This document shows positions 1 through 41,624 of a stretch of DNA of 41,624 nt, in pieces. The notes under the pieces were generated by a model. It saw nothing but the letters and a program-made list of their open reading frames with translations. It searched no databases and was not told where the DNA came from. The stretch comes from a virus: positions 1 to 41,624 of the IMG/VR virus record IMGVR_UViG_3300025073_000341; one strand, 5' to 3'. The position numbers were made by a program, and so were the translations under genes. How positions within the stretch are numbered: position 1 is the stretch's first letter; every line of letters begins with the position of its first letter.

Positions 1-153
1 ATGTGGACACGGGGACAGACACGCCATCCGAAGGTCAGGGCGATGTCCTCGGCGAGCTTGAAGCCCACGATCTGCGAGTCCCTCGTCACGCCTTCCGGCA
101 TGATGAGAACCCGGTCGTTGGGCATTCCGCTCTCTTGGACGATCTTCTGAATC
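1..153. repeat. Terminal direct repeat, left copy
   Basis: Bases 1-153 recur at 41472-41624 with one difference, T at 27 against C at 41498. The repeat lies inside queE and the difference changes only the third base of a glycine codon (GGA/GGG). This is what a circular or circularly permuted genome gives when a contig is read past its own start. A true short terminal repeat is possible but less likely, because it would cut a gene. Confidence 0.9.
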
Positions 154-716
154 TCGGCGACGCAGTTTGCGCCTGAAAGAACGAACTTGAACACGCTCCC
201 CGGATGGGAAACGATGCGCTTGAGGGCGGGCAGGCGGAAGCGGAGAATCTCCTCGTTCCCGCTGTTGGCGAGCTTCGGGGAGCAGTTGATCCGATCCACG
301 AGGGCGAAGGTCTCGTCCTCAAGCACGATGGTGCCGTTGGTTTCGACCTCGAACGTGAAGCCCAACGTCTTGAGAGGCCAGAGGGCGGCAACGAGTGCCT
401 TCTGCTGGAGCATCGGCTCGCCCCCGGTCAGGACGATGTTCTTGACGTGGCTTGCCCTCGCCTCGTCCAACACCTCCCGCCGGAAGTCCTCGATCCCGAC
501 TTCCCTCATTTCCTCCCCACGCTTCACCTTCGGGAAATTGAAGTCCCCCTCGTTCTTGAACTTGGTTCCCTCGAAGTTCCACGTGAAGAAGCTGTCGCAC
601 CAGCCGCAGTGCAGGTTGCACCCGGACAGGCGCACGAACAGGGAAGGCACGCCGGTCGTCGGGCCTTCTCCCTGCGGTGCGGGGTAGATTTCGCAGACAC
701 GCATGGCTGACTCCAT
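1..716 (-). CDS. queE: 7-carboxy-7-deazaguanine synthase QueE (5' part; gene crosses the circle junction)
   Basis: Radical SAM enzyme that converts 6-carboxy-tetrahydropterin (CPH4) to 7-carboxy-7-deazaguanine, the third step to preQ0. The N-terminus has the QGEGP substrate-loop motif, then the QueE-type cluster motif CNLHCGWCD (CX3CX2C) and the SAM-binding TGGEP. The frame runs off base 1 and continues at 41471-41441, giving about 248 residues in all, the usual QueE length. I chose the ATG at 716 because it follows T, as nearly all starts here do. The in-frame ATG at 704 has a GGAG six bases upstream and is an alternative. It lies downstream of queD and its end is 10 bp before queC, so it belongs to the preQ0 operon. 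Confidence 0.93.
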   Translation of the reverse strand, partial: MESAMRVCEIYPAPQGEGPTTGVPSLFVRLSGCNLHCGWCDSFFTWNFEGTKFKNEGDFNFPKVKRGEEMREVGIEDFRREVLDEARASHVKNIVLTGGEPMLQQKALVAALWPLKTLGFTFEVETNGTIVLEDETFALVDRINCSPKLANSGNEEILRFRLPALKRIVSHPGSVFKFVLSGANCVAEIQKIVQESGMPNDRVLIMPEGVTRDSQIVGFKLAEDIALTFGWRVCPRVH

Positions 717-807
717 AGACCTTGTTGATGGTTAACCTTCCGATGGATCGGCGTGGGCGCACAGGCCGTTAGGGACGGGAGGCGGGACACGTCGAGCCGT
801 CGGAAGG

Positions 808-824
808 CCGGACGGGTAGTCCGG
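808..824. other. Hairpin in the queD-queE spacer
   Basis: The 130-bp gap between queD and queE (717-846) contains no convincing gene. It holds a perfect six-base stem, CCGGAC/GTCCGG, around a five-base loop. No T-run follows on the leftward strand, so it is not a clear terminator. It could be a processing or attenuation site. Confidence 0.35.
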
Positions 825-846
825 TTGTCTTCCAGCTTGGGAAAGA

Positions 847-1203
847 TCAGCACTCCGATTCGGCGTAGCACTTCTCGGTCTCGTAGACACGAACCCTGAA
901 GATGCGATTGTCGGCCTCATGCAGAGTGTTCAGGATAATTTGGGAGATGCGCTCGGCGGTCGGATTCCCGTCAAACTCGGAGAAGTCGTTGAGATGGTAG
1001 TGGTCGTACTTCTTCACCACGAGGTCGTCCACGAGGGTGGAGATATCGTCGAAGTCCATCACGATTCCGTTCTCGTTCAGGTCGCCGGAAGCCCAGACGT
1101 GGAGCTTGTAGCTGTGTCCGTGGAGTCGCTGGCACTTGCCCGGATGCCACTTCAACTGATGCGATGACTCGAACGTATACCGCTTGTGAATGGATGTTTT
1201 CAT
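847..1203 (-). CDS. queD: 6-carboxy-tetrahydropterin synthase QueD
   Basis: Converts dihydroneopterin triphosphate to 6-carboxy-5,6,7,8-tetrahydropterin, the second step from GTP to preQ0. The 118-residue protein has the PTPS/QueD pattern: zinc histidines at H15 (FESSH) and H28/H30 (LHGH), a catalytic cysteine at C24, a YDHYHLND segment with the catalytic Asp/His, and a C-terminal ET-K glutamate motif. The ATG at 1203 follows CACT. It is the first gene of the leftward 7-deazaguanine operon, with a -10-like TATAAT only nine bases upstream of the ATG. It looks intact. Confidence 0.95.
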   Translation of the reverse strand: MKTSIHKRYTFESSHQLKWHPGKCQRLHGHSYKLHVWASGDLNENGIVMDFDDISTLVDDLVVKKYDHYHLNDFSEFDGNPTAERISQIILNTLHEADNRIFRVRVYETEKCYAESEC

Positions 1204-1212
1204 AGTGATGCA

Positions 1213-1241
1213 ATTATATCATTTGTTCATTGGATCAGGAA
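1213..1241 (-). promoter_or_regulatory. Candidate promoter of the 7-deazaguanine operon
   Basis: On the minus strand an exact TATAAT lies nine bases before the queD ATG. The hexamer 17 bp upstream is TTCCTG, a poor -35. CAAATG lies one base upstream of the -10, as it lies close upstream of the -10 at two other candidate promoters (2931 and 7333). The spacing predicts an mRNA starting within a few bases of the ATG, so it would be nearly leaderless. Confidence 0.45.
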
Positions 1242-1577
1242 GACCGTCTTATCCACCGTCCCACGCTCCGGCGGCTGGTAGATGATGTTGGCGACGTACT
1301 CGGGGTTGTCGTCCTCCAAGTACCCGTTGGCGACCAAGGTGTCGAGGAACGCCTTGACCGCAAAGGATGCGCTGTCCGTGTCCCGCATCCTCTTGGTATA
1401 AAACTGCGCCACGGTCAGGACGATTGGCTTGTGAAGCGGCTTCTTGACCTTCGCCTCCTTCAGGGCGACCCACACCTCCCCGCAGATTTCCTGCTTGGTA
1501 TTCCTGCGCTTCCAGTGACCCATGGCAAGGATGTCGTTGAAGGTCGGCAATAGCCGTGGAATTTCGATTCTCCACAT
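1227..1577 (-). CDS. RusA-like Holliday junction resolvase
   Basis: Predicted small endonuclease that cuts four-way DNA junctions made during replication or recombination. The 116 residues follow the RusA layout: an N-terminal P-TFN-I stretch and H21, then D66 and D68 (MRDTDS), K75, D79, and LEDDN with D89/D90. RusA uses a similar set of acidic residues and a lysine. The start at 1577 follows ATT. It would work with the ERF annealing protein and resolve DNA before packaging. The family call rests on motif spacing, not on an alignment. Confidence 0.8.
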   Translation of the reverse strand: MWRIEIPRLLPTFNDILAMGHWKRRNTKQEICGEVWVALKEAKVKKPLHKPIVLTVAQFYTKRMRDTDSASFAVKAFLDTLVANGYLEDDNPEYVANIIYQPPERGTVDKTVFLIQ

Positions 1578-1579
1578 AA

Positions 1580-1981
1580 TCAGACCTGTGAGAGCTTCTC
1601 CTCAATCAATTTGCGCTCGGAAGGCGTGAATTTCCGGCTATGCCTCTCGTAGAGCTTCACGTCGCCGCTTTGGATGATCTCGTTCATCAAAACGTTCTTG
1701 TCCGTGGGTTCCGTTTCTTCCTTGATTTCGGTTTCGGTCATGCGAGTCAACAGATCGTCGTGCGCCACCGTATCGAACAGGAACAAACGCCACTGGAGGC
1801 CGGGGAATCGGTTGAGGGCATCCTTGACCGTGAGGTTTATGGCTTCTTCGAGGGAATAGGCAAAAAGGCATCGGGTTATTTCCCGTGCCTCAATGGGTGA
1901 GATTTCAGCTCGCAAGGTGATCGCATAGACGTTCAATCCCCGCCATGACCTCTTGAGCTTGTTGATCAACTGCATCACCAT
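1580..1981 (-). CDS. Hypothetical protein, 133 aa
   Basis: Not recognised. I start at ATG 1981 (MVMQLINKL) because it follows T; the open frame goes further up but has no coding character there. The N-terminus is basic, a central helical part contains SLEEAINLTVKDALNRFPG, and the C-terminus is charged (SRKFTPSERKLIEEKL). It resembles small phage proteins whose core predicts helices around a short strand. It sits two bases upstream of the RusA-like gene in a compact leftward string and has no membrane segment or signal peptide. Confidence 0.7.
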   Translation of the reverse strand: MVMQLINKLKRSWRGLNVYAITLRAEISPIEAREITRCLFAYSLEEAINLTVKDALNRFPGLQWRLFLFDTVAHDDLLTRMTETEIKEETEPTDKNVLMNEIIQSGDVKLYERHSRKFTPSERKLIEEKLSQV

Positions 1982-2000
1982 ACAAGCCCATTTTATCGTC

Positions 2001-2270
2001 TTATTTCCTGCTTGGATAGGAGACGTACCCGCACGATCGGCACTTATATTTCGGGTCTTTGTCCCAGAGGAACATGGCCGGAAGATACAGGAGGACACCG
2101 GCAAACCACAGGACGAGGCCGACGAAGAAAAGCGGCCAGACGAAGATTCCGAGTACCGTCAGGACGAACCCGAAGGCGGCGATGACTTGGAACGCCGCAA
2201 CGAGGGGATTCCCGCTGATTTGTCGGCGGAGCTTGAATCCGTGGCAATTTGAGCATTGAATCTGTTTCAT
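2001..2270 (-). CDS. Small zinc-ribbon membrane protein
   Basis: This 89-residue protein has an N-terminal CSNC and a C-terminal CRSC that together could bind one zinc. Between them, at about residues 26-68, lie two hydrophobic stretches (VIAAFGFVLTVLGIFVWPLFF and VGLVLWFAGVLLYLPAMFLW type) that should form a membrane hairpin. Both cysteine pairs would then lie on the same, probably cytoplasmic, side. Function unknown. The start at 2270 follows GAT and the gene is one base from its upstream neighbour. Confidence 0.75.
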   Translation of the reverse strand: MKQIQCSNCHGFKLRRQISGNPLVAAFQVIAAFGFVLTVLGIFVWPLFFVGLVLWFAGVLLYLPAMFLWDKDPKYKCRSCGYVSYPSRK

Positions 2271-2271
2271 A

Positions 2272-2517
2272 TCAGACGATGACCTTTTCGTCGCTCGACC
2301 CAGTGGCGACTCCGATGTCCTCAACGCCTAGCGCACGTTCACGCTTTGCGATGATGACGTTGATGACGTTGGCGTAGGCAACCTGACCCCTCCTCACCTC
2401 GTCCCACTCGGTCTTGGGAAAGACGCTCACGATCTCCCATCCTGCACTCGCAAGGTTGTTGAGCTCATTCAGGAGCGTCTGCGAGGTCACGAGCACGGTG
2501 TATTCGTACTTTGGCAT
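2272..2517 (-). CDS. DUF4177-like small protein
   Basis: This 81-residue protein starts MPKYEYTVL and has the LLNELNNLASAGWEIVSVF motif that marks DUF4177-type proteins, a small alpha/beta fold of unknown role in many phages and bacteria. I start at 2517, where CCT precedes the ATG; the frame extends upstream without a better start. The C-terminus is acidic. It probably shares a leftward transcript with the genes around it. Confidence 0.7.
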   Translation of the reverse strand: MPKYEYTVLVTSQTLLNELNNLASAGWEIVSVFPKTEWDEVRRGQVAYANVINVIIAKRERALGVEDIGVATGSSDEKVIV

Positions 2518-2527
2518 AGGTCTTGGA

Positions 2528-2659
2528 TTAAGAATTTTTCCTGACGAATTCCTCCATCGACTCACGGACGAAGTCGGCTACGGTCTTGCCATGCAAAAGC
2601 AACAGGGATCGGAACTTGGCGTACTTACTTTTTGGTAGCCAAACTCCCACCCTTTGCAT
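2528..2659 (-). CDS. Small ribbon-helix-helix-like protein, 43 aa
   Basis: A short frame that overlaps the end of the upstream gene by 35 bases. It reads as a single ribbon-helix-helix unit: a strand (RVGVWLP), a helix (SKYAKFRSLLLLHG), a turn with KTV, and a second helix (ADFVRESMEEFVRKN). This is the CopG/Arc pattern of dimeric DNA-binding repressors. Its ATG at 2659 follows A, unlike most starts here, so translation may be coupled to the gene upstream. It is the only obvious small repressor-like protein in the leftward early block. Confidence 0.55.
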   Translation of the reverse strand: MQRVGVWLPKSKYAKFRSLLLLHGKTVADFVRESMEEFVRKNS

Positions 2660-2924
2660 TTCGTTCGGCTTCTTCTCTTGCTTTTTGAGCTTCATATTTT
2701 ATCCACATTTGGTCTTCCTCGGTTCCGAAGTCAACCTCGCCGCAAACTTGGATTTTCCTCTTGAGGAAGTCCACCCGCACCACCGTGCGCTTTGCGGCCT
2801 TTAGAACCACGTCCTCGGTCATCGCCCTTGAAGCCGTCTCAAAAAACTTGTAGAGGGAAACGCTCCACCAGACGATGCCGGTCATGGCGAGAAGGCCGAA
2901 GATTATTTCTTTGATTGCCTCCAT
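2625..2924 (-). CDS. Membrane-anchored hypothetical protein, 99 aa
   Basis: One N-terminal membrane segment (residues about 5-25, IIFGLLAMTGIVWWSVSLY) is followed by a soluble, charged domain with a helical Lys/Glu-rich tail. Function not recognised. The ATG at 2924 lies six bases after a TATATT -10 element, so the mRNA may begin at the ATG itself. Its end overlaps the start of the small ribbon-helix-helix frame. Confidence 0.7.
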   Translation of the reverse strand: MEAIKEIIFGLLAMTGIVWWSVSLYKFFETASRAMTEDVVLKAAKRTVVRVDFLKRKIQVCGEVDFGTEEDQMWIKYEAQKAREEAERNAKGGSLATKK

Positions 2925-2928
2925 ATTC

Positions 2929-3315
2929 TCAATATAACACATTTGTATCATTTGGACAAGAGATGCCGACGTAGCCGATTTCCATCTGTATGACCAATGG
3001 GAGAAAGCGGTAGTAGTACTGCTCCCATTCGTAGGACGTATGCACCGCCTCCTTGCCCGTCCGGTGATGCTCGGCGCACAGGGGAACTGCGTTCCAATCC
3101 TCCTGTGCGTACTCCGGCCATTTCCCACGGCTCAAGATATGCGAGTATTCGACCTGTGGATAACTTTCTCGGCGACCGTCAAACACCACCGGCGACTGAA
3201 TCCCGCACCTCGGATGCTGGCATCTTCCCTCGAACCTCTCCATCACCGACAGATAGGTCTGGTGCGGAATAGCCCGTTGATACTGCTTCTGCGGTCGGCT
3301 TTTCTTGAGGGGCAT
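2929..3315 (-). CDS. HNH endonuclease-like protein
   Basis: A 128-residue protein with the HNH fold order: CQHPRC (C32, C37), then YSHILSRG with the first His at H59, WNAVPLC (N75, C80), and EHHRTGKEAVH with H83/H84 and H92. HNH enzymes nick or cut DNA with one metal. I start at 3315 (MPLKKSRPQ), which overlaps the peptide deformylase gene by 137 bases. The ATG follows GAGAGG, one of the few starts with a possible Shine-Dalgarno and without T before it. It could be a packaging-associated or homing nuclease; it is not adjacent to terminase. Confidence 0.75.
   Translation of the reverse strand: MPLKKSRPQKQYQRAIPHQTYLSVMERFEGRCQHPRCGIQSPVVFDGRRESYPQVEYSHILSRGKWPEYAQEDWNAVPLCAEHHRTGKEAVHTSYEWEQYYYRFLPLVIQMEIGYVGISCPNDTNVLY
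2931..2959 (-). promoter_or_regulatory. Leftward promoter with CAAATG elements
   Basis: Minus strand: TTGTCC (4/6), a 17-bp spacer, then TATATT (5/6), six bases before the ATG at 2924. The spacer carries two CAAATG copies. It lies in the tail of the HNH gene, so it re-initiates transcription for the small genes toward 1227. The predicted transcript is leaderless. Confidence 0.5.
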
Positions 3316-3874
3316 CCTCTCCGGTATCGTTCGGCTTGAGGGAGGGGACGGTTTGTCCCCCCGCTTTCGTGGATTCTTCACGTTGGGCGAGGATAAGCTC
3401 GCAGGTTTTTTCCCAGAGTTCTTTGTCTTCATAAACGTATTTTCCATCAAGATGTTCGGTCTCGTGCTGGAACACTTGGGCATCCCGTCCCGAAAGGTTC
3501 TGACGCTGTACTTCCCCGAGCTTCCCGTCCTCAAGCACTTGGAACTCAACCTCGCATTTGTGCGAGCGCATGACATCGACGGGTCGGCTGAACGGAAACG
3601 TCATGCATCCCTCGGTTCGCTTCACCGGAACCTGCGTCTTTCGGATAATTTTCGGATTGCAGACGATCAGGTTCTCGTGCGTCACGAAGAAACGGAGAGG
3701 GTCTTGATCGTCCACCTGCGGATGGGCGATGGCGAATGCGCCCGGATTGACCCCGTATTTCCGATGGCACATCGCACGCATGACCTCCGCATATTCCTTG
3801 ACACGCTCGATGTCGGCATCAGTCACGTCACGGCTGATCTTTCGGTGTGGCAAAACGTAGTAGTAGTTCGGCAT
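3179..3874 (-). CDS. def: Peptide deformylase with C-terminal extension
   Basis: Removes the formyl group from the N-terminal formyl-methionine of new proteins. All three motifs are visible in the 231-residue protein: motif 1 as GAFAIAHPQ (45-53; usual form GxGLAAxQ), motif 2 EGC (88-90, metal Cys) and motif 3 HETEH (137-141, metal histidines and catalytic Glu). About 70 extra residues, rich in Pro, Glu and Ser, follow the catalytic domain and overlap the HNH gene. The ATG at 3874 follows ATT. Several phages carry a deformylase; here it sits in a genome that also has an initiator-like tRNA. Confidence 0.92.
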   Translation of the reverse strand: MPNYYYVLPHRKISRDVTDADIERVKEYAEVMRAMCHRKYGVNPGAFAIAHPQVDDQDPLRFFVTHENLIVCNPKIIRKTQVPVKRTEGCMTFPFSRPVDVMRSHKCEVEFQVLEDGKLGEVQRQNLSGRDAQVFQHETEHLDGKYVYEDKELWEKTCELILAQREESTKAGGQTVPSLKPNDTGEDAPQEKPTAEAVSTGYSAPDLSVGDGEVRGKMPASEVRDSVAGGV

Positions 3875-3882
3875 AATTTTTT

Positions 3883-4209
3883 TTAAGAAAACTCGCAGTC
3901 AAGGAATCGATACTCGCCGATCATGAAATGGACGTTGTACTCCGCATCCTTCTCACGGGAGAAGGCGAGATGCTTCTGGTTCTCCCGAACCTCCTCCCAG
4001 AAGTCCTTGAACGGAATGTCCCGCATCTCCTCGTCCATGATCCGCTTGCCCTTGAGCCACCGCTTGAGTTCGACGACGTTCTTGTAAAACTGCCCGCCGT
4101 TGTAGGCGAAGGTGAACGACCACCCGCAGGACTGCTTGCCGAGATGGATGCGGCTTTGCCGATTGCAATGCTCGCACTCGTCGAAGATCACATAGTAGTT
4201 CATGCCCAT
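3883..4209 (-). CDS. Hypothetical protein, 108 aa
   Basis: Begins MGMNYYVIFDECEHCNRQSRIHLGK, with a CEHC pair and a nearby His and Cys that suggest a small zinc site. A central aromatic WSFTFAYNGG stretch is followed by a helical, charged C-terminal half. Similar small proteins occur widely in phages, but I cannot name a function. The start at 4209 follows AAT, two bases after the upstream gene ends. Confidence 0.7.
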   Translation of the reverse strand: MGMNYYVIFDECEHCNRQSRIHLGKQSCGWSFTFAYNGGQFYKNVVELKRWLKGKRIMDEEMRDIPFKDFWEEVRENQKHLAFSREKDAEYNVHFMIGEYRFLDCEFS

Positions 4210-4210
4210 A

Positions 4211-4639
4211 TTAGCGGTTTTGGTATTGCGCCGTCGCAACCTCCCGGTGCATCGCACGGAGCTGAACTTGTATGGCGGTGATAAGCGTCTCCATGGCGTT
4301 GAGCACGCCCCGCAGGTTCTCGTAGTCACGCTTGGCTTCGAGCATCTCCTTGCAGTTGAATTCCGTCTCGACCTTAGAAAGACACTTGGCATCGTCGCAC
4401 GTCCGGCCTTCCTCACGGTAGGCGAGGAATCGTTCGCACTCCTTGTTCTTGGTCGCCAGCTCGTGCGTGAGATATCGCTGGTTCGCATCGGCGACGAGCG
4501 AGGCGACGTTCGACTGGTACACGGCGAGCTTGCCCTGTGCGGACAGGAGCAACGCCTCGGAATGATCGCTCCACTTTCCGTCTTGGAGCTTTCCGATGAT
4601 GGCGTTGATCTCGTTGAGAATGGCTGTTGAATCAATCAT
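4211..4639 (-). CDS. Helical hypothetical protein, 142 aa
   Basis: Almost entirely predicted alpha-helix: two long amphipathic stretches (residues about 5-70 and 90-140) separated by a short cysteine-bearing loop (CDDAKC). This suggests a helical bundle or coiled coil. Function unknown. The ATG at 4639 follows AAT and overlaps the end of the upstream gene by eight bases, so the two are probably translated together. Confidence 0.7.
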   Translation of the reverse strand: MIDSTAILNEINAIIGKLQDGKWSDHSEALLLSAQGKLAVYQSNVASLVADANQRYLTHELATKNKECERFLAYREEGRTCDDAKCLSKVETEFNCKEMLEAKRDYENLRGVLNAMETLITAIQVQLRAMHREVATAQYQNR

Positions 4640-5066
4640 ATTGCTTTGGTTCGGGATTCTTCGCACGGTACTCGTCGAGGCAGGCGCACGGGTGGCATCG
4701 GTCTGCGTCGTACACCGTGCCGTCTTGGCACTTCCCGCAGTCCTTGATGGCGGCATCCATGCCATCCCGCCACCGCCTCCACTCCGCCAAGACGCAGGCG
4801 CACTTGTCGTTCCGGTCGTGCCACTTGCCGCCACGGCACGACCATTGCCCGTTCTTGCGCCGCTTCATGTCCTCCATGTCCTGCGCCGTGAACACGCCCA
4901 CGATGTCGGCACGGTTCATCAGCCGCCCGTCGAAGCTGATGAACTGCGGCGGCTCCTTGCCGGTCAGGAGCCCGACGAGGGCGTTTGCACGTTCCCGCTC
5001 GACCCACACCTCCACGCCGTTGCGCATGGAGACGCAGGCAAGATTGACCGAAAGTTCGTTTGGCAT
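4632..5066 (-). CDS. Cysteine-rich hypothetical protein, 144 aa
   Basis: The N-terminal half has strands with a conserved-looking W-ERERANALVGLL stretch. The C-terminal half is cysteine-rich (C-GGKWHDRNDKCAC, then CGKC and CHPCAC), probably one or two zinc sites, possibly for nucleic acid. It follows the initiator-like gene by two bases and ends over the start of the next gene. The ATG at 5066 follows ATT. I cannot assign a family. Confidence 0.7.
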   Translation of the reverse strand: MPNELSVNLACVSMRNGVEVWVERERANALVGLLTGKEPPQFISFDGRLMNRADIVGVFTAQDMEDMKRRKNGQWSCRGGKWHDRNDKCACVLAEWRRWRDGMDAAIKDCGKCQDGTVYDADRCHPCACLDEYRAKNPEPKQYD

Positions 5067-5068
5067 AA

Positions 5069-5839
5069 TCAGATGGTCGCCACGAGGGACGGCTTGTTAT
5101 CCTTGCGGGACTTGTAGGCGATCAGCTTCCCGAGCTTGGTCTGCAGTTCGTAGGGCGAGGTGATGACCGGGGCGTATTGCTCCCCGTTCACGCTTGCGGC
5201 GTACTCGATCATCGCCATGACCTTTTCGAGGCCGAACTTGCAGACGAGGAAGGCGGCGGCCTTGCGCTCGGTCTTGTTCCCGAAGTTGATCCCCGGATTT
5301 ACCGACTCACGGAAGGCGTTGAGGACGGAGACGGTATCGTCGTTCGAAATTGTTTCACGTGAAACAACCTGACAATCAGACCCAAGTCCGACCACGTTAC
5401 CCGGCTTTTGCCCCGTATCTTCAGATACGGAATCAATCTTACTCTTTTCTTCAATCTTACTTACTGTATCCGTCTTACTTATGGTACGGATTTTCCCAAC
5501 TTGGCTTTTTCCCAACTTCGGATTTTCCGGATCAGGCACGGCCAAATCCGGTTTTTCCGTATCAGGCGCAAAAGAGAGCATATAAGCGACACGCCCGGAA
5601 CTCTGCTTGGTACGGGTTAGGTACTCAAAACTCTCCAGTTCCTTCAACCCTTCCAGCACGGCATCCCTGCCGTCGGCATGATCCTGCATGATGCGCCTGA
5701 ACGAGAAATCGTACCCGTCCGGCTTGCTGTACAGGTAGGCGAAAAGGCCTTTTGCCTTCATCGAGAGACGCTTGTCGTTGAGGACGACGTTCGCAACCTG
5801 CGTGAACGGGACACCTTGGTGGGAGATGGCTTGGCGCAT
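5069..5839 (-). CDS. Winged-helix replication-initiator-like protein
   Basis: Residues about 12-80 form a winged-helix DNA-binding domain of the phage replisome-organiser type (VANVVLNDKRLSMKAKGLFA, then RDAVLEGLKELESFEYLTR). A low-complexity linker (about 92-165) rich in Ser, Lys and Asp follows, then a helical C-terminal domain (170-245). Total 256 residues. In lambda O-type initiators the linker DNA is the origin; here the linker DNA holds repeats, a palindrome and a parS site. The start at 5839 follows CCT; the longer open frame begins upstream without support. It is the first gene of the leftward block. No helicase or polymerase gene is present, so it would recruit host enzymes. Confidence 0.65.
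   Translation of the reverse strand: MRQAISHQGVPFTQVANVVLNDKRLSMKAKGLFAYLYSKPDGYDFSFRRIMQDHADGRDAVLEGLKELESFEYLTRTKQSSGRVAYMLSFAPDTEKPDLAVPDPENPKLGKSQVGKIRTISKTDTVSKIEEKSKIDSVSEDTGQKPGNVVGLGSDCQVVSRETISNDDTVSVLNAFRESVNPGINFGNKTERKAAAFLVCKFGLEKVMAMIEYAASVNGEQYAPVITSPYELQTKLGKLIAYKSRKDNKPSLVATI
5350..5367. promoter_or_regulatory. parS: parS-like site, exact match to the bacterial chromosomal consensus
   Basis: Bases 5351-5366 read TGTTTCACGTGAAACA, the universal ParB-binding parS palindrome of bacterial chromosomes, with one further paired base on each side. A 16-base match is not expected by chance in 41 kb. It codes for part of VSRETI in the linker of the initiator-like protein. Host ParB would be expected to load here. 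The phage's own ParB-like protein lacks an evident helix-turn-helix, so it is not the obvious partner. Confidence 0.85.
5413..5567. other. Candidate replication origin: palindrome and iteron-like repeats
   Basis: Inside the initiator-like gene, in order: an 18-base inverted repeat at 5413-5430 (CCGTATCT, two bases, AGATACGG); three copies of a TCTTACT-centred repeat starting at 5433, 5451 and 5470, spaced 18-19 bp, in a T-rich stretch; TTTTCCCAACTT at 5491 and again at 5507; and GG(A/T)TTTTCCG(G/T)ATCAGGC at 5520 and 5550. The nature and position resemble lambda-type origins inside gene O. The protein linker is itself repetitive, which could explain part of this. Confidence 0.5.
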
Positions 5840-5844
5840 AGGGC

Positions 5845-5873
5845 TTGACGTTTTAATTTCTAAAGGATACAGT
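5845..5873 (+). promoter_or_regulatory. Rightward promoter P1
   Basis: TTGACG (5/6), exactly 17 bp, then TACAGT (4/6). It lies just upstream of the leftward initiator-like gene and points away from it. A transcript starting near 5880 would meet the hairpin at 5902-5923 after only about 50 bases. Confidence 0.5.
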
Positions 5874-5879
5874 GCAAGC

Positions 5880-5930
5880 GCATAGGCACTTGACACGCAC
5901 AGGCCGGGGCATCATTCCCGGCCTTTGTGT
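5880..5930 (+). ncRNA. Candidate short RNA between P1 and a terminator-like hairpin
   Basis: Promoter P1 and the hairpin at 5902-5923 bracket about 50 bases with no usable reading frame. This could be a small stable RNA or an attenuated leader that limits read-through into the rightward genes. The call is inference from the order promoter, short spacer, hairpin, next promoter. Confidence 0.35.
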
Positions 5931-5932
5931 TT
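5898..5932 (+). terminator. Intrinsic terminator-like hairpin
   Basis: GGCCGGG (5902-5908), an eight-base loop, CCCGGCC (5917-5923), then TTTGTGTTT. CACA/TGTG can extend the base. The T-tract is interrupted, so efficiency is uncertain. Its tail overlaps the -35 of the next promoter. Confidence 0.55.
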
Positions 5933-5959
5933 ACAATACTATCATGTTGTGGATATAAT
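5930..5959 (+). promoter_or_regulatory. Rightward promoter P2
   Basis: TTTACA (5/6), 18 bp, TATAAT (6/6). The expected start near 5966 gives a leader of about 40 bases to the ATG at 6005, without a Shine-Dalgarno in place. Confidence 0.65.
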
Positions 5960-6004
5960 GAAAAGGTAAAACCATGCACAGCCGAATTACTAACGAAAAC
6001 CCAT

Positions 6005-6205
6005 ATGAAACAACGATCAACCCTTGAGGTGGAATGTATCGTCTGCAAACGCAAGGATCGTCCGCACCGTGGACACGGCCTCTGCCGGGCGTGCTATCAG
6101 AAAGCATATTACCACGCCAAGCTCAAACCGAAAGGCATCAAATATCCCAAGAAACCCGAGGAAAACATCGTTATTCCTACGGAAAGCGAAGGGGGGCAGT
6201 TATGA
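6005..6205 (+). CDS. Small zinc-finger protein, 66 aa
   Basis: First gene of the rightward block. It has a four-cysteine zinc site, CIVC (about residues 12-15) and CRAC (about 28-31), with a His-rich RPHRGHG loop between, then a basic tail (KLKPKGIKYPKKP). It probably binds nucleic acid or a host protein. I start at ATG 6005 (after CAT), between promoter P2 and a terminator that overlaps the stop, so it forms its own one-gene unit. Such isolated immediate-early genes often act on the host, but that is inference. Confidence 0.75.
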   Translation: MKQRSTLEVECIVCKRKDRPHRGHGLCRACYQKAYYHAKLKPKGIKYPKKPEENIVIPTESEGGQL

Positions 6206-6223
6206 ACAGCCCCTCTTTTCTTT
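6190..6223 (+). terminator. Intrinsic terminator overlapping a stop codon
   Basis: Eight-base-pair stem, AGGGGGGC (6190-6197) with GCCCCTCT (6209-6216) including one G-T pair, an 11-base loop that contains the TGA stop, then TTTCTTT. It separates the first rightward gene from the strong promoter that follows. Confidence 0.7.
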
Positions 6224-6227
6224 GCCG

Positions 6228-6256
6228 TTGACACTATAATCACGACAGGTTATAAT
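6228..6256 (+). promoter_or_regulatory. Consensus sigma70-type promoter P3
   Basis: TTGACA at 6228-6233, exactly 17 bp, TATAAT at 6251-6256: all twelve consensus positions match. It should be the main early promoter for the long rightward gene string. Confidence 0.9.
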
Positions 6257-6284
6257 ATGTACATAATCAAGTAACCCAGAACGT

Positions 6285-6413
6285 ATGTACAACGTCTATC
6301 TGCGAATGGCCTTCGGCTCCTATCTCGTCGCCACGTTCGACACGAAGGATCAGGCCGAGGAATATAGAACCCAAAGCAAGAACGGCCACTCAATGTCAGT
6401 CCGGCTGGCATAA
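6285..6413 (+). CDS. Small hypothetical protein, 42 aa
   Basis: First gene after promoter P3. ATG at 6285 follows CGT, with a leader of about 22 bases and no Shine-Dalgarno. The protein reads MYNVYLRMAFGSYLVATF, then DTKDQAEEYR and a short C-terminal strand. This looks like a compact beta-beta-alpha-beta unit. Function unknown. It is too short for most gene finders, but its position and codon use match the genes after it. Confidence 0.6.
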   Translation: MYNVYLRMAFGSYLVATFDTKDQAEEYRTQSKNGHSMSVRLA

Positions 6414-6428
6414 TTCACCCCCAACCAT

Positions 6429-6614
6429 ATGACGAAAAATTGCCCGACCTGCGCCCAGCCAATCAAGGACGACGAGCCGAAGCACTATATAAACCAAGAG
6501 ATCGTCGGACATGCGAAGTGCCTCCGAGGAGGCGTGATGATGGAACCGAAGCCGTGCCTGCATCTCAATTGCCACAACATGGCCTGCGACGACTGCGGGA
6601 TGACCTTCGACTGA
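6429..6614 (+). CDS. Zinc-ribbon-like hypothetical protein, 61 aa
   Basis: Two cysteine groups: CPTC near the N-terminus with H19 and C35 following, and a second set (C43, H45, C48, C53, C56 region) with CDDC at the end. Probably two small zinc sites; the role is unknown. The ATG at 6429 follows CAT. The next gene starts one base after its stop. Confidence 0.65.
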   Translation: MTKNCPTCAQPIKDDEPKHYINQEIVGHAKCLRGGVMMEPKPCLHLNCHNMACDDCGMTFD

Positions 6615-6615
6615 T

Positions 6616-6789
6616 ATGGACTACATCATTTTGAGCAACGGCAGGGTGGTCAAGTACACGTTTGACCTCACCTATGACGGCATCATCGCCACCGTGCAAA
6701 CCGAGCATCTCACCTCGGATGAAAAAAATGAGTTCGCTCGAAAGCTCCGAAGCGAACGGGATGTGGTCAAAATCTATAACAACGCCTAG
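6616..6789 (+). CDS. Small hypothetical protein, 57 aa
   Basis: ATG at 6616 immediately follows TGAT. The protein (MDYIILSNGRVVKYTFDL start, charged helix at the end) looks like a short strand-rich fold plus one helix. No family recognised. It keeps the tight spacing of the rightward string (one base from the upstream stop, five to the next start). Confidence 0.6.
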   Translation: MDYIILSNGRVVKYTFDLTYDGIIATVQTEHLTSDEKNEFARKLRSERDVVKIYNNA

Positions 6790-6794
6790 CCAAT

Positions 6795-7007
6795 ATGGAA
6801 ACCAAATCAAAATGGTATCAGGAATTGATCGCCCACCTGAACGACCTCGCCACGGAGCTTGGCCTCAACGAGGACGAGACGGAACGCATGAGGCAGTACG
6901 TCCTAAGCATCGCCAAAGACCAGTACATGCAGGGCAACAGGGCCGGTATCTACTGGGCGAGGACTCAATCAAATAACCAAAAGGAATATGAATCGCAAGC
7001 CAGTTAA
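6795..7007 (+). CDS. Helical hypothetical protein, 70 aa
   Basis: Mostly predicted helix: KWYQELIAHLNDLATELGL, an acidic turn (NEDETE), then RMRQYVLSIAKDQYMQGNRAG. The pattern suits a helical hairpin. Its last 20 bases overlap the start of the next gene in another frame, so translation may be coupled. Function unknown. Confidence 0.65.
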   Translation: METKSKWYQELIAHLNDLATELGLNEDETERMRQYVLSIAKDQYMQGNRAGIYWARTQSNNQKEYESQAS

Positions 7008-7299
7008 CGTCGAGCTGTTGGAACAGTACGCCAAGGTGTCCCGCCAGCTCCGGGAAATCGAAACCGAGAAGGAAATGATAGGCGCAATGGTACTCGAACA
7101 CCTGCGTGAGGTCGGACAGGAGAAAGTGACCACCGGCTTCGGCTTCTTCAACGTCATGAGCCGCAAGTCCTACAAGTTCAGTCCCAAGGTGGCCGAGCTG
7201 AAGGAGAAGGCAAAGAGGCAGGAGGCCAAGGAGATCGACGACGGAACCGCCGAGGAATCCGTGACGACCTTCCTCAAGTTCGACCGTCCCCGTGCCTAG
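6988..7299 (+). CDS. Phage protein of the recombination region, 103 aa
   Basis: An N-terminal coiled-coil-like helix (VELLEQYAKVSRQLREIETEKEMIG), a strand pair around GFGFFNVMSRKSYKFSP, another charged helix, and a C-terminal FLKF strand. Proteins of this outline are common in phages beside single-strand annealing recombinases, as here with ERF two genes on; their role is not known to me. The start at 6988 follows AAT and GGAA. Confidence 0.65.
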   Translation: MNRKPVNVELLEQYAKVSRQLREIETEKEMIGAMVLEHLREVGQEKVTTGFGFFNVMSRKSYKFSPKVAELKEKAKRQEAKEIDDGTAEESVTTFLKFDRPRA

Positions 7300-7314
7300 T
7301 TATGAACAGTGGTA

Positions 7315-7338
7315 CATTTGTATCAAATGAGGTATAAT
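7315..7338 (+). promoter_or_regulatory. Candidate promoter P4 with palindromic operator
   Basis: TATAAT at 7333-7338 with no good -35. Just upstream is the inverted repeat CATTTG-TAT-CAAATG (7315-7329), six-base arms around three bases, three bases from the -10. The same CAAATG element lies close upstream of the -10 at two leftward candidate promoters. The leader to the ATG at 7369 is about 25 bases. Confidence 0.45.
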
Positions 7339-7368
7339 CAAATCAGGTTAAAACAATAAAAAATCCCT

Positions 7369-7785
7369 ATGTCCACCAGAGCGCAAATCGGTTTCTACGA
7401 TACTGACGATCATAAAATCTCCGGGTGGGATGCCCTCGTCTACAAGCATAGCGACGGCTACCCGGAAGGTGTCCTGCCCCTTCTCCAAGATTTCTGCCGC
7501 ATGTTCAACAAGAACCGTGGCCTCTCCGACTCGGAGTATGCCGCCGCACGGTACGTCACCGCCCTCTGCAACCAACGGGAAAAAGACCTCATGGAGTGGC
7601 GCAAGGAAAGCCCCCACGCCTTCCCGAAGGGCGACAAGCCCGACCTGCTCGGTGTCGGGATCAGCAAGGACTTCCACGGGGATATCGAATACTTTTATGC
7701 CGTGTCCCCGCACCGCATCGCCGTCTATTCCGTGTCCGGCGCACCATCGGACGAGGCAGTGCCGGAGAAAGTCATCGAGCTGTAA
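7369..7785 (+). CDS. Hypothetical protein, 138 aa
   Basis: Starts MSTRAQIGFYD and continues with a W-ALVYKHSDGYPEGVLPLL motif. Proteins with this STRA-QI...SDGYPEG pattern are widespread in phages and plasmids, probably a small alpha/beta fold, but no function is established that I know. Helices in the middle (EYAAARYVTALCNQREKDLMEW) lead to a strand-rich C-terminus. It has its own candidate promoter and stands just before the ERF gene. Confidence 0.7.
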   Translation: MSTRAQIGFYDTDDHKISGWDALVYKHSDGYPEGVLPLLQDFCRMFNKNRGLSDSEYAAARYVTALCNQREKDLMEWRKESPHAFPKGDKPDLLGVGISKDFHGDIEYFYAVSPHRIAVYSVSGAPSDEAVPEKVIEL

Positions 7786-7810
7786 ACCTATACATTTTAA
7801 TCAAAAACCT

Positions 7811-8458
7811 ATGCAAAACCTACTCAACAAACTGCACGCCGTCGCCGGGGAAGTGGACTATGTGGTCAAGAACGGCCACAACGACTTCCAAGATTACGAC
7901 TACGCCACCGAGAAGGATTTTCTGGACACCATCCGCCCGTTGCTCGAAAAGCAGGGGATCGTGGTGACAGCATCCTGCGACGAGTGCAATTCGTCCGAGC
8001 GCACTTGGCTCAACGCCAAAGGCGAGCAGAAGACCGAAATGCTCACCAAGGTGATGATGCGGTTCAAGGTATGGGACAGGGAAAGCGGCGAGGCGGTCGA
8101 GGCGGTCTTCCCCGGCCACGGGCAGGACGTTGGCGACAAAGGCGTGTATAAGGCCATGACCGGAGCGACCAAGTATTTCGTGGCAAAGTTCTTCCTGATC
8201 GCAACGGGAGACGACCCGGAGAAGGAGAAGGCACCGAAGAAGACCGCAGGCCACACGACAAAGGAATTCGTGCTTTCCAATCCGTCGTCATCGAACAAGA
8301 AGTTCATCTGCTGTGACTGCGGAAAGGAATACACCCCGAAGGCGGGAACCGAGGCGTATTCGAAAAAATGCTTCCCATGCTTCAAGGCGAACGGGAAAGA
8401 CCCGTTGCCGAGGGCGCAGGTAGCGGTCGATCCCAACGAGCCGCCGTTCCCCGGCTAA
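7811..8458 (+). CDS. erf: ERF-family single-strand annealing protein
   Basis: Predicted to anneal complementary single strands during phage recombination and to help circularise ends. The ERF core is clear: Y19-K-HNDFQDYDYATE near the N-terminus and the hallmark GDKGVYKAMTGATKYFVAKF, then LIATGDDPE (about residues 108-136). After a linker, a zinc ribbon (CCDC at 167-170 and CFPC at 187-190) is added at the C-terminus. Total 215 residues. The ATG at 7811 follows CCT. Together with the RusA-like resolvase it gives a minimal recombination set. Confidence 0.9.
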   Translation: MQNLLNKLHAVAGEVDYVVKNGHNDFQDYDYATEKDFLDTIRPLLEKQGIVVTASCDECNSSERTWLNAKGEQKTEMLTKVMMRFKVWDRESGEAVEAVFPGHGQDVGDKGVYKAMTGATKYFVAKFFLIATGDDPEKEKAPKKTAGHTTKEFVLSNPSSSNKKFICCDCGKEYTPKAGTEAYSKKCFPCFKANGKDPLPRAQVAVDPNEPPFPG

Positions 8459-8462
8459 CAAT

Positions 8463-9002
8463 ATGAAAATAGAACGCAACAAAATGATCCTGTTCCTGCT
8501 CTGCCGGGTCGAAATGCCCGGCGGAGTGGGGAAGGACATCGAGGAGGTGGCAAAACGAAGCGGCTTCACATACGAATTTGGGCAGGTTCCCTATTTCGCC
8601 ATAGAACCCTATTTTATCCTCAAGGACGGCACGAGGACGGACGAGGCGGTCAAAAGGGACGTGGATTGGTCGAAGATGCTCCTAGAGCGCAGGGAAGGCC
8701 TGCCGGAGGCGTATGCACGGTTCCTAGACCTCAAGCACAAGGCAGGAATGAACAAGGGGTGGCTGAAGCAGGTCGCCGCCTTCGACTACGGCATCAAGTA
8801 CAAGGACATGACCGACCGCTTCGAGACGGAACAGGAGTACATCGCACGGAATACGTCTCTCGCACCGTGGGCGGTGTTCCATAACGGCATCTCGTCAATC
8901 GATTATAGCGATGGGGGATGGGATCACGAGAGGTGGATGAAGCTCGTCTCCACGCTTCCGCCAGAATCGAAGCTCACCATTTACACATGCAATTATGTCT
9001 AA
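8463..9002 (+). CDS. Hypothetical protein, 179 aa
   Basis: Not recognised. Soluble, with predicted mixed helices and strands, several aromatic clusters (VPYFAIEPYF, SDGGWDHERW) and a moderately acidic character. No cysteine cluster, membrane segment or catalytic pattern stands out. It overlaps the start of the transglycosylase gene by eight bases and follows the ERF gene after four, so it is translated as part of that string. Confidence 0.65.
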   Translation: MKIERNKMILFLLCRVEMPGGVGKDIEEVAKRSGFTYEFGQVPYFAIEPYFILKDGTRTDEAVKRDVDWSKMLLERREGLPEAYARFLDLKHKAGMNKGWLKQVAAFDYGIKYKDMTDRFETEQEYIARNTSLAPWAVFHNGISSIDYSDGGWDHERWMKLVSTLPPESKLTIYTCNYV

Positions 9003-9486
9003 ACATCAAATCGGATGGGCTTCCGAGCTTACGGCGACGAGCCGACGCAAGGAACGCACCAAAAGCATCGCCATAATTGCGTTATTTGCCCTTCTGATCG
9101 TCTGGACGGGGTTTCAGCCACCCATCGAGGCCAAAACCCCGCAGGGGGCAGAATCTCAAGCCACAAACGATGCGGGAGGGGGGCAGATTGCCACCACCCC
9201 CAAACCGTTACAAAATGAAACGCCTTCGATTGAGGACAGGATCAGAAAACAGGCGGCCTATTACGGGGTGGAGGAAAGCGTCGCCCTCGCCTATGCCGCC
9301 TGCGAATCCTCAATGAACCCATACGCACAGAATCCCGTCTCGTCGGCCAAGGGGCTGTACCAGTTCACCGACGGGACGTGGGAGTACATCAAGGCGCAGG
9401 GGCATCAGTTCGACGCAGACGAGAACATCAGGCAATTTATGATCTGGTATCCGGTGCATCCCGAGTGGTGGACTTCATGCGAGTGA
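8995..9486 (+). CDS. Membrane-anchored lytic transglycosylase
   Basis: A cytoplasmic N-terminal tail, one membrane segment (residues 24-40, SIAIIALFALLIVWTGF), a Gln/Thr/Pro-rich linker and a C-terminal SLT-like domain. The catalytic Glu is probably E104 in ACESSMNPYA, followed by SSAKGLYQFTDGTWEYI, the usual transglycosylase motif II. The domain is short (about 85 residues). It lies in the early block, away from the lysis genes, so it may act at the wall soon after infection or in a regulated lysis role. It would face the periplasm or outer face of the membrane. Confidence 0.8.
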   Translation: MSKHQIGWASELTATSRRKERTKSIAIIALFALLIVWTGFQPPIEAKTPQGAESQATNDAGGGQIATTPKPLQNETPSIEDRIRKQAAYYGVEESVALAYAACESSMNPYAQNPVSSAKGLYQFTDGTWEYIKAQGHQFDADENIRQFMIWYPVHPEWWTSCE

Positions 9487-9487
9487 T

Positions 9488-9880
9488 ATGAACGGTCAAT
9501 CAAAAAGACATCACAACTGGAAAGGCGATGATGTTGGTTACGCCGCACTACACGAATGGGTTGCGAAGCGCATCCCTAAACCAAAGCTTTGCCTTCGTTG
9601 TCAAAAGAGTGAACCGAAAGATTTATCATGCAATGGCATATACAATCGTAACCCGAGAAACTGGGAATGGTTGTGCCGGAGTTGTCACTTAAAAAAAGAC
9701 GGACGCAACCACAAGGGAGAGAAGAATGGCGGCGCAAAACTGACCATGAAACAGATTCAAGAAATAAGAGCAAAACATGATGGCAAGTGGGGTTCGTTCA
9801 GCAAGCTAGGCCGTGAGTATGGCGTATGTGGTTGGACAATCTCGCAGGTCATCAAAAAACGAACGTGGGTTTGCGAATAA
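9488..9880 (+). CDS. Free-standing HNH homing endonuclease-like protein
   Basis: An HNH domain of the phage homing type: GYAALHEWV with H22, CLRC (C35, C38), NPRNWEWLCRSCH (C63, C66, H67). It is followed by a KNGGAKLT linker and a helix-turn-helix-like tail (MKQIQEIRAKH...FSKLGREYGVCGWTISQVI) that would select the DNA target. Its base composition is clearly more AT-rich than its neighbours, and it fits exactly between stop and start codons, both typical of a mobile gene. It does not interrupt another gene here. Confidence 0.82.
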   Translation: MNGQSKRHHNWKGDDVGYAALHEWVAKRIPKPKLCLRCQKSEPKDLSCNGIYNRNPRNWEWLCRSCHLKKDGRNHKGEKNGGAKLTMKQIQEIRAKHDGKWGSFSKLGREYGVCGWTISQVIKKRTWVCE

Positions 9881-9904
9881 CAAAAATCATTTTAGATCCC
9901 TAGT

Positions 9905-10174
9905 ATGCAGGTACTCAACGTAGAACAGACAAAAGGTCAGGTCACGGTAGGCAGGAACCGCATAGACGAAAAAGCACTGGGACTACTTCAACTGCTCTCG
10001 CAAATCCTAGTAGGCGAGTCCGTGGAGATGTTGCGTGCGGAGTGGACGATGAACGCCAAGATAGGGCCGAGCGCAACTGTTTATGGTCGTTTCCACAAGG
10101 CGGGAAGCACAAAGCGGTTCCGCTGTCTCTCGAAGATGGACGGCACGGGCTGGATCATCATGCGAATCAGGTAA
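9905..10174 (+). CDS. Hypothetical protein, 89 aa
   Basis: A small protein with an N-terminal strand, a helix (EKALGLLQLLSQILVGES) and a basic, strand-rich C-terminal half (ATVYGRFHKAGSTKRFRCLSK). No family recognised. The ATG at 9905 follows AGT, directly after the homing endonuclease and a 24-base gap. Confidence 0.6.
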   Translation: MQVLNVEQTKGQVTVGRNRIDEKALGLLQLLSQILVGESVEMLRAEWTMNAKIGPSATVYGRFHKAGSTKRFRCLSKMDGTGWIIMRIR

Positions 10175-10175
10175 T

Positions 10176-10298
10176 ATGGGCCAAGTCAATTTTCCAAGAG
10201 TCGTTTGGGGAATGTTCATCGTCGGAGGAACGGTCTACCTGATCGTCAATCACGGATGGTCGATGTGGTTCCTTCTTCTGGCAATAATCCTCGCATGA
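10176..10298 (+). CDS. Small membrane protein, 40 aa
   Basis: Forty residues, almost all hydrophobic: VVWGMFIVGGTVYLIV, a short NHGW turn, then MWFLLLAIILA. It should form a membrane hairpin or one long segment. The ATG at 10176 follows AAT and the frame fills exactly the space between two genes. A holin-like or superinfection role is possible, but nothing in the sequence decides it. Confidence 0.6.
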   Translation: MGQVNFPRVVWGMFIVGGTVYLIVNHGWSMWFLLLAIILA

Positions 10299-10299
10299 T

Positions 10300-10557
10300 A
10301 TGGAAGACAAAGCATGGCCGGGCGATTGCCTCCAACCTGACATTGACCGTGGCATCCGACTGGCAAGAAAGGCGGAGCAAAGGAAGCTCGACGAAATCCG
10401 TTTTTTCCACGATGCGTTTACACTTGCCACGACAAACGGCCAGCTCGTGGACGTGTCGGAAGACGACGAGGAAGCTGACGAAGGCGGAGGCGAGTACTAC
10501 ATCACTCTCGCACAGCTCATGGACTTGCTGGAGAAGCACCAAAAACAAACGATATGA
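10300..10557 (+). CDS. Acidic hypothetical protein, 85 aa
   Basis: An N-terminal helix with basic residues (RGIRLARKAEQRKLDEIRFFHDAF), a very acidic middle (SEDDEEADEGGGE) and a C-terminal helix (TLAQLMDLLEKHQKQ). The acidic stretch could mimic nucleic acid, but that is speculative. It overlaps the next gene by four bases (ATGA). Confidence 0.6.
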   Translation: MEDKAWPGDCLQPDIDRGIRLARKAEQRKLDEIRFFHDAFTLATTNGQLVDVSEDDEEADEGGGEYYITLAQLMDLLEKHQKQTI

Positions 10558-10754
10558 AAAATCTACGTCTCTGTGATATCCCCGAGCAGTCGAAGATCGT
10601 GGTCGAGGTGTCCGACGGCTCCAAGTTCGTCATCTTCGACCACCTCGACGGCATGTATTCGTACTGCAAGACGGAAAAGGGAGGACTGCTTCATCTCTCG
10701 GCAGGCACTCCGTTGAAACAGGTAGGCGACCATTACGAAATTGACTCAAAATAA
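10554..10754 (+). CDS. Hypothetical protein, 66 aa
   Basis: Mostly strand-rich: KIVVEVSDGSKFVIFDHLDGMYSYC, then LLHLSAGTPLKQVGDHYEI. It looks like a small beta-barrel similar to many short phage early proteins of unknown role. ATG overlaps the stop of the upstream gene, so translation is coupled. Confidence 0.6.
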   Translation: MKNLRLCDIPEQSKIVVEVSDGSKFVIFDHLDGMYSYCKTEKGGLLHLSAGTPLKQVGDHYEIDSK

Positions 10755-10755
10755 T

Positions 10756-11016
10756 ATGACAGTAGAAACAATCGACGTGGGCGACAACGTCCTCTGCGAC
10801 GTTTGCAATGCCGACTACACTTGGAACGATTCGAGCGGCGGGTTCATCTTCAACGGCGAGGCGGTATGCCCCGAATGCGAGACGGAGACATACCAACGCA
10901 TCGAACGCAACGGGGAGGAGAGCTTCATCGAAGACCATTGCCCGCCGTGGCAGTCGTTCCGCAAGTTCGTTCTTGCCTCACGGGGCGGGGACAACACGAT
11001 CAAGATCATCACCTGA
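10756..11016 (+). CDS. Zinc-ribbon hypothetical protein, 86 aa
   Basis: CDVC at residues about 14-17 and CPEC at about 38-41 form a four-cysteine zinc ribbon, followed by a helical and aromatic C-terminal half (PPWQSFRKFVLAS). I chose the ATG at 10756 (after AAT); the frame is open slightly further up, across the previous stop. Small zinc-ribbon proteins are frequent in this early block. Confidence 0.65.
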   Translation: MTVETIDVGDNVLCDVCNADYTWNDSSGGFIFNGEAVCPECETETYQRIERNGEESFIEDHCPPWQSFRKFVLASRGGDNTIKIIT

Positions 11017-11017
11017 T

Positions 11018-11305
11018 ATGGACGGCATCTTCACCCGTGTATGCCGGACGGTCTTCAAGGCGGTGAACGACGCATACCTCAACGATCCGCAAAACTCGCA
11101 GGTCTTCGCCACGGGCAAAGATATCAAAAGCGTCTCAAACCTCGACCAGCCCATCTTTTACAACATCGTGCGTGAACGCTACGACAACAAGGGGCGCACC
11201 ATCGTTCGGAAGCTCGTCGCCGTCTGCGAAATGGGAAAGACCACGAAGGTGACGACGGCAAAGGACGAGGCGGACGAGATGCCCGATTACATCACGAATG
11301 AATAA
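11018..11305 (+). CDS. Hypothetical protein, 95 aa
   Basis: Starts at ATG 11018 directly after TGAT. A helical N-terminus (IFTRVCRTVFKAVNDAYLN) is followed by strands (PIFYNIVRERYDNKGRTIVRKLVAVCEM) and an acidic tail. The longer open frame that enters from upstream is not used because it would overlap the zinc-ribbon gene fully. No family recognised. Confidence 0.6.
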   Translation: MDGIFTRVCRTVFKAVNDAYLNDPQNSQVFATGKDIKSVSNLDQPIFYNIVRERYDNKGRTIVRKLVAVCEMGKTTKVTTAKDEADEMPDYITNE

Positions 11306-11309
11306 AAAT

Positions 11310-11483
11310 ATGCTCCTCAAAGTCACTTATTATCGGCAGGGTTGTACTCCTCCCATCCGCTACAAGTTCGTCGAATCGGATTGGTTCAATGTTCTGAACG
11401 CAATAAATTATAGTGGCGGGGACTACATCAACAACAATGACATTCTTTCAATCGAGGTCGAGCCGCTAGAACAAACGCAATAA
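11310..11483 (+). CDS. Small hypothetical protein, 57 aa
   Basis: I start at ATG 11310 (MLLKVTYYRQG), which follows AAT, not at the ATG four codons upstream, which overlaps the previous gene. The fold looks like strand, loop, helix (SDWFNVLNAI), strand (DILSIEVEPL). Function unknown. Confidence 0.6.
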   Translation: MLLKVTYYRQGCTPPIRYKFVESDWFNVLNAINYSGGDYINNNDILSIEVEPLEQTQ

Positions 11484-11485
11484 AT

Positions 11486-11878
11486 ATGCGAACAATCAAG
11501 TTCCGTATATGGGACAAAGGCCGTAATGCATGGCATGTCGATAACGAACATGCCGTCAACCTTTTCGGGGAAACGATCATCATGGGCGAAATCCTCCGCC
11601 GCCCTGACGACACAGGCGTAAAGATCAGCGAGCTAAATGATCTTGTTCCGATGCAGTTCACCGGCCTACTGGACAAAAACAGGAAGGAGATCTACGAAGG
11701 CGACTGGGTCAGAATGGACAGAGGAACGTGCGAAAAAAATGGGATAGCGGTCGTATCGTGGGATGAAACCGGATGGTCGCCATGGATCAATAACAACCTT
11801 CTTGAGGGTATCGGATTCCAAAATGAAGATTGCGAGGTCGTCGGGAATATCTACCAAAATCCCGAGTTGCTAACATAA
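11486..11878 (+). CDS. YopX-family protein
   Basis: The family pattern is complete in 130 residues: an N-terminal TIKFRIWDKGRNAW, a middle MQFTGLLDKNRKEIYEGDWV and a C-terminal CEVVGNIYQNPELL. YopX proteins are small beta-rich phage proteins of unknown function, common in phages of many hosts. The start at 11486 follows AAT, two bases after the upstream gene. Confidence 0.9.
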   Translation: MRTIKFRIWDKGRNAWHVDNEHAVNLFGETIIMGEILRRPDDTGVKISELNDLVPMQFTGLLDKNRKEIYEGDWVRMDRGTCEKNGIAVVSWDETGWSPWINNNLLEGIGFQNEDCEVVGNIYQNPELLT

Positions 11879-11882
11879 TCCT

Positions 11883-12209
11883 ATGGCTCGAAGCATCAAG
11901 GACAAGGTGGAAGCCATCCTCGAATACAACGAGGATGCGAGAAACTCCCACAAGATTCTCATCAAGAAATACTGGAAGGCGTTTGACTCCGCCAACGTAT
12001 CGACGAACGAGGCGGGGGACTGGGTGCTTCTCGACCGCATCATCCTCATGACTTCCCCCGAGACGATCCGTCGCACCTGCCAGCTTCTCCAAAACAAGGA
12101 GGGGAAATATCCTCCGACCGACCCAGTGGTCTTGGAACGCCGCAAGCGGGAAAAGGGAGTTCGATTCACCATCAACGGGGACAACCCCGAAAGATATTTA
12201 CCCGATTAG
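11883..12209 (+). CDS. Hypothetical protein, 108 aa
   Basis: Predicted mostly helical with a basic character: SIKDKVEAILEYNEDARNSH, then ILIKKYWKAF, a loop, and TIRRTCQLLQNKEGKYPP. The pattern KV--IL---E-ARNSD--L is seen in small phage proteins near replication genes, with no function known to me. The ATG at 11883 follows CCT and the next gene begins one base after the stop. Confidence 0.65.
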   Translation: MARSIKDKVEAILEYNEDARNSHKILIKKYWKAFDSANVSTNEAGDWVLLDRIILMTSPETIRRTCQLLQNKEGKYPPTDPVVLERRKREKGVRFTINGDNPERYLPD

Positions 12210-12210
12210 T

Positions 12211-12585
12211 ATGGAAACATTCAGAATCAAAACCGACGAGGAAGGCGAGGTTCTCAACCACGAACAAACGTACCGGGAAATAGCCATGCGACTGATTGAT
12301 GATGCGGTCATCATCGGATGGACGGACGGACTAGGAACGCATTATGACATCCTGTTCACCAACACGGCGGTCAGGGAGGGCGACCACATCCAATGGGGGA
12401 TCAAGCCCTATAACGACCTGTTCGTCTCCATCATTAGGCGTGGGGCGTTCGCCTTCGAAAGATGCGAGCATCACCCGGACTATTATGCCGAGAAACTCGG
12501 CATCGATTCTGGGCCGACCGCCGATGCCCTCGGAGAGCTGATAAACGGGGTCATATCGAAGATGTCAGACCCGTTCGGCGAATAG
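12211..12585 (+). CDS. Hypothetical protein, 124 aa
   Basis: Residues 15-40 form a helix then strand (YREIAMRLIDDAVIIGWTDGLGTHYDILF). A centre with aromatic residues (WGIKPYNDLFVSII) and a helical acidic C-terminus follow. No family recognised; soluble and acidic. It starts at ATG 12211 after AGT. Confidence 0.62.
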   Translation: METFRIKTDEEGEVLNHEQTYREIAMRLIDDAVIIGWTDGLGTHYDILFTNTAVREGDHIQWGIKPYNDLFVSIIRRGAFAFERCEHHPDYYAEKLGIDSGPTADALGELINGVISKMSDPFGE

Positions 12586-12587
12586 GT

Positions 12588-12797
12588 ATGGGAACCCAAT
12601 GCCACACGGCGACGTATCGTGGAAAATGGGTACACGTCGTCCTCAAGGACGGCACGGAGTTCACGGATCAGTTCTTGGACAGGAAAAGCAGGAAGGTCAT
12701 TTTCAAGGGCAGAACTGTCACGAAGGGGTCGATCAGATCGTTCGTCCCTTGGGGAAATAACAGCCCGAAAGTTAAAAAGCTAATCACCGAAGTATGA
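12588..12797 (+). CDS. Small basic protein, 69 aa
   Basis: Strand-rich and basic: TATYRGKWVHVVLKDGTEFTDQFL, then RKSRKVIFKGRTVTKGSIRSFVPWG. This resembles a small SH3-like or OB-like barrel that could bind nucleic acid; that is a guess from pattern only. ATG at 12588 follows GGT. Its stop overlaps the next start by four bases. Confidence 0.62.
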   Translation: MGTQCHTATYRGKWVHVVLKDGTEFTDQFLDRKSRKVIFKGRTVTKGSIRSFVPWGNNSPKVKKLITEV

Positions 12798-12979
12798 AAC
12801 GACCAAGCGAGCAAATAGCGCAGGATGCGGGAGGGTACGACTGGAACAACGGCGAGATGAACGAGTCGGATGTTCCGGCAAAGTTCGTGAACGGGATTCT
12901 CCGCTATCTTGACCTGTTCGAGGAACGGATCAATTCCATCGAGCAACGGCTGACTGCGCTGGAAAACAAGCCCGAATAG
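12794..12979 (+). CDS. Small coiled-coil protein, 61 aa
   Basis: Last protein gene of the rightward block. The C-terminal half is a heptad-like helix (VNGILRYLDLFEERINSIEQRLTALENK), likely a dimeric coiled coil. The N-terminal part is polar. ATG overlaps the stop of the gene before it. The promoter of the tRNA region overlaps its last codons. Confidence 0.62.
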   Translation: MKRPSEQIAQDAGGYDWNNGEMNESDVPAKFVNGILRYLDLFEERINSIEQRLTALENKPE

Positions 12980-12988
12980 CCATATAAT
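12960..12988 (+). promoter_or_regulatory. Promoter of the tRNA/structured RNA region
   Basis: TGGAAA (4/6), exactly 17 bp, TATAAT (6/6), at the end of the last rightward gene. The expected start near 12995 would give an RNA of about 335 bases that ends at the terminator at 13301-13330, covering the leader hairpins, the tRNA and the 3' structured RNA. Confidence 0.6.
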
Positions 12989-13006
12989 AGGCACTGCGCT
13001 CGCCCG

Positions 13007-13047
13007 TTCGTCGGGTTTCCGTACCCTTCCCGCCTAAGCGGGACGAA
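13007..13047 (+). ncRNA. Three-way-junction-like leader of the tRNA transcript
   Basis: TTCGT (13007-13011) pairs with ACGAA (13043-13047). Inside are two hairpins, GGGT/ACCC (13013-13026) and CCCGC/GCGGG (13029-13042), with loops of six and four bases. Nothing protein-coding fits here. It may guide processing of the downstream tRNA or be a remnant of another tRNA-like element. Confidence 0.4.
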
Positions 13048-13084
13048 AAGCATGGGGATGGAACAGACGGCGGGCTGGCCACAT

Positions 13085-13156
13085 AGCGGGGAAGACGCAA
13101 GGCGTGTCGCTTGGCTCATAACCAAGAGGGAGTGGGTTCGATTCCCACCTCCGCCA
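13085..13156 (+). tRNA. tRNA with anticodon CAU, initiator-like (fMet)
   Basis: A full 72-base cloverleaf. Acceptor AGCGGGG/CTCCGCC with an A1-C72 mismatch; D-stem GACG/TGTC with one G-T pair and a seven-base loop; anticodon stem CTTGG/CCAAG and loop CTCATAA (anticodon at 13117-13119); five-base variable loop; T-arm GTGGG-TTCGATT-CCCAC; discriminator A73; CCA not encoded. Initiator marks present: no pair at 1-72, G2-C71, C3-G70 and G4-C69 as in E. coli tRNAfMet, and A11-T24 in the D-stem. Only two of the three G-C pairs of the initiator anticodon stem are present (30-40 and 31-39). Position 8 is A, not the usual T. It may therefore be an initiator or a modified elongator. Confidence 0.85.
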
Positions 13157-13285
13157 TCATCTCACCACATCGAAGCGGATATGACGCAATAGAACGGGTC
13201 GCAACCGTAGGGGTTCGCTTCTATCCCCCACAAGGAAAAGAAGTCGCAGGGTGAGAATCCTTGCCGATGCGGTGAGATGATGGCG
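13152..13285 (+). ncRNA. Structured RNA downstream of the tRNA, closed by a 21-bp helix
   Basis: Bases 13152-13172 pair with 13265-13285 over 21 positions with a single A-C mismatch. Inside are ATAGAA/TTCTAT (13189-13194/13219-13224), ACGG/CCGT (13194-13208), and a T-arm-like CAGGG-TGAGAAT-CCTTG (13247-13263) directly before the closing helix. The outer helix takes four bases of the tRNA acceptor strand, so it and the tRNA fold compete. No reading frame is credible. Function unknown; RNA folding here is by eye. Confidence 0.6.
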
Positions 13286-13300
13286 CAACAAAAACAAAAG

Positions 13301-13330
13301 GGAGGGGGCAGGTTGCCACCCTCCTTTTTT
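13301..13330. terminator. Bidirectional terminator between converging blocks
   Basis: GGAGGG+GGCA pairs with TGCC+CCCTCC around a GGT loop (ten pairs, one bulged A), followed by TTTTTT. On the other strand the same stem is followed by CCTTTTGTTTTTGT, also T-rich. It ends the rightward RNA and the leftward late transcript, whose last stop lies at 13334. Confidence 0.88.
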
Positions 13331-13333
13331 ATC

Positions 13334-14614
13334 TTAGACCGTAAGCGTATCAACTCGCCCGGCGTTCCCGTCCGTGCCGGTAGAACCGTTCGGAGATCCG
13401 CCCGTACCTCCCGTTCCCCCGACAACGCTTGTCGAGATCGTCGTCGATTCGTGCTTGATGATGACGACCACGCCGCCGTTCCCCCCGGCTCCCCCGCCTC
13501 CGCCCTGCGCCGTGCCGCCGTTGAAGTTCCCGCCGTTCCCGCCGTTCCCGCCCTTGGCTTCCACGGCCACGGAAGCGATGCTCCTTGCGACGATCAGCAC
13601 GCATCCGCCGGACGCTCCAGCCCCTCCGCCGCCGCCTCCCGACCCGGTTGCGGCGTTGCTGTGCGCCCCGCCTCCGCCGCCGGAGTTGCTGACGGACGTA
13701 TAGGCGTTGTTCCACGACCCGCTGACATTCGTTCCAAGATTCATGGCACGGTTGGGCTGTAGGATCTTTTCTCCCGTGCCCGTCTTCGTACCCGGCGATT
13801 CAGGGGTCACTTCGTCGCTCGCCCCGCCCGTCCCGCCAGCCGCCCCGGTAACGCCGGAAGCGTCGTTTAGGGGCTTTGTGACGCTGGTGATCGTCCCCGT
13901 TCCAGCCGCACCGTCCGTCGGATCTCCCTTTCCGCCCCGACCGCCGCCACCTGCGACGGGAATGGGCATGGTTCCGTATGTATAGTCCGCACTTCCTCCG
14001 TTCCCCCCGGCTCCTCCGGTTCCGGTGGACGGTGCGTTGCTTCCGTTCGATCCGGTTCCGCCGTTCGAGGCGATTTTTCCGGTTCCGTTGCACGTCAGGG
14101 TTCCCTTGACGAAAATCCTGTGTCCCTTCGGGCTAAGCGTGAAGGTGTCGCTGATCGTGAGATTGTTGTAGTACATGTCACGAGTCATGCTCGTGTCCGC
14201 ACCGATCGTCACGTCCCCGTCGGAGCCGTCCCCGAAGTCGAATCCGGCTGATCGTGGCGGACTGATCATTTGCAGGTTCGTGCCGTCGTACATCACCTCG
14301 ACCAGTTGGTCGATCACAATGTCGTTCGGGGCGAGGTTCACGTCCTTGAAGCGTTTGATGGTCAGCGCACCAATGCTGTTCACGTTCAGCGAACACGAAC
14401 CGGTGTTGGCGAAGTTCGCCTTGAACTTGAAAACGTCCCCGGCCACATAGGCGGAGATTTGTGCGTCGAGCGCAAGCAGGTAGGCGTTCGCCGATCCGGT
14501 GGACGTGGCATAGTCGCCTGCGTTCTTGAGCATGTCCAAACGGGCGGCATTTTCGTTTGCCGCAAGAATGTCGGCTCCGGCGGCTACCTGTGCGGATGTA
14601 AACTTCGTTGCCAT
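13334..14614 (-). CDS. Glycine-rich tail tip protein, probable receptor-binding adhesin
   Basis: 426 residues, last gene of the leftward late operon. The N-terminal 140 residues look like an attachment domain (helical start, then strands). From about 185 on, long glycine runs alternate with small residues (GGAGGNGGSADYTYG, GGGGRGGKGDPTDGA, SGGGGGGAGASGG, GGNGGNGGNFNGG). Such motifs form packed polyglycine-II helices in the gp38-type tip adhesins of some T-even-like phages, where the loops between them contact the receptor. That analogy is by composition and place, not by alignment. DNA of this region is the most G/C-skewed in the window. Confidence 0.7.
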   Translation of the reverse strand: MATKFTSAQVAAGADILAANENAARLDMLKNAGDYATSTGSANAYLLALDAQISAYVAGDVFKFKANFANTGSCSLNVNSIGALTIKRFKDVNLAPNDIVIDQLVEVMYDGTNLQMISPPRSAGFDFGDGSDGDVTIGADTSMTRDMYYNNLTISDTFTLSPKGHRIFVKGTLTCNGTGKIASNGGTGSNGSNAPSTGTGGAGGNGGSADYTYGTMPIPVAGGGGRGGKGDPTDGAAGTGTITSVTKPLNDASGVTGAAGGTGGASDEVTPESPGTKTGTGEKILQPNRAMNLGTNVSGSWNNAYTSVSNSGGGGGAHSNAATGSGGGGGGAGASGGCVLIVARSIASVAVEAKGGNGGNGGNFNGGTAQGGGGGAGGNGGVVVIIKHESTTISTSVVGGTGGTGGSPNGSTGTDGNAGRVDTLTV

Positions 14615-14615
14615 A

Positions 14616-15335
14616 TTAGCTAATCGTCAAAGTCGATTCAATGGTGAGCGTCTCGGTGCTGGTCTTGGCGACCGTGCCGGTCAGGAAGTGGCTCAAGAGC
14701 TGTCCGGTGTTTGCCGATCCGGTTCCGACGATATGCCATCCCGCTTCCTCGAATGTTCCCGTGACTTCGGCCGCCGTATAGAAGTTCGAAAGATAGGCGA
14801 CGTTGCTTGCGGTCGTCACGGACGAGATGGCCTTGCGGAAGCTCTCGGCGGTGAGCTGGGTGTCGCCGTTCGCAGGGGCGGTATTGCTCGTTCCGAGCGA
14901 CCCGTAGTTCACGCCGGTGTTTGCGTCGTAGGTGTTGTCACCGATGATCCAAAGGGCGAGAACGGAGCGTCCGGCGGTCGGGATGATATTGTTCACCTCG
15001 AACTGCTTGACGAGGGTCAGGTCACGAAGCCCACGGTACAACTGCGCCAGTTCCTCGTGGCATCGGCGATTCAGGTCTTGGATGACGGCATCGAAAAACT
15101 CCACCGCTTCCGTCTGGTACTTCCTCCATTCCCCACGCTCGGGAAACTGCGAGAGAAGCCCGAAGCGATCCTGTTTCGCACGGTGTACGGCACGGCGGTA
15201 TTTCTGCGAGGTCGCCTCGACTTCCTTCTCGATCTTCAAGGCGAGCGGGTGGCGGACATCGCAAACAGACAGAAGGTGTTTTTCCGTCGAGTCGATTCTC
15301 GGCTTGTCCTTGTGGATAACTATGTTGTTTTTCAT
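14616..15335 (-). CDS. Tail protein, 239 aa
   Basis: The first half is helical and charged (ALKIEKEVEATSQKYRRAVHRAKQD; VEFFDAVIQDLNRRCHEELAQLYRGL). The second half is strand-rich with a motif common in tail-tip or fibre proteins (VNYGSLGTSNTAPANGDTQLTAESFRKAISS). It probably joins the hub to the glycine-rich adhesin, whose gene starts just after. ATG at 15335 follows AAAT. Function inferred from position. Confidence 0.65.
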   Translation of the reverse strand: MKNNIVIHKDKPRIDSTEKHLLSVCDVRHPLALKIEKEVEATSQKYRRAVHRAKQDRFGLLSQFPERGEWRKYQTEAVEFFDAVIQDLNRRCHEELAQLYRGLRDLTLVKQFEVNNIIPTAGRSVLALWIIGDNTYDANTGVNYGSLGTSNTAPANGDTQLTAESFRKAISSVTTASNVAYLSNFYTAAEVTGTFEEAGWHIVGTGSANTGQLLSHFLTGTVAKTSTETLTIESTLTIS

Positions 15336-15338
15336 ATT

Positions 15339-17759
15339 TTAGCCCCATTGAGCGAGGTTCCATCGTGAGTCGGAAGCATCGGGTTGCCAGAGGTACGGGT
15401 CGGTAGTCATGCTTCGTTCCGTCACGGCGTTGCTCGTCTCCGTTACGGTAATTGTAGCACTTTCGGACACTTCCTCGGAAGCCCCGACGGAGTGCGCCTC
15501 GGTAATCGTGATCGAGACGTTCTCCGTGATGATCTGGTCGATAACCTCGTCGTCGTCGATCATGCGGTCTGCGGACTGCTCGGAGAGCTTTTGGAAGTAC
15601 TCGATGAGGCCGAACAGCGACGAGGCGCATTGAACCTCGAACTGCGGGAAGTCGTTTTGATATTTCACCTTCACACGCTGGATGACATAGGTGTCATCGA
15701 TGCCCTTTGCCGTATCCGTAACGGGCAGAAGCTGGCCGCTCGAAAGTCCCTCGTGGTCGGTCTTGAATGACACTTTGACGATTGGGTTGGAATAGGCATC
15801 CACCTCGGCCTGCGCCCTGTCACGGGCGGCCTGCGTCGAGTCGAGCGATTCGTCGGTGATGACCGCCCCGTCGAAGATCCCGTCCCCGCCGACGAGTGCC
15901 TTCAGCGAGGCGACGGAGGCGAGGTCTGAAACCTGCACACGGATCGGAATGATCTCGTAATACTTGAAAAGGAGGAACGTGCCGGTCGTCAAGGTCGTGG
16001 TCGCATCGACGGCACGGATCGATTTCTCGTTGTAGTTCGAAACGTAGTCCACGGTCGTCTCGTCCACGAGATACTCGACCCCAACGTCCATCTGCGTTGC
16101 GAATTTCGAGAACGTGTCCCCGCTTGCCTGCGAGGTAACGGCCTCCACGGTGAAGGTGTCGGCATCGACGTAGGTGATTTTTCGGACGGCATTGGAACGG
16201 CTCCGGTTCACGATATAGTCGCCGTCGGCAAGCCCGTGGGTGGTCGCCTTGACCGTTGTTGTCGTCGTCGTCGCCTCCATTGTGTCCGTCGAGGTGTTGT
16301 CGTCCATGTAGATGAGAAGTCCCTCGAACTGCGATTTCAGGAGCCATTCCCTCGTCTCGCCGTCGCCCTCGACCACCTGCGTATAGAACGAATCGGAGGT
16401 CTTGGTTCCGCCACGAACGGTCTGCCTGTTCTTGAGCTGGGAAGTGTCCACGTCAACCACGAGATTGTCGAAGTTATTCGAGGTATCGGTGATCGAATAT
16501 GGGGCATCGGTGCTTTCACGGTCGAAGAAGTGAATGTCCTTCTCATAATCAATGAACCAATAGTACGAGAGGGTATCGGCGAGCCGGTCGATGAAGGAGG
16601 TCGGCTTCTTGAAGGCCGCATGCACGTCGTCGAAGACGGAAGTTTCCTCGAAGTTAAACATGGTGAAGCTCCCCTCGGCGGTCACACGGAGGTCGTCGAT
16701 GAGGATGCTCGACGAGGTCGTCTCGGTGATGACGACGGCAACATAGTCGCACGCCGTCCACACGGGGGTTCCGGTGATCGTGGCATCTGCGAATTTCATC
16801 CGTGCGAAATGCACGTCCGTATCCGCCTCAAGGTCGAGTGTCAGGGCGGCATAGTTCGAGGAGTCCGAGCCGATGCGAAACATGACCGACGTGATTCCTG
16901 CGGCGGAGGCACGCTGATACCAAAGGGTGAAATTGCCTTCCGTCGGAGTGCCGGAGGAAGCCCCCACGAGGTCTGAAAGGTCTGCGCTCGCAGGGGTGGC
17001 CGAAAAGGTGGCCGTTCCCCCGCTGTTCGTCCATGGGAAGCTACCGGCGGACGTTCCTTGAAGTTCGTTCGTCGTGTCAACGGTCGGATTCCCGCCGTCC
17101 CCGCTCTCGATCCACTCGGCTTGGATGGCCGTATTATCGACGTAGTCCATGTCGTCGATCTCCCGATTGTAGTTGATCGTCGTGTTCAGGGCATCGTTGA
17201 AAATATAGCGTGCGTCAACGTCAGCCCACGAGTCATTGATGAGCTTCTTGTCGAAAATCTTGGTGTAGTCGGTAGCCGAGCATTGATACTCGACGGTCGC
17301 CAAGAGCTTCGGGTTCTTCTGCGTCACACGGGTCAGCACTCCGGCAAAAATGAGCTTCCCCGCAAAGTCCCCTGCGACGTGCGTGCCGGTGATTGATTCG
17401 GAAAGGGTGATATTCACCTGCCCAACGGCTCCCTCGGCGATGGCGGAAATGGTCGCACGCTCTTGGTCTGCGTTCCCGATCCCAAGCCAGAAGTATTCCC
17501 CCGCCCGGAACTTGTCGAACGTCAAAATGGACAGGCCGGATTTCAGCTCGTCCTTTACCACGATTGCGGTTCCCGAGGCCGAGACGATCTCCACAACGTC
17601 CCAGAGCTTCACGTCTTGGTTCTCGCTCGGGGCGGTCACGCCCGGATTGAGGTTGAAGTATGCGGTATTCGCCTTCTGTTGGATCTGATCGACAATGGAA
17701 AGCGAGCCATCCTCAAGGTATGCCGACCGATCTGCGTCATTGATGAATAATTTAATCAT
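15339..17759 (-). CDS. Tail hub / distal tail protein
   Basis: 806 residues directly after the tape measure, where siphoviruses encode distal-tail and hub proteins. Residues 1-220 look like a hub N-terminal part (VEYQCSATDYTKIFDKKLI), 225-360 resemble an inserted jelly-roll-like carbohydrate-binding module (LWYQRASAAGITSVMFRIGS), and the rest returns to hub-like strands ending with VKVKYQNDFPQFEVQCASS. Acidic repeats at the C-terminus (ESATITVTETS) may form a trimeric stalk. No separate distal-tail gene is seen, so it may combine both jobs. Confidence 0.72.
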   Translation of the reverse strand: MIKLFINDADRSAYLEDGSLSIVDQIQQKANTAYFNLNPGVTAPSENQDVKLWDVVEIVSASGTAIVVKDELKSGLSILTFDKFRAGEYFWLGIGNADQERATISAIAEGAVGQVNITLSESITGTHVAGDFAGKLIFAGVLTRVTQKNPKLLATVEYQCSATDYTKIFDKKLINDSWADVDARYIFNDALNTTINYNREIDDMDYVDNTAIQAEWIESGDGGNPTVDTTNELQGTSAGSFPWTNSGGTATFSATPASADLSDLVGASSGTPTEGNFTLWYQRASAAGITSVMFRIGSDSSNYAALTLDLEADTDVHFARMKFADATITGTPVWTACDYVAVVITETTSSSILIDDLRVTAEGSFTMFNFEETSVFDDVHAAFKKPTSFIDRLADTLSYYWFIDYEKDIHFFDRESTDAPYSITDTSNNFDNLVVDVDTSQLKNRQTVRGGTKTSDSFYTQVVEGDGETREWLLKSQFEGLLIYMDDNTSTDTMEATTTTTTVKATTHGLADGDYIVNRSRSNAVRKITYVDADTFTVEAVTSQASGDTFSKFATQMDVGVEYLVDETTVDYVSNYNEKSIRAVDATTTLTTGTFLLFKYYEIIPIRVQVSDLASVASLKALVGGDGIFDGAVITDESLDSTQAARDRAQAEVDAYSNPIVKVSFKTDHEGLSSGQLLPVTDTAKGIDDTYVIQRVKVKYQNDFPQFEVQCASSLFGLIEYFQKLSEQSADRMIDDDEVIDQIITENVSITITEAHSVGASEEVSESATITVTETSNAVTERSMTTDPYLWQPDASDSRWNLAQWG

Positions 17760-17760
17760 A

Positions 17761-19932
17761 CTAGACGATTGCCGTGTGCTGTTTCAGAATCTCGACGAGA
17801 GGATTGCCTAGGCGTTCCATGATGTCGTCGTCGTTCATCACGAGGGGATTGTTGATGTTGATGACGATGGTTTGTCCCGTACCGTCGCCCGTGAGGGGAG
17901 TAACCCGTGCGCCACGGGGAAGGTCAATCCGCTCGGGGCCAGCTTCGCCCACGATGGCGGAACCCGCCGTGACGATATTTCCGCCCTGTGCGAGAAGCGG
18001 GATCGTCGAAATCTGCGGTGCGTCAAATCCAAGCACTCCCGCACCTTTCCGTGCGACGGTATTGATCGCTTCGATCAGGGTATTGACCTTCTCGATGATC
18101 CAGTTGATGGAATCCTTGACGATGCCCTTTGCCGTTTCCCATGCGGTCATTGCGCCGGAGACGACGGCATCCCACATAGAAGTCCACAACCCCTTGAGTA
18201 CCTCGACCCACGGGGAGAACGTGGATGAAATGGAAGCGATGGCATCGCTGAACCATTTTTTGATGTCTTCCCAAATCTTGCCCGTGAAGGTGGAGATGGC
18301 GTTCCAAACGGACTGCCACACGCCACTGACGGTATTGACCCCCTCCGTCACCTTGCCGGAGATGAAGTCCATTTTTTCGCTAATCCAAGCGACAATCCCG
18401 TCCCAAATCTCACTTGCGAAATCACTGACCCACTGCCACGTTTCGTTCCATGTAGTCCTCACCCACTCCAAACCTGTAGAGAGCGTTTCCCCGACCCAAG
18501 TCCATGCGGCAGAGATGCTCGTCTTGATCGTCTCCCACACGGCCACGATATCAATGCCCATCGCCTCGAATCCGAGAACGACAAGCCCAACGACGAAGGC
18601 GATCCAAAAGGTAAACACGGCGACGATTGCGCCCCACACGGCGGTGAGTACCGTCACGACCCCGTTCCAAATTGCCGTCAGCCCATCGACAAGACCCTGC
18701 CAGATCGACATGGCGGTGTCCTTGAGTTCCTGAATCTTCCCCGTGACGGCATCCTTGATGCTTTGAAAAATCTCCGTGGCTGAAGTCACGAGGCCATTAA
18801 AGAAATCCTCGATGGTCTGCTTCACTTCCTCAACCTTCGCAACCGCATCGTCCCACAAGCTCCCGAAAAACTCCTTGATGTCCGGCCAGTATGCGACGAG
18901 CGCACCGATGGCGGCTCCGACGAGGCCGAGGGCGACTCCGATGGCGAGAATAGGCCAGATAATCGGGACGATGACGACCATGAGGCCGATAAACGCCCCG
19001 GCGAGTACGCCTCCGATGGCTCCGGCGAGCGCAAGAATGACCGTCTTGTGATCCTCGAAGAACTTTGCGAATCCCTTTGCCTCAAGCTCATCAATGATTC
19101 CAAGCAAAGCCCCGGTAAGCCACTCAAGAGCTGGCTTTAGAGTATCAAGTAGTGGGCCGCCGACTTCTCGTGAAATTGCTTTAACGCTGTCGATGACAGT
19201 TGACATGAGGCCATTCCAAGTTCGAGATTGCGCTTCCATCGCACCTGACATTTTTTCTAACGGGCCTTCCATTGCAACGAAGGCATCAATGAAAACCTCG
19301 GATGCGATATTTCCCTGTTCTGCCATCTTCATTGCTTCTGCCTTTGTTGTTCCAAGAGTTGTTGCAAGTAGTTCCCAACCGGGAATACCAACCTCGGCAA
19401 GTTGGTTCATTTCGTTTGCTGAAACTTTCCCACGTGCGGACATTTGAGAAAGAGCAACTGTGACTCGATCAATTTCAACAGAACCACCACCAAGCGCCGC
19501 AACCACATCACCAACAGAAGTCATCATCGGGATGATACTTTCTAACTCGATTCCCATGTTGAGAAGGCGTTGGCTTGCTTGTGTAAGACCTTCTAATGAA
19601 AAAGGAGTTTTAGCGGCAAAGTCAGCAAGTTGATTAAGAAATGTTGCCGCCGCTTCACCAGAACCAAGAAGAGTGGTGAAAGCAATTTCTGTCTGCTCGA
19701 ACGCCGCCGCTTGATTGATGACCTCGAGCGTCACGCCCTTGACGGCGTTCAGGAGCGCACCCGTTCCAAGCGCAACAAGCCCCCCCCTCAATATGTTGGT
19801 AAAGGAGGTGGCCTTTTTGCTTGTTGAGTCAACGCTGTCCCCGAGTCCTCCCACCTCGTCCTTGATCTTCTGCAGGGAGGCGGTTGCCTCGTCAACGAGC
19901 TTGACCACGATATCGAGCTGTTCTGAAGCCAT
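17761..19932 (-). CDS. Tape measure protein
   Basis: 723 residues. N-terminal helix, then the conserved tape-measure domain (about 70-265: FEQTEIAFTTLLGSGEAA...FSLEGLTQASQRLLNMGIE...GKVSANEMNQLAEVGIPGWELLA), hydrophobic segments (about 295-345 and 410-450) and Trp repeats (IWQGLVDGLTAIWNGVV, WTWVGETLSTGLEWVRTTW). At about 0.15 nm per residue the tail would be near 110 nm. The DNA at about 19150-19700, which encodes the conserved domain, is clearly more AT-rich than the flanks, a sign of mosaic exchange. It follows the tail chaperone genes as usual. Confidence 0.93.
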   Translation of the reverse strand: MASEQLDIVVKLVDEATASLQKIKDEVGGLGDSVDSTSKKATSFTNILRGGLVALGTGALLNAVKGVTLEVINQAAAFEQTEIAFTTLLGSGEAAATFLNQLADFAAKTPFSLEGLTQASQRLLNMGIELESIIPMMTSVGDVVAALGGGSVEIDRVTVALSQMSARGKVSANEMNQLAEVGIPGWELLATTLGTTKAEAMKMAEQGNIASEVFIDAFVAMEGPLEKMSGAMEAQSRTWNGLMSTVIDSVKAISREVGGPLLDTLKPALEWLTGALLGIIDELEAKGFAKFFEDHKTVILALAGAIGGVLAGAFIGLMVVIVPIIWPILAIGVALGLVGAAIGALVAYWPDIKEFFGSLWDDAVAKVEEVKQTIEDFFNGLVTSATEIFQSIKDAVTGKIQELKDTAMSIWQGLVDGLTAIWNGVVTVLTAVWGAIVAVFTFWIAFVVGLVVLGFEAMGIDIVAVWETIKTSISAAWTWVGETLSTGLEWVRTTWNETWQWVSDFASEIWDGIVAWISEKMDFISGKVTEGVNTVSGVWQSVWNAISTFTGKIWEDIKKWFSDAIASISSTFSPWVEVLKGLWTSMWDAVVSGAMTAWETAKGIVKDSINWIIEKVNTLIEAINTVARKGAGVLGFDAPQISTIPLLAQGGNIVTAGSAIVGEAGPERIDLPRGARVTPLTGDGTGQTIVININNPLVMNDDDIMERLGNPLVEILKQHTAIV

Positions 19933-19936
19933 AGGT

Positions 19937-20463
19937 TTACATACGTGGCCTGAATTTCGATTGTGCGGGGCCGGAGTTCTTTTTCGACCGCCGTTCCTCC
20001 TCCTTCGCCTCGGCCTTCATCAGGTACATGAACATGACCATCCGCCGTGCGTCCTGCTCGTGCCAATCGAGGCCGAATTCCTTGGACATTTTATAGTCCC
20101 AGTAGGCGGGGTCTGCCGTCCTGCCAGCCACGGCATCGTCAAGACGGCCTAACCTTTTTTTTCGACTCCCATGAGCGAGGTAATCTCCCCCACGATGAGC
20201 TTGACGGTCGGAATTTCGAGCTTCGAGATCATCTCCTTGTTGATGGGGGCAACCTCGTCGTTCTCCATCTTGAAGTTCCAGTCCTTGATGCACTGGGCGA
20301 GCATCCCGGCGATCTTGTCGAGCTGTTTGACGTTGGTTCCCTCCTTCACGTCCTCGAACTGCGCCACGAAGCCGTAGGAAAGACGGGCGGGGATCTTTAC
20401 CCAGTCGCCGTCGCCAACGTCGATGGTGGTGAATTCGTTCTCGTTTACGAAGCGGTATGCCAT
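19937..20463 (-). CDS. Tail assembly chaperone, frameshifted long form (G-T type)
   Basis: Joined product of complement(20155..20463) and complement(19937..20155), read through a -1 slip on a run of eight A residues (20162-20155 on the minus strand). In zero frame GAA AAA AAA GGT TAG ends the short form; after the slip it reads AAA AGG TTA GGC and adds RLGRLDDAVAGRTADPAYWDY...KFRPRM. The long form has 175 residues. Long and short chaperones coat the tape measure during tail assembly; the position just before it agrees. An ATG inside the second frame is not needed. Confidence 0.85.
20149..20463 (-). CDS. Tail assembly chaperone, short form (G type)
   Basis: 104 residues, starting MAYRFVNENEFTTIDVGDGDWVKIPARLSYG and ending VEKKG. 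Helical after residue 30, with a lysine-rich end encoded by the slippery sequence. It starts at 20463 after CCT. It lies between the tail tube and the tape measure, as the lambda gpG-like protein does. Confidence 0.85.
   Translation of the reverse strand: MAYRFVNENEFTTIDVGDGDWVKIPARLSYGFVAQFEDVKEGTNVKQLDKIAGMLAQCIKDWNFKMENDEVAPINKEMISKLEIPTVKLIVGEITSLMGVEKKG
20155..20162 (-). other. Slippery sequence A8 for -1 frameshift
   Basis: Eight A residues on the minus strand in GAAAAAAAAGG, two codons before the zero-frame stop. Both the context (tail chaperone before tape measure) and the coding character of the -1 frame down to 19937 support use of the slip. Confidence 0.85.
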
Positions 20464-20533
20464 AGGGATTTGGGTTAGGGATTATCGTCGAAAGGCGGCA
20501 GGCAGATGACCCACCCGCCGCCTTCAATTCGCT

Positions 20534-22072
20534 TTAGTAACCTGCGATGTCGTTGCGGAGACGGACGAAGATTTCACGGTCGTCGTTCTCGTCACGATAT
20601 GCGGTGAAGCTGATTTCTTCCTCCACGATCCCGTCCGAAGAAAGGTTCGCATTGAACGGCATCAGGCGAACGTCGGGAAGGTCGAAGCGCAACATCTCAC
20701 GCTCGTTCGCATCACGTCCGGTATTGAAGAAGATTTTGTCCGGGTTGTCCGCCAGCGTCACGTTCCCCGTGCTTGCGGCGGAGGCGGTCACGAGCGACAG
20801 GCCGTCGAGCAGGGTGGCGATGGTCGCCACGGCGTTGTTCCCGGCGGTCGTCGAAAGTACCAGCTCGATCAGCTTGTTGGTAAGCGTTGCGGTGGCCGCA
20901 CCCGCACTCGTTCCCTGCGTGACGATGATGGCGTAGTCGTTCGCCGAGTCCGCACCGGCGGTCACGACGACGGTCACGGTTCCCGTTCCGTCGGATTCGA
21001 CGGTTCCCTCGGCGGTTTCCGCACTGTTGACCCCGAGGACGTTCCCGAAGAAGTTGAAGCGCAGTCCGACCTGCTCGTTCTGTCGGAGCTTGTCGAGGAA
21101 GTCCGGGTTGATATGGAATTGCGAGAATTTGCCGGAGACGGTCACTCCCTTGAGAAGGATATCCGATGGCATGCGGTCAACCACGTCGATTCCGGTGGCC
21201 GCCCAGCGTGGTTCGAGTTCGTTTTCGACGGTAAGCTCGAAGCTCTCGCAGTTCGTCTTTGCGGAAAGGTTCTGCATGGCGTTCGCACCTGCGTTGATGT
21301 AAACGTCCGCACCTCCAGCCCAGACGAGTTCGTTGGAGAGGTCGTAGTCCTCGGGAGTGATCGTCTGCGCCTTGATAACCGCAACGTCGTCAACGGCAAG
21401 CGACGCTCCGATGGTCGAAACCACGAGCGTGTTCTCGTCGGTGACGGTCGTGACGGTAAGCTCGGCGTTCTCGGTGGTGAGGTTGGCCTCGTCGAGAATC
21501 TGGATGGTGTCGCTTCCTGCGATAAGACCGCTTGTCTGGTCGAGGAGCAATGCCGTGCCGGAGGATGCGGCGGTGGTCACACGGGCGTTGGTAAACGCCT
21601 TCTGCGCCATGATGTCGAACGAGCATTTGAGCTTGTTCTCGTCGAGGGCGAACGTTCCCTTGGCGAAGCGCACGCCGAAGTAACGGACGACGTAATCCTC
21701 ACCCGCAACCTTCACGTCCATGGTATAGGTCGCAAGTGTGTTGAGCGGCTCGAAGTCGTGCTGGACGGAAACTCCGGCTGAAAGGGTCGTGATAACGTCC
21801 TCGCCGAACAATCCGCAAAGGATGTGGCCGATGGTGTTTGGCTCGGCAAGCATCTCAATGGTGCCTGCGGCGGGGCCGACACGGTTCTTGATCGGGCGGA
21901 GGTTGGCGGAACGGTTGCCAGCAATCGTGTTCGCCGGGGTGAAATCCCAGTTCATCACGACGCTTTCGGACAGAATCTCGACCGGTTGGTCGGGATAAAC
22001 CGCCGTGCCAGCCGTCGATTCCTTCTTGAGCATCAGGTAGCCCAGCTTGGAAAATGAGGTAGCTGTGGACAT
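20534..22072 (-). CDS. Major tail tube protein
   Basis: 512 residues. The N-terminal part (SKLGYLMLKKESTAGTAVYPDQPVEILSE) and the middle (CGLFGEDVITTL, FGVRFAKGTFALDENKLKCSFDIM) follow the pattern of siphovirus tail tube proteins. Two extra modules are visible: residues about 175-235 (a beta-barrel-like insert, SGTALLLDQTSGLIAGSDTIQI) and about 350-455, an Ala/Thr-rich insert similar in style to one in the connector protein at 23173-23916. It is longer than usual for a tube protein, probably because the inserts decorate the tail surface. Confidence 0.82.
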   Translation of the reverse strand: MSTATSFSKLGYLMLKKESTAGTAVYPDQPVEILSESVVMNWDFTPANTIAGNRSANLRPIKNRVGPAAGTIEMLAEPNTIGHILCGLFGEDVITTLSAGVSVQHDFEPLNTLATYTMDVKVAGEDYVVRYFGVRFAKGTFALDENKLKCSFDIMAQKAFTNARVTTAASSGTALLLDQTSGLIAGSDTIQILDEANLTTENAELTVTTVTDENTLVVSTIGASLAVDDVAVIKAQTITPEDYDLSNELVWAGGADVYINAGANAMQNLSAKTNCESFELTVENELEPRWAATGIDVVDRMPSDILLKGVTVSGKFSQFHINPDFLDKLRQNEQVGLRFNFFGNVLGVNSAETAEGTVESDGTGTVTVVVTAGADSANDYAIIVTQGTSAGAATATLTNKLIELVLSTTAGNNAVATIATLLDGLSLVTASAASTGNVTLADNPDKIFFNTGRDANEREMLRFDLPDVRLMPFNANLSSDGIVEEEISFTAYRDENDDREIFVRLRNDIAGY

Positions 22073-22082
22073 AGGGGGTTAA

Positions 22083-22244
22083 TTATTCGGCCTTTGCCGG
22101 TTCTGATTTAGGTTTCGGGGACTCCTCTTTCTTGGCGGTTCCCCGTTCCGCATCGGTCGCCATGGTGACTTCTTCCCGTCCGTCGGGATATACGGTCTTC
22201 TTGACCCCGGACGGCAGGATCGTGACTTCTGGTTTGTCTTGCAT
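22083..22244 (-). CDS. Small hypothetical protein, 53 aa
   Basis: I start at ATG 22244 (MQDKPEVTILPSG, after AAT). One strand motif, VKKTVYPDGREEVTM, is followed by a charged, disordered tail of Lys, Glu and Pro. It overlies no other gene and sits between the tail terminator-like gene and the tube. A minor tail or chaperone role is possible; nothing is certain. Confidence 0.55.
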   Translation of the reverse strand: MQDKPEVTILPSGVKKTVYPDGREEVTMATDAERGTAKKEESPKPKSEPAKAE

Positions 22245-22245
22245 A

Positions 22246-22731
22246 TTATGTGCGATTAGGGCGGTCAAACGCCGTAAACGTAACGTCGGCGGTGACCTTT
22301 TGAATGTTATTTCCGACTTCCACGACCTCCCAGTTGCATTCCACATCATCGGTAAAGAGGACGTTTCCGTCGATGGTCAGGTTGTTGTTGATGATTCCCA
22401 TCACGGTATCCGACTGCAAATCGCCGTCGGCATCACGCTCGGAGACGAGGTTCTCAACCGCCACCAAGGAGTCGAGCTGGGTTCCCTGTCCCGCACTCAT
22501 ATCATAATACGTTTTGACGTTTACGACGATACGCACGCCGATTCGGAATTCGGTATTGTCACGAAGCGTCCCGCTCCGAACCTGCCTTTCCGAGATCGGA
22601 TAAACCATAAGCATCGGCAGGTTGTCCTGCACGATGGCTTCCGGCTTCACCCGACCGTGGAAATACGTCGTGAACGTGGTTCCGAAGGCCGTCTGAAACA
22701 GGGTAATAAGATCGGGAATGATGAGGTTCAT
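22246..22731 (-). CDS. Tail terminator-like / minor tail protein
   Basis: 161 residues, with an N-terminal helix (IIPDLITLFQTAFG), then strands with VKPEAIVQDNLPMLMVYPI and FRIGVRIVVNVKTYYD. This order and its place between the tail-completion gene and the tube fit a tail terminator (lambda gpU class). Its ATG at 22731 overlaps the upstream stop by four bases and is one of few starts here preceded by A. Confidence 0.6.
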   Translation of the reverse strand: MNLIIPDLITLFQTAFGTTFTTYFHGRVKPEAIVQDNLPMLMVYPISERQVRSGTLRDNTEFRIGVRIVVNVKTYYDMSAGQGTQLDSLVAVENLVSERDADGDLQSDTVMGIINNNLTIDGNVLFTDDVECNWEVVEVGNNIQKVTADVTFTAFDRPNRT

Positions 22732-23171
22732 TTTGAAAGGGAATCACGCACGAACTGGCTGATGATCTGGAAAATCTGCCCAGATATCGAGTTCGAACGG
22801 GCAATCATCGTGCGCTTTGGGTTGTTTCCTTCCCCAAGCTGATGATACCTGAAATAGGAGGTGGGGTTCGCCACTCGCACTTGGAAGGCACTGACCGTCT
22901 TCTCAAATGCGTTCTTCAATCTGCCGGTGCGTTCCAAAATGCCCTTTCCGGCATAGCCCATCGCAATCTTTTGGAGGCGGGTCGATTCCGCCAAGGCCGC
23001 CCAACGGGAACCGAGCTGTGATCCCTCGTTGGCAAAGTTGAGCTTGAATTCCGAAACGAGAAAGTCCCCGATGCTTTCAAGGGGCTTTTGTGGGCTTCCA
23101 ACCGCCTTGATCGCACTGTCGAGACGATTGATGACCGCCTTCTGATTGTCGATCTCGACCGTCATGGACAT
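22728..23171 (-). CDS. Virion morphogenesis / tail completion protein (Mu gpG-like)
   Basis: 147 residues from the ATG at 23171 (MSMTVEIDN, after AAT). The virion morphogenesis family pattern is visible: LESIGDFLVSEFKLNFANEG, then GSRWAALAESTRLQK, GILERTGRLKNAFE, and a C-terminal YFRYHQLGE. In Mu-like phages such proteins complete the head-tail joint. It agrees with the Mu-like nature of other head genes here. Confidence 0.8.
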   Translation of the reverse strand: MSMTVEIDNQKAVINRLDSAIKAVGSPQKPLESIGDFLVSEFKLNFANEGSQLGSRWAALAESTRLQKIAMGYAGKGILERTGRLKNAFEKTVSAFQVRVANPTSYFRYHQLGEGNNPKRTMIARSNSISGQIFQIISQFVRDSLSK

Positions 23172-23172
23172 A

Positions 23173-23916
23173 TTAGAAGACCTTGTTTCTCGTGAATTTG
23201 TTCGCCGTATCGTTCTCGCCGTCGTCTTGGCTTGCGGTCGTCGGCCAAAACGAGAGGCGGCGGGTCGAGGCGGTCGGCAACTCGTCCCCATCGAAGTCGT
23301 ACAGCTTGATCTCCTTCTTGCGGATCGCCTTGAGTGCGGTCTCGGCAAGAGAGAGGAGCTTGTAGCCGTCCTTGTCCGTATCCTCGGACTCGGGGCCGTA
23401 TTCCACGATGAAAAGGAGGGCGGTTGCGACCTGCGTGGTCAGGGATTCGACCATTGGCACGGCGATTTCCGTGACCGTTCCTTCCGTCGGGGTAATCCCG
23501 CCTGCGGCGGCACCGGAGGTCATATCCACCTGCGTCGAGTCGTCCCCGCCGTTCGAGTACAGGTAGACGACCGCACCGTTGCCCAGCCCGTCCGTGGTGA
23601 ACGTGGCCGAGGCGGAGGCGGCGACCGCCTGCCGGAACAAATCTGCGGCGGCGGAGGCGGTCAGGGTGCTGATGATCGAGATGGCATAGCTCACCCCGTC
23701 GATGACGATGGTCAGGGTGGCGGTGGACGAACCCGTGCCGGAAAAGGTGATCGTGTTAGTATGGTACTTCGGCAACGGGAGCGTATATGCGTCACGGATG
23801 TAGCTGTCCACCCTCGCCTGCGCCTGCAGGATATAGCCCAGAATAAAAGCGTCGGTCACGTTGGAGTTCCCAACGAAACCTGATGCTTGGCGTACTTTTG
23901 TGACGGTCGTATACAT
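23173..23916 (-). CDS. Head-tail connector (DUF1320, Mu gp36-like) with inserted domain
   Basis: 247 residues. The N-terminus YTTVTKVRQASGF...VTDAFILGYILQAQARVDSYIRDAYTLPLP is the usual DUF1320 connector start. Residues about 55-150 look like an inserted domain (LTIVIDGVSYAISIISTLTASAAADLFRQAV) before the connector pattern resumes (VATALLFIVEYGPES...LKAIRKKEIKLYD). The usual length is about 140, so the insert is about 95-100 residues and may project from the virion neck. Confidence 0.75.
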   Translation of the reverse strand: MYTTVTKVRQASGFVGNSNVTDAFILGYILQAQARVDSYIRDAYTLPLPKYHTNTITFSGTGSSTATLTIVIDGVSYAISIISTLTASAAADLFRQAVAASASATFTTDGLGNGAVVYLYSNGGDDSTQVDMTSGAAAGGITPTEGTVTEIAVPMVESLTTQVATALLFIVEYGPESEDTDKDGYKLLSLAETALKAIRKKEIKLYDFDGDELPTASTRRLSFWPTTASQDDGENDTANKFTRNKVF

Positions 23917-23926
23917 AGGTTTTGTT

Positions 23927-24011
23927 TCCGGCTCCTCTCCCCCCAGCCCCGATCCCTACAACGGAGCCGAGAGTAAAGGAGGTGACCCCTGCAGGGGAGG
24001 GAGAAGCCGGA
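23927..24011. other. Structured spacer in the late operon
   Basis: In the 107-base gap between two late genes, TCCGGCT (23927-23933) can pair with AGCCGGA (24005-24011), or CGGCTCC (23930-23936) with GGAGCCG (23963-23969). CCCCTGCAGGGG (23986-23997) is a further palindrome. No T-run follows. It may set mRNA processing or reduce read-through. Confidence 0.45.
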
Positions 24012-24023
24012 TGAAAGCCGACG

Positions 24024-24467
24024 TTAGGCCGCCTCGGATGCCCCCGCATCCTCCGACGGTTCGGAAACAGGAGATGGCTCCTCGCCGGTCGCAACCGCAT
24101 CCGGGGCAGTTTCGTCCGCCGGAGCAGGGCTTGCCGAAGTCATCGGCTCGCCGGTGGAAGAATCAAGCTCCCCATACTCGGGGTCGATGATCTTTCCGTC
24201 CTTGCGCCATTCGTCGGGCATTGTCCTTGCCCAGACGGAGAAGCGCACCTCCTTGAATTTGAACGTCGCTCCGGCCTTTTCCGCATCGGCTCGGAGGGCG
24301 TATGCCTCGTCGGGAGTCAGGTCTTCGACGGTCTTGCCTTCCGGCAGTTCGTCGGTTCCGTCCAAGTGACGGACAAGGTAGGGGGCTACGTCTTCTGCGA
24401 GGACTCGGTGCGTCTGGCCACGCTCGGCCACGGCATCGCCTTCCTTCACATATCGGAATGTCGGCAT
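24024..24467 (-). CDS. Hypothetical virion-region protein, 147 aa
   Basis: The first 100 residues look folded (MPTFRYVKEGDAVAERG..., then KFKEVRFSVWARTMPDEW). The last 50 are disordered and rich in Ala, Pro, Ser and Glu (ETAPDAVATGEEPSPVSE). It lies between the holin-like and connector genes. A minor head or lysis-linked role is possible, but I do not recognise it. ATG at 24467 follows AAT. Confidence 0.62.
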   Translation of the reverse strand: MPTFRYVKEGDAVAERGQTHRVLAEDVAPYLVRHLDGTDELPEGKTVEDLTPDEAYALRADAEKAGATFKFKEVRFSVWARTMPDEWRKDGKIIDPEYGELDSSTGEPMTSASPAPADETAPDAVATGEEPSPVSEPSEDAGASEAA

Positions 24468-24481
24468 ATTCTTATGGGTTA

Positions 24482-24733
24482 TTATTTAGAGATTGCCTTT
24501 TGAAAGTTCTTCCACAGCATTTCGTAGAAGATGAACGCACTCCCCATCACCTCAACGACCGCATTGGCCGTATGTTCGGGAGTAACCTTGAGAACGACGA
24601 CGATGAGAATTGACACGACGAGAAGTCCGGCCTGCAGAACATGCTTTGACGTTTCCTGCCCGTACTTTCCATTGAGCCACTTGTAAAGCTCAAGGATGAG
24701 GGAGACGACGATACCGAGGATGATTGTTTCCAT
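24482..24733 (-). CDS. Holin-like membrane protein
   Basis: 83 residues with two clear membrane segments: TIILGIVVSLILELYKW (about 3-19) and VLQAGLLVVSILIVVVL (about 32-48), and a third weaker one (VVEVMGSAFIFYEML). A charged C-terminus follows. Size, topology and position immediately after the endolysin fit a holin that permeabilises the membrane for lysis. A TAAAAT element eight bases before the ATG suggests a promoter of its own. Confidence 0.75.
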   Translation of the reverse strand: METIILGIVVSLILELYKWLNGKYGQETSKHVLQAGLLVVSILIVVVLKVTPEHTANAVVEVMGSAFIFYEMLWKNFQKAISK

Positions 24734-24741
24734 ATGTCACA

Positions 24742-24770
24742 ATTTTATCACTAAAAGTCCTCGCCGTCAG
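24742..24770 (-). promoter_or_regulatory. Candidate promoter of the holin-like gene
   Basis: Minus strand: CTGACG (4/6), exactly 17 bp, TAAAAT (5/6), eight bases before the ATG. It lies in the end of the endolysin gene and would give a near-leaderless transcript, letting holin be timed apart from the rest of the operon. Confidence 0.4.
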
Positions 24771-25404
24771 GAATGGCATCCCACCCCTTCTTATCCAAGC
24801 CCTTCGCTTGGATATGTTCGCCGGAAAGGAGACGAACGAGCATGGAGGTTGAGAATTCGGCGAGGCGATTTTTCGTCACCTTGCGCTTGTGTCCTCCCTG
24901 CACGAATACGAATCCGCCCGAACCCGGAACGCCCGGCTCGGTGAGCTGGACGATGAATCCTTCGTAGTTGTCCATAGAAAATTCGTTTAAGAATCCCGGT
25001 AATTCATTGATGATCTCGTAGCTCCAGCAATGGGCGTTGCTCACGTATTGCCAATGCACGGCATCCCAAGGGGCAAGGTCGTTCACGAGCTTGTATTTGT
25101 TCATGAACGGCCTGATCTTCTCGATATAGGCACGGTCGGGAAAACAATCCACGGCCACGCCCCGGCGGTGGTTGGAGGCCATCGTCTTCGACGCTCCACG
25201 GGCAAGGAGCTGTTTCTGCGTCGTCTCGCTCCGCCAGCTTCCCGTCTCCTCGCCGGAAAGGACGAAGCCGAGATGCCCGGCCACGCCGATTCCCGCCGCC
25301 TCGATCTCACGGTGGGCGTTCAGGAGGGCTTCCAAAAAGAAACGCCTCGCAATGATCTTGCGTCCGTTTATGACGGCATACTCAAGGCGCAGGGGGTCTT
25401 TCAT
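24751..25404 (-). CDS. Endolysin, M15-family peptidase
   Basis: 217 residues. The N-terminal half is an M15 zinc peptidase of the L-Ala-D-Glu / DD-carboxypeptidase type: WRSETTQKQL, then SNHRRGVAVD (zinc ligands H79 and D86) and WDAVHWQY (H117). It would cut cross-links or stem peptides of peptidoglycan at lysis. The C-terminal 90 residues lack a known wall-binding motif but hold strands and basic residues. No signal peptide, so it needs the holin. Order (coiled-coil membrane protein, endolysin, holin) forms a lysis cassette. Confidence 0.85.
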   Translation of the reverse strand: MKDPLRLEYAVINGRKIIARRFFLEALLNAHREIEAAGIGVAGHLGFVLSGEETGSWRSETTQKQLLARGASKTMASNHRRGVAVDCFPDRAYIEKIRPFMNKYKLVNDLAPWDAVHWQYVSNAHCWSYEIINELPGFLNEFSMDNYEGFIVQLTEPGVPGSGGFVFVQGGHKRKVTKNRLAEFSTSMLVRLLSGEHIQAKGLDKKGWDAIPDGEDF

Positions 25405-25405
25405 A

Positions 25406-25672
25406 TCACCAAATCTTGGAAAAAATCAGGGAGAGGATCGAGAGTCCTCCGGCAAGAACCCATCGGAACTTCTTCAAGTCCTCAACGTCCTTGCGGACGA
25501 GGGTGAAGTCCTCCTTGCTGGTCTTCCCATCGAGCTTCTGGTCGTATTCGGCATGCTTGGCCTTCACGTCGTCGAGGACACGCTTGATGTCCTGCAGGGA
25601 AGTCAAAACCTGACCCTCGAAGCGTCCGAGTTCCTTTGCCTCTTGGAGTTTCTGTTGCATTTCATCCTCCAT
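25406..25672 (-). CDS. Coiled-coil protein with C-terminal membrane segment (XhlA-like)
   Basis: 88 residues: a long heptad helix (residues 1-65; QKLQEAKELGRFEGQVLTSL...DIKRVLDDVKAKHAEYDQKL) and one membrane segment at the end (FRWVLAGGLSILSLIFSKIW). This layout matches XhlA-type membrane-associated lysis proteins. ATG at 25672 follows TTTT. It stands directly before the endolysin gene. Confidence 0.65.
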   Translation of the reverse strand: MEDEMQQKLQEAKELGRFEGQVLTSLQDIKRVLDDVKAKHAEYDQKLDGKTSKEDFTLVRKDVEDLKKFRWVLAGGLSILSLIFSKIW

Positions 25673-25677
25673 AAAAG

Positions 25678-25971
25678 CTAGAGCGTCTCGATGAGGTCAC
25701 CGAACGCCTTGATATCCTCGTGGCAGATGCTCCAGCGCATCGACTCGACGCACGCCTTGATCCCCGGAAGCTGTGCGTCCTCGATCTCGACCGTATCGCC
25801 GACCTTCGAGTCCTTGAATTTCTTGATGACTTCCAAGCGTTCGCCCATCTCGCCGACGGTCAGCCCGTTGACGGCGACCTGCTTCATGCAGAGCAGGAGC
25901 ATGTCGGCATAATTGAGCATCTCCTTCTCGTCCTTCGGCAACGTGGTGGCTTTGACTTCGATCTTGACCAT
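25678..25971 (-). CDS. Small hypothetical protein, 97 aa
   Basis: Helical and soluble: KDEKEMLNYADMLLLCMKQVAVNG, GEMGERLEVIKKFKDSK, then CVESMRWSICHEDIKAFGDLIETL. Similar helical proteins are found in phage structural regions near the lysis genes. Function unknown. ATG at 25971 follows TAT. Confidence 0.65.
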   Translation of the reverse strand: MVKIEVKATTLPKDEKEMLNYADMLLLCMKQVAVNGLTVGEMGERLEVIKKFKDSKVGDTVEIEDAQLPGIKACVESMRWSICHEDIKAFGDLIETL

Positions 25972-26000
25972 ATAGGGATAGGTTAAGGTTTATTGATTAT

Positions 26001-28025
26001 TTAGGCGGAGAATCGGACGTAGCCGAGCATCGGGTTCGTCGTGATGAGTGCCGCACCGGACGGGAACGTCGCAGGGAGGGCGGCGTAGGCCGTGGCGACA
26101 CGGATGCCGGTATTGTGGGCGGTTGCGAGAGTATTTGCGAAGCCGAGGAAGTCGGCGACCGAGTAGATCGTACACGCACGAAGCGTCGGAGTCCCAACCC
26201 CGAACGTGAAGACGAACCAATAGAGCTTTTTCGGCTCAAGTGCCTGCGAGACGGTCGCCGTCTTCGCCCCGGTCGAGTCGCAAGCCATTTCGCCCCCGTC
26301 AATGATCAGCGAGTCGGGATAAAGGTTGTCAGGGCTGGTCGCCTCGTAGATGCCGACACGCCCGACGCTTCCTGCGACACCGGCGGTCGAGACGTAGAAG
26401 GCAAGGCGGTCGATCGTGCGTGGGTTCTCGTAATAGAACGGGAAGGCGTAGAGGTAGTTGACGACGGTTACGACCGTGGTTGCGGTCGAGGAGCTGACCA
26501 TCCCCGAATACCAGCATTCGAGAGGCGAGGTTCCGACCTGCTTGTACAGGTTCCCGCTCCCTCCGGCATTACGCATGAGGGTCTTGCGGTGCGCCCCGGC
26601 AGAAACGTCGTAGATGACGATCAGGTCGTTGTTCGGGTCGGGGATCGATTCGGTCGTGATGGAGTTCACGTCCATGGCAATCGTCGGGTTTCCCGAAACG
26701 CCGTTGCCGTTCGTCACGGCGATGCCGTCCCCTGCGGTGATCGTGCGTGAGGCGAACGTGTCGGCGGCGGTCTGCACGATCATTCCGTTCGAGTTGAAGG
26801 CGGCAAGCGCATCGAGGGTGGCATCCTTGCCCTGTACCGCCGTGAAGTCCACGGCAACGCCGGATGCGCTCACGGAGATTCCGGTATCGGCAACGACGCT
26901 GAACGCAGTCGAAACCAACGTCAGGCCGTTTCCTGCCGTAAATGCGCCTGCGGATGAAAATTGGGTGAACGTCAACGCCGTGGTGTCCATCGTGATCGGG
27001 TCGGCGGTCGTAAGCACGAATCCCTTTGCGGCTCCAACCGCCCCCGCCGTGACGAAGACGTACAAACCGGAGACGATCTCCGCACTGGAATCGGCATCCG
27101 TGGTACGGGTGAGAACGAAGGGGGTTCCTGCGGTTCCGACGGTCGTCACGGAATAAAGGCCGTTTTGCGTCGCCGTGGTCTGGTTCTTAACCAAGACACG
27201 ATTGTTGCTTGATAGCGAAATAGTATCGACAACGATTGCCCCATTCACGTTGCACGTCAGCGTCAAAGCTCCGCCGTTGTATGTGGCGTTGAGGTCGGCG
27301 GTCGTTGCGACACGGCAGGAGTTACGCAGGGAAAGGCCGGATGCCACGGCATCGACGTATGCCTTGCTTGCGGCATCCTGTGCGCCGGACGGATCAAGCA
27401 GGTTCGTGATGAGCTGGCTGTTCATGCTCACCGAGGCGGTCGGTGCGGCGAATTGGTCGAGACGGTTCGTCAAAACTGCCACCGTTCCCGATGTCGGGAG
27501 GGTGAGGGCTGTATTTGCGGAAAGAGTGAGATCAAGGTCAAAGGAACCCCCGGCAGTGCTGAATCCCTTTGCGATATTGACCGTCCCGCCGAACGTCAAA
27601 TCCGCCGCAACGGAAATCGTGCGGTCGGCATCCCCGGTCGTCAGGGTCAGGGTACGGTCTGCGGTCAGGTTCGATCCCGGCTTGATGATGAGATCGTGCG
27701 TTGCGTTGGAATCAAGGATGTGGAGTCCGGTATTGGGAAGCGTCAACGTCGTCATTCCTGAAACGTCGTTCGTGGCGTTCGAGACGATTGCGCTGTTTCG
27801 GAGAAGCTTGCCGGTCGCACCGTCGAACAGGGCGAATGCATAATCGGTAGCCGAGGATGGGCCGACCACATCGCCTGCGCCAGCCGCATCGTAAAACTCA
27901 ACGCCGTCCTCCGTTGATTTTACACGGACGGTGAGCAACGCCTGCCCTGCATAACTGCCGGGAGCGTCGGACAGCTCTGTGAAGGCGGATGCACCCCCGC
28001 CACCTGATGCGGATTCGAAGCCCAT
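26001..28025 (-). CDS. Fibre protein, 674 aa
   Basis: Begins with GFESASGGGGASAFTELSDAPGSYAG, a typical fibre N-terminus, followed by many short beta repeats (GTVNIAKGFSTAGGSF, LTLSANTALTLPTSGTVAVL) and a DPSGAQDAASKAYVDA-type motif common in tail fibres. The last 170 residues (from WYSGMVSS on) look like a compact jelly-roll-like head (ALEPKKLYWFVFTFGVG) that may bind a surface sugar. It sits between head and lysis genes, away from the tail tip, so it may be a head or side fibre. Confidence 0.78.
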   Translation of the reverse strand: MGFESASGGGGASAFTELSDAPGSYAGQALLTVRVKSTEDGVEFYDAAGAGDVVGPSSATDYAFALFDGATGKLLRNSAIVSNATNDVSGMTTLTLPNTGLHILDSNATHDLIIKPGSNLTADRTLTLTTGDADRTISVAADLTFGGTVNIAKGFSTAGGSFDLDLTLSANTALTLPTSGTVAVLTNRLDQFAAPTASVSMNSQLITNLLDPSGAQDAASKAYVDAVASGLSLRNSCRVATTADLNATYNGGALTLTCNVNGAIVVDTISLSSNNRVLVKNQTTATQNGLYSVTTVGTAGTPFVLTRTTDADSSAEIVSGLYVFVTAGAVGAAKGFVLTTADPITMDTTALTFTQFSSAGAFTAGNGLTLVSTAFSVVADTGISVSASGVAVDFTAVQGKDATLDALAAFNSNGMIVQTAADTFASRTITAGDGIAVTNGNGVSGNPTIAMDVNSITTESIPDPNNDLIVIYDVSAGAHRKTLMRNAGGSGNLYKQVGTSPLECWYSGMVSSSTATTVVTVVNYLYAFPFYYENPRTIDRLAFYVSTAGVAGSVGRVGIYEATSPDNLYPDSLIIDGGEMACDSTGAKTATVSQALEPKKLYWFVFTFGVGTPTLRACTIYSVADFLGFANTLATAHNTGIRVATAYAALPATFPSGAALITTNPMLGYVRFSA

Positions 28026-28037
28026 AGTATTTGTTGG

Positions 28038-28457
28038 TTAGTCGCTCGCCCCCACGACGAAGGCGGAGAAGTCCCCGTCCGTCCAAGAGGTAACCTCAAT
28101 GTTCACCCATTCGAGCAAATCGACGTTAATCTTATAGAGGCGGGTGTTTCCCGCCACGGTGTCGTTGTTGAGCGTCACCCCGGTATCCCCGGCGATGGCG
28201 GTTCCGGTATTCTGGTGGTCGAACGCCTCGATGTAGTCCCAGTGGTTCGCAATGGTCTGGGCGGCGGCGAAGTTCGGCGAGTCGTCGCTCCCTGCCGCAG
28301 TCCCGATGGAACCTTGGAACTTGAAGGTCAGCGACGAGTTCACTGCGGCGGAAACGGCGATGACGATGTTGCGAAACGGCTTGACGTTGAAGGCCGTCCC
28401 CACGCCGGTAGCACCCTGCTCGTCAAGGATGGTCGTATTCGGTGTAAATAATCGCAT
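28038..28457 (-). CDS. Structural protein, 139 aa
   Basis: Strand-rich with repeated small loops: MRLFTPNTTILDEQGATGVGTAFN, VAVSAAVNSSLTFKFQGS and WVNIEVTSWTDGDFSAFV. I start at ATG 28457 (after CCT); upstream the open frame has no coding character. The pattern suits a small jelly-roll, perhaps a decoration or fibre-associated protein, since fibre genes lie on both sides. Confidence 0.62.
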   Translation of the reverse strand: MRLFTPNTTILDEQGATGVGTAFNVKPFRNIVIAVSAAVNSSLTFKFQGSIGTAAGSDDSPNFAAAQTIANHWDYIEAFDHQNTGTAIAGDTGVTLNNDTVAGNTRLYKINVDLLEWVNIEVTSWTDGDFSAFVVGASD

Positions 28458-28482
28458 AGGGGGTTTTGTTATGAGGTTCCTC

Positions 28483-28502
28483 CCGCCCCCGTAAAGGGGC
28501 GG
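28483..28502. other. Hairpin in the late operon
   Basis: CCGCCCC (28483-28489), six-base loop, GGGGCGG (28496-28502), in the 65-base gap before the 139-aa structural gene. No T-run on the leftward strand. It may protect mRNA ends or lower read-through. Confidence 0.5.
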
Positions 28503-28522
28503 AGAGAAGTCACAACCTAGGT

Positions 28523-30292
28523 CTACTGGGCTACCCAATAACGGAGGTGGAACACGACCTTTCCTGCGGTCACGTTCTCCACTCCGACGGTCGCTTGGAG
28601 CAGGCGTGCGGCGGTGGTTTTCTTCGGGGTCTGCGAGGCGGCGGCAAGGGCTTTCAATCCCTGCACGGCGAAGCCGATGTCCCACGGGTTCGACCCGTCG
28701 TTGATGGCGATGGCGGTAAACAAGTCGCCGTCCGTCGGCAGGCCGAGGGTGAGCGTCGCCGTGTCCCCTGCGGACGTAAGCGTCGTCATGACCTCGTAGC
28801 TGTCAACCCACACGACGGCGTTGTCGGGGATCGTCGGGGAGCCAGCAAGGGCGATTACCCCAGCCGTTCCGCCGCCCACGGCGAAGTCGTACACGACGAT
28901 GGCCTCCTTGGCGACATACAGATCACCAAGTCCGTTGCTGTCGGCGACCTTGGCCTCCGTGACCGCATCATTCGCCAGCTTCGCCGTAGAAACGGCCAAG
29001 TCCTGCAAATGCGAGGTCGGAATCTTGGTCATCCGTGAGAGGCCGGGGAAGAATTGGATCTGTCCCGTCCCTGCGTCCACCGTCTTGACGATACCGATGA
29101 CCTGCACCATCTGGTCGGCTCCGGTCGGGGCGGTAAAGGTGAACGCACCTGCGGTGGTCGCATCGACGTACACGAGGTCGCCGATTGTTCGACCTCCGGT
29201 GTTGAGGTTCGAAATAGCACCAAGCGGAACGACTGCCCCGCTCGACAAGTTGTTGATCGAGCTGAACACGACGTGCGTTGCCTCGATCCCTGCGTCGGCA
29301 TCCGCCTTGGTCACGACGATTCCGTCGGTTCCGGTAAAGCCGGAAAGGTTGACGAGTTCGCCGGGGTTCAAGGTTCCTCCGGTGTTGTTGTAGATCGTAA
29401 TTCCTTCCTGCAGGTTCGAGCCGTTCTTGAGAATGCCTCCTCCCGAAAGGAACATGCCGGAATCAAGCTTGTTGGCGTTGACGGCTTGGTCTTGGATCAT
29501 CGAGGTTGCGAGCTTGGTGACGTGTGCGCTTCCGGGGAAGAACACGATCTCGCCGGTTGCGGCATCGACCACCTTGACGATACCCACGATCTGAACCATC
29601 TGGTCGGCTCCGGTCGGTGCGGTGAAGGTGAATCCGCCTGCGGTCGTCGAATCAACGTATACCAAGTCGCCGATTGTTCGGCCTCCGGTGTTTACCGTAA
29701 GGGCAGTGCCTACCGGATAGACGACACCCGCCGTGTTGTTGGTGATCGCATCGAGGACGACGTGGGTTGCACGAATTCCTGCATCCGCATCGGCTTTCGT
29801 CATGCGAACGCCAAGCGTGGTGTTGAAGCTGGAAAGGTTCACGAGCGTGCCGATGGTAAGAGTGCCGCCGGTATCGTTGTAAACGTTCACGGCAACGTCA
29901 ACGTTGTCGGAACGCACGGTCGTGCCACGGCCTGCGCCGACGGCGAGCGTCAGTGCGCCGGTTGTGCCGCCGCCTGAAAGACCGTCCCCTGCGGTAACGG
30001 CTGAAATGTCCCCGACCTCGGTAAACGGGGAGGCGTTGAAGTCACAGGACGACGCACTGCCCTCGTTGACATAGACGGTCGTGCCGACCCCGTTGCCGGT
30101 CGTGAGGCGGAATTCGCAACCGATGGCGTAGCCGGAACCACCGTCCGTCGGGGCGGCGGCTCCACTGCATTTGGTCACGTTTCCCGAGTTGTCCCGGAAC
30201 TCGACGAGCATGGTCTGCGAGTTGATCGTCACGGTGATTCCCCGGACGGTCAACTGCGAAATTGCGGCCTTTCGGCCATCTGAAAATTCCAT
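28523..30292 (-). CDS. Virion fibre/decoration protein with tandem repeats, 589 aa
   Basis: Lies directly after the capsid gene. Two repeats of about 125 residues are clear (about 135-260 and 295-420). Each runs from VYNDTGGTL or IYNNTGGTL through TKADADAGI-ATHVV, NTGGRTIGDLVYVD-TTAG and FTFTAPTGADQMVQ to FFPG. The ends of the protein are strand-rich and unrelated to the repeats. Repeats of this kind fit a trimeric fibre or a decoration protein on the head. The pairs TTAGGFTF/TTAGAFTF show that the copies are recent in origin or kept alike. Confidence 0.7.
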   Translation of the reverse strand: MEFSDGRKAAISQLTVRGITVTINSQTMLVEFRDNSGNVTKCSGAAAPTDGGSGYAIGCEFRLTTGNGVGTTVYVNEGSASSCDFNASPFTEVGDISAVTAGDGLSGGGTTGALTLAVGAGRGTTVRSDNVDVAVNVYNDTGGTLTIGTLVNLSSFNTTLGVRMTKADADAGIRATHVVLDAITNNTAGVVYPVGTALTVNTGGRTIGDLVYVDSTTAGGFTFTAPTGADQMVQIVGIVKVVDAATGEIVFFPGSAHVTKLATSMIQDQAVNANKLDSGMFLSGGGILKNGSNLQEGITIYNNTGGTLNPGELVNLSGFTGTDGIVVTKADADAGIEATHVVFSSINNLSSGAVVPLGAISNLNTGGRTIGDLVYVDATTAGAFTFTAPTGADQMVQVIGIVKTVDAGTGQIQFFPGLSRMTKIPTSHLQDLAVSTAKLANDAVTEAKVADSNGLGDLYVAKEAIVVYDFAVGGGTAGVIALAGSPTIPDNAVVWVDSYEVMTTLTSAGDTATLTLGLPTDGDLFTAIAINDGSNPWDIGFAVQGLKALAAASQTPKKTTAARLLQATVGVENVTAGKVVFHLRYWVAQ

Positions 30293-30307
30293 AAGTTTGC
30301 CATCGTA

Positions 30308-30327
30308 GGGGGAGAAAGCTCTCCCCC
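30308..30327. other. Hairpin after the major capsid gene
   Basis: GGGGGAGA (30308-30315), loop AAGC, TCTCCCCC (30320-30327): eight perfect pairs, mostly G-C, between the capsid gene and the fibre gene. No T-run follows in the direction of transcription. It may stabilise the capsid mRNA or act as a partial terminator that keeps capsid levels above fibre levels. Confidence 0.6.
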
Positions 30328-30347
30328 CACAGTCAGGCGGTTAAAGT

Positions 30348-31286
30348 TTAGGAGATTACGTCCTCGATGAAGTACCCGGCGACGTTCGAGGTGATGATCT
30401 CGTCCGTCTCCATGCCGTACTCATAGAGGTCGCTTCGGAGTTCCTCCTTGCGCCATGTGCGGACGACTCCCTGCCCACGCTGGAGAATCTTGCCGAAGGT
30501 CGGAACGTCGATCATGCCGCCACCGTTGGTGACCGTCATGATGACGTGCTTGCCCCACAGGTCGGCGATGGTCTGCGTCGATGCGCCCTTGCGGGTGGTG
30601 ACGTTGACCGCCGTCGGGATGATGACCTTCATGCCCCACAGCTTCTGCGGGAGGTCGCCATCGACCAAGAGGTCGGCGTGGGTGTACTTGATAAGCTCAC
30701 GGATGGTCGGATCACGCTTGATGACCTTGGCCACGGCGGACGGGATGATGATCACGTCCGGGTTGAGGCCGAGGGTCTGTTGGCGGATCGCTTCCTTTCC
30801 GGTATCGATGCGGCTTTCGATCGAGCCGGAGAACGAAGCGTTGTTCCACTGGTCAACGCCGGAGAGCTGAACACGGTTGGTCGAGGCGTAGTTCGCCTGC
30901 GTACCCAGAAGGGTGGCGACACGCTGTTCGAGGCCGAGTTCCACCAAGTCCTTGACACGCATGGTCTTGGCCTGTTCGAGCTTGAGAACCGAGTCGGCGT
31001 TCTCACGGTTACGGTCGGTGATCTTGGTCTTGAGGGCGTATTCGTGCGTGCGGTACGTCCCGTTCGAGTCGAGGTCGAAGGAAAGGGTGTTGGATTCCGC
31101 ACCGTCGGCACGCAAGCTGTTAGGGATGCGTGCGGCATCGTGGCGGTTCCAAACGAAGTACTCTCCCGATTCCTTGACTACCGGAACCACGTCGAACACC
31201 TGACGGGCGACCATGCCTTTCGGATGGTAGCCAATCGAGAAGTTCGTCAATGGAGCCGATACGTAGACATCATTTGTGTTAGGCAT
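30348..31286 (-). CDS. Major capsid protein
   Basis: 312 residues in the classical place after protease/scaffold and a small decoration gene. It starts MPNTNDVYVSAPLTNFSIGY, has a basic N-arm-like segment (EYALKTKITDRNRENAD), a spine-helix-like stretch (ADSVLKLEQAKTMRVKDLVELGLEQRVATLLG), then TLGLNPDVIIIPSAVAKVIKRDP and a C-terminal ETDEIITSNVAGYFIEDV. The order of elements fits an HK97-fold capsid protein of the kind found with Mu-like portals. Start at 31286 follows CAT. Confidence 0.88.
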   Translation of the reverse strand: MPNTNDVYVSAPLTNFSIGYHPKGMVARQVFDVVPVVKESGEYFVWNRHDAARIPNSLRADGAESNTLSFDLDSNGTYRTHEYALKTKITDRNRENADSVLKLEQAKTMRVKDLVELGLEQRVATLLGTQANYASTNRVQLSGVDQWNNASFSGSIESRIDTGKEAIRQQTLGLNPDVIIIPSAVAKVIKRDPTIRELIKYTHADLLVDGDLPQKLWGMKVIIPTAVNVTTRKGASTQTIADLWGKHVIMTVTNGGGMIDVPTFGKILQRGQGVVRTWRKEELRSDLYEYGMETDEIITSNVAGYFIEDVIS

Positions 31287-31305
31287 ATGTCTTATTTATC
31301 GTGAT

Positions 31306-31686
31306 TTAGGCGGCTCCTTTGAATGAAAGGTCAACGACGATGATCTCGCCACCTGCGGCGCAGGCGGTAAGGGCGAGTCCGACGGCCGTGCCGGTATCGG
31401 AGTCATCGACACGACCGGTGGTGGCGGCGATGTACACGAGTGCGCCCATGGCGACTGCGCCGTTGGCGACCACTTGGCAGATGCCGTCGATCTGAACCGG
31501 GACGGCCTGTCCTGCGACCGCCGTTTCGAGGATGACCCCGAACGGGATGTCGCTGGTGGCCGACGGAAGGTCAACCTGTCCCTCGGCGGCTCCGAGTTCC
31601 ACGACGACGTAACGTTCCGTCATGGCGTTCTCGGCTTCCATCGGGGCGATGTTGCCCCCCATGTTGAAGTTGTTGATAGAACCCAT
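31306..31686 (-). CDS. Head decoration protein (DUF2190-like)
   Basis: 126 residues just upstream of the capsid gene. Strand-rich, with the pattern FGVILETAVAGQAVPVQIDGICQVVANGAVAMGALVYIAATTGRV, as in DUF2190 capsid cement or decoration proteins. The similar phrase GDLVYVD-TTAG in the fibre at 28523-30292 suggests related modules. ATG at 31686 follows TTTT. Confidence 0.72.
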   Translation of the reverse strand: MGSINNFNMGGNIAPMEAENAMTERYVVVELGAAEGQVDLPSATSDIPFGVILETAVAGQAVPVQIDGICQVVANGAVAMGALVYIAATTGRVDDSDTGTAVGLALTACAAGGEIIVVDLSFKGAA

Positions 31687-31708
31687 AAAAAGGGGTGTTT
31701 ATTGTGAG

Positions 31709-32392
31709 TTATTTGACTTTCGACTCGGCGTACTGTTGCGCCGCTTCGAAGTAGCTGATCTTTTTCGATTCCGCAAGGGCTTTGATCTCGGCATCAATGT
31801 CGGCGTCCTTGACCTTGTATTCCGTCGCCCCGACACGCACCTTGCCGTCGGCAAAGTTCGCATCGCTACCGGAACCAAGCTCCCGCACGTCAACCGTGAC
31901 GTACTTGCCCATGAGGTCGGAGAATTGCTTGAGCTGTCCATCATCGAGGGAAGCCATGAACCCCTTGACGGCATCCTCGTTCACCTTCGCAAACCCCTTG
32001 GTGTTGGTTTCCGAAAGCATGAACTTGGACACCTGCTCGGAGAGCATGCGTTCCTTCTTTTCGGCGAGCAACGCCTCTACCTTGCTGTTCGCTTCGGCGA
32101 GCTTCGTTTCCGCCTCCTTGCGCTTCGTCTCCGCCGCCTGCACTGCTTCGGGGGAACCCCCTTCCGCCGCCTTTGCGTCGGCCTCGGCCTTCGTCTTCGC
32201 TTCCTCTGCGGCCTTGGCTTCCGCTTCCGCCGTCTTTGCGGCTTCGGCCTCTACCTCCTCCATTGAGGGTTTCGCTTCGGTCTGCTCTTCCTCGGAAAGC
32301 TCCGCATACATCGCTTTGGCGAGGGTCACATCGTCGGCACTGACTTTGCCACGCTTGGTCAGCGTTTCGGCAAACTTCTTAAATACGGACAT
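31709..32392 (-). CDS. Possible scaffold protein from an internal start
   Basis: ATG at 32392 (MSVFKKFAETL) follows GAT, as normal starts here do, and lies exactly where the protease domain ends. The product of 227 residues is an Ala/Glu-rich coiled coil plus a small C-terminal part, like a scaffold. Mu and lambda make their scaffold from such in-frame starts. Direct evidence is only the start context and domain boundary. Confidence 0.45.
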   Translation of the reverse strand: MSVFKKFAETLTKRGKVSADDVTLAKAMYAELSEEEQTEAKPSMEEVEAEAAKTAEAEAKAAEEAKTKAEADAKAAEGGSPEAVQAAETKRKEAETKLAEANSKVEALLAEKKERMLSEQVSKFMLSETNTKGFAKVNEDAVKGFMASLDDGQLKQFSDLMGKYVTVDVRELGSGSDANFADGKVRVGATEYKVKDADIDAEIKALAESKKISYFEAAQQYAESKVK

Positions 32393-33091
32393 ATCGTGGT
32401 TGTCTATGAATGAATTAGATTCGGACAGGAACGTCGGGGCCATTCCCTTGATCACAGGGCGGTTCGTCAGGGCGACACCCTTGAGAACGTCGGAAATGGT
32501 GACCTTCTTTCCCTCCTGCACCGTCGTGAACGGGGCAAATTCCACGGAGAAGTATTTGAATACCTTGTCCCGCAGAACCTTCTTGCCCTCGGTCGTGATG
32601 TCCTTGAGGGACATGAGGAGACGATCTCCCTCTATCCTCAACGACTTGATCCAGCCGAGTGCGCCCCTTTCCGGCTCGTGGTTGGCATCGAGGGCAACGT
32701 CGATCTGAAGGACGTTCTGATCGAAATTGCTCTTGAGGACTTCGAGCTTGGCACGGTCGATGGAGAATTTGCCGTATCGGGAATCGTAGTATTCGCCCGC
32801 CTTGAGGATCTCGTATTCCTTCGTCTCCAAGTCCTCGTCGGACAAGTCAGCGAACGATCCGGTTTCCGCAAAGGACATGACGAACAGGTTTCCTTCCGCA
32901 TAAAGCGAGCGTTTGAACGGCTCGGAGGCCTTCTTCGCCGTGCCGATGGCCTTGGCGATTGCGGCCTTCTCGTCGTCCCCCTGCTTCATGGCGGAATGAA
33001 AAACCTCAAAGGCGATTTTCCTTTGCTTCGGGGTCATGCTCTGCATGGCCGGAACGCCTTTCATCATGTCTTCGACGCTATCGTATGGCAT
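31709..33091 (-). CDS. Mu-like prohead protease with scaffold, ChaB-like N-terminus
   Basis: 460 residues. Residues 1-55 (MPYDSVEDMMKGVPAM...AFEVFHSAMKQGDDEKAAIAKAIGTAKK) look like a ChaB domain. Residues about 75-215 match Mu gpI-type proteases (KFSIDRAKLEVLKSNF, DANHEPERGALGWI, KYFSVEFAP, GVALTNRPVIKGMAP) with the conserved H in DANHEP. The rest is an Ala/Glu-rich helical scaffold. I start at 33091 (TATGCC) because ChaB domains begin MPY; ATG at 33103 is four codons up. A start at 32392 could give scaffold alone. Confidence 0.85.
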   Translation of the reverse strand: MPYDSVEDMMKGVPAMQSMTPKQRKIAFEVFHSAMKQGDDEKAAIAKAIGTAKKASEPFKRSLYAEGNLFVMSFAETGSFADLSDEDLETKEYEILKAGEYYDSRYGKFSIDRAKLEVLKSNFDQNVLQIDVALDANHEPERGALGWIKSLRIEGDRLLMSLKDITTEGKKVLRDKVFKYFSVEFAPFTTVQEGKKVTISDVLKGVALTNRPVIKGMAPTFLSESNSFIDNHDMSVFKKFAETLTKRGKVSADDVTLAKAMYAELSEEEQTEAKPSMEEVEAEAAKTAEAEAKAAEEAKTKAEADAKAAEGGSPEAVQAAETKRKEAETKLAEANSKVEALLAEKKERMLSEQVSKFMLSETNTKGFAKVNEDAVKGFMASLDDGQLKQFSDLMGKYVTVDVRELGSGSDANFADGKVRVGATEYKVKDADIDAEIKALAESKKISYFEAAQQYAESKVK

Positions 33092-33148
33092 AGATTCCTG
33101 CATTTAGTGTAGCACAAGGTCAGCGGTACGAGAATATCGTACAACTCA

Positions 33149-36109
33149 TCAGACGTGCGGGTTATCAAGCATGTCCTCCCCGATCTGCTTCCCAGCCCTC
33201 GAACCCTTGTTGATGACCGGATTCTTCATCTGGGTGAAGTCGTTGGTGAATGGCACTCCCTCCACCGTATCGAAGCGGTTGAGAATGGTCTTCGGGATCG
33301 ACTTCACCTTCGGGAGAACGGCATCCGTCTTGAGCAATGCGACCCAGATTCCACGGCAATTCGTATGGATTTGCCCGATCCTGCCGAACGGGTCGGTGGC
33401 CGAAATGATCCTCTCGTCGAGCGAAAGGCACATCTGGCAGGTCTTCATGTCGAGGATCTCGGAGCGTTGCAACCCGTATACCTGCCCACGGTAGGTGTCG
33501 AACACGAGGTCACGCCCATCGTCGAAGGAGTCGATCACGATCCGTCCGGTGATCTGCGAGTTCCACCAATTCGAGATGTCGTCGTATGCCTTGGCAAGCT
33601 CGTTCACCGCCTGCGCCTTTCCCACTCCCTTTTGGATGATGTCGAGCATCTTCTTTTTCATCGTTCCGAGGATTTCCGCCGCCCGTTCCTCCAAGAGGAG
33701 GTCAACACGGGTGTTGGCGATCTTGGTGCGGGAGCTTGGGGTGGTCGGGAGGGACTGGTCAAGCTCGTTCGATGCCGTGCGCTTTCCCTCCTCAAGTGCG
33801 GACTTGGCGAGGTTCTTGATGTCCGACGAAAGGCCGGAAACGGAACCGAGCGCAAGGGCAACAATGGCGGCGATATCTTTGCCGTCGATGATCTTTTCGG
33901 CCTCTCGGAGCAATTCTTCCCTTTGGTCGTCCGAGGCGATGCGAAGCCGATCCATCACGTCCTGTTCCATCTCGGTGAAGAAGTCGTCGATCTCCGCCAG
34001 CTTGACCCGATCTTCAGCCAACGTCAGTTTGCGAAAGTAGGTGCGCTCGGCAAGAGACAGCGGCTTCGGGGAGCGCAGTTGGGCATCGATCTCGTCGTGT
34101 TCGTCCTGCATTTCCTCCATGCGGTTGCGGATGCGGTCTTGGGCATCCTTGGTCTTCGCCTTCATGAGGGACGACCGTGCCTTTTCCATCTTTTCGTCCA
34201 GCTTTTCCTGCTTGGAGCGCATGCGGTCACGCACTTTCGTTTCCTTTTCCATCGCCTTGTCTTGGTTGTGTTCCTCCCGCACCACGTCCTTGCGATCCTC
34301 AATCTTTCCCCGCTCGGACTTGATGCCCGAAAGGCCAGCCGCAATCATGATGCGGATTTCCTCAACCTTCGCCTTGATCGTGGCGTTAAATGCCTTTTTC
34401 GCACGGCTGTCGCTGATCGTCTTGCTCGTCTCACGGAAGCCGGTGACGACGGCACGAAGCTCAACGATCCTCCGCTTGGCATCGTCGATGTTGCTCACAC
34501 GCCCGGAAATGTCCGCATCCTTCTGAAACTTGTTCGTGAGGGTTCCTTCCTTTGCGGTTCCGCCCTTCTTCAACGCCTCGCTGATCTTCTTCTTCGTCTC
34601 GTCGGACAACGGCTCGCCCTTCGCCCCGAAGATATGCTCGGTCAGGCCGAGCGCATCCTGTTCCTCCGGCGGCAAGTCCTTCGCCTTCTCCATGATCTCG
34701 TCGTCGCTCATGTCCTCCGTGCCGTCGCCTTCCGCAGAGTTATCCACAGGGGTATCTGACGACTGGCCGGGAAGTCCTGCGATTTCCGCCTCAAGCAAGG
34801 CAAGGTCTGCCACGAGGTTGTTCAGTTCCTCGTCTTCCTCGGATTCGAAGTCGGAGACGACCAGTTCGGGGAGCTTGAACGTCTTATGCGCCCACGCCTT
34901 GATCTCCGGGGAAACCTCGACCACTCCTGCGTCAATGAGGGTCTTGAGTGCGGTCGCCGTCTCGCCGAAGTCAACCTCGCCGATATCGCCGAACCGGAGC
35001 TTCGGGTATTCCTCCTGCTCCCCGTAGTTCAGGATGACAATCTCCTTGACGAGCTGTTCGTTGATCGTATTCGCAATGTAGTCGGCAATGGAACGCAGGT
35101 TCAGCAGGAAGAATGACGACTGATCCTTCGAGAGCGCATAGCTTCCGCCTCCGCCGCCGGAACCCAAGTCCATGAATTGGGCAAGAATGTTGATGGCGAT
35201 CATGCGGTCATGGTGTCTCACCGATTCGATCAATGCGCCGGACTGATCGGCAATTCCTGCGGTCATGAGTTCGATCTCCCAGTTCGGGTTTGGCTGGACG
35301 ATGAACGCCGCCTCGTTGATCTTGAAGTTCTCTCCCAGTTCCTCCGCATCGGCCTTGTCGTCGTCGCTCGCCCCGTCTGGGAGCTTGATCTTCAACACGC
35401 CAGCCCCACGTTCGAGGCGGATGCCGTCGATGCGATAGAGGTTGTCCTTGAAATACCAATGCTTGTATGCCGAGCGCAAAACGGAAACGCCCTCGTGGTT
35501 ATCACCCTCCTTGTTGTGGGTGAACAGCACGAGCTTTTCCATCGGGATCTCCGGCGTGGTCGTATCAAGCCCGGCAACGGTCGTCGGGAGCTGTTGGGTA
35601 ATGCCCGGCTTGGTCGGGTCGCTGGTCAAAGTCCATCGGGAAATGGACGACGGCTTGCGTGGACTTAATTTCTTGATGTAAACCATCCCGTCCCGAATCT
35701 CGTAGACCTTCTCGAACGGGTAGTACCCGAAGTCCAAATATCCGAGAAGCTCACGCATGAAATTGGAAAATCCCCCTTCCAAGTAAACGAAAAGGTTGCG
35801 CCGCACATAGTCGGCAATCTCGTTCTGAAGCTCGTCGTTCGAGTCGGCTGACTCGATTGTCCGTTCCGCCTGCAGGATCGGGAGCTTCATTGCGGTAAGC
35901 ACCCCGTTGACCGTTGCGTCGCCCTTCCGCATCTTCTCGTAAATCTCAACGCCTCCCTGCCCGTGAAAGTCGGAGTTGTAGTCCTCCGTGATGAAGCCGG
36001 AGAAGATCGACGTGCCGGGACGACCCATTTCACGGCGGGCTGATGCCACCGTCGGACGCTCGGCGAAGGCACGGCGAACGGACTCCGAAAGATTTTTGAT
36101 GAAACCCAT
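33149..36109 (-). CDS. Portal protein fused to a MuF-like head protein
   Basis: 986 residues, about twice a normal portal. Residues 1-420 are a DUF935-type (Mu gp29-like) portal: VEIYEKMRKGDATVNGVLTAMKLPI...GYLDFGYYPFEKVYEI...ILAQFMDLGSGGGGGSYALSKDQ. A linker with LSDETKKKISEALKKGG (NUMOD3-like) and a long charged coiled coil (about 565-700) follows. The C-terminal 120 residues carry a MuF motif (DMKTCQMCLSLDERI...IHTNCRGIW), which joins portal and coat. A single frame with no stop covers all. Start at 36109 follows TCT. Confidence 0.88.
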   Translation of the reverse strand: MGFIKNLSESVRRAFAERPTVASARREMGRPGTSIFSGFITEDYNSDFHGQGGVEIYEKMRKGDATVNGVLTAMKLPILQAERTIESADSNDELQNEIADYVRRNLFVYLEGGFSNFMRELLGYLDFGYYPFEKVYEIRDGMVYIKKLSPRKPSSISRWTLTSDPTKPGITQQLPTTVAGLDTTTPEIPMEKLVLFTHNKEGDNHEGVSVLRSAYKHWYFKDNLYRIDGIRLERGAGVLKIKLPDGASDDDKADAEELGENFKINEAAFIVQPNPNWEIELMTAGIADQSGALIESVRHHDRMIAINILAQFMDLGSGGGGGSYALSKDQSSFFLLNLRSIADYIANTINEQLVKEIVILNYGEQEEYPKLRFGDIGEVDFGETATALKTLIDAGVVEVSPEIKAWAHKTFKLPELVVSDFESEEDEELNNLVADLALLEAEIAGLPGQSSDTPVDNSAEGDGTEDMSDDEIMEKAKDLPPEEQDALGLTEHIFGAKGEPLSDETKKKISEALKKGGTAKEGTLTNKFQKDADISGRVSNIDDAKRRIVELRAVVTGFRETSKTISDSRAKKAFNATIKAKVEEIRIMIAAGLSGIKSERGKIEDRKDVVREEHNQDKAMEKETKVRDRMRSKQEKLDEKMEKARSSLMKAKTKDAQDRIRNRMEEMQDEHDEIDAQLRSPKPLSLAERTYFRKLTLAEDRVKLAEIDDFFTEMEQDVMDRLRIASDDQREELLREAEKIIDGKDIAAIVALALGSVSGLSSDIKNLAKSALEEGKRTASNELDQSLPTTPSSRTKIANTRVDLLLEERAAEILGTMKKKMLDIIQKGVGKAQAVNELAKAYDDISNWWNSQITGRIVIDSFDDGRDLVFDTYRGQVYGLQRSEILDMKTCQMCLSLDERIISATDPFGRIGQIHTNCRGIWVALLKTDAVLPKVKSIPKTILNRFDTVEGVPFTNDFTQMKNPVINKGSRAGKQIGEDMLDNPHV

Positions 36110-36112
36110 AGA

Positions 36113-37684
36113 TTAGAATTGCTTTTCACGAATGTTGCCAAGCACTCCGGTTCGCTTCTTTGCGTTTAATTTTACAGCATTTGAGGCAAAGAGTGAATTT
36201 GCGTAGACGAAAGCGTCCACGAGGTCGTCATGGCTCCCGTTCGGAAACTGGATTAGCTCGTTGTAGAGATCGACGTGCGATGCGGAAAACTTGATGATTC
36301 CCTGCGAAACCAACGGCTCGACGAACCTTGCACGGTTCACCTTGTCCCGTCCCTTCGGGTCGAGGGCGACGAGGCGGTACTTGTTCCGTGCGAGAAGGAG
36401 CTGGTAGAGGGCGGTCTGGTTCATCACCTTTTCCACCCCTGCGATCTGCGGTTCCCACTTCGAGTATACCTCGTCGAAGACCTTTTCCTGCTCGGTGATT
36501 GGGCCTTTGAACCTCCGTGCCTCCAAAACGTACCGCTTGTTGTCCCTGCGATCCCTTCCGACGACGCAAATGCCCATGAAGTCGGCCATCTGGCTTTGTC
36601 CTGCGTTCGGATCGACCGCCATCTTGATATCGAGCCAGTTGAGGTCAGGAAGAACGGGATAAATGTTCTGATCCATCCACTCACGCTTGAACACGCTCGT
36701 CTCGTCGTTGACCGGCTCGTTCAGGTATTCCTGCGAGAACGCCTGCAACCCGATGCCCTCGATATGCTTTCCGCTCTCGTCAACGTATCCGTCACGGAGC
36801 TTGAACAAGTCCTCAATCGACCACATCTCCGGCCAGATGCTCTTTCCTTCCTCAATCGCCCTGCGAAAGATGCCGCCATGCCCATGATAAAACTTCAACA
36901 CCTCGCTGTCGGGATGAATCACCGTTCCGATAATCTTGAGGTATCCACGCTTCTTGTCCTTCGAGGGAATGATGACGTTCGTGATCCAGTTGTGGAGCTT
37001 CCGGCGTTGGATCGTACTCATGACCTGCTCGTCGTTCTCGATGTCGTCGCAGATGATCTTGGTCGGGCGGTTGTTCTTGATGTTCACGCCACGCCCCTTT
37101 CCGGCTCCACGGGCGACCACGTTGACCCCGTTGCTCGTCTCGAAATGGACGTTTGTCCACTTTCTCCCGGTCAAACTCTCGGGAGGAACCATGTTTCCGT
37201 ACACGTCGATCAGCCCATCGTTGTTCTCCAGCTCCGCCTTGATACTCTCGAAATGGAACCCTGCGTCCTGCAACGTGTCCGAAATATACAAAATGACGCT
37301 TTCCAACTGATAAACGATGTCATGCAGGGTATCGATCTTCTCCCACGTCGATTTGGCAAAGCCACGGGGAAAGATGATCGCCGAATCCTCACGCCTCGTC
37401 ATCTCCCGAATGAGGGTGAGATGGCACTCCGGCGTGGCAAAGTCCCCGGTAATGATGTGGGGAAAGAAGTAACGGCCAAAAATATGCAGGAATTTCTTTT
37501 CCCGCAACGAATCATGGAGAAAGGTACACCTAGCCCCCCTGTTCGGTTGCTTTCGGAGTATCCCCAGCCACTCCTCGAACGACCCCGTGATCTCCGGTTC
37601 TTCCGGGTTCGAGGTGGTTCCAACGTTCGAGGTATCGGAGTGTTGCGTCGTCGAGTTCATGCTTTTGTTTGATTTCCCCGTCAT
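36113..37684 (-). CDS. terL: Terminase large subunit
   Basis: 523 residues. ATPase: Walker A FPRGFAKST (105-113) and Walker B IICDDIE (210-216). RNase H-like nuclease: MAVDPNAGQSQ (about 366) and HDDLVDAF (about 487). It pumps DNA into proheads and cuts it. The start is unsure: ATG at 37684 overlaps the small subunit by 155 bases, ATG at 37660 by 131; neither has T before it. The N-terminal helix FLHIFGRYFFPHII, needed in the family, starts well after both. It is followed after three bases by the portal gene. Confidence 0.93.
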   Translation of the reverse strand: MTGKSNKSMNSTTQHSDTSNVGTTSNPEEPEITGSFEEWLGILRKQPNRGARCTFLHDSLREKKFLHIFGRYFFPHIITGDFATPECHLTLIREMTRREDSAIIFPRGFAKSTWEKIDTLHDIVYQLESVILYISDTLQDAGFHFESIKAELENNDGLIDVYGNMVPPESLTGRKWTNVHFETSNGVNVVARGAGKGRGVNIKNNRPTKIICDDIENDEQVMSTIQRRKLHNWITNVIIPSKDKKRGYLKIIGTVIHPDSEVLKFYHGHGGIFRRAIEEGKSIWPEMWSIEDLFKLRDGYVDESGKHIEGIGLQAFSQEYLNEPVNDETSVFKREWMDQNIYPVLPDLNWLDIKMAVDPNAGQSQMADFMGICVVGRDRRDNKRYVLEARRFKGPITEQEKVFDEVYSKWEPQIAGVEKVMNQTALYQLLLARNKYRLVALDPKGRDKVNRARFVEPLVSQGIIKFSASHVDLYNELIQFPNGSHDDLVDAFVYANSLFASNAVKLNAKKRTGVLGNIREKQF

Positions 37685-37985
37685 GCGTCACCTTCTGCTT
37701 GTAGTCGGGATGCCGCCTTGCGAGGAAGAATTGCAACGCCTTGATGTTGTCGCCCACGATTGCCTGCCCCTTGAGAACCTGCTCGGCGTTCTGCAGGTCT
37801 TCCCATTCGTAGCGTTCCATCTCCTCCTTGAAAAAGGGGAATTTCTCCATCCACTCATACATCGTCTGTCGGGAGATGTCGGTGTCCCGGCATGCCTTCG
37901 CCTTGTTGCAAAAGCAATCACGGTACGATTTCAGGAATCGAAACTGTACTGCGGTCAGTTCGGTTTTGTTAGGTTCCTCGTCCAT
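37530..37985 (-). CDS. terS: Terminase small subunit
   Basis: 151 residues. The N-terminus has a helix-turn-helix pattern (LTAVQFRFLKSYRDCFCNKAKACRDTDISRQTMYEWMEKFPFFK), then a helical oligomerisation region and a charged tail. It would recognise the packaging site and feed the large subunit. The last third is also read in another frame by the large subunit, so the tail may be less constrained. ATG at 37985 follows GAT. A 71-base gap separates it from the ParB-like gene. Confidence 0.82.
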   Translation of the reverse strand: MDEEPNKTELTAVQFRFLKSYRDCFCNKAKACRDTDISRQTMYEWMEKFPFFKEEMERYEWEDLQNAEQVLKGQAIVGDNIKALQFFLARRHPDYKQKVTHDGEIKQKHELDDATLRYLERWNHLEPGRTGDHGVVRGVAGDTPKATEQGG

Positions 37986-38056
37986 ATCTCATAAAACATG
38001 CGAAAAGTGTCAGGTTGTGTAAACTACCCCACTTGCACACCTTTCGTCTTTTTCTC

Positions 38057-38833
38057 TCAACCCAGCGAAGAATCTCCAATGTCTCCCAGTTCCTCATCCT
38101 CGCATCGCTCAAGCACGAAAATGCCCAGCTTGTCCCCCTTCGTCCCTTCCATTCTCAACCTGTCGAAAAACCCCGTCAACCTTCGGTAAATGGCCGAGGT
38201 CAGGCGTACCCGATAAACCCTCCGCACCTGTATCTCGCATTCCCCCTCCTGCCCTTGGTCGAGCAGTTCCCGAATCTTCTTGAACGTTTCCTCGTCCACC
38301 CCCGCCTTGATGGTGTTCTCGGGGGTCGCCTTGCCTTCCTCGAAGGAAACGTCGTTCTGGACGAATTTGTCCCAGTCGAACGCCAGCATGTCCAACCGTT
38401 CCTGAACCTCCTTGTCCGTGAATGGCAGACGCTTCCGTCCCGCCTCGCTGATCTCCAAAAGCACCTTGGCGAGCTTGAGGTCGTTGATCGGGATCTTGAT
38501 CAAGTCCTTGTTGAGCGTCCGGGTCATCGCCTCGTCCCTTGAGAGTTTGCCGAGGTTGTTGATCGGCACTTCGGTCGCCCCGAGTTCCCGCAGGGCAAGA
38601 TAGCGGTGCTGGCCGTCCACGATCTCGAACGAGCCGTCCTCCGTCTCCCTGCATTCCACCGGCTCGGTGAACCCGTGATCCAAAATCGTCTTTACGAGTT
38701 TTTCGTAAAGTTCCCTGTTCTCCTTGCTTTCTTCGAGCGAATCCTTCGGGTTGTAGTCGTTCATGCGCACCTTGTCCACGGGGACGAATTGCACGTTGAT
38801 CGCTATTCCCAGCTCACCCCTCTTGTTTGCCAT
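38057..38833 (-). CDS. ParB/Srx-like domain protein
   Basis: 258 residues. The N-terminal 115 hold a ParB/Srx fold: VDKVRMNDYNP, then VKTILDHGFTEPVECRE, the nucleotide-binding motif DGQHRYLALRELG (73-85) and TLNKDL (106-111). A helical region (KLAKVLLEISEAG...TDKEVQERLDMLAFDWDKFV) and a C-terminal strand part follow, with no clear helix-turn-helix, so it is not a typical plasmid or chromosome ParB. It overlaps the end of the DpdA-like gene by 31 bases. In bacterial dpd clusters the DpdB protein of this superfamily works with DpdA. Confidence 0.8.
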   Translation of the reverse strand: MANKRGELGIAINVQFVPVDKVRMNDYNPKDSLEESKENRELYEKLVKTILDHGFTEPVECRETEDGSFEIVDGQHRYLALRELGATEVPINNLGKLSRDEAMTRTLNKDLIKIPINDLKLAKVLLEISEAGRKRLPFTDKEVQERLDMLAFDWDKFVQNDVSFEEGKATPENTIKAGVDEETFKKIRELLDQGQEGECEIQVRRVYRVRLTSAIYRRLTGFFDRLRMEGTKGDKLGIFVLERCEDEELGDIGDSSLG

Positions 38834-39585
38834 AGGTCTGTGATAAATTTTTGGGCTTTCAGGTATTCCCTGACGTTCGTCTGGTTGATGACCTTGTAGT
38901 CGGCGGCATGGAGCATGTACTGATCCAAGTCCTGATCGGGGTCTTTCTTGCTCCGGGAGACGAGCTTGCCGTCCTTGAACCGTACCATGTGCCGGAACTT
39001 CCCGCCCATGAGCCAGCTCGTCGCATCCACCGAGTACCACGGGTATCGCTCCCATGCCCAGAACGCATTGACCCCGAAGCCGTGAACCTTCACCGGCCAG
39101 TGCCTCTTGATGACCGAGAAGCAGGAGTCGAGCCACTTCTTCATCTTCCTTGGGCGGATTGCCAATGGCACAAGCCCCCCGAGGGCGATGTAGTCGTACT
39201 TCTCGCACATCCGTTCCAGTTCTTCGAGCGGCGAACCCGCATGAAAGGTCGGGAGCGGTTTGAGTCCCGCCGATTCCATTTTCTCGATGTTCTTGGCGGT
39301 TGCCTGCCAGTCGCCGATCACGTCGAGCCCGGCATAAACCTCGAAGCAATCCTCGTACTTCTTGATGTATTCGATGTACCCGTCCAAGTCCACGGTCTCC
39401 CCGCTTGCGAAGGCGGAGAACGCACCGGAGTCGAGAAACAGCTCTTTGTCGAGCAACCCGTACTCTTGATGCCATGCCCGATAGTCCTTCCTGCGGAACA
39501 AGATGTAGCTTTCAAGCAAACACTCCACGCCCTCCACCTCGGCGATCTCCTTGTCCGTCGTGTATCCGGCGAAGTAGAGGCGCAT
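38803..39585 (-). CDS. dpdA: DpdA-like DNA transglycosylase
   Basis: 260 residues, related to tRNA-guanine transglycosylases. Visible motifs: LFLDSGAFSAF (D52, expected base-binding Asp), AGLDVIGDW (D88, likely nucleophile), YIALGGLVPLA, VHGFGVNAFW (168-177), YPWYSVDATSW (181-191). DpdA enzymes exchange guanine in DNA for a 7-deazaguanine. The full preQ0 operon upstream supports this job. It is shorter than bacterial DpdA, as phage versions are. It starts after TGATATG and overlaps the ParB-like gene by 31 bases. Confidence 0.85.
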   Translation of the reverse strand: MRLYFAGYTTDKEIAEVEGVECLLESYILFRRKDYRAWHQEYGLLDKELFLDSGAFSAFASGETVDLDGYIEYIKKYEDCFEVYAGLDVIGDWQATAKNIEKMESAGLKPLPTFHAGSPLEELERMCEKYDYIALGGLVPLAIRPRKMKKWLDSCFSVIKRHWPVKVHGFGVNAFWAWERYPWYSVDATSWLMGGKFRHMVRFKDGKLVSRSKKDPDQDLDQYMLHAADYKVINQTNVREYLKAQKFITDLWQTRGVSWE

Positions 39586-39586
39586 A

Positions 39587-39742
39587 TCAAAAAAGCATCC
39601 CCACGGCCTTGAAGCCGAGGAAAATGCCGATGATTCCCATGATGCCCGAAAAGACGGGCGGTGCGGGAATCGGGAGCTTGAGGAGGGCGAAGACGACTCC
39701 GACGATCCCCCCGGTCAGGAGTGAGAGCAGGATTTCACGCAT
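39587..39742 (-). CDS. XapX-domain small membrane protein, 51 aa
   Basis: Fits exactly between dpdA and the folE fusion gene. It reads MREILLSLLTGGIVGVVFALLKL, then PIPAPPVFSGIMGIIGIFLGF and a short tail. This is the XapX domain: two short membrane helices joined by a PxPAPP loop. The family's role is not known; members often lie beside transporter or metabolic genes. ATG at 39742 follows CAT. Its stop lies one base before the dpdA ATG, so the two are co-translated. Confidence 0.78.
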   Translation of the reverse strand: MREILLSLLTGGIVGVVFALLKLPIPAPPVFSGIMGIIGIFLGFKAVGMLF

Positions 39743-39745
39743 ATG

Positions 39746-40732
39746 CTATCGCAATGAATCGAAGAATTCGCTTCGGGCGGCGGGGTTCTCAAGGAACACG
39801 CCGGTCATCTTGTTGGTCGTCATCACGGAGTTCTGCTTGTTCACGCCCCGTGACTTCATGCAGAGGTGCTGTGCCTCGATCATCACGGCCACACCCTTCG
39901 GGCAGAGCTTGTCGTTGAGGAAGGCGGCCACCTGCTCGGTGATGCGCTCTTGGTTCTGCAACCGCCGTGCGAACAGGTCTACCACACGGGCGAGCTTCGA
40001 GATGCCGACGATCTTCCCGTTCGGGATATAGGCGACGTGCGCCCGTCCGAAGAACGGGAGGAGATGATGCTCGCAGGTCGAATGAAACTCAATGTCCTTG
40101 AGAAGCACCATCTGGTCGTAGCCCTCCGAGTCGAACACGGTCATGAATGCGTCCCCGTCGGTACGATAGCCCTCCGTGAGTTCCTTCCACGCCTTCGTCA
40201 CACGCTTGGGGGTTTTTTTCAATCCCTCACGGAGCGGGTCTTCCCCCATGCCACGGATGAGGGCGGTCACGGCCTGTTCCATGCCTCCCGGCGTGTCCTC
40301 CTGCGTCTCCCACGGGAAGACGAGCCATTCGTCCTTGCCGTATTCCATATAGGCATATGACGGAATGGAAAACTTCTGGGCATATTCCGAAGGGCGGAGT
40401 TTCGTGCTACTCACCACGACAGCCGAAAAAAGCCCTTGGATGGGTTCAAGGGTCGCACCCGTATCAATCAGGTCATCGACGACGACGCTGTTCTTCTCAA
40501 TTTTCCACGCTTCTTTTTCCGCAAGATCCAAGTACTGAAGACGGCACTCAACGTTGAGCTTCTTCAATTCATAGCCAAGAACGGAGGCGGGAACGGCACC
40601 GCCACGCAAAAGCCCGTAAATGACGAGGTCTTCTTTCAAAATACCGTCTGGGATGGCGGAGGTGGCAATCCATTCTGCGGCTCGTTGCATGGATTCCCTG
40701 ATGTACTCAAGGGAAACGTAGGTCTTTTTCAT
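39746..40732 (-). CDS. folE: Phosphoribosyltransferase - GTP cyclohydrolase I fusion
   Basis: 328 residues. Residues 1-145 are a purine phosphoribosyltransferase of Gpt type: [10 protein letters not shown] (41-50), the PRPP motif [12 protein letters not shown] (83-94) and EWLVFPWE (135-142) near the base pocket. Residues 150-328 are GTP cyclohydrolase I: zinc ligands C220, H223 and C291 in [12 protein letters not shown] and [10 protein letters not shown], with [17 protein letters not shown] between. The second domain makes dihydroneopterin triphosphate from GTP, the entry to preQ0. The first may turn free guanine to GMP. One unbroken frame links them. ATG at 40732 follows TTT. Confidence 0.92.
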
Positions 40733-40773
40733 AAAGGGAAATGGGGGTCTGCCGAAGCTCGCCCCCGAGATTA

Positions 40774-41430
40774 TCAGGCGTAGAAACCTTCCGGCTCGGT
40801 GATTCCCGCCTTTTCCATGGCCTCGATGCGCTCGGAACACGCCCCGCACTTTCCGCAGTGGCGTTCCAGCCCCTTATAGCACGTCCACGTCTTGTCATAC
40901 GGGACGCCCAGTTCCTTGCCACGGAGGGCAATGTCGCCCTTGTCCATGTCGATGAACGGGGCGAACACGGCGACGGGCTGGTAGTTTGCGATCATCGTCA
41001 CTGCGGACAACGCCGCCACGAACTCCTTGCGGCAGTCCGGGTAGATGGCGTGGTCGCCAGCATGCGCCCCGAAGAACACGTCCCCAGCACCGATGGACAC
41101 GGCGTGTCCGACGGCGACGGAGAGCATGATCATGTTTCGGTTCGGGACGACGGTCGCCTTCATGTTCTCGTCGGCGTAGTGGCCTTCCGGCACGTCCACG
41201 TCGTCGGTCAGGGCGGAACCCTTGAGAAGTCCGTTCACGGACGAGAGATCGACGACGTGGTGGGGAACCCCCAGCTCGGCGCAGATCGCACGGGCGTAGT
41301 CCAGCTCCTTCTTGTGACGCTGGCCATAGTCGAAGGACAGGGCGTGGACTTCGTACCCCAACGCACGCAGGTGGTACAGAAGGGTCACGGAATCCATACC
41401 CCCCGACAGGATTTGAACGGCTTTCTTCAT
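40774..41430 (-). CDS. queC: 7-cyano-7-deazaguanine synthase QueC
   Basis: 218 residues. Uses ATP and ammonia to turn 7-carboxy-7-deazaguanine into preQ0. PP-loop SGGMDS (9-14), [11 protein letters not shown] (34-44), [23 protein letters not shown], and four zinc cysteines (C184, C192, C195, C198). No glutamine amidotransferase domain is fused, so the simple preQ0 product is expected. The start at 41430 follows ACT and has GGAG nearby; it lies 10 bp after queE. Confidence 0.95.
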
Positions 41431-41440
41431 AGTGGCTCCG

Positions 41441-41624
41441 TTAGACGGCACGCTTCGTGCCATGAATGAGAATGTGGACACGGGGACAGACACGCCACCC
41501 GAAGGTCAGGGCGATGTCCTCGGCGAGCTTGAAGCCCACGATCTGCGAGTCCCTCGTCACGCCTTCCGGCATGATGAGAACCCGGTCGTTGGGCATTCCG
41601 CTCTCTTGGACGATCTTCTGAATC
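41441..41624 (-). CDS. queE: QueE, 3' end (plus the repeated part)
   Basis: Continuation of the gene at 1-716. Bases 41471-41441 add the last residues (…LIHGTKRAV) and the TAA stop at 41441-41443. Bases 41472-41624 repeat the coding DNA of 1-153. Ten bases later queC starts, confirming the operon order queE-queC across the junction. Confidence 0.9.
   Translation of the reverse strand, partial: IQKIVQESGMPNDRVLIMPEGVTRDSQIVGFKLAEDIALTFGWRVCPRVHILIHGTKRAV
41472..41624. repeat. Terminal direct repeat, right copy
   Basis: Copy of 1-153 with C at 41498 in place of T at 27. See the left copy. The difference may be real variation in the phage population. Confidence 0.9.

Follow-up and report, generated by a model that had tools for sequence, protein, structure and literature searches.

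Results

An exact chromosomal-type parS sequence in a replication-initiation-like gene

The window analysed here is the whole of the viral record IMGVR_UViG_3300025073_000341 (41,624 nt), hereafter the study phage. A gene for a replication-initiation-like protein, P0001, carries the 16-mer TGTTTCACGTGAAACA within a slightly longer perfect palindrome (Table 1), and the surrounding sequence reads ...CGTTCGAAATTGTTTCACGTGAAACAACCTG.... The published chromosomal parS consensus is TGTTNCACGTGAAACA (PMC7022226), and the 16-mer agrees with it throughout. This copy is the sole match to parS with three mismatches or fewer in the window; a third-order Markov model built on the window puts the expected number of exact copies at 6.9e-6. 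To judge by its bases, it can be taken as a genuine host-type parS sequence. The initial annotation had described an exact 16-position match to the ParB consensus, improbable by chance and lying in the coding DNA of a replication gene, and all of this was borne out.

Table 1. Positions of the features of the study phage considered in this work.
Feature	Position	Strand	Remarks
QueD/PTPS	847-1203	-	preQ0 pathway
Peptide deformylase (PF01327)	3179-3874	-	
P0001, HTH replication-initiation-like protein	5069-5839	-	256 aa; PHROG matches, predicted structure
Palindrome TTGTTTCACGTGAAACAA	5350-5367		18 bp, perfect, around parS; arms 5350-5358 and 5359-5367, 100% complementary
parS TGTTTCACGTGAAACA	5351-5366		16/16 versus chromosomal ParB-binding consensus TGTTNCACGTGAAACA
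Imperfect direct and inverted repeats	~5410-5567		in P0001 linker; candidate initiator-internal origin, suggested by lambda O-like gene layout
Sigma-70 consensus promoter	5930-5959	+	near-perfect, 11/12
Sigma-70 consensus promoter	6228-6256	+	perfect, 12/12
YopX-family phage protein (PF09643)	11486-11878	+	
Terminase large subunit (TerL)	36113-37684	-	46% identical to that of an integrated Candidatus Uhrbacteria prophage
ParB_N-only protein	38057-38803	-	profile match, without HTH_ParB; unlikely parS reader
GTP cyclohydrolase I (FolE)	39746-40849	-	preQ0 pathway; also a weak phosphoribosyltransferase match
QueC	40774-41493	-	preQ0 pathway

The P0001 gene matches PHROG families 37920 (HTH DNA-binding, E 8e-18) and 4707 (replication initiation, E 6e-15), and an HTH_36 match stays below threshold. 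The nearest phage proteins include the products of RepA-like, DnaA-analogue and DnaD-like helicase-loader genes of Gordonia, Arthrobacter and Lactobacillus/Lactococcus phages. An N-terminal HTH (residues ~12-90) is followed by a linker (91-162) and, from residue 166, by a helical C-terminal domain; in the predicted model, whose overall confidence is low (mean pLDDT 52), pLDDT is below 50 in the linker. This layout is also that of lambda O-like initiators, but where these have internal-origin iterons the P0001 gene shows imperfect repeats only. The initial annotation had placed candidate origin repeats beside parS: the repeats are indeed there, imperfect as they are, and the origin remains putative, being deduced from the gene layout. 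Both sigma-70 consensus promoters lie just past the strand switch that adjoins the rep gene.

The parS sequence spans codons 158-163 of P0001 (VVSRET), at the end of the linker, in the context Q-V-V-S-R-E-T-I-S-N. The codon choice at the site is unexpected from the peptide: it includes TCA and ACA, which are rare in the codon usage of the study phage (8% of Ser and 6% of Thr codons, respectively), and the probability of exactly these codons given VVSRET, calculated as the product of the codon frequencies of the phage, is 2.5e-5. In the three P0001 homologues that we compared, the corresponding stretch is absent or cannot be aligned, and no conserved protein feature therefore accounts for parS. 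The homologues in the collections, all of them distant (about 30-51% identity), do not carry parS, and a search of INPHARED returned no near relative of the study phage. The possibility that a coding sequence simply came to spell parS, without function in this phage, gains something from the distant homologues devoid of parS and from the want of a close relative with a conserved site, but given the tiny number of copies expected in the window we find it distinctly improbable.

Partition genes, other contents and a host lead

Profile searches of the study-phage record found no ParA (PF13614, AAA_31), no HTH_ParB (PF17762) and no tyrosine integrase. As the record is classed as linear, without end repeats, these absences hold only for its sequenced part. 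They agree with the earlier statements that the phage has no ParA and that its own ParB-like protein lacks an evident parS-reading domain, as that protein matches ParB_N alone. The presence of this single ParB_N-domain protein nevertheless raises the question of whether it, or another phage or host HTH protein of the same specificity, might read the palindrome. We deem this very improbable, since the ParB_N protein has no HTH_ParB domain, and since the 16-mer recurs in phages without ParB, with variants that follow the degenerate position of the ParB consensus (see below).

Together, QueD, GTP cyclohydrolase I and QueC form a preQ0 pathway, which points to 7-deazaguanine modification of DNA. 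The guanines of the study phage may thus be modified, which might alter the reading of the site by ParB. The phage also encodes a peptide deformylase and a YopX-family protein.

As for the host, the only relative of TerL among the ~85,000 species genomes scanned comes from Candidatus Uhrbacteria LJ_bin-4636. It belongs to an integrated prophage that adjoins secA; a recombinase-like gene lies toward the opposite end, followed by bacterial genes. The LJ_bin-4636 genome encodes ParA and ParB and has two imperfect parS sequences, with one and two mismatches, while the prophage itself has no parS within two mismatches. In the phylum to which Uhrbacteria belongs, Patescibacteria, parS with at most one mismatch occurs in 46 of 287 genomes; a reversed-pattern control matched in one genome among the matches listed. 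Patescibacterial chromosomal parS sites are often paired, ~440-530 bp apart, and regular arrays also occur, with five sites every 48 bp in one genome (G184, C3:41545-41752) and TGTTTCGCGTGAAACA every 52 bp in another (G169, C4:27-198). A patescibacterial host for the study phage is a reasonable lead, drawn from one shared gene at 46% identity, and the call stays tentative because the C-terminal domain of P0001 is rare, being found in 2 of 380 Patescibacteria genomes and in 0 phage records.

Exact parS in other phages and viral contigs

Exact parS is present in at least 120 IMG/VR contigs and in 315 of 50,697 annotated phage records, where it occupies 924 places over both strands, or ~462 sites; these records are redundant, and 315 is thus not the number of independent gains. 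None of the 50,697 phage records contained either of two control palindromes of equal length. In viral contigs, the control palindrome TGTTCTACGTAGAACA gave at least 120 matches, as exact parS did, mostly in a few recurring sequence contexts. Raw contig counts therefore prove nothing, and we relied instead on the comparison of variants within a scan and on the phage-record controls. When the pattern TGTTTNACGTNAAACA was used on viral contigs, exact parS made up 110 of the 120 matches listed, and the other 15 central variants together only 10. Exact parS is thus ~165-fold commoner than the average central variant among the matches listed, so that a random exact match in viral contigs is rarely due to chance. 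The 146 parS sites in the viral contigs listed fall into 102 separate sequence contexts. Several viral contigs have two to five exact copies, and three of them (L017, L044 and L053) have clusters of three to five within ~1 kb.

The carriers include phages of Listeria, Microbacterium, Arthrobacter, Gordonia and Bacillus (the phi29-like B103 and Goe1), as well as phages of Lactobacillus, Ruegeria, Butyrivibrio and Enterococcus, Microviridae and Spiroplasma phage 4. We considered whether the parS-bearing contigs might represent chromosomal contamination, which turned out to be unsupported. HTH_ParB was found in none of 50 parS-bearing viral records, study phage included, while the positive control matched in 9 of 14 genomes. 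At least 14 of the 50 records match one terminase family, and others carry a different terminase. With terminases and without HTH_ParB, these contigs are not simply fragments of chromosomal origin regions.

The commonest parS variants differ between phage host groups. Phages of Listeria, Microbacterium, Arthrobacter and Gordonia are the commonest carriers of TGTTTCACGTGAAACA, Pseudomonas phages are the commonest for TGTTCCACGTGGAACA (17 of 58 records), and TGTTCCACGTGAAACA is found mainly in phages of Pseudomonas (36), Arthrobacter (28) and Bacillus (24), out of 147 records. Escherichia and Salmonella phages are outside the ten commonest names in each of the three variant lists. Enterobacterial phages are numerous, and E. 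coli is not known to have a chromosomal ParABS; the absence of these phages from the top names would fit a ParB-dependent site. TGTTCCACGTGGAACA also occurs in 10 Klebsiella phage records (e.g. RaK2 and phiKp_21). We know of no chromosomal ParABS in Klebsiella, and if chromosomal ParB is indeed lacking there, these occurrences are unexplained.

Two open frames run through the palindromic site, giving VSRET in 53 of 68 coding copies and FHVKH/Q in the other 15. Most VSRET copies are located in low-complexity linkers of unrelated proteins, such as gp15 of B103, between its lysozyme and LysM parts, a microvirus Rep, and gp68 of the Microbacterium phage KaiHaiDragon. The VVSRETIS of the study phage fits this pattern. 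Where it falls within a disordered linker of phage proteins, the peptide VSRET is a simple marker for parS sites. KaiHaiDragon gp68 was also considered as a homologue of P0001 and rejected, the likeness being limited to parS in the linker of an HTH gene.

Retention and loss of parS in two other phage groups

Twelve gp68 homologues of Microbacterium phages, chosen by gene similarity, were examined. Exact parS is kept in five of them, at gene identities to KaiHaiDragon down to 73-75% (range 73-86%). The RobsFeet homologue carries TGTTCCACGTGAAACA and that of Tyrumbra TGTTCCACGTGGAACA, which are changes only at the degenerate position of the consensus. Five other homologues, including that of Yeti at 95% identity, have cleanly lost the site. 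As losses by deletion dominate, mean window identity is unhelpful in this set (the parS window ranks low), and the informative signal is exact retention or clean loss.

The second group is a marine phage clade of 69 loci, picked by terminase alone. In 33 of these, exact parS is found at most 600 bp upstream of terL amid diverging flanks, usually with 53-57 bp between the site and the start codon. In this clade TGTTTCACGTGAAACA is often in tandem with TGTTCCACGTGGAACA, mostly within ~110 bp upstream of terL. The palindrome TGTTCTACGTAGAACA is a poor control in this region, as it is two mismatches away from the parS variant TGTTCCACGTGGAACA.

Such tandem sites directly upstream of terL would suit a process in which host ParB at parS brings in SMC condensin, and the phage DNA is compacted or untangled so that it can be replicated or packaged. 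Bacterial ParB at parS loads SMC, according to the accounts in PMC10197239 and PMC9564211. However, parS is also present in microviruses of 4-6 kb, where loop extrusion makes little sense, and we consider SMC recruitment improbable as the main use of the site.

Discussion

ParB recognises its parS sites, on which it loads as a clamp with CTP, and it goes on to spread and to engage ParA (PMC12704722). As exact parS is found widely, and by convergence, in phages without ParB, host ParB is the most plausible ligand of the site, in line with the initial annotation. We thus favour the idea, to which we give a probability of roughly 55%, that host ParB loads at the parS of the study phage and ties the phage genome to the segregation or positioning machinery of the host. 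Both the ParB-parS mechanism and the phi29 precedent speak for recruitment of host ParB for positioning or retention, and we infer binding, spreading and a role in positioning or partition for the study phage by extension.

It is tempting to propose the following scenario. The phage would have gained a host-type parS in a dispensable protein linker that adjoins a putative origin, and the reader of the site would be host ParB rather than a phage protein. Once loaded as a CTP-dependent clamp, host ParB would spread to the phage DNA nearby. Host ParA and/or SMC might then hold the phage genome at the host segregation machinery, or move it along with that machinery. In a slow or deferred infection, the genome would thereby find its position in the cell and be kept there, or be handed to a daughter cell. 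Since many parS-bearing phages are lytic, classical partition cannot be the sole use of the site. Several observations weigh against ParB recruitment, namely that the study phage has a single site, and that neither the distant P0001 homologues nor the Uhrbacteria prophage have it.

Alternatively, host ParB may bind with a merely local benefit, its spreading repressing or timing the initiator-like gene or the firing of the adjacent origin. This would be consistent with the location of parS inside such a gene beside repeats, with its occurrence in other initiator or HTH genes, such as microvirus Rep and the Microbacterium gp68 homologues, and with the lowered expression of adjacent genes when ParB was at a parS upstream of the repA promoter (PMC7022226). 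Nevertheless, no single regulated gene fits the sites found elsewhere. Phage parS sequences lie in unrelated genes (endolysin, scaffold-like, microvirus Rep) or upstream of terL, which argues for a role at the scale of the whole genome over a gene-local one. We therefore regard a local benefit as rather unlikely, and the silencing or timing of the initiator gene put forward in the initial annotation is less favoured on the same grounds.

The phage site might also be a decoy that titrates host ParB and disturbs host segregation. The site alone would suffice for this purpose, and amplified phage genomes would multiply its copies. However, each genome brings one site, against one to about 20 in hosts (PMC10197239), and phi29 exploits Spo0J for entrapment and not for inhibition, as presented in PMC9437464. 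A decoy role thus seems highly unlikely.

Returning to the recruitment of host ParB, the data raise a broader proposal, whose odds we see as evenly poised: carrying parS without ParA or ParB would be a widespread, repeatedly evolved strategy of unrelated dsDNA and ssDNA phages of many host groups, the study phage with its possible patescibacterial host among them, with the variant matched to the host, that controls the position, retention or inheritance of the phage genome, phi29 being one example. The breadth of phage parS beyond phi29 appears undocumented, as a search of mainly open-access literature found no survey of chromosomal parS in phages. If ParB does bind these sites, many phages would rely on the segregation machinery of the host while encoding no part of it. 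This would provide a simple account of how the genomes of lytic phages are placed or retained in cells that grow slowly or do not divide, and ParB-parS would join the host regulatory systems co-opted by phages.

Comparison with known systems

The use of host parS on a phage via host ParB is already known from phi29, whose genome entrapment in spores involves host Spo0J (ParB) (Meijer 2005, as cited in PMC9437464). The phi29 genome has four identical TGTTTCACGTGGAACA sequences, at 10445, 15903, 17243 and 18760, which correspond to the B. subtilis-type TGTTCCACGTGAAACA on the other strand. On sequence grounds, the study phage can be placed beside phi29 as a phage that carries host-type parS without ParA or an HTH-bearing ParB. 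They differ in that phi29, with four sites, infects a sporulating host whose ParB acts on the phage genome, whereas the study phage has one predicted site, in a replication gene, and possibly a patescibacterial host.

The same 16-bp site near a replication origin, putative in our case, is a feature of chromosomal ParABS systems, but the study phage has a single copy and neither parA nor an HTH-encoding parB. In phage-plasmids of the P1 and N15 type, too, a centromere site is present on the phage genome; these elements bring a ParA and a ParB of their own and use a private parS, unlike the study phage. SGI1, as described in PMC10954446, is a mobile element stabilised by the partition system of another replicon, as we propose here, although it is not a phage and uses the parABS of an IncC helper plasmid instead of chromosomal ParB. 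Finally, phages with host CtrA or Spo0A sites ('lytic deferment', as outlined in PMC9437464) likewise represent a convergent gain of sites for host regulators. In those phages a host transcription factor times lysis, whereas in the study phage it is a host segregation protein that would be put to use.
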